From Methylophaga sp. (GTDB taxonomy: Bacteria > Pseudomonadota > Gammaproteobacteria > Nitrosococcales > Methylophagaceae), in the NCBI GenBank assembly GCA_026988435.1, contig JALSLH010000083.1:62001-126000 (forward strand): DNA of 64,000 bases. Direction: 5' to 3'. This document shows, one piece after another, positions 1-64,000 of this stretch; positions within the stretch are counted from its first letter, which is position 1; every line of letters starts with the position of its first letter. A program made the translations under genes and the position numbers. The notes beneath the pieces were generated by a model that saw only the letters and a program-made list of their open reading frames with translations, ran no database searches and had not been told where the DNA came from.

Positions 1-229
1 TAAATTAGGCATTGCTGAACTACCAAAAGATACACGTTTTACTCAGATTGCTGGAGTATCGTTATTAGCAGGGATCGGGTTCACCATGTCTATCTTTGTT
101 GCTCAGCTTGGCTTTAGTCATAACGAAGAATTATTACTTATGGCTAAAACGGGGATCCTATCAGCATCACTATTGGCAGGTGTAGCCGGATATATTTGGT
201 TATATTTGGTCAGTGATTCAAATAAATAA
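1..229 (+). CDS. nhaA: Na+/H+ antiporter NhaA, C-terminal fragment (5' truncated by window)
   Basis: Frame starting at base 2 reads KLGIAELPKDTRFTQIAGVSLLAGIGFTMSIFVAQLGF...YLVSDSNK*, typical of the NhaA C-terminus; stop TAA at 227-229. Confidence 0.85.
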   Translation, partial: KLGIAELPKDTRFTQIAGVSLLAGIGFTMSIFVAQLGFSHNEELLLMAKTGILSASLLAGVAGYIWLYLVSDSNK

Positions 230-324
230 TTAAAAAATCGAAGTTCGATGAAATTCCCTTCAAAAAGTATAGTCAACTATCTAACTCATTTGAATTATAA
301 AAGTGGTTGTGCAATACTTTAGTT

Positions 325-636
325 ATGAAGTCACCTTTCCTTATTTTATTTATCATATTTAACTTGCTGGCCATTAATTTGGTTTCGGCTAGTGCGATGT
401 ATGATGAGGAAATGGCAGAATCTCATTTAATTCAACTACAAGAAGAAGGTGATTTAAGTAGTTGTATTGATGAGTCTGTTTGTGATCATTTCTGTCACAT
501 CTCATCTCATATGATTGGTATGATAAGCCAAACTGTTCATGACACATCTGTGGATAGTCATAACCTTTATACTGCTATTTCTGAGCAAGTTTTACCATAT
601 ACTTTTTCCCCACCATCTCACCCACCAAAAGCCTGA
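325..636 (+). CDS. Small exported protein upstream of czcCBA (CzcI-like position), function unknown
   Basis: ORF with hydrophobic leader; internal ATG at 325 is more plausible than the TTG at 307; C-terminal SPPSHPPKA; directly precedes RND operon. Confidence 0.6.
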   Translation: MKSPFLILFIIFNLLAINLVSASAMYDEEMAESHLIQLQEEGDLSSCIDESVCDHFCHISSHMIGMISQTVHDTSVDSHNLYTAISEQVLPYTFSPPSHPPKA

Positions 637-712
637 TTTAATATCCAGAAAACGATTTGTTGTGACAGCATCACAATGAATTTTTGTTTTTATTTTTAAT
701 CAGGAAATTCAC

Positions 713-1975
713 ATGAAAAATTTATATCCTCGGCAGTGTGCTGTGCGAGTAGTAGTGCTAACGTTAGCATTAGCATTTAATAGTGCGTCTAAGGCTGAAA
801 CTGTATTAGATATTGCACCATTGGCGGTATCAGACTTTGTTAAAAATAGTCTAAATCAACAACCTCGCTTACTTGCTGCACAGGCAGATATTGCAGCTTC
901 TTCTGCTAATTTACAGGCTGCAAAGCAGGCAATTTATAATCCTGAATTAGAGTTGGCATATGAAAATTCAAGTGCTAATACTAAAACAATAGGGATCAGT
1001 CAAACCTTAGATTGGGGTGACCAGCAGGGTAGTCGAACGGATCTTGCTGTGGCTGAGTTAAGTGTAATAAAGACCAATTACACGATAGCCGTACAAAATT
1101 TTGCTACTAGTCTTTTAACAGGATTAGCACAAAATCAAACGGCTAAACAGCTTGAGCAGTTGAGTGCAGAAGCGCTTAACTTAATGCAACAATTTAAACG
1201 TATTGCAGAACAACGTCACCAAGCAGGAGATTTAAATCAAGTTGATCTAAATCTTGCTCAGTTAGCATACAGTCAAGCATTAATGGAACATGCTAGTTCA
1301 TTATCACGGGTGACAGAAGTACATGAACAATTACGATCAATTGTAGGCATGCTTCCAGAACAATTGCCAGTTTTACCGGAGCAGTTATCTGAACCACTTT
1401 TGCAAGATAATCTAGATTCATTTTTGATGGAATTACCTGCTATTCGTTCCAAAATGGCCGAGGTTCAGGCAAATCGACAACAAATTGCATTACGAAAAAG
1501 CCAACAGGCTTGGAATCCCACTATTGGTGTAACAGCGGGTACAGAAGGAAGTGATAATTTAATTGGATTAAATCTTAGTATTCCGCTTAATGTTCGTAAT
1601 AACTTTAGTGCAGAAGTAGATGTTGCCTATCAACAGTTGATTGCCAGCGAGCAACGAGCACAACAGGATTATCGAAATATTCGAGCGAATATAGCGGCGA
1701 CAACGGTGCGTTATCAAAATTTACTAAGTGCTTGGGATAGCTGGCGACAAAATAGCCGGGATAGTGTTAGTCAGCAACTTATCCTGATCAATCAACTTTG
1801 GCAGGCGGGAGACATTAGTGCTTCTGATTACTTGTTACAAGTTAAACAAGCTCTTGAAATACAAGCAACAGGATTTGAGCTGAGAAATGAACTTTGGCAA
1901 ACCGCTTTTGAGTGGATGAGACTGACAGCTAGTGTGGATAAATGGCTGAATATCAATTTACAGGAAATTAATTAA
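713..1975 (+). CDS. czcC: TolC-like outer membrane factor of heavy-metal RND efflux (CzcC-like)
   Basis: Signal peptide, OMF coiled-coil repeats, stop abuts the membrane fusion protein gene. Confidence 0.85.
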   Translation: MKNLYPRQCAVRVVVLTLALAFNSASKAETVLDIAPLAVSDFVKNSLNQQPRLLAAQADIAASSANLQAAKQAIYNPELELAYENSSANTKTIGISQTLDWGDQQGSRTDLAVAELSVIKTNYTIAVQNFATSLLTGLAQNQTAKQLEQLSAEALNLMQQFKRIAEQRHQAGDLNQVDLNLAQLAYSQALMEHASSLSRVTEVHEQLRSIVGMLPEQLPVLPEQLSEPLLQDNLDSFLMELPAIRSKMAEVQANRQQIALRKSQQAWNPTIGVTAGTEGSDNLIGLNLSIPLNVRNNFSAEVDVAYQQLIASEQRAQQDYRNIRANIAATTVRYQNLLSAWDSWRQNSRDSVSQQLILINQLWQAGDISASDYLLQVKQALEIQATGFELRNELWQTAFEWMRLTASVDKWLNINLQEIN

Positions 1976-3160
1976 ATGATGAACTTTAAAATTTTACTAT
2001 CATTACTTTTGTTAGGTAGCACTGTTATTTATACACCTATTGCCACTGCTGCTAATGATGACCATGGCCACGAGAAAGAAAATCATGCGGAGTCTGGGGA
2101 AACCACGAAGGGCGAGACAGAACATGATGAAGCGGGGGTTGTTAAATTAACAAAGGAACAAATGAAACTAGCAGGCGTGATTGTTCAACCCCTACAATTG
2201 CAAGAAATGCAATCAATCGTTCAAGCGCCTGGTGAAGTGGCATTTAATACCTATAAAACAGTCGCTATTACGCCACGAATTACAGCTCAGCTTATCAAAC
2301 GACACGTGGTGTTAGGTGAGCATGTTAAAAAAGGGCAAGCCATTGCTACATTATCAAGTGTAGAAATGGCTGAAGCGCAAGGTAATGTCTTGGTGACATA
2401 CCAAGAATGGCGACGTGTAAAAAAACTGGGTAAAAAAATTGTTGCTGAACGGCGTTATATAGAAGCACAGATCAAGTGGGAGTTAGCAAAAGCCAAAGCT
2501 AGAGCTTATGGCATGACACAAGGCCAAATCGATAGATTGGTTAAAAGTAGTAACTTTTCACGTGCTAACGGTCGTTTTGCCCTTGTTGCCCTTATTGGCG
2601 GTACTGTTTTAAAAGAAGATTACATAGTGGGGCAACAGATAGAGCCTGGGCAAGAATTAAATGTGATTACCGATGAATCGAGTTTATGGGTGATGGCAAA
2701 TGTTGCGCCCGCTATAGCAAATCAAATTTCGGTCGGTAATAAAGCGACAGTGCAATGGGGTGACAAACGCTTTCCAGCAACTGTTTCTCAAATTTATCAT
2801 AATCTTGATGAGGTTACTCGTACCTCACGTGTTCGACTAAGTGTAGAAAATAAAGAGGACAGTTTACATGCTGGATTATTTGTTGAAACACAGATTGAAA
2901 TTTCTACTCAAAAAGAAACTGAGGAGGTATTACTGGTTCCAGAACATGCTGTTTTGCGTAGCCCCGATGGTGATTGGCAGGTACTTGTTGAGCAAGATGA
3001 AGCCGGTGAATTTAAGGGTGTTGAGGTGGAATTGTTAGATATACGTAATGGCCAAGCCATTATTGAAGGTTTAGCCATTGGAACCCCTATAGTTGTTAAA
3101 GGTGCTTTTTTTGTTCAATCTGAACTAGCGAAAAGCGGATTTGAAATTCACAATCATTAA
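1976..3160 (+). CDS. czcB: Membrane fusion protein of heavy-metal RND efflux (CzcB-like)
   Basis: His/Glu-rich N-terminus (NDDHGHEKENHAESGE), HlyD-like VLGEHVKKGQAIATLSSVEMAEAQ. Confidence 0.88.
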   Translation: MMNFKILLSLLLLGSTVIYTPIATAANDDHGHEKENHAESGETTKGETEHDEAGVVKLTKEQMKLAGVIVQPLQLQEMQSIVQAPGEVAFNTYKTVAITPRITAQLIKRHVVLGEHVKKGQAIATLSSVEMAEAQGNVLVTYQEWRRVKKLGKKIVAERRYIEAQIKWELAKAKARAYGMTQGQIDRLVKSSNFSRANGRFALVALIGGTVLKEDYIVGQQIEPGQELNVITDESSLWVMANVAPAIANQISVGNKATVQWGDKRFPATVSQIYHNLDEVTRTSRVRLSVENKEDSLHAGLFVETQIEISTQKETEEVLLVPEHAVLRSPDGDWQVLVEQDEAGEFKGVEVELLDIRNGQAIIEGLAIGTPIVVKGAFFVQSELAKSGFEIHNH

Positions 3161-3175
3161 AAGAGAAATATTACT

Positions 3176-6100
3176 ATGTTAAATAAACTGATTGAAATTT
3201 CTATTCATAGTCGCTTATTAGTGGTATTGGCTTTGATTACTACACTACTTGGCGCGGGTATGATTTTACCTAAATTAAATTTAGATGCATTTCCTGATGT
3301 ATCGAATATTCAAGTTTCAATTAATACGGTGGCTGAAGGTTTGGCCTCGGAAGAAGTTGAGCAATTAATTACCTTTCCAGTTGAAGCGGTGATGTATAGC
3401 TTGCCTGATGTAGAAGAGGTACGTTCAATTTCTAAAACGGGCTTATCGGTGGTGACGGTTGTATTTAAAGAAGGAACCGATATTTACTTTGCAAGGCAAC
3501 TGGTGTTTGAACGTCTGCAAGCGGCTAAAGAACAAGTTCCAGCCGGAATTGGTACACCTCAAATGGGGCCGAATGTATCAGGCTTGAGTCAGGTCTTTCA
3601 ATATGCACTGATTACCGATGACTCACAAAAATACAATACATTAGCATTGCGAGGATTAAATGACTGGGTCGTCAAATTACTGCTTATGCCAGTAGAAGGC
3701 ATAACAGAAGTATTGTCTTTTGGTGGCGATGTACGCCAATATCAGGTGCAAATCGATCCGAAAAAATTATTGGCTTATGACATTACGATTAATGAAATAT
3801 CAGAGGCAATTGAAGCCAGCAATCGAAATGCCGGTGGTTGGTATATGGATCGTGGTGAAGAACAATTGGTTATTCGCGGTGTAGGATGGCTACGATCGAA
3901 TGAAGATGGACTGCATGATATTGGAAATATTCCCTTAAAGCAGGAGGACGGTATTGTTGTTCGTGTGAATGATGTGGCCACGGTTGAATTTGGCTCAGAA
4001 ATTCGTCAAGGAGCCGTAACATTATCACGGCGTGATGCTCAAGGCCAGCCTGAACATTTAGGTGAAGTAGTGACAGGCGTTATTTTAAAACGGATGGGTG
4101 CCAATACTAAGTTAACGATTGATAGTATCAAAGATCGTTTACCCTTAATCCAACAAGCATTACCTGTTGGCGTTACGATTGAAACGATTTATGATCAATC
4201 TGATCTGGTTGAAAAAGCAGTTTCTACAGTCAGCAAAGCCTTATTAGAAGCCTTTGTGCTGATTATTGTTATTTTAATGTTTTTCTTGATGAATGTGCGT
4301 GCGACATTATTAGTACTCATATCTGTACCTCTGTCCATTGGTTTAGCGTTAATGGCTATGGCCTATTGGGGGATTTCAGCTAATCTTATGTCGTTAGGCG
4401 GTTTAGCGATTGCGATAGGAATGATGGTTGATGGTTCGGTAGTGATGATGGAACATATTTTCAAACACCTCACCCATCCTGACCAACAGCATGAAAGGCT
4501 GGGGGGCGATATGATATCTACAGATAATAGTATCCAAAACCCAGGTGGAATGCCATTACGTATTATGGAATCTGCTAAAGAAGTAGGGCGACCAGTATTT
4601 TTTGCCGTGATGATCATTACCATCGTTTTTGCACCCTTATTTGCATTACAAGGTGTTGAGGGTAAGCTCTTCCAGCCAATGGCCATATCGATTGTATTAG
4701 CTATGTTGGCATCACTTTTTGTTGCTTTGATGGTTGTGCCATCATTAGCCTCTTATCTATTCAGAAAAGGAGTAAAGGAAAGACGCAACCTCTTATTTAT
4801 CTTAATCGAAAAAATCTACCAATTTATACTGTCTATTACACTGAAAGTGAAATTTCTTGTCGTAATAGCGTCGTTAGGTTTATTGATAGGGGCCGTGTCG
4901 TTATTACCCAAATTAGGGACAGAGTTTGTGCCCGAACTTGAGGAAGGAACGATAAATATACGCATTACCCTTGCCCCTTCATCCAGTTTAGATACATCAC
5001 TGAAAGTAGCCTCTGAAATGGAAAAGATTTTAATGCAATTTTCTGAAGTGTTATATGCCGCTAGCCGAGTTGGTCGAGCTGAAATTGGTGGTGATCCAGA
5101 GCCGGTCTCAAATATAGAAATATTTGTGGGGCTTAAGCCTGTCGAACAGTGGACTAATGCTAAAAACCGCAAAGAGTTACAAGTGATAATGGAAGAAAAA
5201 ATGTCGGTAATGCCGGGCCTATTATTTTCATTTTCACAGCCTATTGCTACACGTGTTGATGAATTATTATCCGGAACTAAAGCACAGCTGGCGATTAAGT
5301 TATTCGGAGCTGGTTTGGCCGTATTAGCAGAAAAAGGCACTGAAATAGAGAAAGTAGTGAAAACGATTAAAGGCAGTTCAGGTGTGGCAATGGAACAAAT
5401 AGAAGGAGAAGCCCAATTAGTGATACGACCTAATCGTGATCAACTTGCACGTTATGGTATCCCCATGGATCAAGTCATGAGTTTGGTCGGTGAAGCCATT
5501 GGTGGTCAGGCGGCCGGTCAAGTTATTAATGGCAATGAGCGCTATGATATTTATGTCAGGCTTGCCAAATCATATAGGGATAATGTTGAGGCCATTAAGG
5601 GATTGATTTTACAATCAGCGAATGGTTCATGGATACGTTTGGGAGATGTTGCAAGCGTAGCCATTGAATCAGGACCGCCACAAATACGTCGGGATGATGT
5701 ACAGCGTCGCGTGGTGATTCAGGCTAATGTACAAGATCGCGATATGGGAGGATTTGTAGCTGAGATTAATCAACGTATTACTGAAAATGTTGATTTACCT
5801 GCGGGTTACTCAGTGGTCTATGGCGGACAATTTGAAAATCAACAACGCGCTCAGGCTCGCTTGATGATTGTAGTGCCACTGTCTCTTGGTTTAATATTTT
5901 TATTATTGTATTTCATGTTTAATTCGATAGGGCAGGCACTATTGATCATGTTAAATGTGCCGTTAGCATTGATTGGAGGAATCGTCGCGCTGTATATCTC
6001 TGGCCAATATTTATCTGTACCAAGTTCTATTGGTTTTATCGCTTTATTTGGTGTCGCTGTACTCAATGGTGTGGTCATGGTCAATGCGATTAATCAACGC

Positions 6101-6355
6101 TTCGAAGGGGGGCTTGATTTCGGTAAAGCGGTATTTGAAGGCGCATCATCACGTCTTCGTCCCGTATTAATGACCGCTTCTATAGCGGCACTTGGCCTCA
6201 TTCCCATGTTGCTTGCTACCGGTGTCGGTTCTGAAATACAGCGACCATTAGCAACGGTTGTTGTCGGTGGATTAATCAGTGCCACATTGTTAACTTTATT
6301 TGTGGTACCCGTTTTGTATGAAACTTTTTCAAAACGAAAATATCGTGCTGAGTAG
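3176..6355 (+). CDS. czcA: Heavy-metal RND efflux pump inner membrane protein (CzcA/CusA family)
   Basis: 1059 aa; LDAFPDVSNIQVSINT, two RND TM blocks, GGLAIAIGMMVDGSVVMMEH. Confidence 0.93.
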   Translation: MLNKLIEISIHSRLLVVLALITTLLGAGMILPKLNLDAFPDVSNIQVSINTVAEGLASEEVEQLITFPVEAVMYSLPDVEEVRSISKTGLSVVTVVFKEGTDIYFARQLVFERLQAAKEQVPAGIGTPQMGPNVSGLSQVFQYALITDDSQKYNTLALRGLNDWVVKLLLMPVEGITEVLSFGGDVRQYQVQIDPKKLLAYDITINEISEAIEASNRNAGGWYMDRGEEQLVIRGVGWLRSNEDGLHDIGNIPLKQEDGIVVRVNDVATVEFGSEIRQGAVTLSRRDAQGQPEHLGEVVTGVILKRMGANTKLTIDSIKDRLPLIQQALPVGVTIETIYDQSDLVEKAVSTVSKALLEAFVLIIVILMFFLMNVRATLLVLISVPLSIGLALMAMAYWGISANLMSLGGLAIAIGMMVDGSVVMMEHIFKHLTHPDQQHERLGGDMISTDNSIQNPGGMPLRIMESAKEVGRPVFFAVMIITIVFAPLFALQGVEGKLFQPMAISIVLAMLASLFVALMVVPSLASYLFRKGVKERRNLLFILIEKIYQFILSITLKVKFLVVIASLGLLIGAVSLLPKLGTEFVPELEEGTINIRITLAPSSSLDTSLKVASEMEKILMQFSEVLYAASRVGRAEIGGDPEPVSNIEIFVGLKPVEQWTNAKNRKELQVIMEEKMSVMPGLLFSFSQPIATRVDELLSGTKAQLAIKLFGAGLAVLAEKGTEIEKVVKTIKGSSGVAMEQIEGEAQLVIRPNRDQLARYGIPMDQVMSLVGEAIGGQAAGQVINGNERYDIYVRLAKSYRDNVEAIKGLILQSANGSWIRLGDVASVAIESGPPQIRRDDVQRRVVIQANVQDRDMGGFVAEINQRITENVDLPAGYSVVYGGQFENQQRAQARLMIVVPLSLGLIFLLLYFMFNSIGQALLIMLNVPLALIGGIVALYISGQYLSVPSSIGFIALFGVAVLNGVVMVNAINQRFEGGLDFGKAVFEGASSRLRPVLMTASIAALGLIPMLLATGVGSEIQRPLATVVVGGLISATLLTLFVVPVLYETFSKRKYRAE

Positions 6356-6451
6356 AGTAGAGATTGCGACTTTCAATGGATTGCCATTTCAAGTTGTAGA
6401 TTATTATGAAATATCCAAAAACTATAAACAGTAATAAGGAAACTTAAAATC

Positions 6452-8389
6452 ATGTCTGATAATTGTGAAGAAGGCTCAGCTTGCGCCGTAGACTTTAGTA
6501 AAGAAAGTGAAGAAAAGGTGTCATTCACTATCAACAAGGAATATATCAAACCTGTAATAGGTCTGATTTTTTTATTGATTGGAATCGCCTTTGATTATTT
6601 TGATATAGCTTTTTTTAGCAGGGATGTATCCTTGATCTGGTTTGGTACTATTTACCTTTTGATCGGAGGTCCAATTGTTTTAAAAGCCCTGAAATTAATT
6701 TTAAAAGGTAATTTTTACAACGAATTTGTATTGATGTCTCTTGCAACGATAGGCGCTTTTTTAATTGGTGCCTATGCTGAAGGTGTTGCCGTTATGCTTT
6801 TTTATGTAATCGGTGAGCTGTTTCAAGAAGCAGCTGTTGCGAAAGCCAAACGTTCTATTGAAGCACTGTTAAAAGTACAAGTTGAAGAAGTGACCGTTTT
6901 AGAAAAGGGTAAACAGATTGTTAAACATCCTAGGGACGTGACAATTGGGCAAATCATTCAAACCAAATCGGGGCAAAAAATTGCTCTAGATGGTATCTTG
7001 CTTTCTGATGTTGCTACATTAAATACGGCAGCATTAACGGGTGAATCTGTACCAGATGATAAGAAAAAAGGTGACACTGTATTAGCAGGGATGGTTAATA
7101 TTTCTAACATCATTGAAATAAAAACGACCCGCAACTATGCCGATACAAAACTTTCAAAAATATTAAAGTTAGTACAAGAAGCCGTTGGAAGAAAAGCAAA
7201 AACACAGTTGTTAATCAGCCGGCTAGCGGGGATTTATACCCCCATTGTATTTTGGCTGGCGATTGCATTGATTGTAACTCCCTATTTTTATTTAGGTGAT
7301 GCCTATTTATTTCAAGATTGGTTTCAACGCGCCTTAATTTTTCTCGTTATATCTTGCCCTTGTGCTTTAGTAATATCTATTCCTCTAGGCTATTTTGGTG
7401 GTATTGGAGCTGGTTCAAAGAATGGTATTTTATTTAAAGGGTCAAATTTTTTAGATCTAATGACGAAAGTAAACACTGTGGTGATGGATAAAACAGGTAC
7501 ATTAACTAAAGGTGTTTTTGAAGTGCAAGACGTTGTTTCTCTGACTAGAGATAAAGATGTGTTCATTGAGCTAGTGGCTATTTTAGAAAAACATTCAACA
7601 CATCCTATTGCAGAGGCAATTGTAAAGTATGCAAAGATTGAAAACCCCAACGATGAAGTGAGTAATATTGAAGAAATACCAGGCCATGGAATGAAGGGGG
7701 TAGTAGGAAAACACAGTGTTTTAGCAGGAAATATCAAGTTATTAGAAAAGTTTAATATTTCATTTGATGAGGCACTTCGAGACAACACTGAAACCATAGT
7801 CGTAGTTGCCATAGATAATAGTTTTTCTGGTTATATCACAATTGCAGATACGTTAAAAGATGATGCGCATGAGGCGATTAGTGCCTTACATGAAATATCA
7901 CAAATTAATGAAGTTGTGATGCTTTCTGGTGATAAACAATTAGTAGTTGATAAAATTGCCAAACAATTAGGTATTGATAAAGCGATAGGTGGCTTATTGC
8001 CCGAAGGTAAAATTCGTGAAGTAGAAAAATTAAAAGCCGAGGGGAAAATCGTGGCATTCATTGGTGATGGAATCAATGACGCCCCCGTAATCACTCTTTC
8101 TGATGTTGGGTTAGCAATGGGGGGGCTAGGTTCTGATGCTGCTATAGAAACAGCGGATGTAATTATTCAAACTGACCAACCATCAAAAATTGCAACTGCG
8201 ATAAAAATTGGTAACGAAACCAACAAAATTATATGGCAAAACATCACCTTGGCGTTAGGAGTGAAAATCATAGTTTTAATTTTAGGCGCAATGGGAATGG
8301 CAACCCTATGGGAGGCTGTAATCGCCGATGTGGGTGTTGCTTTGTTAGCCATCCTCAATGCTGTAAGGGTTCAGAGAATGACATTTTAA
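6452..8389 (+). CDS. Heavy-metal P1B-type ATPase (CadA/ZntA-like) without an HMA domain
   Basis: CPC metal motif (ISCPCALVIS), DKTGTLTKG, GDGINDAP; short Cys-containing N-terminus. Confidence 0.92.
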   Translation: MSDNCEEGSACAVDFSKESEEKVSFTINKEYIKPVIGLIFLLIGIAFDYFDIAFFSRDVSLIWFGTIYLLIGGPIVLKALKLILKGNFYNEFVLMSLATIGAFLIGAYAEGVAVMLFYVIGELFQEAAVAKAKRSIEALLKVQVEEVTVLEKGKQIVKHPRDVTIGQIIQTKSGQKIALDGILLSDVATLNTAALTGESVPDDKKKGDTVLAGMVNISNIIEIKTTRNYADTKLSKILKLVQEAVGRKAKTQLLISRLAGIYTPIVFWLAIALIVTPYFYLGDAYLFQDWFQRALIFLVISCPCALVISIPLGYFGGIGAGSKNGILFKGSNFLDLMTKVNTVVMDKTGTLTKGVFEVQDVVSLTRDKDVFIELVAILEKHSTHPIAEAIVKYAKIENPNDEVSNIEEIPGHGMKGVVGKHSVLAGNIKLLEKFNISFDEALRDNTETIVVVAIDNSFSGYITIADTLKDDAHEAISALHEISQINEVVMLSGDKQLVVDKIAKQLGIDKAIGGLLPEGKIREVEKLKAEGKIVAFIGDGINDAPVITLSDVGLAMGGLGSDAAIETADVIIQTDQPSKIATAIKIGNETNKIIWQNITLALGVKIIVLILGAMGMATLWEAVIADVGVALLAILNAVRVQRMTF

Positions 8390-8480
8390 AATTAGACTTC
8401 TTGTGGTAGCTTTAGAGGTTTATTTGTAACAATATCGTCTTTATGACTATATAATGTACATTACTCTTTACTGTGTAAAT

Positions 8481-8499
8481 GAAAATTGTTATCATTTGC
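8481..8499 (+). promoter_or_regulatory. Candidate Fur box upstream of FTR1 permease
   Basis: GAAAATTGTTATCATTTGC matches 13/19 positions of GATAATGATAATCATTATC by eye; 26 bp before the likely ATG. Confidence 0.55.
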
Positions 8500-8524
8500 A
8501 TTTGTCGACATGATTTTAATACCC

Positions 8525-10390
8525 ATGAAAAAAATTATTATTTATTTGATGTTTGCTGTGAGCTTATATAGTCAGGCAATCAATGCCAATAGCCAACAAC
8601 TTTTGCAATTAATCGATTATTTAGGTGTCGACTATGCTGGGGCTGTGGAACAAGGTCGAGTTATAAACGAAGCAGAATATAAAGAAATGCTTGATTTTTC
8701 TGCGGGCATTCATCAACAACTTGTAGCATTACCAGAGAATGACGTTAAAGATGAATTGTTGGTGCTAGCTGAAAAATTGTCGCAATGGGTAAGGGATAAA
8801 AGGCCTGCACAACAGATCAAATCACTTACTGATACACTTCACAGCACGGTTATCAGTGCTTATAACATCACGGTCACACCTTACACACAACCAGAGTTAA
8901 AGCAGGCGGCATTATTGTATAAGCAACATTGTGCTTCATGTCATGGTGTGACGGGAGAGGGTAATGGTTCTGAAGCTTTAGGGATGGATCCTCCACCAAT
9001 AAATTTTCATGATATTAACCGCTACCAACAACGTACCTTATATGGATTATTCAGTACCATTACCCAAGGTGTAGCGGGAACAGGTATGACAGCTTTTGCT
9101 GAATTAACTGATAAACAACGTTGGTCATTGGCTTTTTATGTGGGAAGTTTAGCTGAAAAAAATGATATAAAACCTGATGGTGTTAATAATCATCCTCTTG
9201 CTGATATGACCATGCTGACAACAATAACACCTTCTCAAGCTAAGGCTCAATATGGGGAGCAAGGTGAGCGGATAATGACCTATTTACGCTCACATCCAGA
9301 TGCACTTTTTACTGATAAAACATCACCAATCGAATTTACCAAACAAAAGTTGCGAGATTCTTTTTCGGCTTATCAAAAGCAAGAAAATGATTTGTCTTAT
9401 CAGTTAGCAGTATCAGCCTATCTTGATGGTTATGAACTGATTGAGCAAAATATTGGTGCGATGGATAAACAATTAATGTTTGATATTGAAGCAGCGATGA
9501 CGGATTTACGTAATAAGATCCGTTTAACGGTATCAATTGATTCGGTTGATAATCAGATCACGACGATCAATAAAAAACTGGATGTGGCCGCAGCACTATT
9601 AACAAGTAAAAGCTTATCAAAAGAGGCGACATTTGCGGGTGCTTTTTTCATTCTATTGCGTGAAGGTTTGGAAGCAATATTAATTATTGCCGCCCTAGTT
9701 GCTTTTTTAGTGAAAACAAAACGCCCTGATGGTTTACGTTACATACATTTTGGCTGGGTGAGTGCACTCCTTGTCGGTATTTTAACGTGGTGGGCATCTG
9801 TGTCATTATTTAACATTTCAGGCGCATCACGTGAAATAACAGAAGGCATCGCCGCGATCGTTGCGACTGTCGTTTTACTGTATGTGGGGTTTTGGATGCA
9901 TGATAAAACGAGTGCAGCGAAATGGAAAAGTTTTATTGATGATAATATGCATAAGGCGTTATCTTCAGGTACGTTATGGACATTGTCAGGTTTGTCGTTT
10001 ATTGCAGTTTATCGTGAAGCATTTGAAACTATCTTATTTTATCAAGCATTATGGGTGCAAACAGGCAGCACGGGCCAGAGTATGGTGTTGAGTGGATTTA
10101 TCACTGCCGCTGCTGTGCTTGTGGTTGTTGGCTGGTTAATTCTGCGATATAGCGTACGTTTACCATTACGACAGTTTTTTGGTGTAACAGGGTGGTTGAT
10201 GTTTATTTTAGCAATTATTTTTGCAGGAAAAGGCATCGCCGCATTACAAGAGGCAGGCGTATTGATGTCTAACCCCGTCAACTTTTTCCGAGTCGATTTA
10301 TTAGGGATCTATCCTAATTTACAAGGGTTATCGGCGCAACTCGTTTTAATTGTACTGGCACTATTTTTATTGAGGAAGAAGTCAAATTAG
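8525..10390 (+). CDS. FTR1 family iron permease fused to N-terminal c-type cytochrome domain
   Basis: CASCHG heme motif, then REGLEAILIIAALVAFL and YREAFETILFYQ (REXXE-type) in a multi-TM region; ATG at 8525 preferred over 8486. Confidence 0.88.
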   Translation: MKKIIIYLMFAVSLYSQAINANSQQLLQLIDYLGVDYAGAVEQGRVINEAEYKEMLDFSAGIHQQLVALPENDVKDELLVLAEKLSQWVRDKRPAQQIKSLTDTLHSTVISAYNITVTPYTQPELKQAALLYKQHCASCHGVTGEGNGSEALGMDPPPINFHDINRYQQRTLYGLFSTITQGVAGTGMTAFAELTDKQRWSLAFYVGSLAEKNDIKPDGVNNHPLADMTMLTTITPSQAKAQYGEQGERIMTYLRSHPDALFTDKTSPIEFTKQKLRDSFSAYQKQENDLSYQLAVSAYLDGYELIEQNIGAMDKQLMFDIEAAMTDLRNKIRLTVSIDSVDNQITTINKKLDVAAALLTSKSLSKEATFAGAFFILLREGLEAILIIAALVAFLVKTKRPDGLRYIHFGWVSALLVGILTWWASVSLFNISGASREITEGIAAIVATVVLLYVGFWMHDKTSAAKWKSFIDDNMHKALSSGTLWTLSGLSFIAVYREAFETILFYQALWVQTGSTGQSMVLSGFITAAAVLVVVGWLILRYSVRLPLRQFFGVTGWLMFILAIIFAGKGIAALQEAGVLMSNPVNFFRVDLLGIYPNLQGLSAQLVLIVLALFLLRKKSN

Positions 10391-10543
10391 GTTTTGTTAC
10401 TGGATTTACTATGACCTGATTTACTCACGGGTATGTGTCTTCTAACATTTCGATTAATAATCTAAAAAGGTTTCTTTAAGGTAACCTTAATATTCACATG
10501 ATAATCTGGTCTTTTAACTAAACCTTGGAAAGTAAGCACTCAA

Positions 10544-12139
10544 ATGAAGAAAATAAGTCCATCAACACTGATCATCATCACCGCTATTTTCTTTGTTATT
10601 TTTAACAATATAGCTTTTTTCCAAGAAGTGCTGACCCATTACCCATTGACAGGCATAACGACCACCTTATTTATCGTATCGCTGGCCGTCGTTTTCAGTT
10701 GTGTAAATATTATTATCCTAGCATTATTATGCTATCGATATACTATTAAACCGGTATTAATTACGTTGTTATTACTTTCAGCAGCGTGTGCATATTTTAT
10801 GGATAGTTATCATGTAATTATTGATGATGTGATGATTGATAATATCCTAAAAACAGATACTGCTGAAGCCTTTGATTTGCTCAGTATTAAACAGTTTTTA
10901 TATGTATTGTTTTTAGGGGTATTACCTGCAATATGGGTTTATAGAGTTCCGATTTCTCATCCACCACTAAAAAAGGCCATTTTATCTAAAACGCTATTAA
11001 TCGGTGCGTTATTGCTTATTGCTGTTATCACTATTCTGTCGTTAGGTGGCTTTTATGCTTCATTTTTCCGCGAACACAAAGCACTTAGAAATTATGCTAA
11101 TCCTTCTTATTACATTTATTCTGTGGGAAAATATCTATCGGAACAATTCGGTGGTGAGACTCAAATATTTACACCTATTGGTTTAGATGCTCAAATTAGA
11201 TCTGCAGACCCTGATAGGGAATTAATTATTTTTATAGTGGGCGAAACAGCACGTGCGGATCATTTTTCACTCAATGGTTATGATAAAAAAACCAATCCCA
11301 GATTAGAAAAGGAAAATATTATCAATTTTGATAATGTGTGGTCGTGTGGTACATCAACAGCCATATCTGTGCCGTGCATTTTTTCACTTGATGGTCGGGC
11401 AGACTATAGTCGTAACAAGGCTCGAATGACTGGAAATTTATTAGATGTAGCTCAACATGTAGGGGCCAATGTGCTTTGGCTTGATAATAATTCCAGTTCT
11501 AAAGGGGTGGCCGACAGATCTAAATATCAAAGCTATAAAACGCCGGAGAATAATCCTATCTGTGACAGTGAATGTCGTGATGTAGGTATGCTCGCTCATC
11601 TACAAGCCTATATCGACAGCCATCCAACAGGTGATATTTTTATCATCTTGCACCAAATGGGAAATCATGGACCAGCCTATTACAAACGTTACCCTAAAGA
11701 ATTTGAGAAATTCACACCTGTCTGTCAGAGCAACCAACTGGAACAATGTAGTCGTGAAGAAATTAACAACGCTTATGATAATGCCATTTTATATACTGAT
11801 TTTTTCTTATCTGAAACAATTAAATTATTGAAAAGGAATAATAATGATTTCGAAGCGGCTTTATTGTATGTCAGTGACCACGGTGAATCGTTAGGGGAAA
11901 ATGGCTTATATTTACATGGACTGCCGTATATGCTTGCACCTGATTCACAAAAGCATGTTCCTATGTTGATGTGGTTTGGAGATAACTTTGATAGCAATGA
12001 AGTTGATCTTGATTTACTCAAGCAAAAAAGCAGTCAAAAATACACACATGATAATATTTTTCATACGATTTTAGGTTTATTAGAAATAAATAGTGAAATA
12101 TATGATCCTGCTTTAGATATTATTCCTCATCATGACTAA
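10544..12139 (+). CDS. eptA: Phosphoethanolamine--lipid A transferase (EptA-like, sulfatase fold)
   Basis: N-terminal TM helices, IFIVGETARADHFSLNGY, YVSDHGESLGENGLYLHGLPY. Confidence 0.9.
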   Translation: MKKISPSTLIIITAIFFVIFNNIAFFQEVLTHYPLTGITTTLFIVSLAVVFSCVNIIILALLCYRYTIKPVLITLLLLSAACAYFMDSYHVIIDDVMIDNILKTDTAEAFDLLSIKQFLYVLFLGVLPAIWVYRVPISHPPLKKAILSKTLLIGALLLIAVITILSLGGFYASFFREHKALRNYANPSYYIYSVGKYLSEQFGGETQIFTPIGLDAQIRSADPDRELIIFIVGETARADHFSLNGYDKKTNPRLEKENIINFDNVWSCGTSTAISVPCIFSLDGRADYSRNKARMTGNLLDVAQHVGANVLWLDNNSSSKGVADRSKYQSYKTPENNPICDSECRDVGMLAHLQAYIDSHPTGDIFIILHQMGNHGPAYYKRYPKEFEKFTPVCQSNQLEQCSREEINNAYDNAILYTDFFLSETIKLLKRNNNDFEAALLYVSDHGESLGENGLYLHGLPYMLAPDSQKHVPMLMWFGDNFDSNEVDLDLLKQKSSQKYTHDNIFHTILGLLEINSEIYDPALDIIPHHD

Positions 12140-12821
12140 ACAGATTATTTTTACGAGCATTGCCTTAATGGTAACAATCGTATTTTTTGAATTGACCAAT
12201 ATTGACCTATTACTACAAAATTATTTTTATGATATGCAGTTACATACGTGGTTAGTGAACGATGATAATGTATTACTAGATCTTATCTTCTATAGTGGAA
12301 TTAAAAAAATCTATATTGCATTTGCTCTAGCACTGCTGACTTCATTAGTATTTTTTTATAAAAGGCCTTTAATTCAACACTACAAACAAGGCATCATTAT
12401 TGTGCTTCTTTCCTTAATTATCGTTCCTTCAACAGTTAGTCTGCTGAAAGCAAGTACTAATGTTGCTTGTCCTAAACACTTAACGCTCTATGGCGGTGAT
12501 TATCCTTATGTTAGCGTCTTAGACGCCTATCCATCAGACTTTCACCAAGAAAAGAAGGTTAAGTGCTTTCCTGCTGGTCATGCAAGTGGTGGTTTTGCAT
12601 TAATGGCGCTTTTCTTTCTTTTCAAAAGCAAAAAGAATAAGCGTATTGCATTGGTGTCAGCTATCACTATAGGATGGGGAACAGGCAGTTATAAAATGCT
12701 GATTGGTGACCATTTCCTTAGTCATACCATTGTTACGATGGTAATCGCTTGGCTACTCATTTTATGTATCACTACTATTACTCATTTAGTTTTCAAAAGA
12801 ATTGGCAGAAACATAAAGTAG
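12132..12821 (+). CDS. PAP2 family lipid phosphatase
   Basis: KCFPAGHASGGF and GDHFLSHT PAP2 motifs; start overlaps eptA 3' end. Confidence 0.85.
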   Translation: MTKQIIFTSIALMVTIVFFELTNIDLLLQNYFYDMQLHTWLVNDDNVLLDLIFYSGIKKIYIAFALALLTSLVFFYKRPLIQHYKQGIIIVLLSLIIVPSTVSLLKASTNVACPKHLTLYGGDYPYVSVLDAYPSDFHQEKKVKCFPAGHASGGFALMALFFLFKSKKNKRIALVSAITIGWGTGSYKMLIGDHFLSHTIVTMVIAWLLILCITTITHLVFKRIGRNIK

Positions 12822-12957
12822 AACAGTATATCTGCGTAATCATTTAATCTGCAGTTTTCAGAGAACACCAGAGCTACGTTGCTATGCTTGATAAGGACTA
12901 ATCACAACCTTTAGGTTCCCTATTTTTACCCTGGAAACTCCGCACATTGAATGGTCA

Positions 12958-14196
12958 TTAGTATGTTCCTGCGGAACGTGCATGATGACGAGGTAGTTTT
13001 CTTGATTGCAATGCCGCAGCAGCGACAAATAAAGAAGAAGCGATGAGGCAACCTATCAAATTGTATTGCTGATATATCAAACCTGATAATATTGTACCTG
13101 TTAATCGTCCAGCCGCATTTGCCATATAATAAAAACCGACATTCATCGCCACCTCGTTATGGTCTGACCATTCAACGATAAGATAGGAATGCACCGCTGA
13201 ATTTAGTGCAAACACAACTGCAAATAGCCCGAGACCAATGATTATTACATAAGTAGGAGCGATTTGATTATAGAGAGCTAGCGCCATGCTTGCAGGTAAC
13301 AGCATTAGAATCAGGGCGAGTTGTTGCGTTGTTTTACCATCAGGGGAATGGCCCTGCTTTTTATTTTTAAGTAAACGGGGAGTCAATGCTTGAAGCACCC
13401 CATAAGCAATGATCCACACGGCAAAAAAACCACCTGTTTGTTCAAAATTCCAGCCTAGAGTAGTGGTTAAATAAACAGGTAAGCCGATGACAAACCAGAC
13501 ATCACGAGAACAAAACAAAAAGGCTCGAGCAGCAGATAACCAATTTATGGCAGCCTTGTTTGAGAGTAACTGTGAAAATTTAGGCTTAGATTTAGTTGTA
13601 CCTAAATCGCGTGGTAATAACCACCATGTAACAAGGAGAATAATAAATAAAGAGCCTGCAAGTACAAGTAATGCACCTCTAAAACCATAAATTGCAAGCA
13701 GCAGCCCGCCTAAGAAAAACCCAACTCCTTTAAGGGTGTTTTTAGATCCCGTTAAAATAGCGATCCACTTAAATAATTGCTTTGATGCCGCTCGTTTGCT
13801 TGTTGTTGAAGGAATAAATAACTTAACGCTAGCTTTAGCACTCATTTTGTTAAGATCTTTTGCTATTCCTGATAATGCCTGTGCAACCATGACATAGACA
13901 ATAGTGAGATATTCTGTAGGTACGGTGAGCATTAATAAAGCAAAGACTTGTAATAACATACCTAGATGCATAGTGGTATTGAGACCAAATCGAGCACCCA
14001 ACCAGCCGCCGACCAAGTTCGTTACAATGCCAAAAAACTCATAAAACAAAAATAAACTGGCAATGGCTAGCGGTGTGTAACCGAGTTGGTGAAAGTACAA
14101 CACTACCAACATACGAATGGCACCATCAGTTAGAGTAAATCCCCAATAAGCTGCTGTAATAACTGCATAATGTCGTAGGCTGTTGACTCGATTCAT
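12958..14196 (-). CDS. arsJ: MFS transporter ArsJ (organoarsenical efflux)
   Basis: 12-TM MFS protein immediately downstream of GAPDH in an ArsR-led operon. Confidence 0.85.
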   Translation of the reverse strand: MNRVNSLRHYAVITAAYWGFTLTDGAIRMLVVLYFHQLGYTPLAIASLFLFYEFFGIVTNLVGGWLGARFGLNTTMHLGMLLQVFALLMLTVPTEYLTIVYVMVAQALSGIAKDLNKMSAKASVKLFIPSTTSKRAASKQLFKWIAILTGSKNTLKGVGFFLGGLLLAIYGFRGALLVLAGSLFIILLVTWWLLPRDLGTTKSKPKFSQLLSNKAAINWLSAARAFLFCSRDVWFVIGLPVYLTTTLGWNFEQTGGFFAVWIIAYGVLQALTPRLLKNKKQGHSPDGKTTQQLALILMLLPASMALALYNQIAPTYVIIIGLGLFAVVFALNSAVHSYLIVEWSDHNEVAMNVGFYYMANAAGRLTGTILSGLIYQQYNLIGCLIASSLFVAAAALQSRKLPRHHARSAGTY

Positions 14197-14198
14197 AA

Positions 14199-15212
14199 TT
14201 AGAGTGATCGAGCCATCATCGTAGCAAGATCGATCATACGGTTAACATAGCCCCATTCATTGTCATACCAAGCGAGTACTTTTACTTGTGTATTATTAAT
14301 GACCATTGTTGAAGGTGCATCAATAATCCCTGAACGTGGATCATTGGTATAATCGATAGACACTAAAGGCCGTGTCTCATAACCAAGAATATCTTTTAAC
14401 GATAATTCGGATGCAGCTCTAAATAAGGCATTTACTTCTTCTACATTTGTTTCTCTATTCGATTCAAAGACAAAGTCAGTAAGCGAACCGTTTAATAATG
14501 GGACGCGTACAGCCAGTCCATTTAATTTACCCTCCAACTCAGGGAATATTTTGGTGATAGCCTTGGCGGAACCTGTTGTGGTTGGAATTAAAGACTGACC
14601 ACAGGCACGGGCACGGCGTAAATCCTTGTGTCCCTTATCGACAATGGTTTGGGTATTCGTGATGTTATGAATAGTGGTCATCGAACCATGTTTTATGCCC
14701 AAAGTCTCATGCATGACTTTAACTATTGGAGCAAGACAGTTTGTTGTGCATGAAGCGGCAGTCACAATGTGATGTTTAGTTGGGTCATAAAGACTATGAT
14801 TAACACCGTAAACGAGGTTAAGAGCAGGATCAGGGCATGGTGCTGACACTAAGATCTTCTGAATACCTTGGTCAAAATACGGCTGAAGCTGTTCTGATGT
14901 TTTAAATTTGCCAGAGCACTCCAGTAAAATATCAATGCCATACTGTGACCAATTTACTTCAGCTGGTGAATCGTACTGGCTAAAACTGATAACGTTATCA
15001 TCAATCTTTATCTGTGAACCTGTGCATGAAACAGCTTTATCTTCACCCCAACGACCATGTACAGAATCAAATTGCAGTAAATGTGCATGGCATTCTGCAT
15101 TACCGTTGATTTCATTAATATGTACAAACTCAATTTCATCACTGTTCCAACCAGCCTGCAAAGCCAGTTTTCCCATACGGCCAAAACCATTAATACCTAC
15201 ACGTATTGTCAT
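14199..15212 (-). CDS. Glyceraldehyde-3-phosphate dehydrogenase of the ars operon
   Basis: [49 protein letters not shown] catalytic Cys region. Confidence 0.92.
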
Positions 15213-15227
15213 TTTATATTCCTAGTT

Positions 15228-15578
15228 CTAACAGCACACTTGATTCGGTCTGTCTTTCATGGTGATGAGGGCAATGCGATCTTCTTTATATGGTGAAGTA
15301 TCAGCAATGCCGGCAGTTGTTATTTGAACTGCATCGTTAATCCACGCAGGAATGTCATCGTTGATGCGGTAATAAATCCACAAACCTTGGCGGCGAGATA
15401 ACAATAAGCCTGCTTCTTTGAGTTGAGCAAGGTGGCGAGAGATGACAGGTTGTGCTAATTCTAATGAATGAGTTAACTCACAAACACAGAGCTCATCGAC
15501 CTGTTTAATTAAGATGAGTGCTCTCAATCTCATTGGATGTGATAAAACAGAGTAAAAATCATCAGCTTGTAAGTTCAT
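15228..15578 (-). CDS. arsR: ArsR/SmtB family transcriptional regulator
   Basis: ELCVCELTHSLELAQPVISRHLAQLKEAGLL: CVCEL metal motif and wHTH. Confidence 0.9.
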   Translation of the reverse strand: MNLQADDFYSVLSHPMRLRALILIKQVDELCVCELTHSLELAQPVISRHLAQLKEAGLLLSRRQGLWIYYRINDDIPAWINDAVQITTAGIADTSPYKEDRIALITMKDRPNQVCC

Positions 15579-15824
15579 ATGTTACGGCTATAAATTAATA
15601 ATTGATATATAGTAATTCATATATATCAATTGCACAATATAGTCTGGCTTATTGTAATCATATCTATGTCCGCCTATTTTGGGACTAAGAATTAACTGAT
15701 ATTATTTTTAGCGACCTTGAGATATTGGTGCTTGATAGATATTTAAGTTTGCTTGCGATTGACGAGTAAAAATTATAGCAATAGATTAAGTGAAATGACG
15801 CGTCATGATTTATGATGGCTGAAA

Positions 15825-15852
15825 CAAAAAAGCCTCTGAAAATCAGAGGCTT
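15825..15852 (-). terminator. Rho-independent terminator after tRNA-Ser
   Basis: GCCTCTGA-AAA-TCAGAGGC stem; T-run on the minus strand. Confidence 0.75.
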
Positions 15853-15864
15853 AATTGATTGTGA

Positions 15865-15954
15865 TGGCGGAGAGTCAGGGATTCGAACCCTGGGTAGGGA
15901 TAAACCTACGCTGGTTTTCAAGACCAGTACATTCGGCCGCTCTGTCAACTCTCC
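15865..15954 (-). tRNA. tRNA-Ser (anticodon UGA), CCA encoded
   Basis: Reverse complement GGAGAGT...CTGGTCTTGAAAACCAG...GGTTCGAATCC...ACTCTCCGCCA; long variable arm; 90 nt. Confidence 0.95.
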
Positions 15955-16059
15955 AAGACGCGAAATAATACGCGAATCGTGCTAACAAAACAAGCTGTTG
16001 TGATAGATATATTTTATTAAGCTTGCACTTTTGGACGGAGAGGGTACGATCTTAAGGTT

Positions 16060-17067
16060 ATGTCAGAAAATAAATCCCAATTAATTGACCGTTTTGGTCG
16101 AAAGGTCACCTATGTTCGTATGTCGATTACAGATCGGTGCGATTTTCGTTGCGTGTATTGCATGGACGAAGAAATGACATTTTTGCCACGAGAACAAGTG
16201 CTTACATTGGAAGAAGTTATTTTCTTAATGCGCGCTTTTTGTGAATTAGGGGTGGAGAAGGTTCGTATTACTGGTGGTGAACCGCTTGTAAGACGCAATG
16301 TTGATTGGTTGATGGCTGAAATTGGTAAACTTAAGAAAACAACAGCACTGAAAGAATTAACGCTCACAACAAATGGGTCTCAATTACGGAAATATGCCAC
16401 GCATTTAGTTGAAGCTGGGGTTGATCGTATTAATATAAGCCTTGATTCGTTGAGAAAAGAGCGATTTAAGGCGTTAACACGAACAGGGGATTTGGATACG
16501 GTTCTAGATGGTATAGATGCAGCTAAACAGGCAGGTTTTAAGCGCATTAAACTTAATGCGGTTATTTTGAAGGGCCGCAACGATGACGAAGTTGTTGACC
16601 TTGCAGCTTTTGCTATAGAGAATGACCTTGATATCTCATATATTGAAGAAATGCCACTCGGCCATGTTACACATAAGCGTGAAGAAAGCTTTTGCTCTAG
16701 CGATGAAATATTGGACACATTGCAAGCTGTTTTTCAATTACAGCAAAGTGCTAGCAAAACAGGAGGGCCTTCTCGCTATTACCAAGTTGCGGGCACGCAA
16801 AGTAAAATAGGTTTTATTTCGCCACATAGCCATAATTTCTGTGAGAGCTGCAATCGTGTTCGAGTGACAACAGAAGGGCGCTTGTTGCTATGTTTAGGTC
16901 AGGAACATTCTGTTGATCTTCGTGGTATTATTCGCCGCTATCCGGGTGATGTTGAACGATTAAAAGAGGCGATTATTAAGTCGATGGATATTAAACCTGA
17001 AGGCCATGATTTTAATATTGCTGAGCAGCCAATTATATTTAGGCATATGAATGTCACTGGCGGCTGA
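16060..17067 (+). CDS. moaA: GTP 3',8-cyclase MoaA (radical SAM)
   Basis: SITDRCDFRCVYCMDE radical SAM motif; C-terminal CESCNRVRVTTEGRLLLCLG. Confidence 0.95.
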   Translation: MSENKSQLIDRFGRKVTYVRMSITDRCDFRCVYCMDEEMTFLPREQVLTLEEVIFLMRAFCELGVEKVRITGGEPLVRRNVDWLMAEIGKLKKTTALKELTLTTNGSQLRKYATHLVEAGVDRINISLDSLRKERFKALTRTGDLDTVLDGIDAAKQAGFKRIKLNAVILKGRNDDEVVDLAAFAIENDLDISYIEEMPLGHVTHKREESFCSSDEILDTLQAVFQLQQSASKTGGPSRYYQVAGTQSKIGFISPHSHNFCESCNRVRVTTEGRLLLCLGQEHSVDLRGIIRRYPGDVERLKEAIIKSMDIKPEGHDFNIAEQPIIFRHMNVTGG

Positions 17068-17875
17068 TCCACATCCTATTATGACGGATGAGGGCATTCA
17101 TTCGCTTCATATAACTCAGGTTGTTGATGAGCATGGGCAAGCCCGTGAAATAGCATTAACGGGTGAAAGACCGCTAACTATATATCTTGATAAACAAGAG
17201 ATAGTTACACTGATGACCATGGGGACGCAACCGGAGCTATTGACACTTGGCTATTTACGTAATCAAGGTTTAATACATACATTGCGCGAAATTATTGCAA
17301 TTCAAGTCGATTGGGAAGTTGAGGCGGTTGCAGTAACAACGCATCAAAAGCAGTCGAATATTGATGAGATCTTATCAAAACGAATAGTGACAAGTGGTTG
17401 TGGTCAAGGGACAATGTTTGGCAATGTAATGGCATCGCTAGATAAACTTACATTAATATGCCCAGATTTCACATCAAAGACTATTTATCAAGTGCTAGAT
17501 GGCTTGGCGGAATATAATAAAGTGTACAAACAGGCGGGGGCAGTACATGGGTGTGCATTATGCTCAAGCTCGGGCGATGTTCATGTTTTTGTTGAGGATG
17601 TTGGCAGGCACAATGCGGTTGATGCTATTTCAGGCTGGATGCTATTGAATGATATATCAGGCGCTGACAAGGTGTTTTATACCACAGGTAGGCTAACGTC
17701 CGAAATGGTTATTAAAGTTGCTCAGATGGAAGTTCCTTTGCTTCTATCACGTTCTGGAATCACAGAGATGGGCTTGAATCTTGCTAGGAATATAGGCATT
17801 GGTTTGGTTGCTCGTGCTAAAGGTAAACATTTTTTAGTTTTTAATGGCCTCGAACACTATTTTAAACAAAGTTAG
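17051..17875 (+). CDS. fdhD: Formate dehydrogenase accessory sulfurtransferase FdhD
   Basis: TSGCGQGTMFG, HGCALCSSSGDVHVFVEDVGRHNAVDAISGW; overlaps moaA 3' end. Confidence 0.92.
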   Translation: MSLAADPHPIMTDEGIHSLHITQVVDEHGQAREIALTGERPLTIYLDKQEIVTLMTMGTQPELLTLGYLRNQGLIHTLREIIAIQVDWEVEAVAVTTHQKQSNIDEILSKRIVTSGCGQGTMFGNVMASLDKLTLICPDFTSKTIYQVLDGLAEYNKVYKQAGAVHGCALCSSSGDVHVFVEDVGRHNAVDAISGWMLLNDISGADKVFYTTGRLTSEMVIKVAQMEVPLLLSRSGITEMGLNLARNIGIGLVARAKGKHFLVFNGLEHYFKQS

Positions 17876-18082
17876 AACGCATTCTTAAGTTATTAATATA
17901 AGATATGCTACTAGGTTAATGATTTTAAGTAATTTTACTTTAATTTTACTTGTAAAGGTAGTATTATTTAAGGCGTAGTTTTTTAGGATGTTAAAAAAAG
18001 TAAAACAAAATATTGGCTAAAGATATGTGCCACTAGTGCCGATACGAAGGATATAGAATTTCGACGGAAAGAGAATGCTCAA

Positions 18083-19219
18083 ATGGCTTCAATTCAATAT
18101 AAAGATACTATAAATGAACATTATGTCTCTTACGCAACAGGCAGGAATTTAGTGAAAGTTCCTGATCTTAATAAACATGTGGTTATCGTTGATGATGAAT
18201 CAACGGGCAGAATGATCATGGGTAAAATTCTTCACCAGGTGATGGATAAAATCGTGTTGCATGAATTTGAACATCCTGCCGATGTATTAGAATGGTTAGA
18301 TAATAACCACCCTGATTTAATTGTTACTGATTATCGAATGCCGGATATCAATGGTATCGATTTTATAAAGAAAATACGTCTAAGAGAGGGCTGCCAAGAT
18401 ATTCCGATCATGATGATCACGGTTGCAGACGAGAAAACAGTGCGTTATAACGCTTTGGAAGCAGGTGCAACAGCATTTTTAACACGTCCTATCGATCATA
18501 TTGAATGTAGAACAAGTTGCAGAAACTTACTTAAATTGAGTGAGCAGCATTCAATTATTCAAAAGCGTGCGCAATGGTTGGCCGAACAAGTCGAGTTGGC
18601 AACGCAACAGATTGTTTCGCGTGAAAAAGAGACACTGTTATGCCTAGCGAAAGCGGGTGAATACCGTGATGAAGAAACCGGAAATCATGTTGTTAGAATG
18701 GCAAAATATTCACGCCAAATTGCTGAGGAGCTTGGCATGGTAGTGGATGACTGTGATTCGTTAGAATATGCAGCACCAATGCATGATATTGGTAAAATAG
18801 GGATTCCTGATGGAATACTTCTTAAACCTGGCAAACTTAATCCTGCAGAGTGGGAAATAATGCAGAAGCATGCTGAAATAGGCCACGATATATTAATTGA
18901 TAGCGATTCTAAATATATGCAAATGGGCGCTATTATTGCATTAACACATCATGAAAAATTTGATGGAAGTGGTTATCCTAAAGGTTTAAAAGGTGAAGCT
19001 ATTCCTCTGATAGGAAGAATTGTTGCCGTTGCTGATGTTTATGATGCGCTTACTTCTGAGCGACCTTATAAAAAAGCTTGGCCAATAGAAGATGCTTTAG
19101 ATTATTTAAAAGAACAATCAGGCCAGCACTTCGACCCTGAATGCATCGATGCATTTTTCAAGCGAATAAAAAAAATCAAAACAATTGAAAATGATTATGC
19201 TGACAATGATACTGAATAA
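18083..19219 (+). CDS. rpfG: Response regulator with HD-GYP domain (RpfG-like)
   Basis: Receiver domain; [23 protein letters not shown] and [14 protein letters not shown]. Confidence 0.9.
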
Positions 19220-19260
19220 CTTTGGAATAGAGGTTGGGGCAAGTGTTCTAAGGAGCAAGC

Positions 19261-21813
19261 ATGTTTGGCATTGATTCATTTAAAGAACGCACAAAAAAGA
19301 TGGGGGATTCCGAGGCGGAACAAGTCATGATTAGGCTCGTTTTTGGTTTAATTGTGCTACTCTATCTTGCTTTTCCTTGGGGTGGCGGCACATTATCTGA
19401 AACATTTTCATCTACTGCTACACTCATAATGGCGGGGGCATATATAATCGGTTGGCTTATTGCCTTAGCACTATATGTTCATCCTTATAAATCTATGGCG
19501 CGACGCCTTTTCGGTAACGTTTTAGATATAGGCACATTATCATTTTTAATGTTGATATCGGGTGCAGAGAGTGTGTTTCTTTTCGGAATTTATCTATGGG
19601 TCACTCTAGGGAATGGTTTCAGATATGGCCCTAAATACTTATATTTCTCTTTAGCAATCAGCATTGTTGGTTTTATGGCAGCCATGCAATTGGGTTCGTA
19701 TTGGCAAACTCCAGATACAATGGAAATTGGTTATAGTTTACTAATATTATTGATTTTAGTTCCAATGTATACCGCATTCCTTATTAAGAAATTACATGCT
19801 GCAATAGAGAGTGCAAAACAAGCAAATGAAGCTAAAAGTCGATTCTTAGCTAATATGTCACATGAATTAAGAACGCCGCTTAACGGTGTAATTGGTTTGG
19901 GAGATTTGCTTCGAGAAACAAAGCTTGATAATGAGCAGTCTGATTTAGCCAATACCATGCACAAGTCCGCTCATACACTGCTTGGGTTAATTGAAAAAGT
20001 ATTAGATATATCTAAAATTGAAGCAGGGAAGATTGAAATATCGAAAAAACGTTTAGATCTACACGCCTTGGTCAACTCAGTGTTAGAAATGCAAAGCCCA
20101 ATTGGCAATGCAAAAGGATTAACTGTCTCATGTACTATCGATTCAAACGTGCCCTTTCTACTTGAAGGTGATCAGCAGCATATCAGGCAAGTGTTGATTA
20201 ATCTAATAGGTAATGCAATCAAGTTTACCCAGCAAGGCTCTATTAACTTACATCTTTATAGCGTGAGCAATGATGATGTCACCACTAGACTGCGCTTTGA
20301 AATAAAAGATACCGGAATAGGTATCGATGCAGATGTGATTGATAGTGTGTTTGATGATTTTACTCAGGTAGGTAAGGCTGTGGAGGGTGGAACTGGTTTG
20401 GGAACAACGATTTCAAAAGAGTTAGTAGAGTTAATGGGTGGGGAAATAGGTGTAGAAAGTAAGCGTTATAAGGGCTCAATTTTTTGGTTTGAATTACCGT
20501 TTAAAATTATTCCATATGATGCCTTGGATATTTCTGACAACAAACTACTTGTCATGTCTAAAGAACAGACGGTAGCACAATTAAAACCAATGTTAGACAA
20601 TTGGCAGATAAAATTTGATGAAGCTAGCTCACCAGTTAAAGCATTAAAATTATTGAATCAAGCTATTGAACAAGGTGAGGGGTATAAAGTCGTTTTGGTT
20701 GAACGAGCGTGTTTGGCAGATTTTACGCCGAAACAGTTTTCAGAAATGCTGAAGGCTGAGCGATTATTACATAATATTTCATGGGTATTGTTGAATAGCA
20801 GTGCTGAAGATTTAAAAGAACAAGATGTGGGTGAACATTATATATCGGTGATAAGCGATATGCATGATAAACGACTATTGTTTAATGCTATTCATGCCGC
20901 GCAAAGTATTCACTCAAATGCAGAAAATGTCGTATCGCTTTCGGATCATTATGCGAAGCAGATAGGCGCTAAGCCTTTAACCATTCTTGTTGCAGAAGAT
21001 AATTTAGTAAATCAAAAAGTTATCGATGGAATATTAAGACGAGCAGGGCATTCGGTGATTATTGCGAATGATGGAGAAGAAGCACTAGATATTTTAGAAA
21101 CAGAAATTGAAAATATTGATCTATTAATCGTTGATAAAAATATGCCAAGACGGTCTGGTGATGAAGTGGTTTTGGCAATGAGATATCTGGATATGGCGCA
21201 TTATATCCCTACAATAATGTTGACAGCAGATGCGACACCAGAAGCAAGGAAAGTAAGCACTAATGCGGGTGCAAATGAATTTTTAACCAAGCCTATAGAT
21301 GCAAAAGAATTGTTAGAAAAGATTGCGAGTCTCACAGCGCAAACGAAGAAAGATAAAATAAAAGTAGATCAAAAAATTGCTAAGTTTCCCACACAAAAAA
21401 CGAATGAAGAGAAGGTTGAAACTAGAAACGAATGGTTTGATGAAAATATTTTTCAATCGTTAATGATGTTAGGCGATACAGATTCGAGCTTTATAGAAAA
21501 GTTGGTTCATGGCTTTATAGCTGATGGCGAAAAGCATGTTAACCGCATTGATATTGCCGTTTATGACGATTATCTTGAGCTACGAGAATCATTGCATGCA
21601 CTTAAGGGATCGGCTGCTGAGTTAGGATCTATTCCGCTTGTTGATATTTGCCGAAGGGGAGAGTCGTATAAACCTTATGATATTGGTACTGATAAACTAT
21701 TTCAATTAAGCAGTGATATTAAATCTATATATATAAATACTGTAACAGCCTTAAATAATGCTGTATCCAAGGCTGTTACAGTTGATTCTAATGATAAAAC
21801 AACGGCCAGTTAG
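19261..21813 (+). CDS. rpfC: Hybrid sensor histidine kinase (RpfC-like) with receiver and Hpt domains
   Basis: N-terminal TM sensor (LWVTLGNGFRYGPKY), SRFLANMSHELRTPLNGVIG, receiver VDKNMPRRSG, Hpt ALKGSAAELG. Confidence 0.9.
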   Translation: MFGIDSFKERTKKMGDSEAEQVMIRLVFGLIVLLYLAFPWGGGTLSETFSSTATLIMAGAYIIGWLIALALYVHPYKSMARRLFGNVLDIGTLSFLMLISGAESVFLFGIYLWVTLGNGFRYGPKYLYFSLAISIVGFMAAMQLGSYWQTPDTMEIGYSLLILLILVPMYTAFLIKKLHAAIESAKQANEAKSRFLANMSHELRTPLNGVIGLGDLLRETKLDNEQSDLANTMHKSAHTLLGLIEKVLDISKIEAGKIEISKKRLDLHALVNSVLEMQSPIGNAKGLTVSCTIDSNVPFLLEGDQQHIRQVLINLIGNAIKFTQQGSINLHLYSVSNDDVTTRLRFEIKDTGIGIDADVIDSVFDDFTQVGKAVEGGTGLGTTISKELVELMGGEIGVESKRYKGSIFWFELPFKIIPYDALDISDNKLLVMSKEQTVAQLKPMLDNWQIKFDEASSPVKALKLLNQAIEQGEGYKVVLVERACLADFTPKQFSEMLKAERLLHNISWVLLNSSAEDLKEQDVGEHYISVISDMHDKRLLFNAIHAAQSIHSNAENVVSLSDHYAKQIGAKPLTILVAEDNLVNQKVIDGILRRAGHSVIIANDGEEALDILETEIENIDLLIVDKNMPRRSGDEVVLAMRYLDMAHYIPTIMLTADATPEARKVSTNAGANEFLTKPIDAKELLEKIASLTAQTKKDKIKVDQKIAKFPTQKTNEEKVETRNEWFDENIFQSLMMLGDTDSSFIEKLVHGFIADGEKHVNRIDIAVYDDYLELRESLHALKGSAAELGSIPLVDICRRGESYKPYDIGTDKLFQLSSDIKSIYINTVTALNNAVSKAVTVDSNDKTTAS
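21740..21781. repeat. Perfect 13-bp inverted repeat inside the 3' end of rpfC
   Basis: CTGTAACAGCCTT (21740-21752) and AAGGCTGTTACAG (21769-21781), 16-nt loop. Confidence 0.9.
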
Positions 21814-22757
21814 GCTGCAAACTTACTACTTTGGCGAGCGACTAAACGTTCCATCATTCGGAGATCTTTGGTTGATAAGTTAAGTGCAGCATCAGCCCAT
21901 ACATGAGCAATATCAATAAGTTCTTCATAAGGGATTTGTTGGCATATATCTTTGACCTTAGCCATAGAACGATAGCTGTTAGGCGCACGTTTTGCCGCTT
22001 TTATGTATTTATATAGTGCAAGTTCACCATCTCCTTTTTCAGCTAAAATATCAATAATACCCATATCATAAAGCTCCTCAGCTTTATAGATTTTGCCAGA
22101 CAGAATCATTTTTTCTGCGGCTACAGGACCTATCTTTCTTGATAGAATTGAATAAGCCCCCATACCTGGAAACAAATTGAATAGAACTTCAGGTAAGCCT
22201 AGTTTTACACCGCGCTCAGCAATAATTAGATTACTTGATAATGCTGCTTCAAAACCTCCGCCTAATGCATCACCCTGAATAAGGGATACTGTGGTGAGAT
22301 CAAGATCAAAATGGTTCATATTTTGATAAAGAATATCAATACATTGGACAGCATATGAGAAAAGACCTTCTCGGTTTTTCTCTTGTATAAGTGTGCGAAA
22401 CAGGTTCAAATCACCACCTAGATTAAAGATGCCATTTACATCAGAGCCCACTACTAAATAATCATACTTCTGATTAGAGCTGTAGGCCATTTCTGCTTTA
22501 ATATTTCCTAGGTACGCTCTTAAGTCGTTGAGCAAAGTTGGAGTAAAACATGGTCTTGGTTCGCCTTTCATCAAAAACCAGCCAATTTTATATTTACTAT
22601 CGTAATGTGTCTTTAACTGCGAGTACTGTTGATTGTGTTCTTGAATTGAGGGTGACTCTTGAAGCTGTGAAACATTTGCCAAATTGCTACCTTGAAAGCT
22701 GTCCAAACGTGCTAAATTATCCATTCCCTTTTCTCCTGAAATTAATTTGTATGGCAT
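21810..22757 (-). CDS. rpfF: DSF synthase RpfF (enoyl-CoA hydratase/crotonase family)
   Basis: FNLGGDLNLF, QGDALGGGFEAALSSNLIIAE, GLPEVLFNLFPGMGAYS retain both expected Glu positions. Confidence 0.9.
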   Translation of the reverse strand: MPYKLISGEKGMDNLARLDSFQGSNLANVSQLQESPSIQEHNQQYSQLKTHYDSKYKIGWFLMKGEPRPCFTPTLLNDLRAYLGNIKAEMAYSSNQKYDYLVVGSDVNGIFNLGGDLNLFRTLIQEKNREGLFSYAVQCIDILYQNMNHFDLDLTTVSLIQGDALGGGFEAALSSNLIIAERGVKLGLPEVLFNLFPGMGAYSILSRKIGPVAAEKMILSGKIYKAEELYDMGIIDILAEKGDGELALYKYIKAAKRAPNSYRSMAKVKDICQQIPYEELIDIAHVWADAALNLSTKDLRMMERLVARQSSKFAA

Positions 22758-23171
22758 AAATTAAATAATGTATGCACTATATTTTTGACTGAAATCAACG
22801 TATATGTCGAGAGAATTAATGTATTAGATTCAGATATAAGGTTTTAATTTTTGTCATTAAAAAACAAAATAATTAAAAAAATAACTATAAATAAAGTTCC
22901 TGAACTTAGGTGTAGCCATGGTTTATGAATGATGATAAACAATTATTTTAGCTCATTATTGTTTCAGGACCCCCAATTCTAGGGGTGGGTTAAAATATTA
23001 AAACGTGAGTCATATCACATATTTTTTTAGACGTGACGCACATTATCGGGAAATTTGCGCAAAATTCGTCACATTATGACAATTTAAGGTTTAGGAAGTT
23101 AAGCCCGTATTAAACCGCTTTTTATGCTGTTCTAGCATGAGGTCAATGATAATAATTGCTTGGCATTAAAA

Positions 23172-23579
23172 CTATTGTTTACGGGTGAATTTTATAATAT
23201 GACGGCGGTCTCGCTTATTAGGGCGGCCTTTATCAGTCCTGAAACCAAGTGGTTGGTTTTTGATTTGTTCATGTAGATCAGCACGTTTTTCTATACTAGC
23301 CTCACTTTCAATATAGAGTTGCTGTGCTTCAGGTGCTGGACGGCGCTGTTTTGATAAGCCTAACACTGTGATGATATGCTGATACGGCGGTTTTGAGATA
23401 GTGAGTATATCGTCAGGTCTGATTGTGCGACTGGGTTTAACGCGGTTTTTGTTTAGATGAATCTTGCCGCCATTAATAGCCTCAACCGCTAGACTACGCG
23501 TTTTATAAAAACGCGCAGCCCATAACCATTTATCTAATCGTTGATTATCCTCAGAAACTGTTTCTTTTTTTGCCATCAA
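23172..23579 (-). CDS. hslR: Ribosome-associated heat shock protein Hsp15 (S4 domain)
   Basis: QRLDKWLWAARFYKTRSLAVEAINGGKIHLN, basic C-terminus. Confidence 0.88.
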   Translation of the reverse strand: MMAKKETVSEDNQRLDKWLWAARFYKTRSLAVEAINGGKIHLNKNRVKPSRTIRPDDILTISKPPYQHIITVLGLSKQRRPAPEAQQLYIESEASIEKRADLHEQIKNQPLGFRTDKGRPNKRDRRHIIKFTRKQ

Positions 23580-23587
23580 TCCTCCTT

Positions 23588-23660
23588 GTCATTCCGGCAG
23601 ATTTTTAGCCGGAATCTGATTATAAAGCAAGACTCCGGCTAAAAGCATACCGGAGTGACG
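23588..23660. repeat. REP-like palindrome pair
   Basis: GTCATTCCGGCAGATTTTTAGCCGGAATCTG followed by GACTCCGGCTAAAAGCATACCGGAGTGAC, inverted relative to each other. Confidence 0.8.
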
Positions 23661-23697
23661 GAGGGGCGAAAATTTACAGATTGAATGATCACGAGTG

Positions 23698-23963
23698 TAT
23701 ACCCAAATTACTTGAAGATGCAGATTTCAGAGCTTAGCACGAAGGTCAGAACAAGGCGCAATGTGAAGGCAATGACTAGTCCTTGTCGAGCATTGTAACG
23801 CAGTGCTGGCATTCGTGCTAAGCTCCCGCAGGGCAAGAGGATAAACCATTATCTTCGTCGTTATAAAACTTAGAATTAGAACGACTAATTCCTGCGTTTT
23901 ATGCCTAGAATATAATGGCTTCTTCTCTTGCTGAAACCTGCATCTTCAAGTATTTTGGGTATA
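23698..23963. mobile_element. MITE-like non-coding element with 26-bp terminal inverted repeats
   Basis: TATACCCAAATTACTTGAAGATGCAG at left, CTGCATCTTCAAGTATTTTGGGTATA at right (1 mismatch); nested perfect 14-bp repeat GAGCTTAGCACGAA/TTCGTGCTAAGCTC. Confidence 0.8.
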
Positions 23964-23979
23964 TATTATATATTGGCAC

Positions 23980-25944
23980 TTAAACCTTGCCCTGTAGCTG
24001 AGGCAAGATGGACTCATTTTCTAATGTCGATGTATCAGAGGTAATTTCTTCACCTTTAGCAATCGTACGTAATAAACGTCGCATTATTTTACCTGAGCGT
24101 GTTTTAGGTAGGTTATCAGCGTAGCGAATTTCATCAGGCTTGGCGATGGCACCAATTTCATTGCCTACCCAAGTACGCAGTGTTTGAGTGAGTTCATCAT
24201 CAATGCCACCTTTTGGTCGATCACCTTTGAGCACAACAAAAGCAAAGACAGATTCGCCTTTAATATCATGTGGCTTACCGACTATCGCAGCTTCAGCCAC
24301 TAAAGGATTCGACACTAACGCTGATTCAATCTCCATGGTACCTAAGCGGTGGCCAGATACGTTAAGCACATCATCAATCCGACCCATAATCCAAAATAAA
24401 CCATCTTCATCACGGCGGGCACTGTCACCTGCAAGATAGTATTTGCCATCGAAATAAGGCCAGTAGGCTTCTTTATACCGGTTATCATCGCCCCACACGG
24501 TTTGAATCATAGAGGGCCATGGCTTACGAATAACAAGATAGCCACCTTCATTCGCAGTGGTTATTTCATTACCCTCTTGATCAACAATGGCGGCATCAAT
24601 ACCCGGCAGTGCTTTTGTACACGATCCTGGTTTAGTTACTGTCACGCCTGGTACGGGAGCAAGCATATGTGCACCTGTTTCCGTTTGCCACCATGTATCT
24701 ACTATCGGACACTTTTCTTTACCAATAACGGTGTGATACCACATCCAAGCTTCTGGGTTAATCGGCTCACCAACAGTACCAAGAAGGCGTAATTTAGATA
24801 GGTCATAATTATTGGGAATTTCATCGCCTTGTTTTATCAGGGCGCGAATTGCTGTTGGGGCAGTATAAAATATAGTGACAGCGTGACGTTGACACATATC
24901 CCAAAAACGACCGGCATCAGGGTAGGTAGGCACACCTTCAAATATTACAATAGTCGCGCCTGTAGCGAGTGGGCCATAAGCAACATATGTGTGCCCTGTG
25001 ATCCAGCCGACATCTGCAGTACACCAAAACACATCAGAATCTTGAATATCAAATACCCAACGCATGGTGGTGATGGCATTAAGCAAATAACCACCGGTTG
25101 AATGTTGAATGCCTTTTGGCTTGCCTGTTGAGCCTGATGTATAGAGTAAAAATAATGGATCAGTCGCATTCATCCATTCAGGTTCACATTCTGCTGATTG
25201 GTTTAGAATGGCATTATGCCACCACACATCACGATCAGGTTTCATTGCAACATCATGGCCTGTTCGTTTAAAAACAATAACATTTTCAATACTGTTACAG
25301 CCTATTTCTAATGCAGAATCTGTTGTTGATTTAAGTTCAATAATTCTGCCGCCACGATGTCCGCCATCCGCGGTAATAACCATTTTTGCTTGTGTATCTT
25401 CAATACGATCTTTTAACGATGAAGCAGAAAAACCGCCAAATACAACGGAATGAATGGCACCAATACGAGCACATGCTTGCATTGCAATAACGGCCTCAGC
25501 AATCATCGGCATGTAAATAATTACGCGATCGCCTTTGCTTATATTCTGAGCTTTAAGTGCGTTGGCAAATATACAGACTCTTGAATGTAATTCACGATAA
25601 GTGATTTCTTCAACATCACCTGCATCACCCTCAAAGATAATGGCTTTTTTATCGGCATTTTTTTCTAATTGGCGGTCAAGGCAGTTATAAGAAACATTTA
25701 ATTTTCCATCAGGAAACCAACGGTAAAAAGGGGCATTTGATGAATCAAGTGTTGTGGTGAAAGGTGTCTGCCAATCTATTTCAGTTCGTGCTTGTGTGGC
25801 CCAAAAATCTTCATGATCTCGGTCAGCGTGGGCATATAACTCCGCTAATTTATCAGCTGAGAGTGTTGCTGTTGCTTTGAACTCTTCACTAGGTGGAAAC
25901 AGGCGATTTTCATGCAAAACAGATTGAATATTATTTTCAGACAT
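23980..25944 (-). CDS. acs: Acetyl-CoA synthetase
   Basis: [49 protein letters not shown]. Confidence 0.96.
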
Positions 25945-25990
25945 AATTTTAAAACCTTAGAAAGGACTTGTTTATGGAGTATAAATAAAA

Positions 25991-26024
25991 AAACCTCTCA
26001 AAAGTAAACTTCTGAGAGGTTTTA
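25991..26024 (-). terminator. Rho-independent terminator downstream of aldehyde dehydrogenase
   Basis: AACCTCTCA...TGAGAGGTT stem flanked by A/T runs. Confidence 0.75.
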
Positions 26025-26040
26025 ATGCGACTAAATGATA

Positions 26041-27561
26041 TTAAAAGAAACCAAGTGGGCTTGTACTGTAGCTAACCAATAAGTTTTTAGTTTGCTGATA
26101 ATGATCAAGCATCATTTTATGGGTTTCACGGCCAATGCCTGATTTTTTATAGCCACCAAATGCGGCATGAGCAGGGTAGAGATGATAACAGTTCGTCCAT
26201 ACACGGCCTGCTTGAATGCCTCGGCCCATTCGGTATGCAAGGTTAGTATCGCGTGTCCATAAGCCTGCACCTAGCCCAAATTCAGTGTCATTGGCAATCG
26301 TTAGTGCTTCTGCTTCATCTTTAAAGGTTGTCACTGAAACTACAGGGCCAAAAATTTCTTCTTGGAAGATCCGCATATTGTTTGTGCCTTTAAATAAGGT
26401 GGGTTCAATATAGTAGCCAGAGTCAAATTCACCGCCAACTTGCGCGATATTTCCGCCAATCAAAAGTTCAGCACCTTCTTGTTTGCCAATTTCAACATAA
26501 TCTAAGATTTTTTCAAATTGTTGTTGGGAGGCTTGTGCACCAACTTGGGTATCAGTATCTAAAGGATTGCCACGAATGATTTTCTTAGAGCGCTCAATAA
26601 CGATTGAAATAAACTCATCATAAATACTTTCTTGAATGAGTGCGCGAGACGGGCAGGTACAGACTTCACCTTGGTTAAAGAAAGCGAGTACAGCACCTTC
26701 GGCGGCTTTGCTAATATAATCATCTTCTTGTTGCATGATATCTTCAAAGAAGATATTGGGCGATTTACCGCCAAGTTCGACTGTAGAAGGAATTAAGTTA
26801 TCTGCGGCGCATTTAAGGATATGTTGACCAACAGGCGTTGAACCTGTGAAGGCGATTTTTGCGATGCGTGTACTTGTCGCTAATGCTTCACCGGCTTCTC
26901 TGCCAAAACCGTTGACAATATTTAATACGCCCGGCGGTAATAAATCACCAATGACCTCCATTAGTTTTAAAATGGAAACAGGCGTTTGTTCTGCTGGTTT
27001 CATCACGATACAGTTGCCCGTGACTAAAGCAGGTGCTATTTTCCATGCCGCCATTAATAGGGGGAAGTTCCAAGGAATAATTTGACCTACCACACCTAAA
27101 GGTTCGTGAAATTGGTAAGAAACCGTGGTTTCATCTATCTCACCCATTGTGCCTTCTTGAGCGCGCATACAGCCAGCATAATAACGGAAGTGATCCACAC
27201 ACAGTGGCACGTCAGCATTGAGTGTTTCACGCACGGCTTTACCGTTGTCCCACGTTTCTGCAACGGCCAACATTTCAAGGTTTTCTTCAATACGATCGGC
27301 AATCTTTAATAAGATGTTTGAGCGTTCGGTGACAGATGTTTTACCCCAAGCATCTTTGGCAGCATGTGCGGCATCGAGTGCTAAGTTAATATCTTCTTCA
27401 GTTGAGCGGGGGATTTCACAAAAACCTTCGCCCGTTACCGGAGTCACATTGGTAAAGTAATTACCTTTTACCGGAGCCTTCCACTCACCATTAATATAGT
27501 TACCGTAACGTTCTTTAAACGACACTACTGCCGCTTCTGTACCTGGATTTGCATAGATCAT
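26041..27561 (-). CDS. Aldehyde dehydrogenase (ExaC/AldB-type)
   Basis: [33 protein letters not shown] active-site Cys region. Confidence 0.93.
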
Positions 27562-27708
27562 AATCTGTTCCCAACATTAGAAATATAAAACTGAATCATA
27601 AACTAGCTAGTGGCTGTCGGGTTGATTATTATTCCTAAAAACTTGACTAAGCGTCCAAAATAGTCAGAGAATTAGTTTATTAGCTTTATTTTTAACGTGG
27701 TTACCGCG

Positions 27709-28644
27709 ATGAACGATACGCAAATAAATTTAGATAAAAGGCGCGAGAAGCGACATTTATTAATTGAAAATAAGGTTTCTTTTCAAGGGCCGGATTCTGA
27801 GTTAAGTATTTATGATACTTATCGCAGCGCATCACGTGTGGGCCTTGATGCGGATCAATTACTTTTTTGTGGCATGGTGACGGGCAAAAAAGTGATGCAT
27901 TCAGTGCATGAAGGATTAGAACTAGATCAGGTTTTTCTTCCGCATGAATCTTATGTTATGTCACCGGGAGAATATGTTGAAATAGATTTTCCTGAAGCAA
28001 ATGAAGCGCAACCAACAACCTGTTTGACGATTGAAATATCAAAAGAGCGAATAGAAAGTCTCTCTGAAAAGATGAGGGATATTACTCGGCTAGGAAAATT
28101 AGACCATGACTGGGAATATCAGCCCCATATTGTGCATACTCACCATACCGCTGCAACGCAGCAATTATTAGAAAAACTAGTCTCTTTATTTACACACAAT
28201 CACCCAGACAAAGAAATGATGGTTGATTTAGGTGTGTCTGAACTTGTAATTAGGCTGTTGAGAGAGCAAGGGCGTGAACAATTATTAAATTATAGCCGCC
28301 ACAGTCCAGATGCGAGTGGAATCACGCTGGCGATTAATCAGCTAACCCAATATAGTGCATTGCCGCTGGATATTGATGCTTTATGTCGCTTAGCTTGCAT
28401 GAGTCGGAGTAAACTTTACACTGAATTTAAAAAGCAGTTGGGTTGTTCACCAAGTGAATATTTGCAACAACAACGTTTAAAAAAATCTGCAATACTACTC
28501 CAAGCAGGTAATAAGGCGAGTGAGGTTTGTTACCAAACAGGTTTTAATGATTTAAGTCATTTTAGCCGCCGGTTTTCGCAATTTTTTGGTCAGAGCCCGA
28601 CGCAATATCGTAGTCATTATATAAGCAATAACGACAGTAAATAA
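27709..28644 (+). CDS. AraC family transcriptional regulator, divergent from aldehyde dehydrogenase
   Basis: C-terminal double HTH: LACMSRSKLYTEFKKQLGCSPSEYLQQQRL...DLSHFSRRFSQFFGQSPTQYR. Confidence 0.88.
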   Translation: MNDTQINLDKRREKRHLLIENKVSFQGPDSELSIYDTYRSASRVGLDADQLLFCGMVTGKKVMHSVHEGLELDQVFLPHESYVMSPGEYVEIDFPEANEAQPTTCLTIEISKERIESLSEKMRDITRLGKLDHDWEYQPHIVHTHHTAATQQLLEKLVSLFTHNHPDKEMMVDLGVSELVIRLLREQGREQLLNYSRHSPDASGITLAINQLTQYSALPLDIDALCRLACMSRSKLYTEFKKQLGCSPSEYLQQQRLKKSAILLQAGNKASEVCYQTGFNDLSHFSRRFSQFFGQSPTQYRSHYISNNDSK

Positions 28645-28747
28645 GTTAGACAATATTAACGGTTATTGTTACGATGGCCGAGTGTTTTACTCGACTATTT
28701 TTACAATAGCCCAACACTGAAATAATACAAATTCAATAGGAGTCATT

Positions 28748-29347
28748 ATGAGCGTTTTAGTAACAAAAAAAGCCCCAAAATTCACAGCAGCAGCAGTCAT
28801 GCCCGACAATACAATCAATGAAAATTTTTCATTGTCTGATTATAAAGGTCAAACGATTGTTTTATTCTTTTACCCATTGGATTTCACCTTTGTATGTCCA
28901 TCTGAAATCATTGCGCACCATCATCGTGTGGCAGAATTCAAAAAACGTGGTGTTCAAGTAATTGGTGTATCTATCGATTCACAATTCACTCATTTAGCAT
29001 GGCGCAACACGGCCGTTAAAGATGGTGGTATCGGCCAAATTGATTTCCCATTAGTGGCTGACACTGATCATAAAATCATGAAAAAATATGGTGTTAAACA
29101 TCCTGCAAGCATTGCTTTGCGAGGTTCATTCTTAATTGATCCAGAAGGCATTGTGCGTCATCAAGTCGTCAATGACTTACCCTTAGGTCGTGAAGTTGAT
29201 GAAATGCTTCGTTTAGTTGATGCACTTCAGTTTCATGAAGAGCATGGTGAAGTGTGTCCAGCAGGTTGGAACAAAGGTGATGAAGGAATGAAAGCAGATG
29301 CTGCTGGCGTTGCTGATTACCTAGCAAAACATGGCGACGAATTATAA
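28748..29347 (+). CDS. Typical 2-Cys peroxiredoxin (AhpC/TSA)
   Basis: FFYPLDFTFVCPSEI and HGEVCPAGW. Confidence 0.95.
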   Translation: MSVLVTKKAPKFTAAAVMPDNTINENFSLSDYKGQTIVLFFYPLDFTFVCPSEIIAHHHRVAEFKKRGVQVIGVSIDSQFTHLAWRNTAVKDGGIGQIDFPLVADTDHKIMKKYGVKHPASIALRGSFLIDPEGIVRHQVVNDLPLGREVDEMLRLVDALQFHEEHGEVCPAGWNKGDEGMKADAAGVADYLAKHGDEL

Positions 29348-29372
29348 GCTAGCTCATTATTTCTGATGCTCG

Positions 29373-29463
29373 CCGTCATCCCCGTAGCTTTAAGCGGGGA
29401 TCTATTTAAGCTGCAATTATGTGATTTGTTGAGATTCTCGATTAAAACACTCGAGAATGACGG
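29373..29463. repeat. REP-like palindrome pair
   Basis: CGTCATCCCCGTAGCTTTAAGCGGGGATCTA plus GAGATTCTCGATTAAAACACTCGAGAATGACGG in inverted orientation. Confidence 0.6.
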
Positions 29464-29506
29464 TGTGTAAAAATGGAAGTTATGATAAAGCTCGTTACTT
29501 ATCCAT

Positions 29507-29537
29507 AAAAAAGCCCCGACTTGTCGGGGCTTTTTTT
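29507..29537. terminator. Bidirectional Rho-independent terminator between peroxiredoxin and dksA-like genes
   Basis: AAAAAAGCCCCGAC-TTG-TCGGGGCTTTTTTT. Confidence 0.92.
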
Positions 29538-29562
29538 GTTTTACTGAATGAACTGAGTTTAT

Positions 29563-29985
29563 TTAAACGCGGTTCTTTTCACGAATTTCATCTAATGTTT
29601 TGCAATCAATACATAATGTAGCAGTCGGTCTAGCTTCAAGACGACGAATACCAATGTTGGTACCACATGATTCGCAGTAACCATAATCACCTTTATCGAG
29701 ATCTTCAAGTGATTGCGTTATCTTTTTGACCAATTTGCGCTCGCGATCACGTGTGCGTAACTCGAGGGTAAATTCTTCTTCTTGTGAAGCACGATCATTA
29801 GGATCGGGAAAGTTAGCCGCATCATCTTGCATATGATGCACCGTGCGATCAACTTCTTCCATTAATTCGCTTTTCCACGATTCAAGAATTGTTCTGAAAT
29901 GTGCGTATTGATCGTCGTTCATGTAATCCTCACCCTTTTTTTCTTCATAGGGTGTGAATTTCCCATCAAACTGTGTAGAACCCAT
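29563..29985 (-). CDS. dksA: DksA/TraR-type zinc-finger RNA polymerase-binding factor
   Basis: [39 protein letters not shown]. Confidence 0.92.
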
Positions 29986-30099
29986 GTAAACCTCAAAATA
30001 TGTTTTTCAAAATCAAGGGCGCATCTTATACCAGAAACTCCCTACGCGTGCAAAAAATTTGTTATCATTTTACCCTATTTTCTAACTAAAAAGCGTGAT

Positions 30100-30861
30100 A
30101 TGACACAATTAAAAGCAGTTATTTTTGATGTAGATGGTACATTAGCCGAAACCGAACGCGATGGACACCGTGTTGCATTCAATCTTGCATTCTCTGACGC
30201 AGGTTTAGATTGGAATTGGGATGAGGAATTATATGGTAAATTGCTAGCTGTAACAGGCGGTAAAGAACGTATTCGTTATTTCTTGTCTGAATTTAATCAA
30301 GGCTTTCAATGTGATGGTGACTTAGGCCAATTTATCGCATCATTACACGCAGAAAAAACCAAACATTATGTGACATTATTAGAATCAAATGCGATTGCGT
30401 TACGACCGGGTGTGGTTAGATTAATAAATGAGATAAGAGAGCGCGGTTTGCGGTTGGCTATTGCGACAACAACTACGCCTGCTAATGTTACTGCATTAGT
30501 GACCAATACACTGGGTGCTGAAGCACTAAATTGGTTTGATTGTATTGCGGCGGGTGACATTGTTCCCGCTAAAAAGCCGGCTCCTGATATTTTTGATTAT
30601 TGCTTAGAGCAAATAGGCTTTAATGCAGATGAATGTTTAGTTTTTGAAGATTCTGCTAATGGCGTACTTTCATCTTGTGGGGCTAATATTCCAACTGTAG
30701 TGACGTTAAATAACTACACTAAAGATGATGATTTTAGCGGTGCTGTAACCGTATTAGACCATTTAGGTGAAGCCGATCTAGCATGCACTGTTATTTCCGG
30801 CAAGAAGATAAGTGGCTCTTTTGTAACAGTAGATGATTTAAAACAGCTTCACGCGCAGTAA
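30100..30861 (+). CDS. HAD-superfamily phosphatase, CbbY-like
   Basis: MTQLKAVIFDVDGTLAETERDGHRVAFN; ATG at 30100 preferred to the extended ORF start at 29899. Confidence 0.88.
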   Translation: MTQLKAVIFDVDGTLAETERDGHRVAFNLAFSDAGLDWNWDEELYGKLLAVTGGKERIRYFLSEFNQGFQCDGDLGQFIASLHAEKTKHYVTLLESNAIALRPGVVRLINEIRERGLRLAIATTTTPANVTALVTNTLGAEALNWFDCIAAGDIVPAKKPAPDIFDYCLEQIGFNADECLVFEDSANGVLSSCGANIPTVVTLNNYTKDDDFSGAVTVLDHLGEADLACTVISGKKISGSFVTVDDLKQLHAQ

Positions 30862-30869
30862 AAATCGGT

Positions 30870-32036
30870 ATGCTTGCACAACGCGCGAAAGATATTACGC
30901 CATTTCATGTAATGGATATTCTAGCTCAAGCTAAAAAACTTGAGTCGCAAGGCAGAGATATTATTCACCTAGAAGTAGGTGAACCTGATTTTGAAACGCC
31001 TCAACCCATTATTAATGCGGGGATTGCGGCACTCAAATCGGGCAAGACGCATTATACGCCCGCACTAGGTTTGCCCGAGCTACGAGAAGCGATAGCTAAC
31101 TGGTATCAGACACGTTATAGCGTGTCTATATCACCAGAACGGATTGTGGTTACCCCAGGAGCATCAGGTGCGTTAATGTTACTAATGGGCGCGTTGTTAG
31201 AACGTGATAACAAAGTAATGCTGGCCGATCCCGGTTATCCTTGTAACCGAAACTTTGCTCGGTTTGTTGAGGGCAAGGCGCAGTCTATTGCTGTGGATGC
31301 ATCGAGTAACTATCAACTCACAGCTGACCATATAAACGAGCATTGGCATGACGATACAGCGTTAGCACTCGTGGCATCACCATCAAATCCAACGGGCACA
31401 GTATTATCCCAACAACAATTAACGGATTTAGCGACAGCCGTGAAGGCAAAGAATGGTTATTTGGTTGTTGATGAGATTTATCATGGTTTGACATACGATG
31501 GTCTGGAAGCATCGACGGTTTTATCAGTCGATCAAAATGCCTTCGTAATTAATAGTTTTTCGAAATTCTTTGGCATGACGGGCTGGCGATTAGGCTGGCT
31601 AGTGGCACCAAAAGAATATGTGCCAGTGATGGATAGGCTGGCGCAAAATCTATTTTTAGCTGCCCCCACAATGTCTCAATATGCGGCATTATCAGCATTT
31701 AACGATGATACCCTTGCAATTTTGGAGCAGCGACGGCAAAAATTTGAACAACGCAGAAATACATTATTGCCTGCCCTACAAGATTTAGGGCTTGAAATAA
31801 AAGCTACGCCACAAGGCGCATTTTATATTTATGCTAAAGCCACACAGCTATTCAGTGATAAAATATCGGATAGTATGACTTTAACAAAGCATTGGCTACA
31901 GCAAGCAGGCGTAGCCGTTACACCCGGCAATGATTTTGGTCAGCATCAAGCCGAGCAATACATTCGCTTTGCTTATACCGCAGAACCAAGCCGGTTATTG
32001 GAAGCAATCGAACGCATTAAAACTTTAGGATATTAA
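30870..32036 (+). CDS. PLP-dependent class I/II aminotransferase
   Basis: LEVGEPDFETP, SPSNPTGTVLS, NSFSKFFGMTGWRLGWLVAP. Confidence 0.92.
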   Translation: MLAQRAKDITPFHVMDILAQAKKLESQGRDIIHLEVGEPDFETPQPIINAGIAALKSGKTHYTPALGLPELREAIANWYQTRYSVSISPERIVVTPGASGALMLLMGALLERDNKVMLADPGYPCNRNFARFVEGKAQSIAVDASSNYQLTADHINEHWHDDTALALVASPSNPTGTVLSQQQLTDLATAVKAKNGYLVVDEIYHGLTYDGLEASTVLSVDQNAFVINSFSKFFGMTGWRLGWLVAPKEYVPVMDRLAQNLFLAAPTMSQYAALSAFNDDTLAILEQRRQKFEQRRNTLLPALQDLGLEIKATPQGAFYIYAKATQLFSDKISDSMTLTKHWLQQAGVAVTPGNDFGQHQAEQYIRFAYTAEPSRLLEAIERIKTLGY

Positions 32037-34265
<2,229 letters not shown>

Positions 34266-34278
34266 AAATGGAGATATA

Positions 34279-34725
34279 ATGCCTAACAAACAAATAGGTT
34301 CGGCAACATCGCAATTGCTTTTATGGGTATTAGTGATTATCAATAGCCTTGGATTAGCATGTTTATATTATCTAAATCAAAAGCCTATGGATAAAGATAT
34401 TCCTAAGCTGATTGGCACATGGAGTGGTGAGAATGTCACCGTTTCTGATTCCAAGGGCTATAAAGAATGGGATAACAAAACAATTACAATAACCGAACAA
34501 AAAGATCGTCGTTTTCGTGGCACATTTACCTATGCCGATGGCACTAAAAACTTCTTCGGTGTAATTTATCCCGATAATATTTCATTTACTTGGGTTTCAA
34601 CCCCGAGCAAAGGCTTTGTTCAGGGGCGAATTCTTGATGATAATACGATTGGTGCATGCTACCTTGAGGCCTATGAACAAGCAACGGCAGGGTGTGCCAC
34701 GCTTAAAAGAGAAAATAATAAATAA
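34279..34725 (+). CDS. Membrane-anchored hypothetical protein
   Basis: One N-terminal TM helix then a soluble domain; intact ORF after icd. Confidence 0.6.
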   Translation: MPNKQIGSATSQLLLWVLVIINSLGLACLYYLNQKPMDKDIPKLIGTWSGENVTVSDSKGYKEWDNKTITITEQKDRRFRGTFTYADGTKNFFGVIYPDNISFTWVSTPSKGFVQGRILDDNTIGACYLEAYEQATAGCATLKRENNK

Positions 34726-34733
34726 ATTCTATT

Positions 34734-36611
34734 TTAAAGAGTATAGGTGGAAATCAACTTTTTAAGATCGGCAGCAATCGTATTGATCTGGATGCTTGAT
34801 TGACTGGCTTCATTAGCCTGAATAGCCGTTTCTTGTGCTGTTTCATTAATATCTGTGACACTATTACTGATACTGGTTGAAATAGCACTTTGCTCTTCAG
34901 ATGCCGTTGCAATACTGGTATTAAGATCAAATATTCTGCTTACTGTATTACTTATTTTGTCCAACTCCTGAGTTGCAGTGAGAGCATCAGTGGCGGTTAA
35001 TGATGCACCAGCTGAACTGTCTTGCATAATGGAAACCGTGTTTTTTACGTTTGTTTGAAGGCTTTCGATAAAAGATTGTATTTGGGTCGTTGAATCTTGA
35101 GTACGACTTGCCAGTGTTCTTACTTCATCAGCAACAACGGCAAAACCTCGACCATGTTCACCTGCTCGGGCAGCCTCAATAGCCGCATTTAATGCGAGCA
35201 AATTTGTCTGTTCTGCAATCCCTCGGATAACATCAAGTACTGTACTAATATTTTGACTGTCATCTTCAAGTTCCTTCGTTGCTTCAGCTGATGAGTGTAA
35301 TTTGTCGGCTAAAGTACTTATTGATGAACCGACTTCTTCTATCGCAGATTTACCTTTTTGCACTGTTTCGTTTGCTTCCTCTGCCGCGTTAGCCGCAATA
35401 TGAATATTGCTTGTTATTTCTTCAGTAGCATTGACCATTTGTTGAACTGCTTCTCGCACATGATCTGATTTTTCTTGTTGGGAAGAAGCGAGTTGGTATG
35501 TTTGTTTTGCAATCTCTGTGTTTTCGTTAGAGACTTGTTCTAGGTTGTCAGAAAAGGCAGGTATTTGGCGAAAGGTTTCTTTTAGACTTGCTACAAATTG
35601 ATTAAATAGTCGGGCAATGTCGGTTACTTCATCTTCACCCTCGATATTGAGCGATGCTGACAAATTACCTGAGCTCATCACTACTTGATTTAAATGGTCT
35701 TTGATGATGCCTAAACGTGCATTAATTGATCTAGAAATAAATACGATTGATGCAACAATTAAGAACATAAAGAAAGCGGTGAGTATTAATAATTTGCTAT
35801 AAAGCTGTGTTGTTTGACTATCAATAACTGTAGACAATTCATTGGTTAGGGAATTAAAAATATCTTCTGTTTGATGAACATTATTGCGCATTTCACCATG
35901 TAACCCTGTTTTTGGTGTAAGACCTAACTTGAGATAGCCTTTAGTAAGATCTAAAAACATGGATTGATGGGCATTCATCTTTGTAGAAATCAATTTTTTA
36001 TCGGTATAACTGAGTGTTGATTCTTGTAGGTGTTGATTAAAAACGGCATAGTTTTTTTGGAACTTGCCAATATATTTTTCTAGTTTTCGTAACATAAAGT
36101 CTTTTTCATTACGACGGAGCATAAGCATATCGGCAATTAACTGGATTGCAGCTGTCTCTTTTAATTTTGCTTCGGCATCATGTACCGAGGCTCGTAACTG
36201 ACCACGCAAACCTGATTTGGGGGTTAAGCCAATATCCTGATTAATTTTAATCACATTATCAAAAGAGCGATTATAGTCATTTAAGTATTCGATTAATAAA
36301 CTCAAGTCATCAGCTTTATTGAGCTTAAGCGCGTTTAAATTGTTTTGAACTAAGTGAATATCGTCTATTAATGTATCAAAATTATGGGTGAATTTTTGTT
36401 GGTATTTAAGATCAAGGCGTGCAAGAAAATCTTTTTCATTTCTACGTAAGGTTAGCATGTCTGACTTACTTTTTTGAACTAAAATAAGCGTTTCATCCAA
36501 TAATTTTATCGTGGAGAATGAGTTAACTGTAACCGCGGAAAGTGCAATAAGACAGATGATAGTCAATGCGGCTAAACCATATAGTTTTTGTTTTATTGTT
36601 ATATTTTTCAA
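34734..36611 (-). CDS. Methyl-accepting chemotaxis protein with HBM-like double helical sensor
   Basis: [38 protein letters not shown] hairpin; repeated [24 protein letters not shown] sensor halves. Confidence 0.92.
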
Positions 36612-36764
36612 GGCTTTTTCCTTAGTTCACTAAATTATTAAAAATTCGATATTAATAGTATCGTCATCAATATTGGATCCTTTAGGAATAATAGTCATCA
36701 CCAACGGAGATTTTAGGTATAAGAACGTGTACTAGATTGTGATTGAAAAATAATTTGGGAAAGT

Positions 36765-37496
36765 CTAATTCTTAAAGTTATCCAAATATAGCGCAGTGGC
36801 TCCTGCTACGGCAGCAGGAATCACCAAAAAGTTCACAAAAGGAATCATGGTTGCTGCCAGTGTCGCACCACCAAATCCTAAGGCGAGTGAACGTTTTTGT
36901 TGCAATAATGCGCGCTGTGCAGGGAATTTTAGTAGATGATTTCCCATTGGATAATCATGATAATCAAGTGCTAACATCCAGCTTGAAAAGACGATCCATA
37001 ATACTGGAGCGATGATATTTAGCACCGGTATCCACGAGAAAATAAACAGCGGTACCATCCAAAGTAATACATATATTAACTTGCGAATTTCATTCCATAG
37101 TAATTTTGGGGCATCTTTTAAGATTTCCTTAAATGAAAGACTGGGTGGTGTTTCGCCTAATAGTTTTGTTTCTACGGCTTCGGCTAATACACCATTAAAT
37201 GGTGCGGCTAATAGATTGGCGATAATCGAAAAGCTAAAGAAGACGATTAAAATAAGTAAACCTGCAAATAAAGGCCAAATAAGCCACATTACCCAGCTTA
37301 GTAGCCATTCGGGTATCCACGTTGGAATAAAGCTGTTTATCCATTGGTCAAATTTGCTCACGCCTAGCCAAATAGCGAAGCTGAATAGTAGGGTGTTGAT
37401 AGCCATGGGAATATACGCAAAGCGGCGAATACCTTTTTTGTGGATTAAAGAAAAACCTTTCAATAAATAGCCTGCGCCTTTAAATAATTCATTCAC
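36765..37496 (-). CDS. cysZ: CysZ-like (EI24/DUF540) membrane protein
   Basis: GAGYLLKGFSLIHKKGIRRFAYIPMAINTLLF and FEFPAQRALLQQKRSLALGFG-like C-terminus (FPAQRALLQQKRSLALGFG). Confidence 0.75.
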   Translation of the reverse strand: MNELFKGAGYLLKGFSLIHKKGIRRFAYIPMAINTLLFSFAIWLGVSKFDQWINSFIPTWIPEWLLSWVMWLIWPLFAGLLILIVFFSFSIIANLLAAPFNGVLAEAVETKLLGETPPSLSFKEILKDAPKLLWNEIRKLIYVLLWMVPLFIFSWIPVLNIIAPVLWIVFSSWMLALDYHDYPMGNHLLKFPAQRALLQQKRSLALGFGGATLAATMIPFVNFLVIPAAVAGATALYLDNFKN

Positions 37497-38767
37497 GATT
37501 TAAAACTTCCTTTAGCTAACAAGGCAGCACCATAGGCTGCATCAGTATGTTGGGGTGTGATAAAGGGTACGCCAATGCACTTTTGGCGTAAAGTTTGCCA
37601 AACATTATTAACAGCGCCTCCACCTACCGTACGAAGTGATGTTAAAGGCGTGGCTCCAGCATCTTGCAAACATTGATACGCCTGTTGTTCGATTTTAGCG
37701 ATGCCCGTCAATAGTCCATGCAAAAATTCAGCATCATCTGCTGGGCGAGGCGTGAGTTTGGGTTGAAGATGAGGATCATTGACAGGAAAGCGTTCGCCAA
37801 CACTCAATAAAGGGTAATAATCAACGGGCGTTTTATCCAAGTTAATCTGCTGGCTTAAGAGATTAAGGCGTTGATTGTCAAAATAATGCTTAAGTACCGC
37901 GCCGCCAGTATTTGATGCGCCGCCGACTAACCAGTTGTCACCCAGCCGGTGACTATAAATACCTTGTTCGGCAATAAAGAGTGGTTTATCGCTAATCAGT
38001 TTAACCACTAATGTAGATCCTAATGATGTCACCGCATCACCAATATTATTTGCCCCTGTGGCTATTAACCCCGCGATGCTGTCTGTTGTGCCAGCCATAA
38101 TTTTTGGGGTGTAGCTTAATTTTAATTGTTGGCATAATGATTTTGATAATGTCCCAATTGGCGTACCGGGAGCAACAATTTTGGGTAACAATGATTTGTC
38201 CGTGAGAGAGTCAATCCAATTGGGCCAGCATTGTTCAACAGGATCATAGCCTGTTTTAAGCGCATTATTATGATCGCTAATACCTAATGGCGCACCGAGC
38301 TTGAAATTAATCCAATCGGCTTGATGTAATAATTGTGTATCGGCTGATAGCACAGTGTGTTGTTGTAAATAAAGTAGTTTTGCCAAACCACTTGAACTAC
38401 CATGAGCAGCTGATTCTTTTGGGGCGATATTGGCAATGAGATTGCTTTGTTCAATTGATCTTGCATCGTTATACATCAAGATAGGACTAAGTGGTTGTCC
38501 TAAACTATCCGTTAGTAATATAGAGCCAGAGGTGGCATCTACAGCAATCGACCGAACCTTATAATCGCGGCATTGTGAAATGACTTGAGTTAAGGTTTGC
38601 AAAACTACTTGCCATTGATAATCAGGATCTTGTTCTGATTTGGGTGGAATAGTAGGCGGGATGAACAGTGCTTGTTGATCGCTGGCAATGATATTAGGTT
38701 GTTCATCAATGGCAATCACTCGACACCCTGAGGTGCCGAGATCGATGCCTATATATACGTTACGCAT
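37493..38767 (-). CDS. FGGY family carbohydrate kinase
   Basis: YIGIDLGTSGCRVIAID, AGTTDSIAGLIATGA, TVGGGAVNNVWQTLRQ. Confidence 0.88.
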   Translation of the reverse strand: MRNVYIGIDLGTSGCRVIAIDEQPNIIASDQQALFIPPTIPPKSEQDPDYQWQVVLQTLTQVISQCRDYKVRSIAVDATSGSILLTDSLGQPLSPILMYNDARSIEQSNLIANIAPKESAAHGSSSGLAKLLYLQQHTVLSADTQLLHQADWINFKLGAPLGISDHNNALKTGYDPVEQCWPNWIDSLTDKSLLPKIVAPGTPIGTLSKSLCQQLKLSYTPKIMAGTTDSIAGLIATGANNIGDAVTSLGSTLVVKLISDKPLFIAEQGIYSHRLGDNWLVGGASNTGGAVLKHYFDNQRLNLLSQQINLDKTPVDYYPLLSVGERFPVNDPHLQPKLTPRPADDAEFLHGLLTGIAKIEQQAYQCLQDAGATPLTSLRTVGGGAVNNVWQTLRQKCIGVPFITPQHTDAAYGAALLAKGSFKS

Positions 38768-38771
38768 TCAG

Positions 38772-38802
38772 CGTCATTCCGGTCGCTTGTAGCCGGAATC
38801 TA
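38772..38802. repeat. REP-like palindrome
   Basis: CGTCATTCCGGTCGCTTGTAGCCGGAATCTA. Confidence 0.75.
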
Positions 38803-38916
38803 TAGCGGCTCAACAAACGCTCGAATATAAATCTAGCCATTAATTATTTTCTTTTCGGTTAGCGTAGTCTTAGTAAAAAATTCCCACTAACAATATGTGG
38901 GAATGGCGGTGTTAAT

Positions 38917-39306
38917 TTAAGGCAAAACAACTGGCGTAGGCGCAACCCAGCCTTCTTTTCTATGCTCAGCAACCACATTAGTATAAACACCACCACGCAC
39001 ATTAAAAATGCCAGTTACACGCATAAAACGTGGATTGGTTGCTGCCACTAAATCATCTAAGATCTGGTTGGTGACTTTTTCATGAAATGCGCCTTCTTCA
39101 CGATAGGTCCACATGTATAATTTGAATGATTTTAATTCGACACATTTTAGATCAGGCACATAATCAATTTTAATGGTGGCAAAGTCAGGTTGCCCCGTCA
39201 TTGGACATAGACAAGTAAATTCAGCTGTCTCGATGTGGATGGTATAATCACGGTCAGGAATGGCATTGTCGAAGGTATCTAATTGTTTGCTTGGTTTTGT
39301 GGACAT
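38917..39306 (-). CDS. queF: NADPH-dependent 7-cyano-7-deazaguanine reductase QueF
   Basis: [48 protein letters not shown]. Confidence 0.95.
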
Positions 39307-39354
39307 GATGAACTCTCAAATTACTAAAATCTAGACATATTATAAGGCTACTTA

Positions 39355-42166
<2,812 letters not shown>

Positions 42167-42209
42167 CAGTAAAAAACACGTCATTGCTGAGATCTTTACT
42201 TATATTATT

Positions 42210-42255
42210 CCCGATACTGTGCTTACGTCACTCCCGATACTGTGCTTACGTCATT
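42210..42255. repeat. Two tandem copies of a 23-bp unit
   Basis: CCCGATACTGTGCTTACGTCACT / CCCGATACTGTGCTTACGTCATT, one mismatch, running into a REP-like copy. Confidence 0.9.
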
Positions 42256-42280
42256 CCCGAGATCTTTTATCGGGAATCTA
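42249..42280. repeat. REP-like palindrome
   Basis: CGTCATTCCCGAGATCTTTTATCGGGAATCTA. Confidence 0.75.
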
Positions 42281-42326
42281 GGCTACATAAACCCGTGACC
42301 ATTTGAATATGCAGTTTTCACCACAT

Positions 42327-42481
42327 CGTCATTCCGGTAGGTTTTTAGCCGGAATCTATAGTACAAATGCTATCCCTGAAATTATTGAAGATGCAGGCTT
42401 TCACTTCTTATCATTCTGGCATGTTGCAAATGAGTGTCTCGTTTACACTCAGATTCCGGCTAAGAGCCTACCGGAATGACG
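42327..42481. repeat. Inverted REP-like pair (BIME-like)
   Basis: CGTCATTCCGGTAGGTTTTTAGCCGGAATCTATA (42327-42360) and AGATTCCGGCTAAGAGCCTACCGGAATGACGG (42451-42481). Confidence 0.82.
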
Positions 42482-42510
42482 GCATCTATTATAATTCAAT
42501 AGGAACAAAC

Positions 42511-43557
42511 ATGACTGCACTAGCACAAGCCATAAAAAAAGTAGCCACCGGGCCTCACTTAAGCAAAGACTTAACACAACAAGAATCTAGGCTTGCTATG
42601 GATGAGATTTTATCTGGAAAAGCCGATTTAGTTCAAGCGGCAATCTTTCTAATTGCTTTGCGAATGAAGCGAGAAACAGATGAAGAAAACCTAGGTTTAT
42701 TACAATCAATTCAATCAGTAACGACTCAAACCTCATCCAAAATAGATAATCTGTTAATTATCTCTGATCCCTTCAATGGTTATAATCGCCACTGCCCAAT
42801 TGCTGCTTTTTTACCCGCTGTTTTAGCCGCGTCTGGCTTGCCCACTATCACACAAGGTGTGAAAGAAATGGGGCCAAAATTTGGGGTGACGCATTCACAA
42901 GTATTAGAATACGCAGGGGTGTCCACTATGCTTTCGGTCGCAGATGCAACTGACCGTGTGAATAATTCAGACATAGCATGGGCGTATCTTGATCAAGCAA
43001 AAACGACGCCTAACTTATACGCATTACAAGATTTACGCACTCGAATAATAAAACGACCAAGCCTAGCAACACTCGAAAAACTTGTTATGCCGATTAAAGC
43101 GAAAAACACATATTTACAAATTGGCTTTGTTCATAAAGCCTATCCGCCTGTTTTAGCATGGTTAGCACGCCAAGCAGGGTTTGCCTCTACATTGATGGTT
43201 CGTGGTATTGAAGGCGGCGTATTGCCAACCTTACGTGAGGAATCTAACTGTTTTAGTGAAAAAAAAGGGATTGCAGTATCTTATCCTGTCTCACCAATTG
43301 AATTTGGTGTTCAACAAGACACGCGAGGCGTGCTGCCGCAGCAAAATGAGCATGTAACAGTAGCAGAAACAGTAGAGCAGGGCTTAAACGCATTGAGTGG
43401 ACAATCAGGCGCAGCTTTTGATAGCCTAGTGCTAGGCGCCGCAATGGCACTAAATCACTTTGAATTACAAGCATCACCACAGCTCGCAGCCGATCATGTT
43501 CGGCACGTTATTAAATCAGGCAAAGCAAAAGCCTATTTTGAAAGGGGAAAAGATTAA
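42511..43557 (+). CDS. TrpD-like glycosyltransferase-fold protein (YbiB-like)
   Basis: ADLVQAAIFLIALRMKRETDEE, SDPFNGYNRHCPIAAFLPAVLAASGLPTITQGVKEMGPKFG; start MTALAQAIKK at 42511 preferred. Confidence 0.85.
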   Translation: MTALAQAIKKVATGPHLSKDLTQQESRLAMDEILSGKADLVQAAIFLIALRMKRETDEENLGLLQSIQSVTTQTSSKIDNLLIISDPFNGYNRHCPIAAFLPAVLAASGLPTITQGVKEMGPKFGVTHSQVLEYAGVSTMLSVADATDRVNNSDIAWAYLDQAKTTPNLYALQDLRTRIIKRPSLATLEKLVMPIKAKNTYLQIGFVHKAYPPVLAWLARQAGFASTLMVRGIEGGVLPTLREESNCFSEKKGIAVSYPVSPIEFGVQQDTRGVLPQQNEHVTVAETVEQGLNALSGQSGAAFDSLVLGAAMALNHFELQASPQLAADHVRHVIKSGKAKAYFERGKD

Positions 43558-43973
43558 TGGTTTTTCAACAAACCTTGAGTTACAAAACAGCTGGACGCAG
43601 CACAATAAATATCACAGAAGAGATACAGCAACTAGTGCAACAATCAGGCATTCAAATTGGTACATGCCACATCTTTGTACAGCACACCAGTGCATCGTTG
43701 ATGTTATGTGAAAATGCCGATCCTGATGTACGCGTAGACTTAGAAACCTATATGCAACACATAGTGCCCGATGGCGATCCCATGTTTTTACATCAAGATG
43801 AAGGCCCCGATGATCTGAGCGCCCATATCAGAACAGTGTTAACCAACCCAGATTTAACCGTACCCGTCAGCAATGGGCGTTGTGACCTAGGTATATGGCA
43901 AGGTATTTATTTGTGGGAACACCGCACCCATAGCCATCATCGGCGTGTGATTGTGACTGTTCAAGGGGAGTGA
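43557..43973 (+). CDS. YjbQ family (UPF0047) protein
   Basis: GTCHIFVQHTSASLMLCENADPDVRVDLE, GRCDLGIWQGIYLWEHR. Confidence 0.93.
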   Translation: MVFQQTLSYKTAGRSTINITEEIQQLVQQSGIQIGTCHIFVQHTSASLMLCENADPDVRVDLETYMQHIVPDGDPMFLHQDEGPDDLSAHIRTVLTNPDLTVPVSNGRCDLGIWQGIYLWEHRTHSHHRRVIVTVQGE

Positions 43974-44016
43974 TGGGTTTGTATCCCCAGGCCTTGATGC
44001 ATATTTTCTAGCCGTT

Positions 44017-44385
44017 TCAATTACCCGCTAAAAGAGATTCCGCTGGAATACCTAAGTCTTTATGCAAGTTTTTTATCATAGGCAATGTGAGGGGCCGTTT
44101 GCCGTTTAGGATTTCATAAACTCGGTTCGTTCGCCCAATCATGGGCGTTAAATCTTTAGCCGTTAACCCTCTCTGCTCCATCACAAACTTAATTGCTGCA
44201 ATAGGATCAGGAAAATCAATGGGGTAATGTTTACGTTCGTAATCTTCAACTAGCGTAACAAGTACATCTAAGCGGTCACCCTCGTCCGAGCCTAGTTTAG
44301 CCATCATTAAGCCTTCAATTTCTTGAAGTGAATTTTGATAATCATCATTTGTTTTTATTGGATGTATATTCATCGTTATCACCAT
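44017..44385 (-). CDS. higA: HigA-type antitoxin (HTH)
   Basis: FVMEQRGLTAKDLTPMIGRTNRVYEILNGKRPLTLPMIKNLHKDLGIP. Confidence 0.88.
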   Translation of the reverse strand: MVITMNIHPIKTNDDYQNSLQEIEGLMMAKLGSDEGDRLDVLVTLVEDYERKHYPIDFPDPIAAIKFVMEQRGLTAKDLTPMIGRTNRVYEILNGKRPLTLPMIKNLHKDLGIPAESLLAGN

Positions 44386-44687
44386 TAAATTTCTTGTGCG
44401 TCTATTTTATCGTATTGCTTATGTGTTCCGATAAAGCGAATGTAAATGACTTTGTAATCGTAGTTTATCCAAACAATTAAGCGATACTTGTTACCGCTAA
44501 TATTAAAAACAACCCGCCCATCTTTAAGAATACTTGCATTCCCAAAATCAGACTTAACTTTACTTGGGCTTTCCCAATTCGCCTTTAATGCATGACGATA
44601 CCACGCCATTATTGATTCTTTAGCATCATTGTATTCTGATGATTCACCCCAGAAAGCTTTGAGCGTAGACAGTGCAATAATTCTCAT
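44385..44687 (-). CDS. higB: HigB-type mRNA interferase toxin
   Basis: RHALKANWESPSKVKSDFGNASILKDGRVVFNISGNKYRLIVWINYDYKVIYIRFIGTHKQYDKID; abuts higA. Confidence 0.9.
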   Translation of the reverse strand: MRIIALSTLKAFWGESSEYNDAKESIMAWYRHALKANWESPSKVKSDFGNASILKDGRVVFNISGNKYRLIVWINYDYKVIYIRFIGTHKQYDKIDAQEI

Positions 44688-44693
44688 GAATCA

Positions 44694-44715
44694 ATTATAG
44701 TCCCACCTAGGGACT
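44694..44715 (-). promoter_or_regulatory. Candidate autoregulated higBA promoter/operator
   Basis: Palindrome AGTCCC-ACCTA-GGGACT (44699-44715) abutting TATAAT on the minus strand just before higB. Confidence 0.5.
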
Positions 44716-44793
44716 CATGCAAGCTCTAATCTTATCTGCGCCATATATTATTTTTTAATGGAAAAGAAACAAGCGGACTTAATTAAGAAAATT

Positions 44794-44892
44794 AAATAAC
44801 GACCAAGCTCACCAGCTGCCAAAAGTGGTGTGGCTGTAGCGTAGTGAAAGCCGCGCCGCTTTTGGCAGTCTGAGTGCAGCGCCTTGTTATAC
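44794..44892 (-). other. attC-like integron recombination site (attC-1)
   Basis: Minus-strand GTATAACAAGGCG...GGTCGTTATTT; 20-bp arms CTGCCAAAAGTGGTGTGGCT / AGCCGCGCCGCTTTTGGCAG with 3 mismatches; upstream gene stop codon lies in the terminal core. Confidence 0.8.
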
Positions 44893-45162
44893 GTTTTTAT
44901 CACCTGCCACCCAGCTATACTTTATTGCATTTACTTCTCTGTCAAATTCTGATTTTGACATGGCTTTATTATTTTTTATTGACTCAAGTAATTTGTTATT
45001 GCTTTTTCCTTCGATTACGGAGGCATAAGCAACATAAAACTTAAAATTTTCTTTTGGTAAAGGGCGTGGGGCAATTAAATATTCTGTTGGCTGTGCGTGA
45101 TTACCAAAGAGCGTAATAACTTCTCTTAGTTTGGCTCTATTTGTTTGAATTCTTATGAACAT
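44887..45162 (-). CDS. Small protein of unknown function, translationally coupled to the MTase
   Basis: 91 aa intact ORF; ATG overlaps MTase stop (TAATG); stop lies in attC-1. Confidence 0.7.
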   Translation of the reverse strand: MFIRIQTNRAKLREVITLFGNHAQPTEYLIAPRPLPKENFKFYVAYASVIEGKSNNKLLESIKNNKAMSKSEFDREVNAIKYSWVAGDKNV

Positions 45163-46088
45163 TAAAATAGCTCTTCCTGCTCAACTTCTTTCGAATTATT
45201 TTTTAATGAAATACCATATTTTTCATTTACGGCCTTTTTAAATACCTCTAAAGCATTTTCATGATTTTTTAAAAACCAATTTATATGATTCTCTAAATAT
45301 TCGTCTCTTATTTCAGGTTTTCTAAGGTCGTTTGGTACTCGTTCCATTCTTGGATCGACACTATCAAACCCAGCAAAAGGTTCTTTGAGCCTTAAATTTG
45401 TCATTTCAATATAATCGGGGTTTAATTCAAACCCTATCGCATTACGATTTAATTGTTGGCATACACGCATAGTAGTACCGCTACCAGAAAATGGATCTAA
45501 AACGATACCATTTTCATTACTTGATGCCATAACCATTCTTTCTATAATGCCCTCTGGCTTTTGTGTAGGATGGTTTTGTCTATTTGGATTACAATAATGA
45601 ACATGAGAAAACTTCCAAACATCCCCTGGGTTTGCACCACGCATGTTATTTCTGGAACGGTAGTATTTTTGAGGTACTCGCACATTATCTAAATTAAACG
45701 TGAATTTGCTGGATTTAGTAAACATCAAAATATCATCGTGTCTTGGTGAAAAACCTTTGGTTTTTCCTAAGCCTTGAGTGTAATGCCAAACAATCCAGCT
45801 ATTGAAAAATAACTCTAAATCTCTATCTAGAATATCGTATAAATAAGATATGAACCTAACACCCATAAACACATATATAGTGCCTGTTGGTTTAAGAACC
45901 CTTTTTGCTTCGGATAACCACGATTTTGTAAAATCAATATATTCATCGAATCCTTTTAAATCATGATTATTCCCGTAATTTTTTCCGAGGTTATAAGGGG
46001 GGTCTGCAACAACAAGATCAACTGATGAGCTTTTTATTTCCTTAAATAGCTCGATAGCATCACCACAACGTAAATCAATTTTAGACAT
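45162..46088 (-). CDS. Type II-like DNA methyltransferase (N6-A or N4-C, beta-class motif order)
   Basis: VVADPPYNLGKNYG near N-terminus and VLDPFSGSGTTMRVCQQLNRNAIGFELNPDY later. Confidence 0.93.
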   Translation of the reverse strand: MSKIDLRCGDAIELFKEIKSSSVDLVVADPPYNLGKNYGNNHDLKGFDEYIDFTKSWLSEAKRVLKPTGTIYVFMGVRFISYLYDILDRDLELFFNSWIVWHYTQGLGKTKGFSPRHDDILMFTKSSKFTFNLDNVRVPQKYYRSRNNMRGANPGDVWKFSHVHYCNPNRQNHPTQKPEGIIERMVMASSNENGIVLDPFSGSGTTMRVCQQLNRNAIGFELNPDYIEMTNLRLKEPFAGFDSVDPRMERVPNDLRKPEIRDEYLENHINWFLKNHENALEVFKKAVNEKYGISLKNNSKEVEQEELF

Positions 46089-46856
46089 CTATTTAATCCA
46101 CCCATTTTTCTCTGCATATTCAAGCCACTGATCGTAACCTTTTTTAGAAGCAATGAATTTTTTGTCAAGTAATTGACAAAACTCCCATGCAGTACGAGTT
46201 TCGATTGTTACATAATGAATATCCCTGATCTGAATTTGCCCTGTACCAAGTGCAGGATTGTAGCTTATGTCTGAATTTGATAAATACTTTAGATCGTAGG
46301 CATTAAAATCAACAACCTCCATAATACCCATCATCATTTTTGTTTTTTTATCTCTTGTACTAGAAACGCTATGTTTTATCGAAAGAACTATAAATATATA
46401 GTCGGGATCTTGAACATATGCCGATCGGATTCTGGCAAAAGATGTAATATTGGGTGATTTTCCACTATTAGCTATATCTTTTGAAGTTGCTTTCACATCA
46501 ACATGACTTGTAACAGAAGAACTTCTTTTTCTTGTTTTTTTAAACTGTAAAATAACATCAGCCATGTTGAGTCTTTCCCCGGCCTCAACATTTATAAGCT
46601 CATAAGTATTCTTTCCATCTTCAAGAGATTCTGTAAATATCTCGAATGCCCATGCTTCTACAAATGGACCTGCGATTTTATTCACATTTTCCATAGGTAT
46701 GCCCAGCTTCAAATTGGTGTTTATAATTATTTTGTTTCGCCCAGAATCCATTGCATCTTTCATAATTGACTCAATGGACTGAACCACAAAATTTGAACAC
46801 TCTTCATAGTCCTTAGACTCTATGGGCTTTTTTAAATCAAGTTTTTCATAAGGCAT
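46089..46856 (-). CDS. Putative type II restriction endonuclease paired with the MTase
   Basis: Directly upstream of MTase; RLNMADVILQFK...HVDVKATSKD is compatible with a PD-(D/E)XK-like core; strong synteny. Confidence 0.7.
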   Translation of the reverse strand: MPYEKLDLKKPIESKDYEECSNFVVQSIESIMKDAMDSGRNKIIINTNLKLGIPMENVNKIAGPFVEAWAFEIFTESLEDGKNTYELINVEAGERLNMADVILQFKKTRKRSSSVTSHVDVKATSKDIANSGKSPNITSFARIRSAYVQDPDYIFIVLSIKHSVSSTRDKKTKMMMGIMEVVDFNAYDLKYLSNSDISYNPALGTGQIQIRDIHYVTIETRTAWEFCQLLDKKFIASKKGYDQWLEYAEKNGWIK

Positions 46857-46897
46857 ATAATTATTTCCAGTATTTCTGTTGATTGATTGTTTTTGAC

Positions 46898-46973
46898 GTA
46901 TAACGCCTGCATAACTGGCGTGGAACGAAGCGACAGCGTAGTGGAACGTCCACGTTTATGCACTTGTTAGAAC
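46898..46973 (-). other. attC-like integron recombination site (attC-2)
   Basis: Minus-strand TTCTAACAAGTGCATAAACGTGGA...TCCACGCCAGTTATGCAGGCGTTATAC; complementary TGCATAA and CGTGGA blocks with extrahelical bases. Confidence 0.85.
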
Positions 46974-46975
46974 GT

Positions 46976-47299
46976 TTATTTTGGGGTGTAGTTTGCTTCT
47001 GGCCATAGCTCATTAATTTCGTCCGCCTGTTGTTGCGCACTAAACCTTTCCCAAGTTATACCATTAACATCTTTTTCTTCACTAAAATTTGATGCTTCGT
47101 CATCTTCCCAGCCTAAGTGCCTTAATTCACCTGGCGTGCATGATTGATCTTGTCTTATTGAAACATTTAATGAGTCTGTTCGCCAAAGTGCATATTCGTT
47201 TTTTACATATGAGCATGGCTCCATACCAAGGCGCACACTATAATCTTTAATTGTTTCTTCAATTATATTTGTAGAAATGGCGATATGTAATTTCTTCAC
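46976..47299 (-). CDS. Cassette-encoded small protein, possible VOC/glyoxalase-like fold
   Basis: HIAISTNIIEETIKDYSVRLGMEPCSYVKNEYALWRTDSLNVSIRQ; GTG start preceded by AAGGA, stop adjacent to attC-2. Confidence 0.65.
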   Translation of the reverse strand: MKKLHIAISTNIIEETIKDYSVRLGMEPCSYVKNEYALWRTDSLNVSIRQDQSCTPGELRHLGWEDDEASNFSEEKDVNGITWERFSAQQQADEINELWPEANYTPK

Positions 47300-47314
47300 T
47301 ATTTTTCCTTTTGA

Positions 47315-47445
47315 GTTCTAACGCCAAATTCAGTGGCCGCTGGCAGATATAAGATGAACTCTGCAAACACACTGAACTTTGATGTAAAAGTGACCTCTGA
47401 TAAAAACTGCGCTGCCAGCGGTCGACTGGAATTTATTGTTATAAC
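47315..47445 (-). other. attC-like integron recombination site with long loop (attC-3)
   Basis: GTTCTAACGCCAAATTCAGTGGCCGCTGGCAG ... CTGCCAGCGGTCGACTGGAATTTATTGTTATAAC, imperfect inverted arms and terminal cores. Confidence 0.82.
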
Positions 47446-47813
47446 CGTTCATTTTCTATTCTGTGTAATTCTTGAATATCTGGCTCTGGAAAATTTTCAC
47501 AAACTATATATTCTTGAAGGTTTAACACATTAACTTTTTGTAATGCTAACAGCTCTTCAACGGCTCTTTTTTCAACGCTTATTTTCCCTGAACCTGCCCA
47601 GTGACGATTACTTCCTTTTTGTTTAATCCCTGAGATCCAGTATTCATTTCCATTCGAAAAATCAAAGTAATTACCCGAAACACCATGCCCCTTTTTTAAA
47701 GACATTTGATTAAAATAGATTGTTGAACCGCTACGTGACTCTTTAATAGTAGCAATCCAAGCAGGCCCGGAGTCCCCGAAATCAGATTTTAGTTCAATAT
47801 ACTTAATCATCAT
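47439..47813 (-). CDS. Cassette-encoded conserved small protein of unknown function
   Basis: MMIKYIELKSDFGDSGPAWIATIKESRSGSTIYFNQMSLKKGHGVSGNYFDFSNGNEYWISGIKQKGSNRHWAGSGKI; stop lies within attC-3. Confidence 0.72.
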   Translation of the reverse strand: MMIKYIELKSDFGDSGPAWIATIKESRSGSTIYFNQMSLKKGHGVSGNYFDFSNGNEYWISGIKQKGSNRHWAGSGKISVEKRAVEELLALQKVNVLNLQEYIVCENFPEPDIQELHRIENERL

Positions 47814-47827
47814 TTAGATATTTTGAG

Positions 47828-47985
47828 GTTATAACAATTATTATACACCCCTAAAAGGTGCATAAAAAACAACCTAAAGGTGTATAACCAAATTTAAATA
47901 TTATTTTACCCATATAAAACAATCCATTAGTAAATGTAAGTGCACCTTTAGTTAAAAGTAAATACACCTTGTGAAGTTGTTAGAC
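47828..47985 (-). other. Possible fourth attC-like site or array edge (attC-4)
   Basis: Minus-strand GTCTAACAACTTC ... AATTGTTATAAC with shared CTAAAAGGTGCA/ACTAAAGGTGCA blocks; weaker arm pairing than the other sites. Confidence 0.45.
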
Positions 47986-48085
47986 TAATTTTGTTCAAAA
48001 TGTCGTTTTAAAGCATTCTAGCATGTGTGTTGAGAAAAGTTATGCCGACTGCGATAGGCGGTCTAGTCTGTTGATGAAAAAATCC

Positions 48086-48118
48086 CCGGTTAACGCATGT
48101 TTTCGTTAACCGAGGTAT
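48086..48118 (-). terminator. Terminator-like hairpin downstream of creD
   Basis: CGGTTAACG-CATGTTTT-CGTTAACCG with T/A-rich flanks. Confidence 0.6.
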
Positions 48119-48124
48119 TTAATA

Positions 48125-49645
48125 TTATGCCTTTTCTGAACCAATATTACGCGTCAAAAACATCATCACCGCTAGCACTATAAGCAACAGTACGGTGCCA
48201 CCCATTAAGGCATGATCTTCTAGTTTTAGTAATGAATACAACATAAAATAGAGCCCTGATAGTAATGTTGCGATTAGACCTGTTCGTCCTATACTTCTTA
48301 ATGCGGCATAGGCATAGAGGCTAATCATGCTAATGATGATGCCGGCGGCAGATAGGTAGGCGGTGAAAAAGCCGGTTTGTTCAGCTAATGACAATAGCGT
48401 TAAATAGAACATAGAAAGTGCTAGACCAATCATGCCATATTGCACGATATGTAGGCGCTTGCCGATGCCTAATTCAAATAAAAGAAACGTGATGTAGGTC
48501 AGAATAAAGAACAGTGAACCGTATTTAATGGCACGGGTTATTTTTGAATACAGTGAATCGGCTTCAAATAAATTAACACCGGCTGTAAATTCTTCAACAT
48601 CGAAGTTTTGAGTTTCTAATGTCCATAGTTGGGGGTAACTTCTGGCTAGATGTGGCACTGACCAGTTTGCCTTAAAGCCTTCATCGCTGATGGTGGGTTC
48701 TTCTGGCAGGACATTGCCTTGGAAGCTAGGATGTGGCCAGTTAGAGCTAATGGTCACATTTGTTGTTTTACCAAAAGGACTAAAATAAAAGCCGTTGCTA
48801 CCATTAATGTTCATCGTTAGTGAGAAGTTAAAACTATCTTGTTGAGACTCTGTGCCTTCGGCTGGAATAGTGAGCGGGGCGTGAAAGCCATTAACAATGG
48901 TTTTGCTTAATTTAGTGCTGGGTCCAAAGTCGACTTGTTGATGTGCTGTATTAGGCATGTTCCACGATAAACTTGAAATTTTATTAATGGCTTGCGTGTC
49001 TGATATTCCTAGGGTAAACCATGCTTTATCCCAATGGATTTCATCGATGTGTTTCGATAGGCTGCTGATATCTGGGCGCTTAAAGTTACCTGATATTTTA
49101 ACATCGGCAGTATAAACCAAGGCTTCATAAAGACTTCGCTTGCGAGTTGTTGAAAGCAGGTTTGCATCGATATTTAAATCTTCAGGCAATATAATGGCTG
49201 TGCGTTCATTGTAATGCGTTTTGTCTACTTTTCGTTCAAAACCATTGGCATCTGTGAGCACTTTTACGGTGGTGATTTTTTCTGTGTAGGGCACGATTAA
49301 TACTGGGCCTTGTAGGTTTTGTTGTTGCCCCCAAGTGCTCGAAATATCATGCAATACATCGTGGTAGAGTGCATTACGTTCATTGACTATATCGGCCACC
49401 ATGCCGAGTGGAATATTCATTAAGCCCACTAACACGGCAATTAAACCAAATCGAAAAATAAGCGAGCTATTGAGCCGCTTAAAATCAGAAAGATAGCTTT
49501 TTACGTTGTTTCCTTCTGTCCTCATACCTTCTGTTGAGGGCTTTAAGAATCCGATCTTTCGCGCCATAAAGATAGCAAAAAAGACAATTCCTGCCATTCC
49601 TGCCAGTAAAAATAAAAGCCCAATCAATCCAAATATAATTTCCAT
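48125..49645 (-). CDS. creD: Inner membrane protein CreD
   Basis: RFGLIAVLVGLMNIPLGMVADIVNERNALYHDVLHDISSTWGQQQNLQGPVLIVPY; C-terminal TM bundle. Confidence 0.92.
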   Translation of the reverse strand: MEIIFGLIGLLFLLAGMAGIVFFAIFMARKIGFLKPSTEGMRTEGNNVKSYLSDFKRLNSSLIFRFGLIAVLVGLMNIPLGMVADIVNERNALYHDVLHDISSTWGQQQNLQGPVLIVPYTEKITTVKVLTDANGFERKVDKTHYNERTAIILPEDLNIDANLLSTTRKRSLYEALVYTADVKISGNFKRPDISSLSKHIDEIHWDKAWFTLGISDTQAINKISSLSWNMPNTAHQQVDFGPSTKLSKTIVNGFHAPLTIPAEGTESQQDSFNFSLTMNINGSNGFYFSPFGKTTNVTISSNWPHPSFQGNVLPEEPTISDEGFKANWSVPHLARSYPQLWTLETQNFDVEEFTAGVNLFEADSLYSKITRAIKYGSLFFILTYITFLLFELGIGKRLHIVQYGMIGLALSMFYLTLLSLAEQTGFFTAYLSAAGIIISMISLYAYAALRSIGRTGLIATLLSGLYFMLYSLLKLEDHALMGGTVLLLIVLAVMMFLTRNIGSEKA

Positions 49646-49770
49646 TATTTCACCTTGTGTCAGTTGTTAAAAAGTAACGGTTACAAGTGTAGGTGTTAGA
49701 TATGGAGTTCTTGTGGTGTAAATAAGGAGTTTTTGTGCAGATTTGATTTTCTATTGAATGTTTGGGATAG

Positions 49771-49801
49771 AGATCCCGGCTAAAAGCCTACCGGGATGAC
49801 G
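49771..49801. repeat. REP-like palindrome
   Basis: AGATCCCGGCTAAAAGCCTACCGGGATGACG. Confidence 0.75.
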
Positions 49802-49819
49802 AAAACAAACTGAACTATC

Positions 49820-51373
49820 TTATCCAGAGTTCAGGGTAATAATAAAATGAGCACCAATGTCAGTGGGTTCAGCATGGATAGTGCCTCTCCATGCTTTAAG
49901 CGTAGATTCAATAATACCTAAACCCAGGCCTGTGCCACCCGTGTCACGGCGAGTAGTGAAAAAAGGTGTAAAAATACGGCTTCGATTAGCAGGTGAAATG
50001 CCGGTGCCATTATCATGGATAGAGAGTTGTAGTTGTTCATCGCTATGGCTCAATTTAATAAGCACTTTATTCGCTTTATGTTGCAGGCTATTGTCGAATA
50101 AATTAGCAAAGACAAGTGTTAATGCCTCGACTGAGACGCTTATATTTTCATCGAGGCTATCATCTAAGATCAGCTTAAGTTGTTTTGCTTTATAAATAGC
50201 TTGTAACTGGTTTAAAACCTGCAAAATATTACAGGTTTCTGTTGATGCTTGCAGTGCATCCGCTCTAGCCTGTTGTAGTAGACGTGTGACCAGATTTTCT
50301 AATCGTTTGGTATCTTGTTGAAGATTATCCAAAAAGCGCTGGCGCTGCTCAACGGGCATCTCATCTAAATGATCTTGTAAAAGTTCTAATGTGCCTTGTA
50401 TTGATGTGAGCGGGGTTTTAAATTCGTGCGACACATGTGCTGCAAATTGCTCAATATATTGCGTGCGTTCATGCACTATTTGTGACATTTCAGCAAAGCT
50501 GTTTGACAGTTCAGCTAGCTCATAGGTGCCAGGTTGTTGAATGGCATTAATTGTTTCAACTTCGCCTCGTGTTACTTTTTTTGTTTGGTCGATTAATTCT
50601 CGAATAGGTCGTGATAAACGCGATGAGATAAATAAGACGATTAGGCTAGTGACACCTAGCAATAAAAGGGCAATAAAAAATACCCGGCCTTTAATGCCAT
50701 CAAGGTGTTTTAATATGTTTTGAGGTGTGCGAGATAGGTAGACCACGCCGTAAACACGACCTTGATCGATGATCGGAAAGGCGGTGAACACTCGAATTCC
50801 AGTGCCACGGCTCAGTGATGCAAGGGGAGGTTGCGCTTGATCAGATATCCGCTGACGCAATACAGAACGGTATTTGCCTTTTAATGCGGCTTGAACTTCT
50901 TCAATGTGAGCAAATGACAAGCCTATTTCTTCACGCCCCGCGATGACGATGCCATTTTCATCAAGAATTCTGATCCCTGCCAAGGTAAATTGTTGGGTAT
51001 TACGCAAGATAGTTTGCATTTTTTGCCCAGCTTGTTTTGCTACTAGATTTTCAGATGCTGGACTATCTAAAACTATTCCATCGGGGCGAGGAGGCAATGT
51101 TTGTTGTTTTGATAGATCTAATTCAGGTTTGATAGGGGTGTAATGACCACTTAATAAAGTGTGGTTCTTATTAATTAATTGGCGGTATACAGCTGCAAAA
51201 GCAGCCGACTGCGTGATTAGCTCTAATTCAGTCTTTTGAACGAGCTCATTTTCATAAAAACGAAAGAAATATAAACTGCCGAGAGGTAAAAGTAATATGG
51301 ATAACATGAGCAGTAATAAGATAGTGCGAAGCCGAAATAGTCGCTTGCTCTGAGGTGTTGCGTTTATATGCAT
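49820..51373 (-). CDS. creC: Sensor histidine kinase (CreC-like)
   Basis: HAMP, HVSHEFKTPLTSIQGTLELL, FTTRRDTGGTGLGLGI; between creB-like and creD. Confidence 0.82.
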   Translation of the reverse strand: MHINATPQSKRLFRLRTILLLLMLSILLLPLGSLYFFRFYENELVQKTELELITQSAAFAAVYRQLINKNHTLLSGHYTPIKPELDLSKQQTLPPRPDGIVLDSPASENLVAKQAGQKMQTILRNTQQFTLAGIRILDENGIVIAGREEIGLSFAHIEEVQAALKGKYRSVLRQRISDQAQPPLASLSRGTGIRVFTAFPIIDQGRVYGVVYLSRTPQNILKHLDGIKGRVFFIALLLLGVTSLIVLFISSRLSRPIRELIDQTKKVTRGEVETINAIQQPGTYELAELSNSFAEMSQIVHERTQYIEQFAAHVSHEFKTPLTSIQGTLELLQDHLDEMPVEQRQRFLDNLQQDTKRLENLVTRLLQQARADALQASTETCNILQVLNQLQAIYKAKQLKLILDDSLDENISVSVEALTLVFANLFDNSLQHKANKVLIKLSHSDEQLQLSIHDNGTGISPANRSRIFTPFFTTRRDTGGTGLGLGIIESTLKAWRGTIHAEPTDIGAHFIITLNSG

Positions 51374-52053
51374 GCGCTTAGTTTATAGCCAACACCGTGT
51401 TGAGTCTCGATAATATTGTTACAGCCTGCTGTTGAGAATTTTTGACGAATATGACGGATATGACTATCAATAGTGCGGTCACTGACCACAATATTATGTT
51501 GATAAGCACCATCCATAATGGCATTTCGACTATAAATGATTTTAGGGTTGTTAATCATTTGAGCTAAGATTGAAAACTCTACGGCAGTGAGTGAAATATC
51601 TTTTTCATCCCAGCGAACAGTGTGTTGTTCGATATTGATCTGTAATCGACCATGAATTAGGTCTTTTTCATCCGCATCGCCGACTTTTTGAGCTTGTGTA
51701 CGTTTTAGAATGGCTTTAATCCGGGCAACTAACTCTCTAGGGCTAAAAGGTTTGGTGACATAATCATCACCGCCAATCTCAAGCCCGAGAATGCGGTCAA
51801 TTTCATCATCACGAGATGATAAAAATAAAATGGGAATATCTGATATTTTACGGATTTCTCGGCAACACTCTAGCCCGTCCATTTCAGGCATATTTATATC
51901 TAAAACGATTAAGTCGAAAGACGATTGTTTTAACAGCGTGATCGCTTGTTGGCCATGAGTCGCATTGCTGACCCGTAAGTCAGCTTTTTCAAGAGCAAAA
52001 TTGATGACTTCGCGAATATGTAAATCATCATCTACGATTAGAATATTTGCCAT
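51364..52053 (-). CDS. creB: OmpR-family response regulator (CreB-like)
   Basis: Receiver IVLDINMPEMDG and winged-helix GVGYKLSA C-terminus. Confidence 0.85.
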   Translation of the reverse strand: MANILIVDDDLHIREVINFALEKADLRVSNATHGQQAITLLKQSSFDLIVLDINMPEMDGLECCREIRKISDIPILFLSSRDDEIDRILGLEIGGDDYVTKPFSPRELVARIKAILKRTQAQKVGDADEKDLIHGRLQINIEQHTVRWDEKDISLTAVEFSILAQMINNPKIIYSRNAIMDGAYQHNIVVSDRTIDSHIRHIRQKFSTAGCNNIIETQHGVGYKLSACI

Positions 52054-52061
52054 GAATTCTA

Positions 52062-53048
52062 CTAATTTGCCCGAATAAATAATTGTGCTTTTTTCATTAA
52101 ATCAAAAGGTGCTGATTGGCTACCCATAAATACTTTTAAAAAGTCATCACTGGTGAGTGGTTGCTCAGGATCGATGCTGATTAGTAATTGATTAGGTTGT
52201 TGGGTAAATTTTATAAGTTCTTCAATCATTAGTGAGTAAACTGGGTTGTAATCGTGCAAGGCAGATTGCATTTGCCGTAATTGAGTAACAGCTTGCTGAG
52301 TTAATTGCTCATTGCTTAAGCCTGTTTGTTTTGACGATACGGTACGTATTTTTTCGATTAAACCCGTATTATTAAAGCTGATAGAAAGGCTATTTAAGGT
52401 GGTTGCTAATAAATCGAGTGTTAAATTATCTGACAGAAGCGACTCATTAGTTTTGACATAGGCTAACCAGCCTGTATTACCTAAAGATACATTCGCTTTA
52501 ATACTAAAATTATCGTTAACAGATTGTTGGATTAGTGCTGTTAGCAGCCCTGTTTTTTCATCCATATTGTAGTTTGCATGAGTAGAAAAATGTAGCTCAT
52601 TTCCCATTACATCGACAAAGGATTGTAAGTCGGGATCATTACCGATCATGTCATCATCTAAAATTATCATTCCATCTGAGATATCGATACTCATTGACAA
52701 GGGTAGGTGATCTTGATTTTTTGCAGAAAATGCCTGCCAGTTTAAACCTGAAATAACGAGTTTACCCAAAACAATATCGGGTTCTTGTTCGTTACCCTGA
52801 ATTTTAAAATTTTGTAGGGTAATGCTACGGGCTAAAGGTGAGGTATCAATTGCATCGTAGCTAAGATCAACACCTTGTATTTTGGCATCTTCGACCATTG
52901 ATAGCATCGATTGTTCAGCTTGTGAGTCGGCTTGATTATCAATATAGGCATAGAGGCCAGCTACGATTAGGGTGATTAATATTATAATTGTGATAATTGA
53001 TACATTGCCGCGCTTTTTATTGATTGCTAATTTCACCGGTAACTCCAT
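52062..53048 (-). CDS. Membrane-anchored AsmA/DUF945-like hypothetical protein
   Basis: N-terminal TM then DLSYDAIDTSPLARSITLQNFKI extracytoplasmic domain. Confidence 0.5.
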   Translation of the reverse strand: MELPVKLAINKKRGNVSIITIIILITLIVAGLYAYIDNQADSQAEQSMLSMVEDAKIQGVDLSYDAIDTSPLARSITLQNFKIQGNEQEPDIVLGKLVISGLNWQAFSAKNQDHLPLSMSIDISDGMIILDDDMIGNDPDLQSFVDVMGNELHFSTHANYNMDEKTGLLTALIQQSVNDNFSIKANVSLGNTGWLAYVKTNESLLSDNLTLDLLATTLNSLSISFNNTGLIEKIRTVSSKQTGLSNEQLTQQAVTQLRQMQSALHDYNPVYSLMIEELIKFTQQPNQLLISIDPEQPLTSDDFLKVFMGSQSAPFDLMKKAQLFIRAN

Positions 53049-53196
53049 TTTAGGGTCATTTTCAAGGGTAGAGTAGCGATAATACGCTAATTATTAATTA
53101 GCTGAAATGCAAATACGTCACAAATTTGAACAGTACAAATGATAATGGCCATATACGGTATAATGGGCAGTTAAATTTATCTTAAGGAAGCATAAT

Positions 53197-54687
53197 ATGC
53201 TGTTATCAGCGAAACAAGACTGGCTGGGGAATATTAGAGGAGACATTCTTGCCGGAATTGTTGTTGCTTTGGCGTTAGTGCCAGAAGCGATTGCTTTTTC
53301 AATTATTGCTGGCGTTGATCCTAAGGTGGGGCTTTATGCCTCATTTGCCATCGCTGTGATGATTGCTATTGTCGGTGGGCGAGCCGGAATGATTTCTGCG
53401 GCAACGGCGGCAACGGCTTTATTAATGGTGACATTAGTAAAAGATCACGGTTTACAGTATTTATTAGCTGCGACCGTGTTAGCGGGTGTTTTACAAATTG
53501 TGGCGGGTTACCTTAATCTTCATAAGTTTATGAGCTTTATTTCTAAGTCAGTGATGACAGGTTTTTTAAATGCTTTAGCTATTCTTATCTTCATGGCGCA
53601 ACTTCCAGAGTTAACAGGTGTAACGTGGCATGTCTACGCTTTAACAGCGCTAGGACTGGGGATCATCTACTTATTCCCCTATGTACCCAAATTAGGGCAA
53701 TTACTACCTTCTCCTCTAGTTAATATTGTGGTGATCACACTGATTGTTTATTTTATGGGCATTGATGTTCGTACTATCGGTGATATGGGTGAGTTGCCAG
53801 ATACTCTGCCCATATTTTTGTGGCCTGATGTACCACTTAATTTTGAAACATTACAAATTATCTTCCCATATTCAATTTCGATAGCCATTGTGGGTTTATT
53901 GGAATCATTAATGACAGCCAATGTAATTGATGAATTAACCGATACGGAAAGTGATAAAAAACGCGAATGTAAAGGGCAGGGTATTGCTAATATCGGTTCA
54001 GGCTTGATTGGCGGTATGGCAGGTTGTGCGATGATTGGTCAGTCCATAATCAATGTAAAATCGGGTGGCCGTGGCCGCTTGTCTACCATGGTTGCGGGGA
54101 CATTTTTATTGATCTTAGTCGTCTTTTTAAGTGATATTTTATCCATTGTGCCGATGGCGGCTTTAGTTGCAGTGATGATTATGGTGTCTATTGGTACCTT
54201 TGACTGGGGTTCTATCAAGTCACTTAAAACCAACCCAACCAGTGCCTCAACAGTGATGGTTGCAACAGTGATTGTGGTGGTGTGGACACATAACCTGGCA
54301 TTTGGTGTGTTTACTGGTATTTTGATTGGCTCATTATTTATGGCGCAACGCTTAAGCCAGTTTATGTATGTTGATTCTGATTATAATGAGGATACAGATA
54401 CACGAACGTATACAATTATCGGGCAGGTTTTCTTTAATTCATCAGATAAATTTATTGCCTTTTTTGATTTTAAAGAAGCCGTTGATAAAATAGTGATTGA
54501 TGTTCATCGTGCCCATTTTTGGGATATTACTGCAGTTGCCGCTCTTGATAAAGTGGTGATTAAATTGCGTCGTGAAGGTGCAGATGTCAGTATTATCGGT
54601 TTAAATGATGCTAGTGAAACCTTGCTTGATAAATTTGCCGTGCATGATAAACCTGAAGAGATTGAAAAAATTATGGGGGGACATTGA
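53197..54687 (+). CDS. SulP family anion transporter with STAS domain
   Basis: [36 protein letters not shown]-terminal STAS-like region. Confidence 0.92.
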
Positions 54688-55559
54688 AAATGAGTTCAAC
54701 TAAAAAGTGCGTGCTTGCGTGCATTGATGGATCTGAGTTGGGTAATGCTGTTTCAGGTTACGCTATTTGGCTATCACAAAATAGCCAGTCTCCGATCAAG
54801 TTTTTACATACTATTGAGCATTCACATCGCACTGAACATGCCCACCATGAAGGCACTATCACGCCCAATATGAAAGAGCACTTATTAGATGAATTATCTG
54901 ATGAAGAGCGTTCTGAAAGCAAGCAGCTTATTGCCCAAGGCAAGGATATATTGAATAAAGCTCGCCAAATGGCTGAGCAAGCAGGCTTAAGTGAAATCAT
55001 TGCTAAACAACGCCATGGCACGCTGCCTGATGCGTTATCAGATTTAGAATCTGAAATAGTGATGGTTGTATTAGGTTCAAAAGGCGAAGATCATGATGGC
55101 CATAAAAAAGGTTTAGGATCGCAACTAGAAGAAGCGATTCGGGCGATTCATACACCGGTGTTTATTGTAAAAGATGAAAAGCTATCTGAACCTAAAAAGT
55201 TGATGTTTGCATACAATGGCAGTCCAACATCTAAAATAGCGCTAGAGTTTATAAAACAAGGCACTTTTTGCACTGCCTCATTAGAGGTTCATTTAGTTTG
55301 TGTTCATAAAAACTTGGTGGATGCGGAGAAATTAGTCGTAGAAGGACAACGTGTTTTAGCTGAGGGTGATATCAATACAAAAACAAAAGCGCTGGAGGGC
55401 GAAGCCGCTGAAGAGCTAATTCGTTATCAGCAAGACAATGACATTGATACCATAGCAATGGGTGCGTTTAGTCATGGCAAAGTCCATGGTTTGTTTTTCG
55501 GTAGTTTTACTACACAAATGCTATTAGAAAGTAGCGCTAACTTTTTGTTAATACGATGA
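54684..55559 (+). CDS. Tandem universal stress protein (UspA family)
   Basis: VLACIDGSELGNAVSGYA and second domain LMFAYNGSPTSKIALEF...AMGAFSHGKVHGLFFGS. Confidence 0.88.
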   Translation: MKMSSTKKCVLACIDGSELGNAVSGYAIWLSQNSQSPIKFLHTIEHSHRTEHAHHEGTITPNMKEHLLDELSDEERSESKQLIAQGKDILNKARQMAEQAGLSEIIAKQRHGTLPDALSDLESEIVMVVLGSKGEDHDGHKKGLGSQLEEAIRAIHTPVFIVKDEKLSEPKKLMFAYNGSPTSKIALEFIKQGTFCTASLEVHLVCVHKNLVDAEKLVVEGQRVLAEGDINTKTKALEGEAAEELIRYQQDNDIDTIAMGAFSHGKVHGLFFGSFTTQMLLESSANFLLIR

Positions 55560-56071
55560 AAAAATTTGGCGAAGAAGGGTCATATGAAGATGAATGGGAA
55601 TTTGAGAAAAGTAAATCTCAGATAAAACGTGAATTATTAGCCTTAAAAGACTTAGGCAAAGAATTACTTAAATTACCGGTTAAAGATCTTGATAAACTTA
55701 ATTTGTCTGAACGTTTGTATGAGGCGCTTGTAAAAGCCCAAGGCATGACAAAAGGCGCCTTAAAACGGCAAACGGGTACGATTGGCGGTTTAATGGTCCA
55801 TGAAGACTACGATGAGATTAAACTGAGTATTGACAAAATACGCCAGCAGCACAATGGTGAAATTAAACAGTTTCACCAACTCGAAATATGGCGAGATCAA
55901 CTGCTGACTGGTGATAATGAAGTGATGACTACGTTACGCAATCGATTCGAAGCGTTTGATATTCAGCATGTTAGGCAATTAATCAGAAATGCTAATAAAG
56001 AAGTTGAGCAAGAAAAACCGCCAAAATCGGCGCGTATTTTATTTAAATACCTACAACAGCTTAGCTCTTAG
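55556..56071 (+). CDS. darP: DarP/YjgA ribosome-associated protein (DUF615)
   Basis: SKSQIKRELLALKDLGKELLKLP and RQTGTIGGLMVHEDYDEI; reduced match elsewhere. Confidence 0.88.
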   Translation: MKKFGEEGSYEDEWEFEKSKSQIKRELLALKDLGKELLKLPVKDLDKLNLSERLYEALVKAQGMTKGALKRQTGTIGGLMVHEDYDEIKLSIDKIRQQHNGEIKQFHQLEIWRDQLLTGDNEVMTTLRNRFEAFDIQHVRQLIRNANKEVEQEKPPKSARILFKYLQQLSS

Positions 56072-57416
56072 GTAGCTGAATAACAAAACGTGCGCCTCCG
56101 ATAGGGCTTTGTTTTAAGCTGAGCTTACCTTGATAAGCATTGACAATATCACTGGCTATTGCCAAACCTAAACCTTGTCCATCGACTTGAGTGTCTATCC
56201 GTTTTCCACGTTTAAGGATGGCATCATATTGGTGTTGCGGCACACCTGCGCCATCATCATCAATTATAATTTCTAAAAAATCAGCTTGCCAAAAGGCCTG
56301 AATATGAACACGTTTATTACAATATTTATAAGCATTATCAAGTAAGTTTCCCAATAATTCATAAAGATCACCCTCATCAGCATGAACAAAAATATCGTTT
56401 TCAATTTGAAATTGATGTCGAATATGTTTTGCCAGATAAACTTTATTGAGTGATTTTAGTATCTTATTAATGACATCCCCGAGTGAAACAGGGGCTTGCA
56501 AACTGCTTTGTCCTTCAGTTGATGCGCGTTGTAATTGATAATCTACTAGATCTGAAATGCGGTTTAATTGTTCGTGGGTGGTGATGCGAAGATCAGAAAT
56601 ATTGCTATTGTTTTCAAACTCTCCCCTTAATACAGCTAATGGGGTTTTCAAGCTATGAGCTAAATCTGCCAATGAATTTTTATAGCGTTGACGGCGTGAA
56701 TGTTCGTGATCGAGCAGAATATTTATATTCTGGGTAAGCTGATTAAGTTCTATCGGATAGTCTTTAGATAAGCGCCTCTTGTCACCACTTTTAATGGCAT
56801 TAAGATCGTTTGAGACTTCATTTAAAGGACGTAAGCTCCAATGCAGTATTAATGCTTGTGCAATTAAAAGTATTAAGCCTGTGCCGCCCAACCAATACCA
56901 TAAACTTCGTTGAAAACCGGCTTTTTCTTGTTCAATAGTGCTTAATGCTTCAGCTATATTGATAGTATAGTTATATTCTTGTCCAAAATCATTTTCCCAA
57001 ACGATTCCATAAGCAAGGTTGATAAATTCACCTTCATTTTCAATATTAAGTACTGATATTTGTTCATTTGAGGGGCCTTCAGGCTTTTCAGGTAATGCCA
57101 AATATCGACCTAAGGTTGATGCTGATTGCCAAATAACGTTCTGTCCAGTTGATATTTGAGCATATAGTCCCGAATTGGGGATAGAAAACTCGGGTTCAGC
57201 TAATTTAATAGGCATGGTGACTAGACCGCTATTACTAAACTCTGCGGCGGATAAAATACTATAAACGTAATTTTGTAGTCTTTGATATTGTGCTTTATCG
57301 GCACTGGTTTTAAATGCGTTATTTAAACTAAAGGCAGACAATCCTAAAAAGGCGATTAGCACAAGGCTAACAACTAAAAGTAAACGATTGCGAAAAGAAA
57401 GTTGTTTACTGAGCAC
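56061..57416 (-). CDS. Sensor histidine kinase (PhoQ-like)
   Basis: DLAHSLKTPLAVLRGEFEN, LLGNLLDNAYKYC, GQGLGLAIASDIV. Confidence 0.88.
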   Translation of the reverse strand: MLSKQLSFRNRLLLVVSLVLIAFLGLSAFSLNNAFKTSADKAQYQRLQNYVYSILSAAEFSNSGLVTMPIKLAEPEFSIPNSGLYAQISTGQNVIWQSASTLGRYLALPEKPEGPSNEQISVLNIENEGEFINLAYGIVWENDFGQEYNYTINIAEALSTIEQEKAGFQRSLWYWLGGTGLILLIAQALILHWSLRPLNEVSNDLNAIKSGDKRRLSKDYPIELNQLTQNINILLDHEHSRRQRYKNSLADLAHSLKTPLAVLRGEFENNSNISDLRITTHEQLNRISDLVDYQLQRASTEGQSSLQAPVSLGDVINKILKSLNKVYLAKHIRHQFQIENDIFVHADEGDLYELLGNLLDNAYKYCNKRVHIQAFWQADFLEIIIDDDGAGVPQHQYDAILKRGKRIDTQVDGQGLGLAIASDIVNAYQGKLSLKQSPIGGARFVIQLPKS

Positions 57417-58086
57417 GTGCTAAGGTGAAGCGATATCCACGCCCACGTAATGTCTCAATGGGATTTATTGTTTTATCGGGGTCAAGTTTAGCTCGCAGAC
57501 GTTTTATAAATACTTCAATAACATTACTGTCACGATCATGGTCTTGATCATAGATATGTTCAGTGAGTTCAGATTTAGATAATACCTCACCTGCATGCAA
57601 CATCATATAGTGTAGTAGGCGGTATTCATAAGCTGTTAAATCAATAGGGATATCGTTGTTGGTAACATCTTGGCTTGACGGATTTAAGCAGATAGAACCA
57701 CATTGTAGAGAAGCACTTGCCCATCCAGATGCGCGTCTTGCAAGGGCATTGAGTCGGGCTAAAAGCTCTTCAAAATGAAATGGTTTGACGAGATAATCAT
57801 CAGCGCCGGCTTCGAGGCCTTCAACTTTATCTTGCCAGCGTCCCCTTGCCGTTAAGATAAGTATTGGGAAATCTTTGTTTTTTTCACGTAGCTTTTGAAT
57901 AACTTCAATGCCAGATAATTTAGGCAAACCTAAATCAATAATAGCGACATCATAGGGGTGTTCTAGACCTAGGAAAAGGCCTTCATCACCATCTGGTGCG
58001 ACATCAACCGTTAAATTTTGATTTTGAAGTTGTTGTGTGATCTGTTCACGAATTTGGCGTTCGTCTTCGACTAATAAAATACGCAT
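57406..58086 (-). CDS. OmpR-family response regulator (PhoP-like)
   Basis: MRILLVEDERQIREQ, AIIDLGLPKLSG, LRGRGYRFTLA. Confidence 0.9.
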   Translation of the reverse strand: MRILLVEDERQIREQITQQLQNQNLTVDVAPDGDEGLFLGLEHPYDVAIIDLGLPKLSGIEVIQKLREKNKDFPILILTARGRWQDKVEGLEAGADDYLVKPFHFEELLARLNALARRASGWASASLQCGSICLNPSSQDVTNNDIPIDLTAYEYRLLHYMMLHAGEVLSKSELTEHIYDQDHDRDSNVIEVFIKRLRAKLDPDKTINPIETLRGRGYRFTLARAQ

Positions 58087-58096
58087 TGTATATTAT

Positions 58097-58360
58097 TTAT
58101 TTTGGTGGAAGCCCAGTTAAGGCATCAAGCTTGTAGATTTTTACTTTGCCATCTTTATGTAGAACTTTAATAAGAAAAATAACTTTCTTATCGGCATTAT
58201 CTTTATCAACGGATAAAATCTTGCCTTTAGATTCAACTTGAATAATGTCAGCGGCAGACTGTTTGGTCAGCGGTAACTCAACAGTATCTTCTGCCCAAGC
58301 AGAGCTAATACTCATAGTAGATAGAATGAGTAGTGTAAAAAATAGGCGTAAATAATACAT
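58097..58360 (-). CDS. Small exported PepSY-like protein
   Basis: Signal peptide; SAADIIQVESKGKILSVDKDNADKKVIFLIKVLHKDGKVKIYKLDALTG. Confidence 0.75.
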   Translation of the reverse strand: MYYLRLFFTLLILSTMSISSAWAEDTVELPLTKQSAADIIQVESKGKILSVDKDNADKKVIFLIKVLHKDGKVKIYKLDALTGLPPK

Positions 58361-58476
58361 AAGGTTAATATTACACTAGAGCAAGAAAGTAATACATAAA
58401 AAACAACAGCCCCCTAAACAAGGAGAAGAATAGAGGGCTGTAAAAACGTATTTTTAATTCATGTCTAACGCATTAT

Positions 58477-58896
58477 TTATTTTGCTTTTTTAGGTTTTTC
58501 GTTACCAATTGCACCATCAGAACGTGCAAGCAAGTAATTATAGATTAACTCTTTATCTTTCATTACTTTCGCATTGGCTTTCCATGCTGGCATACTACCA
58601 ATTTGGCCTGATTTACCATTTTCTACAGTGCTAAAGAAGTCTTCTTTTGAAAGTATTTTTAAGCTTTCAGTTAAATCTGCACCAAGCCCACCGTCATTAA
58701 GACCTTCACCGTATTTAGCATGGCAACGCGCACACCAGTTGCGGAATAGTTTAAAGCCTTTATAAGTGTCAGCATCAAGATATTTACCATCTGTTACTGT
58801 GTAAGGTTTATCATCTGCAAAAGTCGGCAATGATACGGCACTAAAAGCAATGGTTGCCGCACTGGCAAGTATGATAAGTTTTTTATTCAATTTCAT
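58477..58896 (-). CDS. Periplasmic c-type cytochrome
   Basis: Signal peptide, CARCH heme-binding motif, distal Met in GSMPAW. Confidence 0.85.
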   Translation of the reverse strand: MKLNKKLIILASAATIAFSAVSLPTFADDKPYTVTDGKYLDADTYKGFKLFRNWCARCHAKYGEGLNDGGLGADLTESLKILSKEDFFSTVENGKSGQIGSMPAWKANAKVMKDKELIYNYLLARSDGAIGNEKPKKAK

Positions 58897-59094
58897 TTTC
58901 CTCTCCGATTAAAAATTTTTACTTCAACTTGAAGTATAGCCTTCCTAATAAACAGCTCCAGCTCTCTTTTCATGGCTGTTATGAGCTACTTTAGCAAACC
59001 CAAGCTGAACGTAAGCTGAATGAAGTGTGATTTATACCTCGAGACGTAAAATACCATGATTTAGCCCAGTATTACCAGTCTAAACTGTAATATT

Positions 59095-59646
59095 TTAGTA
59101 ATAATTGTCCACAGGGCGTACCGAAACTTCAACTGGGATCCGTTTTCCAGGGTGGTGCTCCATATATGTAGTATATGATTGTCCATTATAACGATAGGTA
59201 ACACGATAACCGTCACGTCGTTCTTCTTCATGATAACGATCAATCATGCGACATTGCTCAACAGTATTGTTATTAGAATGATGTTGTGAATTATTGTGAT
59301 TATAATCTCGGCCGACAGAACCACCAAGCAAAGCACCAGCAACCGTCATTATTTTTTTACCATTGCCACCGCCAAATTGATTGCCTACAACACCACCGAC
59401 AAGTCCACCTGCAATGGTGCTAGTATAAGATTTATATTGATTATGACTGGGTCGGTATTGTTGTTCTTGCCAACATTCACGTTGCGGTGTTGAAACGCGT
59501 ACCGTTTTATATAAAGATTCTACATGTGTCACACGCGCAGTATCTTGAAAGTTGTTTTTAGATTGGTAATGATTATTGTCGGCATATAATGGTAATGACA
59601 ATACTAATGTTGCCGATAAACTGAGTGTTGAAAGTAGTTTTTTCAT
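59095..59646 (-). CDS. Glycine-zipper 2TM-domain exported protein
   Basis: Signal peptide; AGGLVGGVVGNQFGGGNGKKIMTVAGALLGGSVG. Confidence 0.85.
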   Translation of the reverse strand: MKKLLSTLSLSATLVLSLPLYADNNHYQSKNNFQDTARVTHVESLYKTVRVSTPQRECWQEQQYRPSHNQYKSYTSTIAGGLVGGVVGNQFGGGNGKKIMTVAGALLGGSVGRDYNHNNSQHHSNNNTVEQCRMIDRYHEEERRDGYRVTYRYNGQSYTTYMEHHPGKRIPVEVSVRPVDNYY

Positions 59647-59849
59647 AGCAGCTCCTCCTTATTTTGTGTAGCTGTGAGATAAAGCTTAACAAGGGATAAA
59701 TGAACCAAAGCTGAATATAATGGACTTTTATCTTTATTTTTATACACTAAATATTATAAAAGGATCGATACACAGATCGGACTTAGGTGAAATGTTGATA
59801 TACTTGACTTTAGTCACCTCTAATAAAACTTATTACAGACGGATATAAA

Positions 59850-62216
59850 TTGAAGGTAGCAGAACCTAACTTACAAACTGAGTCATCACAGGAGTTAGCT
59901 CTTTATAAGATGCGACTAAGCTTGTTGGTGAAACAAACTCCAGCAGGTGTGTGGGCTGGAATTGCATCTGGTTTCTTATTTATATATTTGGCCTGGGGTA
60001 CAGTTAGTACTGATGTTCTTATTTTATGGATCGTTTGTTTTTCGCTGGGTTCGATATCGCATTTATTTCTCACTCGTTATGTAAAAAGTAAACTTGTCGA
60101 AGAGGAGGTAACAAGTTCTCTTTCTAAATTAAATTGGCTTGAACGATTGATGATGGTCAGTTTTCTTATAGGGGGAATAGTATTTGGTTTTATAGGCTTG
60201 ATGATGAAAGTAGATTGGCCGGTTCATTTACTTGTTGTAGTACCGTTATTAGCAGCGGGTGCTGTAGCAGGATCGCTAAGTTCGAATCAAGGTAGTTTTA
60301 GTGGGTATTTGAACTTTATAAGCCCTATAATGTTTATGGTGGCATTTGGATTTTTTAGAATTGGAATGCCAATATTAGGTGCTTTTGTGTTGATTTTCTA
60401 TATTGTGATGGTAGTGACAGGTAAATTAACGCATCAGGCACTTATAGATAGCTTTAGATTTAGAGTTAATAATCTAGAATTAATAGAGAATTTAACACGG
60501 AATAGTCAGGAGCAGAGCCAATTATTAGAACAATTGCGTAAAAGTGAACAATTGGCAAATGGTGCTTTTGATGCTTCAGGCATGGCAATGGCATTGGTTG
60601 ATCGTGATGCAAGCATATTCAAAGTGAATCAAGCAGCTTGTGACTTATTTCAGTTTTCTGAGGCGGGTTTATTAGGTAAAAAATTCATTGCTGCTTCACA
60701 AGAAAGTGATCGTACAAAAGAATTAGCGCTATTTAAAGAGCTCATTGATGGCGATCGTCATCAGTATCAATCAAAAGATAGCTATTTGGTCGGGGAGAAT
60801 GAAGGAACAATAAATATTTGGGTCGAAGTTACTGTTGCAGCAGTAAGAGATGATGAAGGACAATTTGAATATGCGGTAATGCATGTCAAAGATATTAGTC
60901 AAGAATATAAGCTAACACAAAGATTGACGTATCAAGCCCAACATGACGCATTAACAGGCTTACCAAATCGTTATGCATTTGAAACAAAACTACAGTTACT
61001 ATTAGATACTGATAACAATGATGAACATGTTCTTTGTTATATCGATTTAGATCAGTTTAAGGTTGTGAATGATACCTGTGGCCATATTGCTGGCGATGAT
61101 TTATTAAAGCAACTAGCACTTTTACTTAAACAAGAACTTCGTAAGTCTGATTTGTTAGCACGTATTGGTGGTGATGAATTTGCAATATTATTGTTTAATT
61201 GTTCTATGGATATGGCGGTCAAACAGCTTGAGAAATTATTGGCCTCGCTACGAAAATTTCGATTTATTTATGAAGGGCAAAGTTTTAATGTTGGGGCAAG
61301 CATAGGCTTAGTTGAAATAGGTAATAACAGCTCAATGACTGAGGTATTGAAACAGGCTGACAGTGCCTGTTATGCAGCAAAAGATGCGGGCCGCGGCCGT
61401 TTACATATTTATCGGCAAGATGATGAAGCTTTAGCCCAGCGTAGCGGGGAGATGGAATGGGTCACGCGTATTCAATCTGCGATTGAACAAAATAACTTCG
61501 TGCTCTACTACCAAGAAATAGTACCCATTAAGGGTGAAGAAACAATACCACATTATGAGTTACTTATTAGAATGCTAGACGCGGATGGCAGTATTATTCC
61601 TCCGGGATTATTTTTACCGGCTGCGGAACGTTATAATCTGGCGGCAGAAATTGATGTATGGGTAGTGAAACATACCATAGATACACTTAATATAGCCCGC
61701 GTCTACGGAAAGGATATTTCGGGTATCTATGGCGTGAATTTATCTGGACAGTCTTTAGGTGATGCTCGTTTTTATGAAGAGATCATCGAATTAATACATG
61801 AGAATGATTTTAGAGGAACGGGGGCGGTTATTTGTTTTGAAGTGACCGAAACAGCGGCAATATCAAATATAACAGCTGCTTTGCGGTTGATGACTGACCT
61901 ACGTGAGATTGGTTGTCAATTTGCTTTAGATGATTTTGGTAGCGGTTTATCCTCTTTTGCTTATTTAAAACAAATGCCCATTGATTATCTAAAAATTGAT
62001 GGCATGTTTGTTAGGGATTGTTTGACTGATCCGGTAAACCTAGCAATGATTGATTCAATTAATGGCATCGGCCAAGTTATGGGTTTAAAAACGATTGCTG
62101 AATTTGTTGAAAATGGTGCTATTTTTAGTAAGCTGTCGGAACTAGGCGTTGATTATGCCCAAGGTTATTGGAATGGACCGCCTAAGCCGTGGGTGATAGA
62201 TGAGTTAGCAGATTGA
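59850..62216 (+). CDS. Membrane-bound PAS-GGDEF-EAL protein
   Basis: N-terminal TM helices, LARIGGDEFAILLF, EAL-type ELLIRM, DDFGSGLSSFAYLKQMPIDYLKIDG; TTG start. Confidence 0.92.
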   Translation: MKVAEPNLQTESSQELALYKMRLSLLVKQTPAGVWAGIASGFLFIYLAWGTVSTDVLILWIVCFSLGSISHLFLTRYVKSKLVEEEVTSSLSKLNWLERLMMVSFLIGGIVFGFIGLMMKVDWPVHLLVVVPLLAAGAVAGSLSSNQGSFSGYLNFISPIMFMVAFGFFRIGMPILGAFVLIFYIVMVVTGKLTHQALIDSFRFRVNNLELIENLTRNSQEQSQLLEQLRKSEQLANGAFDASGMAMALVDRDASIFKVNQAACDLFQFSEAGLLGKKFIAASQESDRTKELALFKELIDGDRHQYQSKDSYLVGENEGTINIWVEVTVAAVRDDEGQFEYAVMHVKDISQEYKLTQRLTYQAQHDALTGLPNRYAFETKLQLLLDTDNNDEHVLCYIDLDQFKVVNDTCGHIAGDDLLKQLALLLKQELRKSDLLARIGGDEFAILLFNCSMDMAVKQLEKLLASLRKFRFIYEGQSFNVGASIGLVEIGNNSSMTEVLKQADSACYAAKDAGRGRLHIYRQDDEALAQRSGEMEWVTRIQSAIEQNNFVLYYQEIVPIKGEETIPHYELLIRMLDADGSIIPPGLFLPAAERYNLAAEIDVWVVKHTIDTLNIARVYGKDISGIYGVNLSGQSLGDARFYEEIIELIHENDFRGTGAVICFEVTETAAISNITAALRLMTDLREIGCQFALDDFGSGLSSFAYLKQMPIDYLKIDGMFVRDCLTDPVNLAMIDSINGIGQVMGLKTIAEFVENGAIFSKLSELGVDYAQGYWNGPPKPWVIDELAD

Positions 62217-64000
62217 CCACTGCTTATCTAAGCGTTTAGCAGAGATAGGGTAGGCGGTTTTAATGCCTTGAGCATAGATTGATATCCGAAATTCTTCTAC
62301 CATCCAGCGGTAATCTTCGAACTCAGTGGTCGTGTTTGAATTAAAATGACTTAAATAGTGTTGCCAATACGGTACCACCTCAGCCATCCACTGTTTATCA
62401 CGCGATGGATTGTCAGCAAGTTTATCGAGCCTTTGACCGATAGCCTGAAAATATAGGGGTAACCGTTTTAATACACTATCAGGCGTGTGATGAACAAAAC
62501 CTTGATATAACAAATGGTTTAATTGCTCACGAATTTCTTTGATGGCATGAATTGCCGTTAACGGCATTTTGTTAGATAAGCGTTTAGCAATAGCATGGTA
62601 TTCAGCTAAAGGCTTAGCGACCTGTTTTGCTAGGGCACTGGCAATATTGATTAATTCACTACGTTTTGCTTCTAAGCGCTGCTCAAAGTCTTGTTTGTTT
62701 GCTATCGGTGCTTGATCTAATAAAAAACAGCGATCAAAAGCAACATGAATAAGGTCGGTTTTAAGCTGTTCACAGGGGGTTAGTTTGTCGTCTTTCAGCT
62801 CATTACTAAAAGGCGAAGGGGGCACATTCGCATAATGCATGCACATTGTTTTAATATCAGGCAGGTGTTTACGTAAATATTTAATAGAATCAGCTTGGGC
62901 TAGCATAAATAAACGACGTAAGCCTTGAGCCGTAAAATCTACCGATTGTTTACGTGTATCCATCAATGTTAAATCAACATGGTCACCTCTATCTACTAAG
63001 GCCGGATATGCAGTCATTTCAAGGCCATTTTGTTGCAAAGTGATGCTCTCTGGTAATTCATCAAAAGACCATGAAGTTAAACCTTGTTGCTCATAATCAC
63101 TATCGGGTAACTGCCTAAAGCTAGCGGCGGCTTGTTTAGCCCACTTGTGTTGAAGTTGAACCAAATCTCGGCTTTCATCAAGTAATTTTCCATCATCATC
63201 GACTACTTTAAAATTCATTTGAAGATAATTGGGTAATTCAGCTATTTTCCAATCTGATATGGCAATATCGACGCCTGTTTGTTTACGTAATTGTTCGCTT
63301 AAAGCAGCTAATAATGCGCCTGATTCAGCGGACATGTTTTTTAAGCAATTATCAGCATAATTGGGCACAGGGATAAAGTGACGACGTTGTGATTTAGGTA
63401 GGCTCTTAATTAAAAATATGACTTTATCTCGCAATAAGCCCGGCACTAACCATTCATAACGTTCAGCATTCGTTTGGTTGAGCAGAGATAAAGGAATAGT
63501 CTGTGTAATCCCATCATGCGCCTTGCCCGGTTCAAAATGATATTCCAAACTAAGCGGTACTAGATTAACCAACATTTGATCGGGAAATGCATTATCGGTT
63601 ACATGATCGGCTTGATGCTGCATTAAATCATTACGATCTAAAAACAATAATTGAGGCTGTTCTCGCTCAGCTTTTTTACGCCATTTATCAAAGCCCGCAC
63701 CATTAATAATATGGTTAGGGATGCGTTCTTTGTAAAATTGGAATAATACTTCATCATCAACTAATACATCACGACGACGTGATTTTTGTTCCAGCTGTTC
63801 AATGCTTTTGATTAGATCTAAATTGTGCTGAAAGAAAGGCGCACGACAGTGCCAATCACCTTGCACTAAGGCATCACGAATAAAGATTTCATGTGACAAA
63901 ACCGGGTCAATCGGGCCAAAATGAATTCGGCGACGGGCAACGATGGGCAGGCCATATAATGAAACTTGTTCAAAGGCGACCACTTGAGCCGGCTTTTTCT
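62205..64000 (-). CDS. hrpA: ATP-dependent RNA helicase HrpA, C-terminal part (5' truncated by window)
   Basis: SLYGLPIVARRRIHFGPIDPVLSHEIFIRDALVQGDW...; frame stays open to the window edge. Confidence 0.88.
   Translation of the reverse strand, partial: KKPAQVVAFEQVSLYGLPIVARRRIHFGPIDPVLSHEIFIRDALVQGDWHCRAPFFQHNLDLIKSIEQLEQKSRRRDVLVDDEVLFQFYKERIPNHIINGAGFDKWRKKAEREQPQLLFLDRNDLMQHQADHVTDNAFPDQMLVNLVPLSLEYHFEPGKAHDGITQTIPLSLLNQTNAERYEWLVPGLLRDKVIFLIKSLPKSQRRHFIPVPNYADNCLKNMSAESGALLAALSEQLRKQTGVDIAISDWKIAELPNYLQMNFKVVDDDGKLLDESRDLVQLQHKWAKQAAASFRQLPDSDYEQQGLTSWSFDELPESITLQQNGLEMTAYPALVDRGDHVDLTLMDTRKQSVDFTAQGLRRLFMLAQADSIKYLRKHLPDIKTMCMHYANVPPSPFSNELKDDKLTPCEQLKTDLIHVAFDRCFLLDQAPIANKQDFEQRLEAKRSELINIASALAKQVAKPLAEYHAIAKRLSNKMPLTAIHAIKEIREQLNHLLYQGFVHHTPDSVLKRLPLYFQAIGQRLDKLADNPSRDKQWMAEVVPYWQHYLSHFNSNTTTEFEDYRWMVEEFRISIYAQGIKTAYPISAKRLDKQWSIC

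Follow-up and report, generated by a model that had tools for sequence, protein, structure and literature searches.

A three-cassette integron array with its own attI-like leader and no adjacent integrase gene in a Methylophaga genome

Introduction

The window analysed here, a stretch of 64,000 nucleotides from a Methylophaga genome, contains an array of three integron gene cassettes that is headed by its own attI-like leader and has no integrase gene beside it. We assign a probability of roughly 0.6 to the reading in which such arrays were built by an integron integrase (IntI) acting in trans at dispersed platforms. The window is part of contig C83, which measures 142,557 bases and belongs to a 2.57-Mb MAG, referred to below as G000; this MAG comprises 95 contigs with a completeness of 95.1% and an estimated contamination of 5.94%.

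Arrays with at least two attC sites and no intI nearby are known as CALINs, and degradation of integrons has been proposed as their origin (PMC9024848). Insertion at attG sites is an alternative origin that is reported to be widespread (Loot et al. 2024, as cited in PMC12444791 and PMC12901181). A sequence-only reading of the window had recognised an integrase-less, CALIN-like array of four attC sites; what it overlooked is the attI-like leader at the start of the array, which recurs before other intI-less arrays. The features of the locus are collected in Table 1.

Table 1. Features of the cassette array and its surroundings (window coordinates)
Feature	Position	Strand	Details
8.1-kb block: higBA, array, leader, creBCD	43974..52062		not present in G014, where yjbQ and the 328-aa gene are neighbours
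higBA toxin-antitoxin pair	44017..44687	-	immediately downstream of the array; HigB_toxin E 3.9e-32
attC of cassette 3	44794..44892	-	99 nt; 37.8 bits (model R1)
Cassette 3	44800..46903	-	2104 bp, restriction-modification; 5' GTTATAC = reverse complement of own R'' GTATAAC
ORF, 91 aa, cassette 3	44887..45162	-	family searches without assignment
Type II DNA methyltransferase, 308 aa, cassette 3	45162..46088	-	N6_N4_Mtase; like RsrI/MboIIA
Type II restriction endonuclease, 255 aa, cassette 3	46089..46856	-	PADLOC REase_II PDLC03492, E 3e-99, full length
attC of cassette 2	46898..46972	-	75 nt; 47.7 bits (model R1)
Cassette 2	46904..47321	-	418 bp; 5' GTTAGAA = reverse complement of own R'' TTCTAAC
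ORF, 107 aa, cassette 2	46976..47299	-	weakly VOC-like: ArsI/CadI family, E 7.5e-4, far under cut-off
attC of cassette 1	47316..47444	-	129 nt; 34.1 bits (model R1)
Cassette 1	47322..47834	-	513 bp: one ORF + attC; G|TT boundaries; 5' GTTATAA = reverse complement of own R'' TTATAAC
ORF, 124 aa, cassette 1	47439..47813	-	no family match
attI-like leader, type B	47835..48039	-	about 200 bp; ends at crossover G (47835) of G|TT
creBCD operon	48125..52053	-	upstream of the leader; placement variable within the genus

attC sites and gene cassettes

The attC sites were scored with a covariance model (R1) of 23 aligned sites, into which the stem structure was written; the training sites came from class 1 and class 2 integrons, Vibrio and intI-linked arrays of sister species, and none from this genome. 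Three sites in the window, lying within 2.7 kb of each other, matched the model with E-values from 2.6e-8 to 3.9e-5 (over 256 kb). Class 1 attC sites of known identity score 33–55 bits under the same model, and the next match after the three sites had 11.4 bits (E 0.87; 30 kb, filters off). By this score all three qualify as attC sites, which are recognised by their R'' and R' boxes and by imperfect arms with extrahelical bases. In free folding, the site at 47316-47444 beats 200 of 200 shuffles, and the site at 46898-46972, folded alone, gives an equivocal z of -0.55. A hand-made attC pattern score was replaced by the covariance model, as it was unspecific and chance scores were as high as those of real sites.

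The three sites that had been proposed from the sequence at 44794-44892, 46898-46973 and 47315-47445 are thus borne out, at 34–48 bits against 11.4 bits for the best chance match, and the proposed positions of gene stops and starts relative to the site cores were confirmed. Under the same covariance model the fourth and weaker site (47828-47985) was not found, giving no match at E <= 10 with filters off. This stretch falls in the type B leader described below: cassette 1 has its 5' boundary at the GTTATAAC end, and the remainder is the recurrent leader.

On the minus strand, the crossover G of G|TT lies at 47835, 47322, 46904 and 44800. In 3 of 3 window cassettes the first seven bases from this G are the exact reverse complement of the R'' box of the cassette's own attC, the complementarity asked of the 5' end (GTTRRRY) of an integron gene cassette. 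The same rule applies genus-wide, with all seven bases matching in 44 of 62 consecutive attC pairs; in 2000 shuffles the number of such pairs averaged 4.6 and never exceeded 12. Such agreement is expected if each cassette was once a closed circle, and we read it as the signature of cassettes that would be excisable.

The endonuclease of cassette 3 is 64% identical to an annotated restriction endonuclease of an Acinetobacter junii plasmid, and judging from similarity it forms an ordinary type II restriction-modification pair with the neighbouring methyltransferase. A probable second restriction-modification cassette of 3.2 kb is present elsewhere in this genome (locus L159, G000:C11, 178-3474); it contains a 568-aa methyltransferase, a 369-aa restriction endonuclease and a 76-aa control protein, and ends in an attC of 41 bits.

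The leader at the head of the array

The 295 bases upstream of cassette 1 were used as a query in the genus and matched C86:19217-19413 and C50:51898-52036 in this genome, as well as G008 and G014. Copies of the leader that they contain (type B) were delimited at C86:19216-19413 and C50:51897-52072 in this genome, on G008:C54, and in G014 on C6, C16 and C22, the last of these partial. The 3' end is conserved as ...ACACCTTTTAGGGGTGTATAATAATTG|TT, and the aligned copies diverge directly after it; all full copies end at G|TT, each with different sequence beyond. Directly after the copies on C86 and C50 come the first cassettes of other intI-less arrays. In position, the leader at 47835-48039 and its copies agree with an attI, as they stand at the head of an array and end at G|TT. 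Among the matches listed for the genomes of the genus, the type B model matched in G000, G008 and G014 only, and in these three genomes no intI was found next to a type B leader. Type B is called attI-like by position and recurrence. One of the three, G014, has type B leaders and arrays and no intI. Entry of the array at a bare attG site had been considered and was set aside once the upstream sequence was found to be recurrent. At L294 (G008:C5, 1890-1950), which is orthologous to the C86 locus, the left ~45 bp of the type B region occur alone, without core or cassettes.

A second leader family, type A, was first taken from a glyQ-linked array on C53 and looks unrelated to type B. In the C95 integron (see below) and in other intI-linked integrons (5–6 genomes), type A is the attI that separates intI from the first cassette. 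It was found in at least 21 of 29 genomes of the genus, with up to at least 17 matches in one genome, and was looked for at the window, where it is absent. In at least 27 of 60 strong copies, an attC lies on the same strand within 4 kb downstream, against 0.5 expected by chance and none on the opposite strand; about half of the strong copies have no downstream attC among the matches listed, and local searches found one in 30 of 44 copies. It is important to note that the leader model (R2) rests on copies identified through similarity, so that its counts describe one family by construction, whereas the link with attC is independent. In both leader families conservation ends exactly at G|TT, and no copy continues beyond.

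Several dispersed type A copies are flanked on the left by the 3' end of a gene, and as read from the translated ends this gene differs between copies, with fructose-bisphosphate aldolase and kdsB as examples. Empty sites exist in sister genomes at the fba and glyQ loci, where the flanking genes are ~60–200 bp apart. Taken together, G000 has type A leaders at least on C95, C53, C93 and C5, type B leaders at least on C83, C86 and C50, and one intact intI. At some dispersed arrays no recognised leader was found, e.g., at G042:C12:196-203 kb.

Several further observations concern the leaders. Carriage of leaders by plasmids or viruses was considered, and no match was found. In G042 (L161, C12, 169-3872) and G006 (L175, C12, 4584-11468), leaders occur in tandem, the 3' part of the upstream host gene is duplicated ahead of each, and cassettes lie between the copies; these tandems were considered as a clue to IntI-driven copying, but they look like long decayed duplications that include the upstream gene and are not decisive. 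G001 and G007 (L246-L252) have several type A leaders with no attC and no full intI found, and genes follow several of these leaders directly at cassette-like spacing. At L168 (G042:C12, ~421.5-423 kb), one more partial leader copy accompanies a broken intI beside a type A leader.

Integron integrase genes

Contig C83, window included, has no match to PF00589 or TIGR02249 and no integron integrase. A full-length IntI is encoded at C95:35895-36839 (TIGR02249, 437 bits, cut-off 265). Next to its gene come a type A attI and then the first cassette, and attC sites run on to the contig end. C95 thus has the complete integron arrangement of intI next to attI and an array, which the window does not. 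The earlier statement that no IntI ORF is present stands for the window and all of C83; the genome itself is not integrase-free. The CALIN assignment fits locally, with at least two attC sites and no intI nearby, and needs amending in that one of the four sites is no attC and a complete integron is present on C95. Between the C95 intI and the working attI lies a second, incomplete type A attI (L014, 10906-10969).

Membership of C95 in this genome is open to doubt given the MAG contamination of 5.9%. A 27-bp palindromic repeat is common to C95 and the window and, among the loci examined, occurs elsewhere only on the intI contig of G008; this supports, short of proof, an origin of C95 and C83 from one organism. 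Genus-wide, full IntI was found in at least 11 of 29 genomes and attC in at least 19 of 29, these genome-wide counts being lower bounds as part of the candidates per genome were scored. In G042, at least 27 attC matches are spread across several contigs, and an intact IntI was not found.

Surroundings of the array

The array was described earlier as lying between yjbQ/higBA and creD, which is correct, with higBA downstream and creBCD upstream. The accompanying description of a core-gene neighbourhood does not hold: ligA-ybiB-yjbQ are kept across the genus, but in G014, the nearest relative at the locus, ~20 bp separate yjbQ from the 328-aa gene that starts at 52062 in the window, and 43974-52062 is missing. 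CreD is present in 3 of 29 genomes and in G014 lies at another chromosomal location; its named relatives are from Gammaproteobacteria bacterium NORP60 and Thiotrichaceae/Cocleimonas. The array is therefore placed in a lineage-specific block, since G014 does not have this segment and CreD is rare and moved.

No match to the attC model was found beyond higBA, and its candidacy as a fourth cassette was dropped, as no attC follows it. The genomes compared are assemblies, each from a different species, and none of them showed the window locus without cassettes; such a locus would read as the leader joined to ...G|TTATTTAATTTTC, upstream of higB. Short palindromic repeats (CATTCCCGAGATCTTTTATCGGGAATC) occur at 42220-42280 of the window and at L014 9790-9890, on two contigs of G000.

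Proposed mechanism and alternatives

We propose that three free circular cassettes were inserted singly beside the leader at 47835-48039, each crossover taking place at G|TT, by an integron integrase acting in trans, away from intI. The leader would be one among several dispersed attI-like platforms in the chromosome, and a likely source of the integrase would be the intact IntI of C95 or its ancestor. We infer that IntI may recombine cassettes into the type B leader. The recurrence of leaders suggests that one integrase elsewhere in the genome, or one no longer present, served many scattered landing sites. Leaders may have spread by repeated integron duplication with loss of intI, by capture and homologous recombination, or by integrase-driven copying.

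The usual account of CALINs is loss of intI from a complete integron, and each intI-less array, the window's included, could be a local integron decayed in this way. Traces of such loss exist: broken intI genes lie by type A leaders in G022:C10 (L202) and G042:C12 (~421.5 kb), N-terminal intI pieces lie by arrays in G006:C40 and G016:C48, and the left end of type A leaders coincides with the position of the intI start codon in intI-linked copies. However, 14 of 18 type A copies examined have no convincing intI remnant within 1.2 kb, and neither has any type B locus, window included. Moreover, several copies have the 3' end of a housekeeping gene on their left, not the same gene in each case, and intI would have to have been lost precisely and independently many times within one genome. 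We therefore regard local decay as an unlikely origin.

It is still less probable that the leader is an ordinary intergenic repeat, such as a promoter or terminator, that became a favoured non-classical attG site and is no true attI. Both leader types contain a hairpin, type B looks terminator-like on a scan and has TATAAT immediately before the crossover, and attG insertion is reported to be widespread, all of which would suit such a repeat. Against this, type A is the same kind of sequence as the attI found beside intI in five genomes, and both families are conserved exactly to G|TT and never beyond in the copies seen. An assembly or binning artefact, in which a fragment of the C95 integron was misjoined into C83, is hardly credible; the MAG is in 95 contigs and C95 ends within its own array, but the window array lies inside a 142-kb contig between higBA and creD, its leader differs from that of C95, and comparable leader-array loci are found in other, independently assembled genomes. 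Insertion in trans at dispersed leaders remains our preferred reading.

Comparison with known systems and significance

The array resembles CALINs as defined in IntegronFinder (PMC9024848) in having at least two attC sites and cassettes with no adjacent intI. It differs in that CALINs are usually described by attC alone, whereas a recurrent attI-like leader heads this array. The Xanthomonas CALINs at seven conserved loci are also integrase-less arrays at fixed places away from intI, and their conserved loci fit poorly with random attG insertion; the parts of that report consulted mention no dispersed attI copies, whereas here leaders mark the loci (PMC12444791). With the sedentary chromosomal integron on C95, the window shares attC architecture and G|TT crossovers, but the intI and type A attI of C95 are both missing there. 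In a known prophage case, an attI heads an intI-less array and the genome also has an intact integron; that case is single, whereas here there are two leader families with up to at least 17 copies per genome, genus-wide.

Cassettes are reportedly also put outside the integron by IntI through attG insertions (Loot et al. 2024). The window array is similar in the location of its cassettes outside the integron and in the G|TT crossover; attG sites share little sequence, whereas the leaders are conserved over 100–200 bp up to the crossover. In the open-access literature searched, we came across no description of a chromosome with many attI-like copies.

For the genus as a whole, we see about even odds that the integron is a distributed system, with one (or a lost) integrase and many chromosomal attI platforms, which belong to at least two families and each gather their own cassettes in trans; its CALINs would then be satellite arrays and neither the remains of decayed integrons nor products of random attG insertion. 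The origin of CALINs is debated between integron decay and attG insertion, and attI-like leaders heading intI-less arrays offer a third, directly testable origin. Such leaders would explain the conserved loci of these arrays within a genus, and a bacterium whose many sites share one integrase could scatter defence cassettes, here restriction-modification, around its chromosome and beyond a single array.
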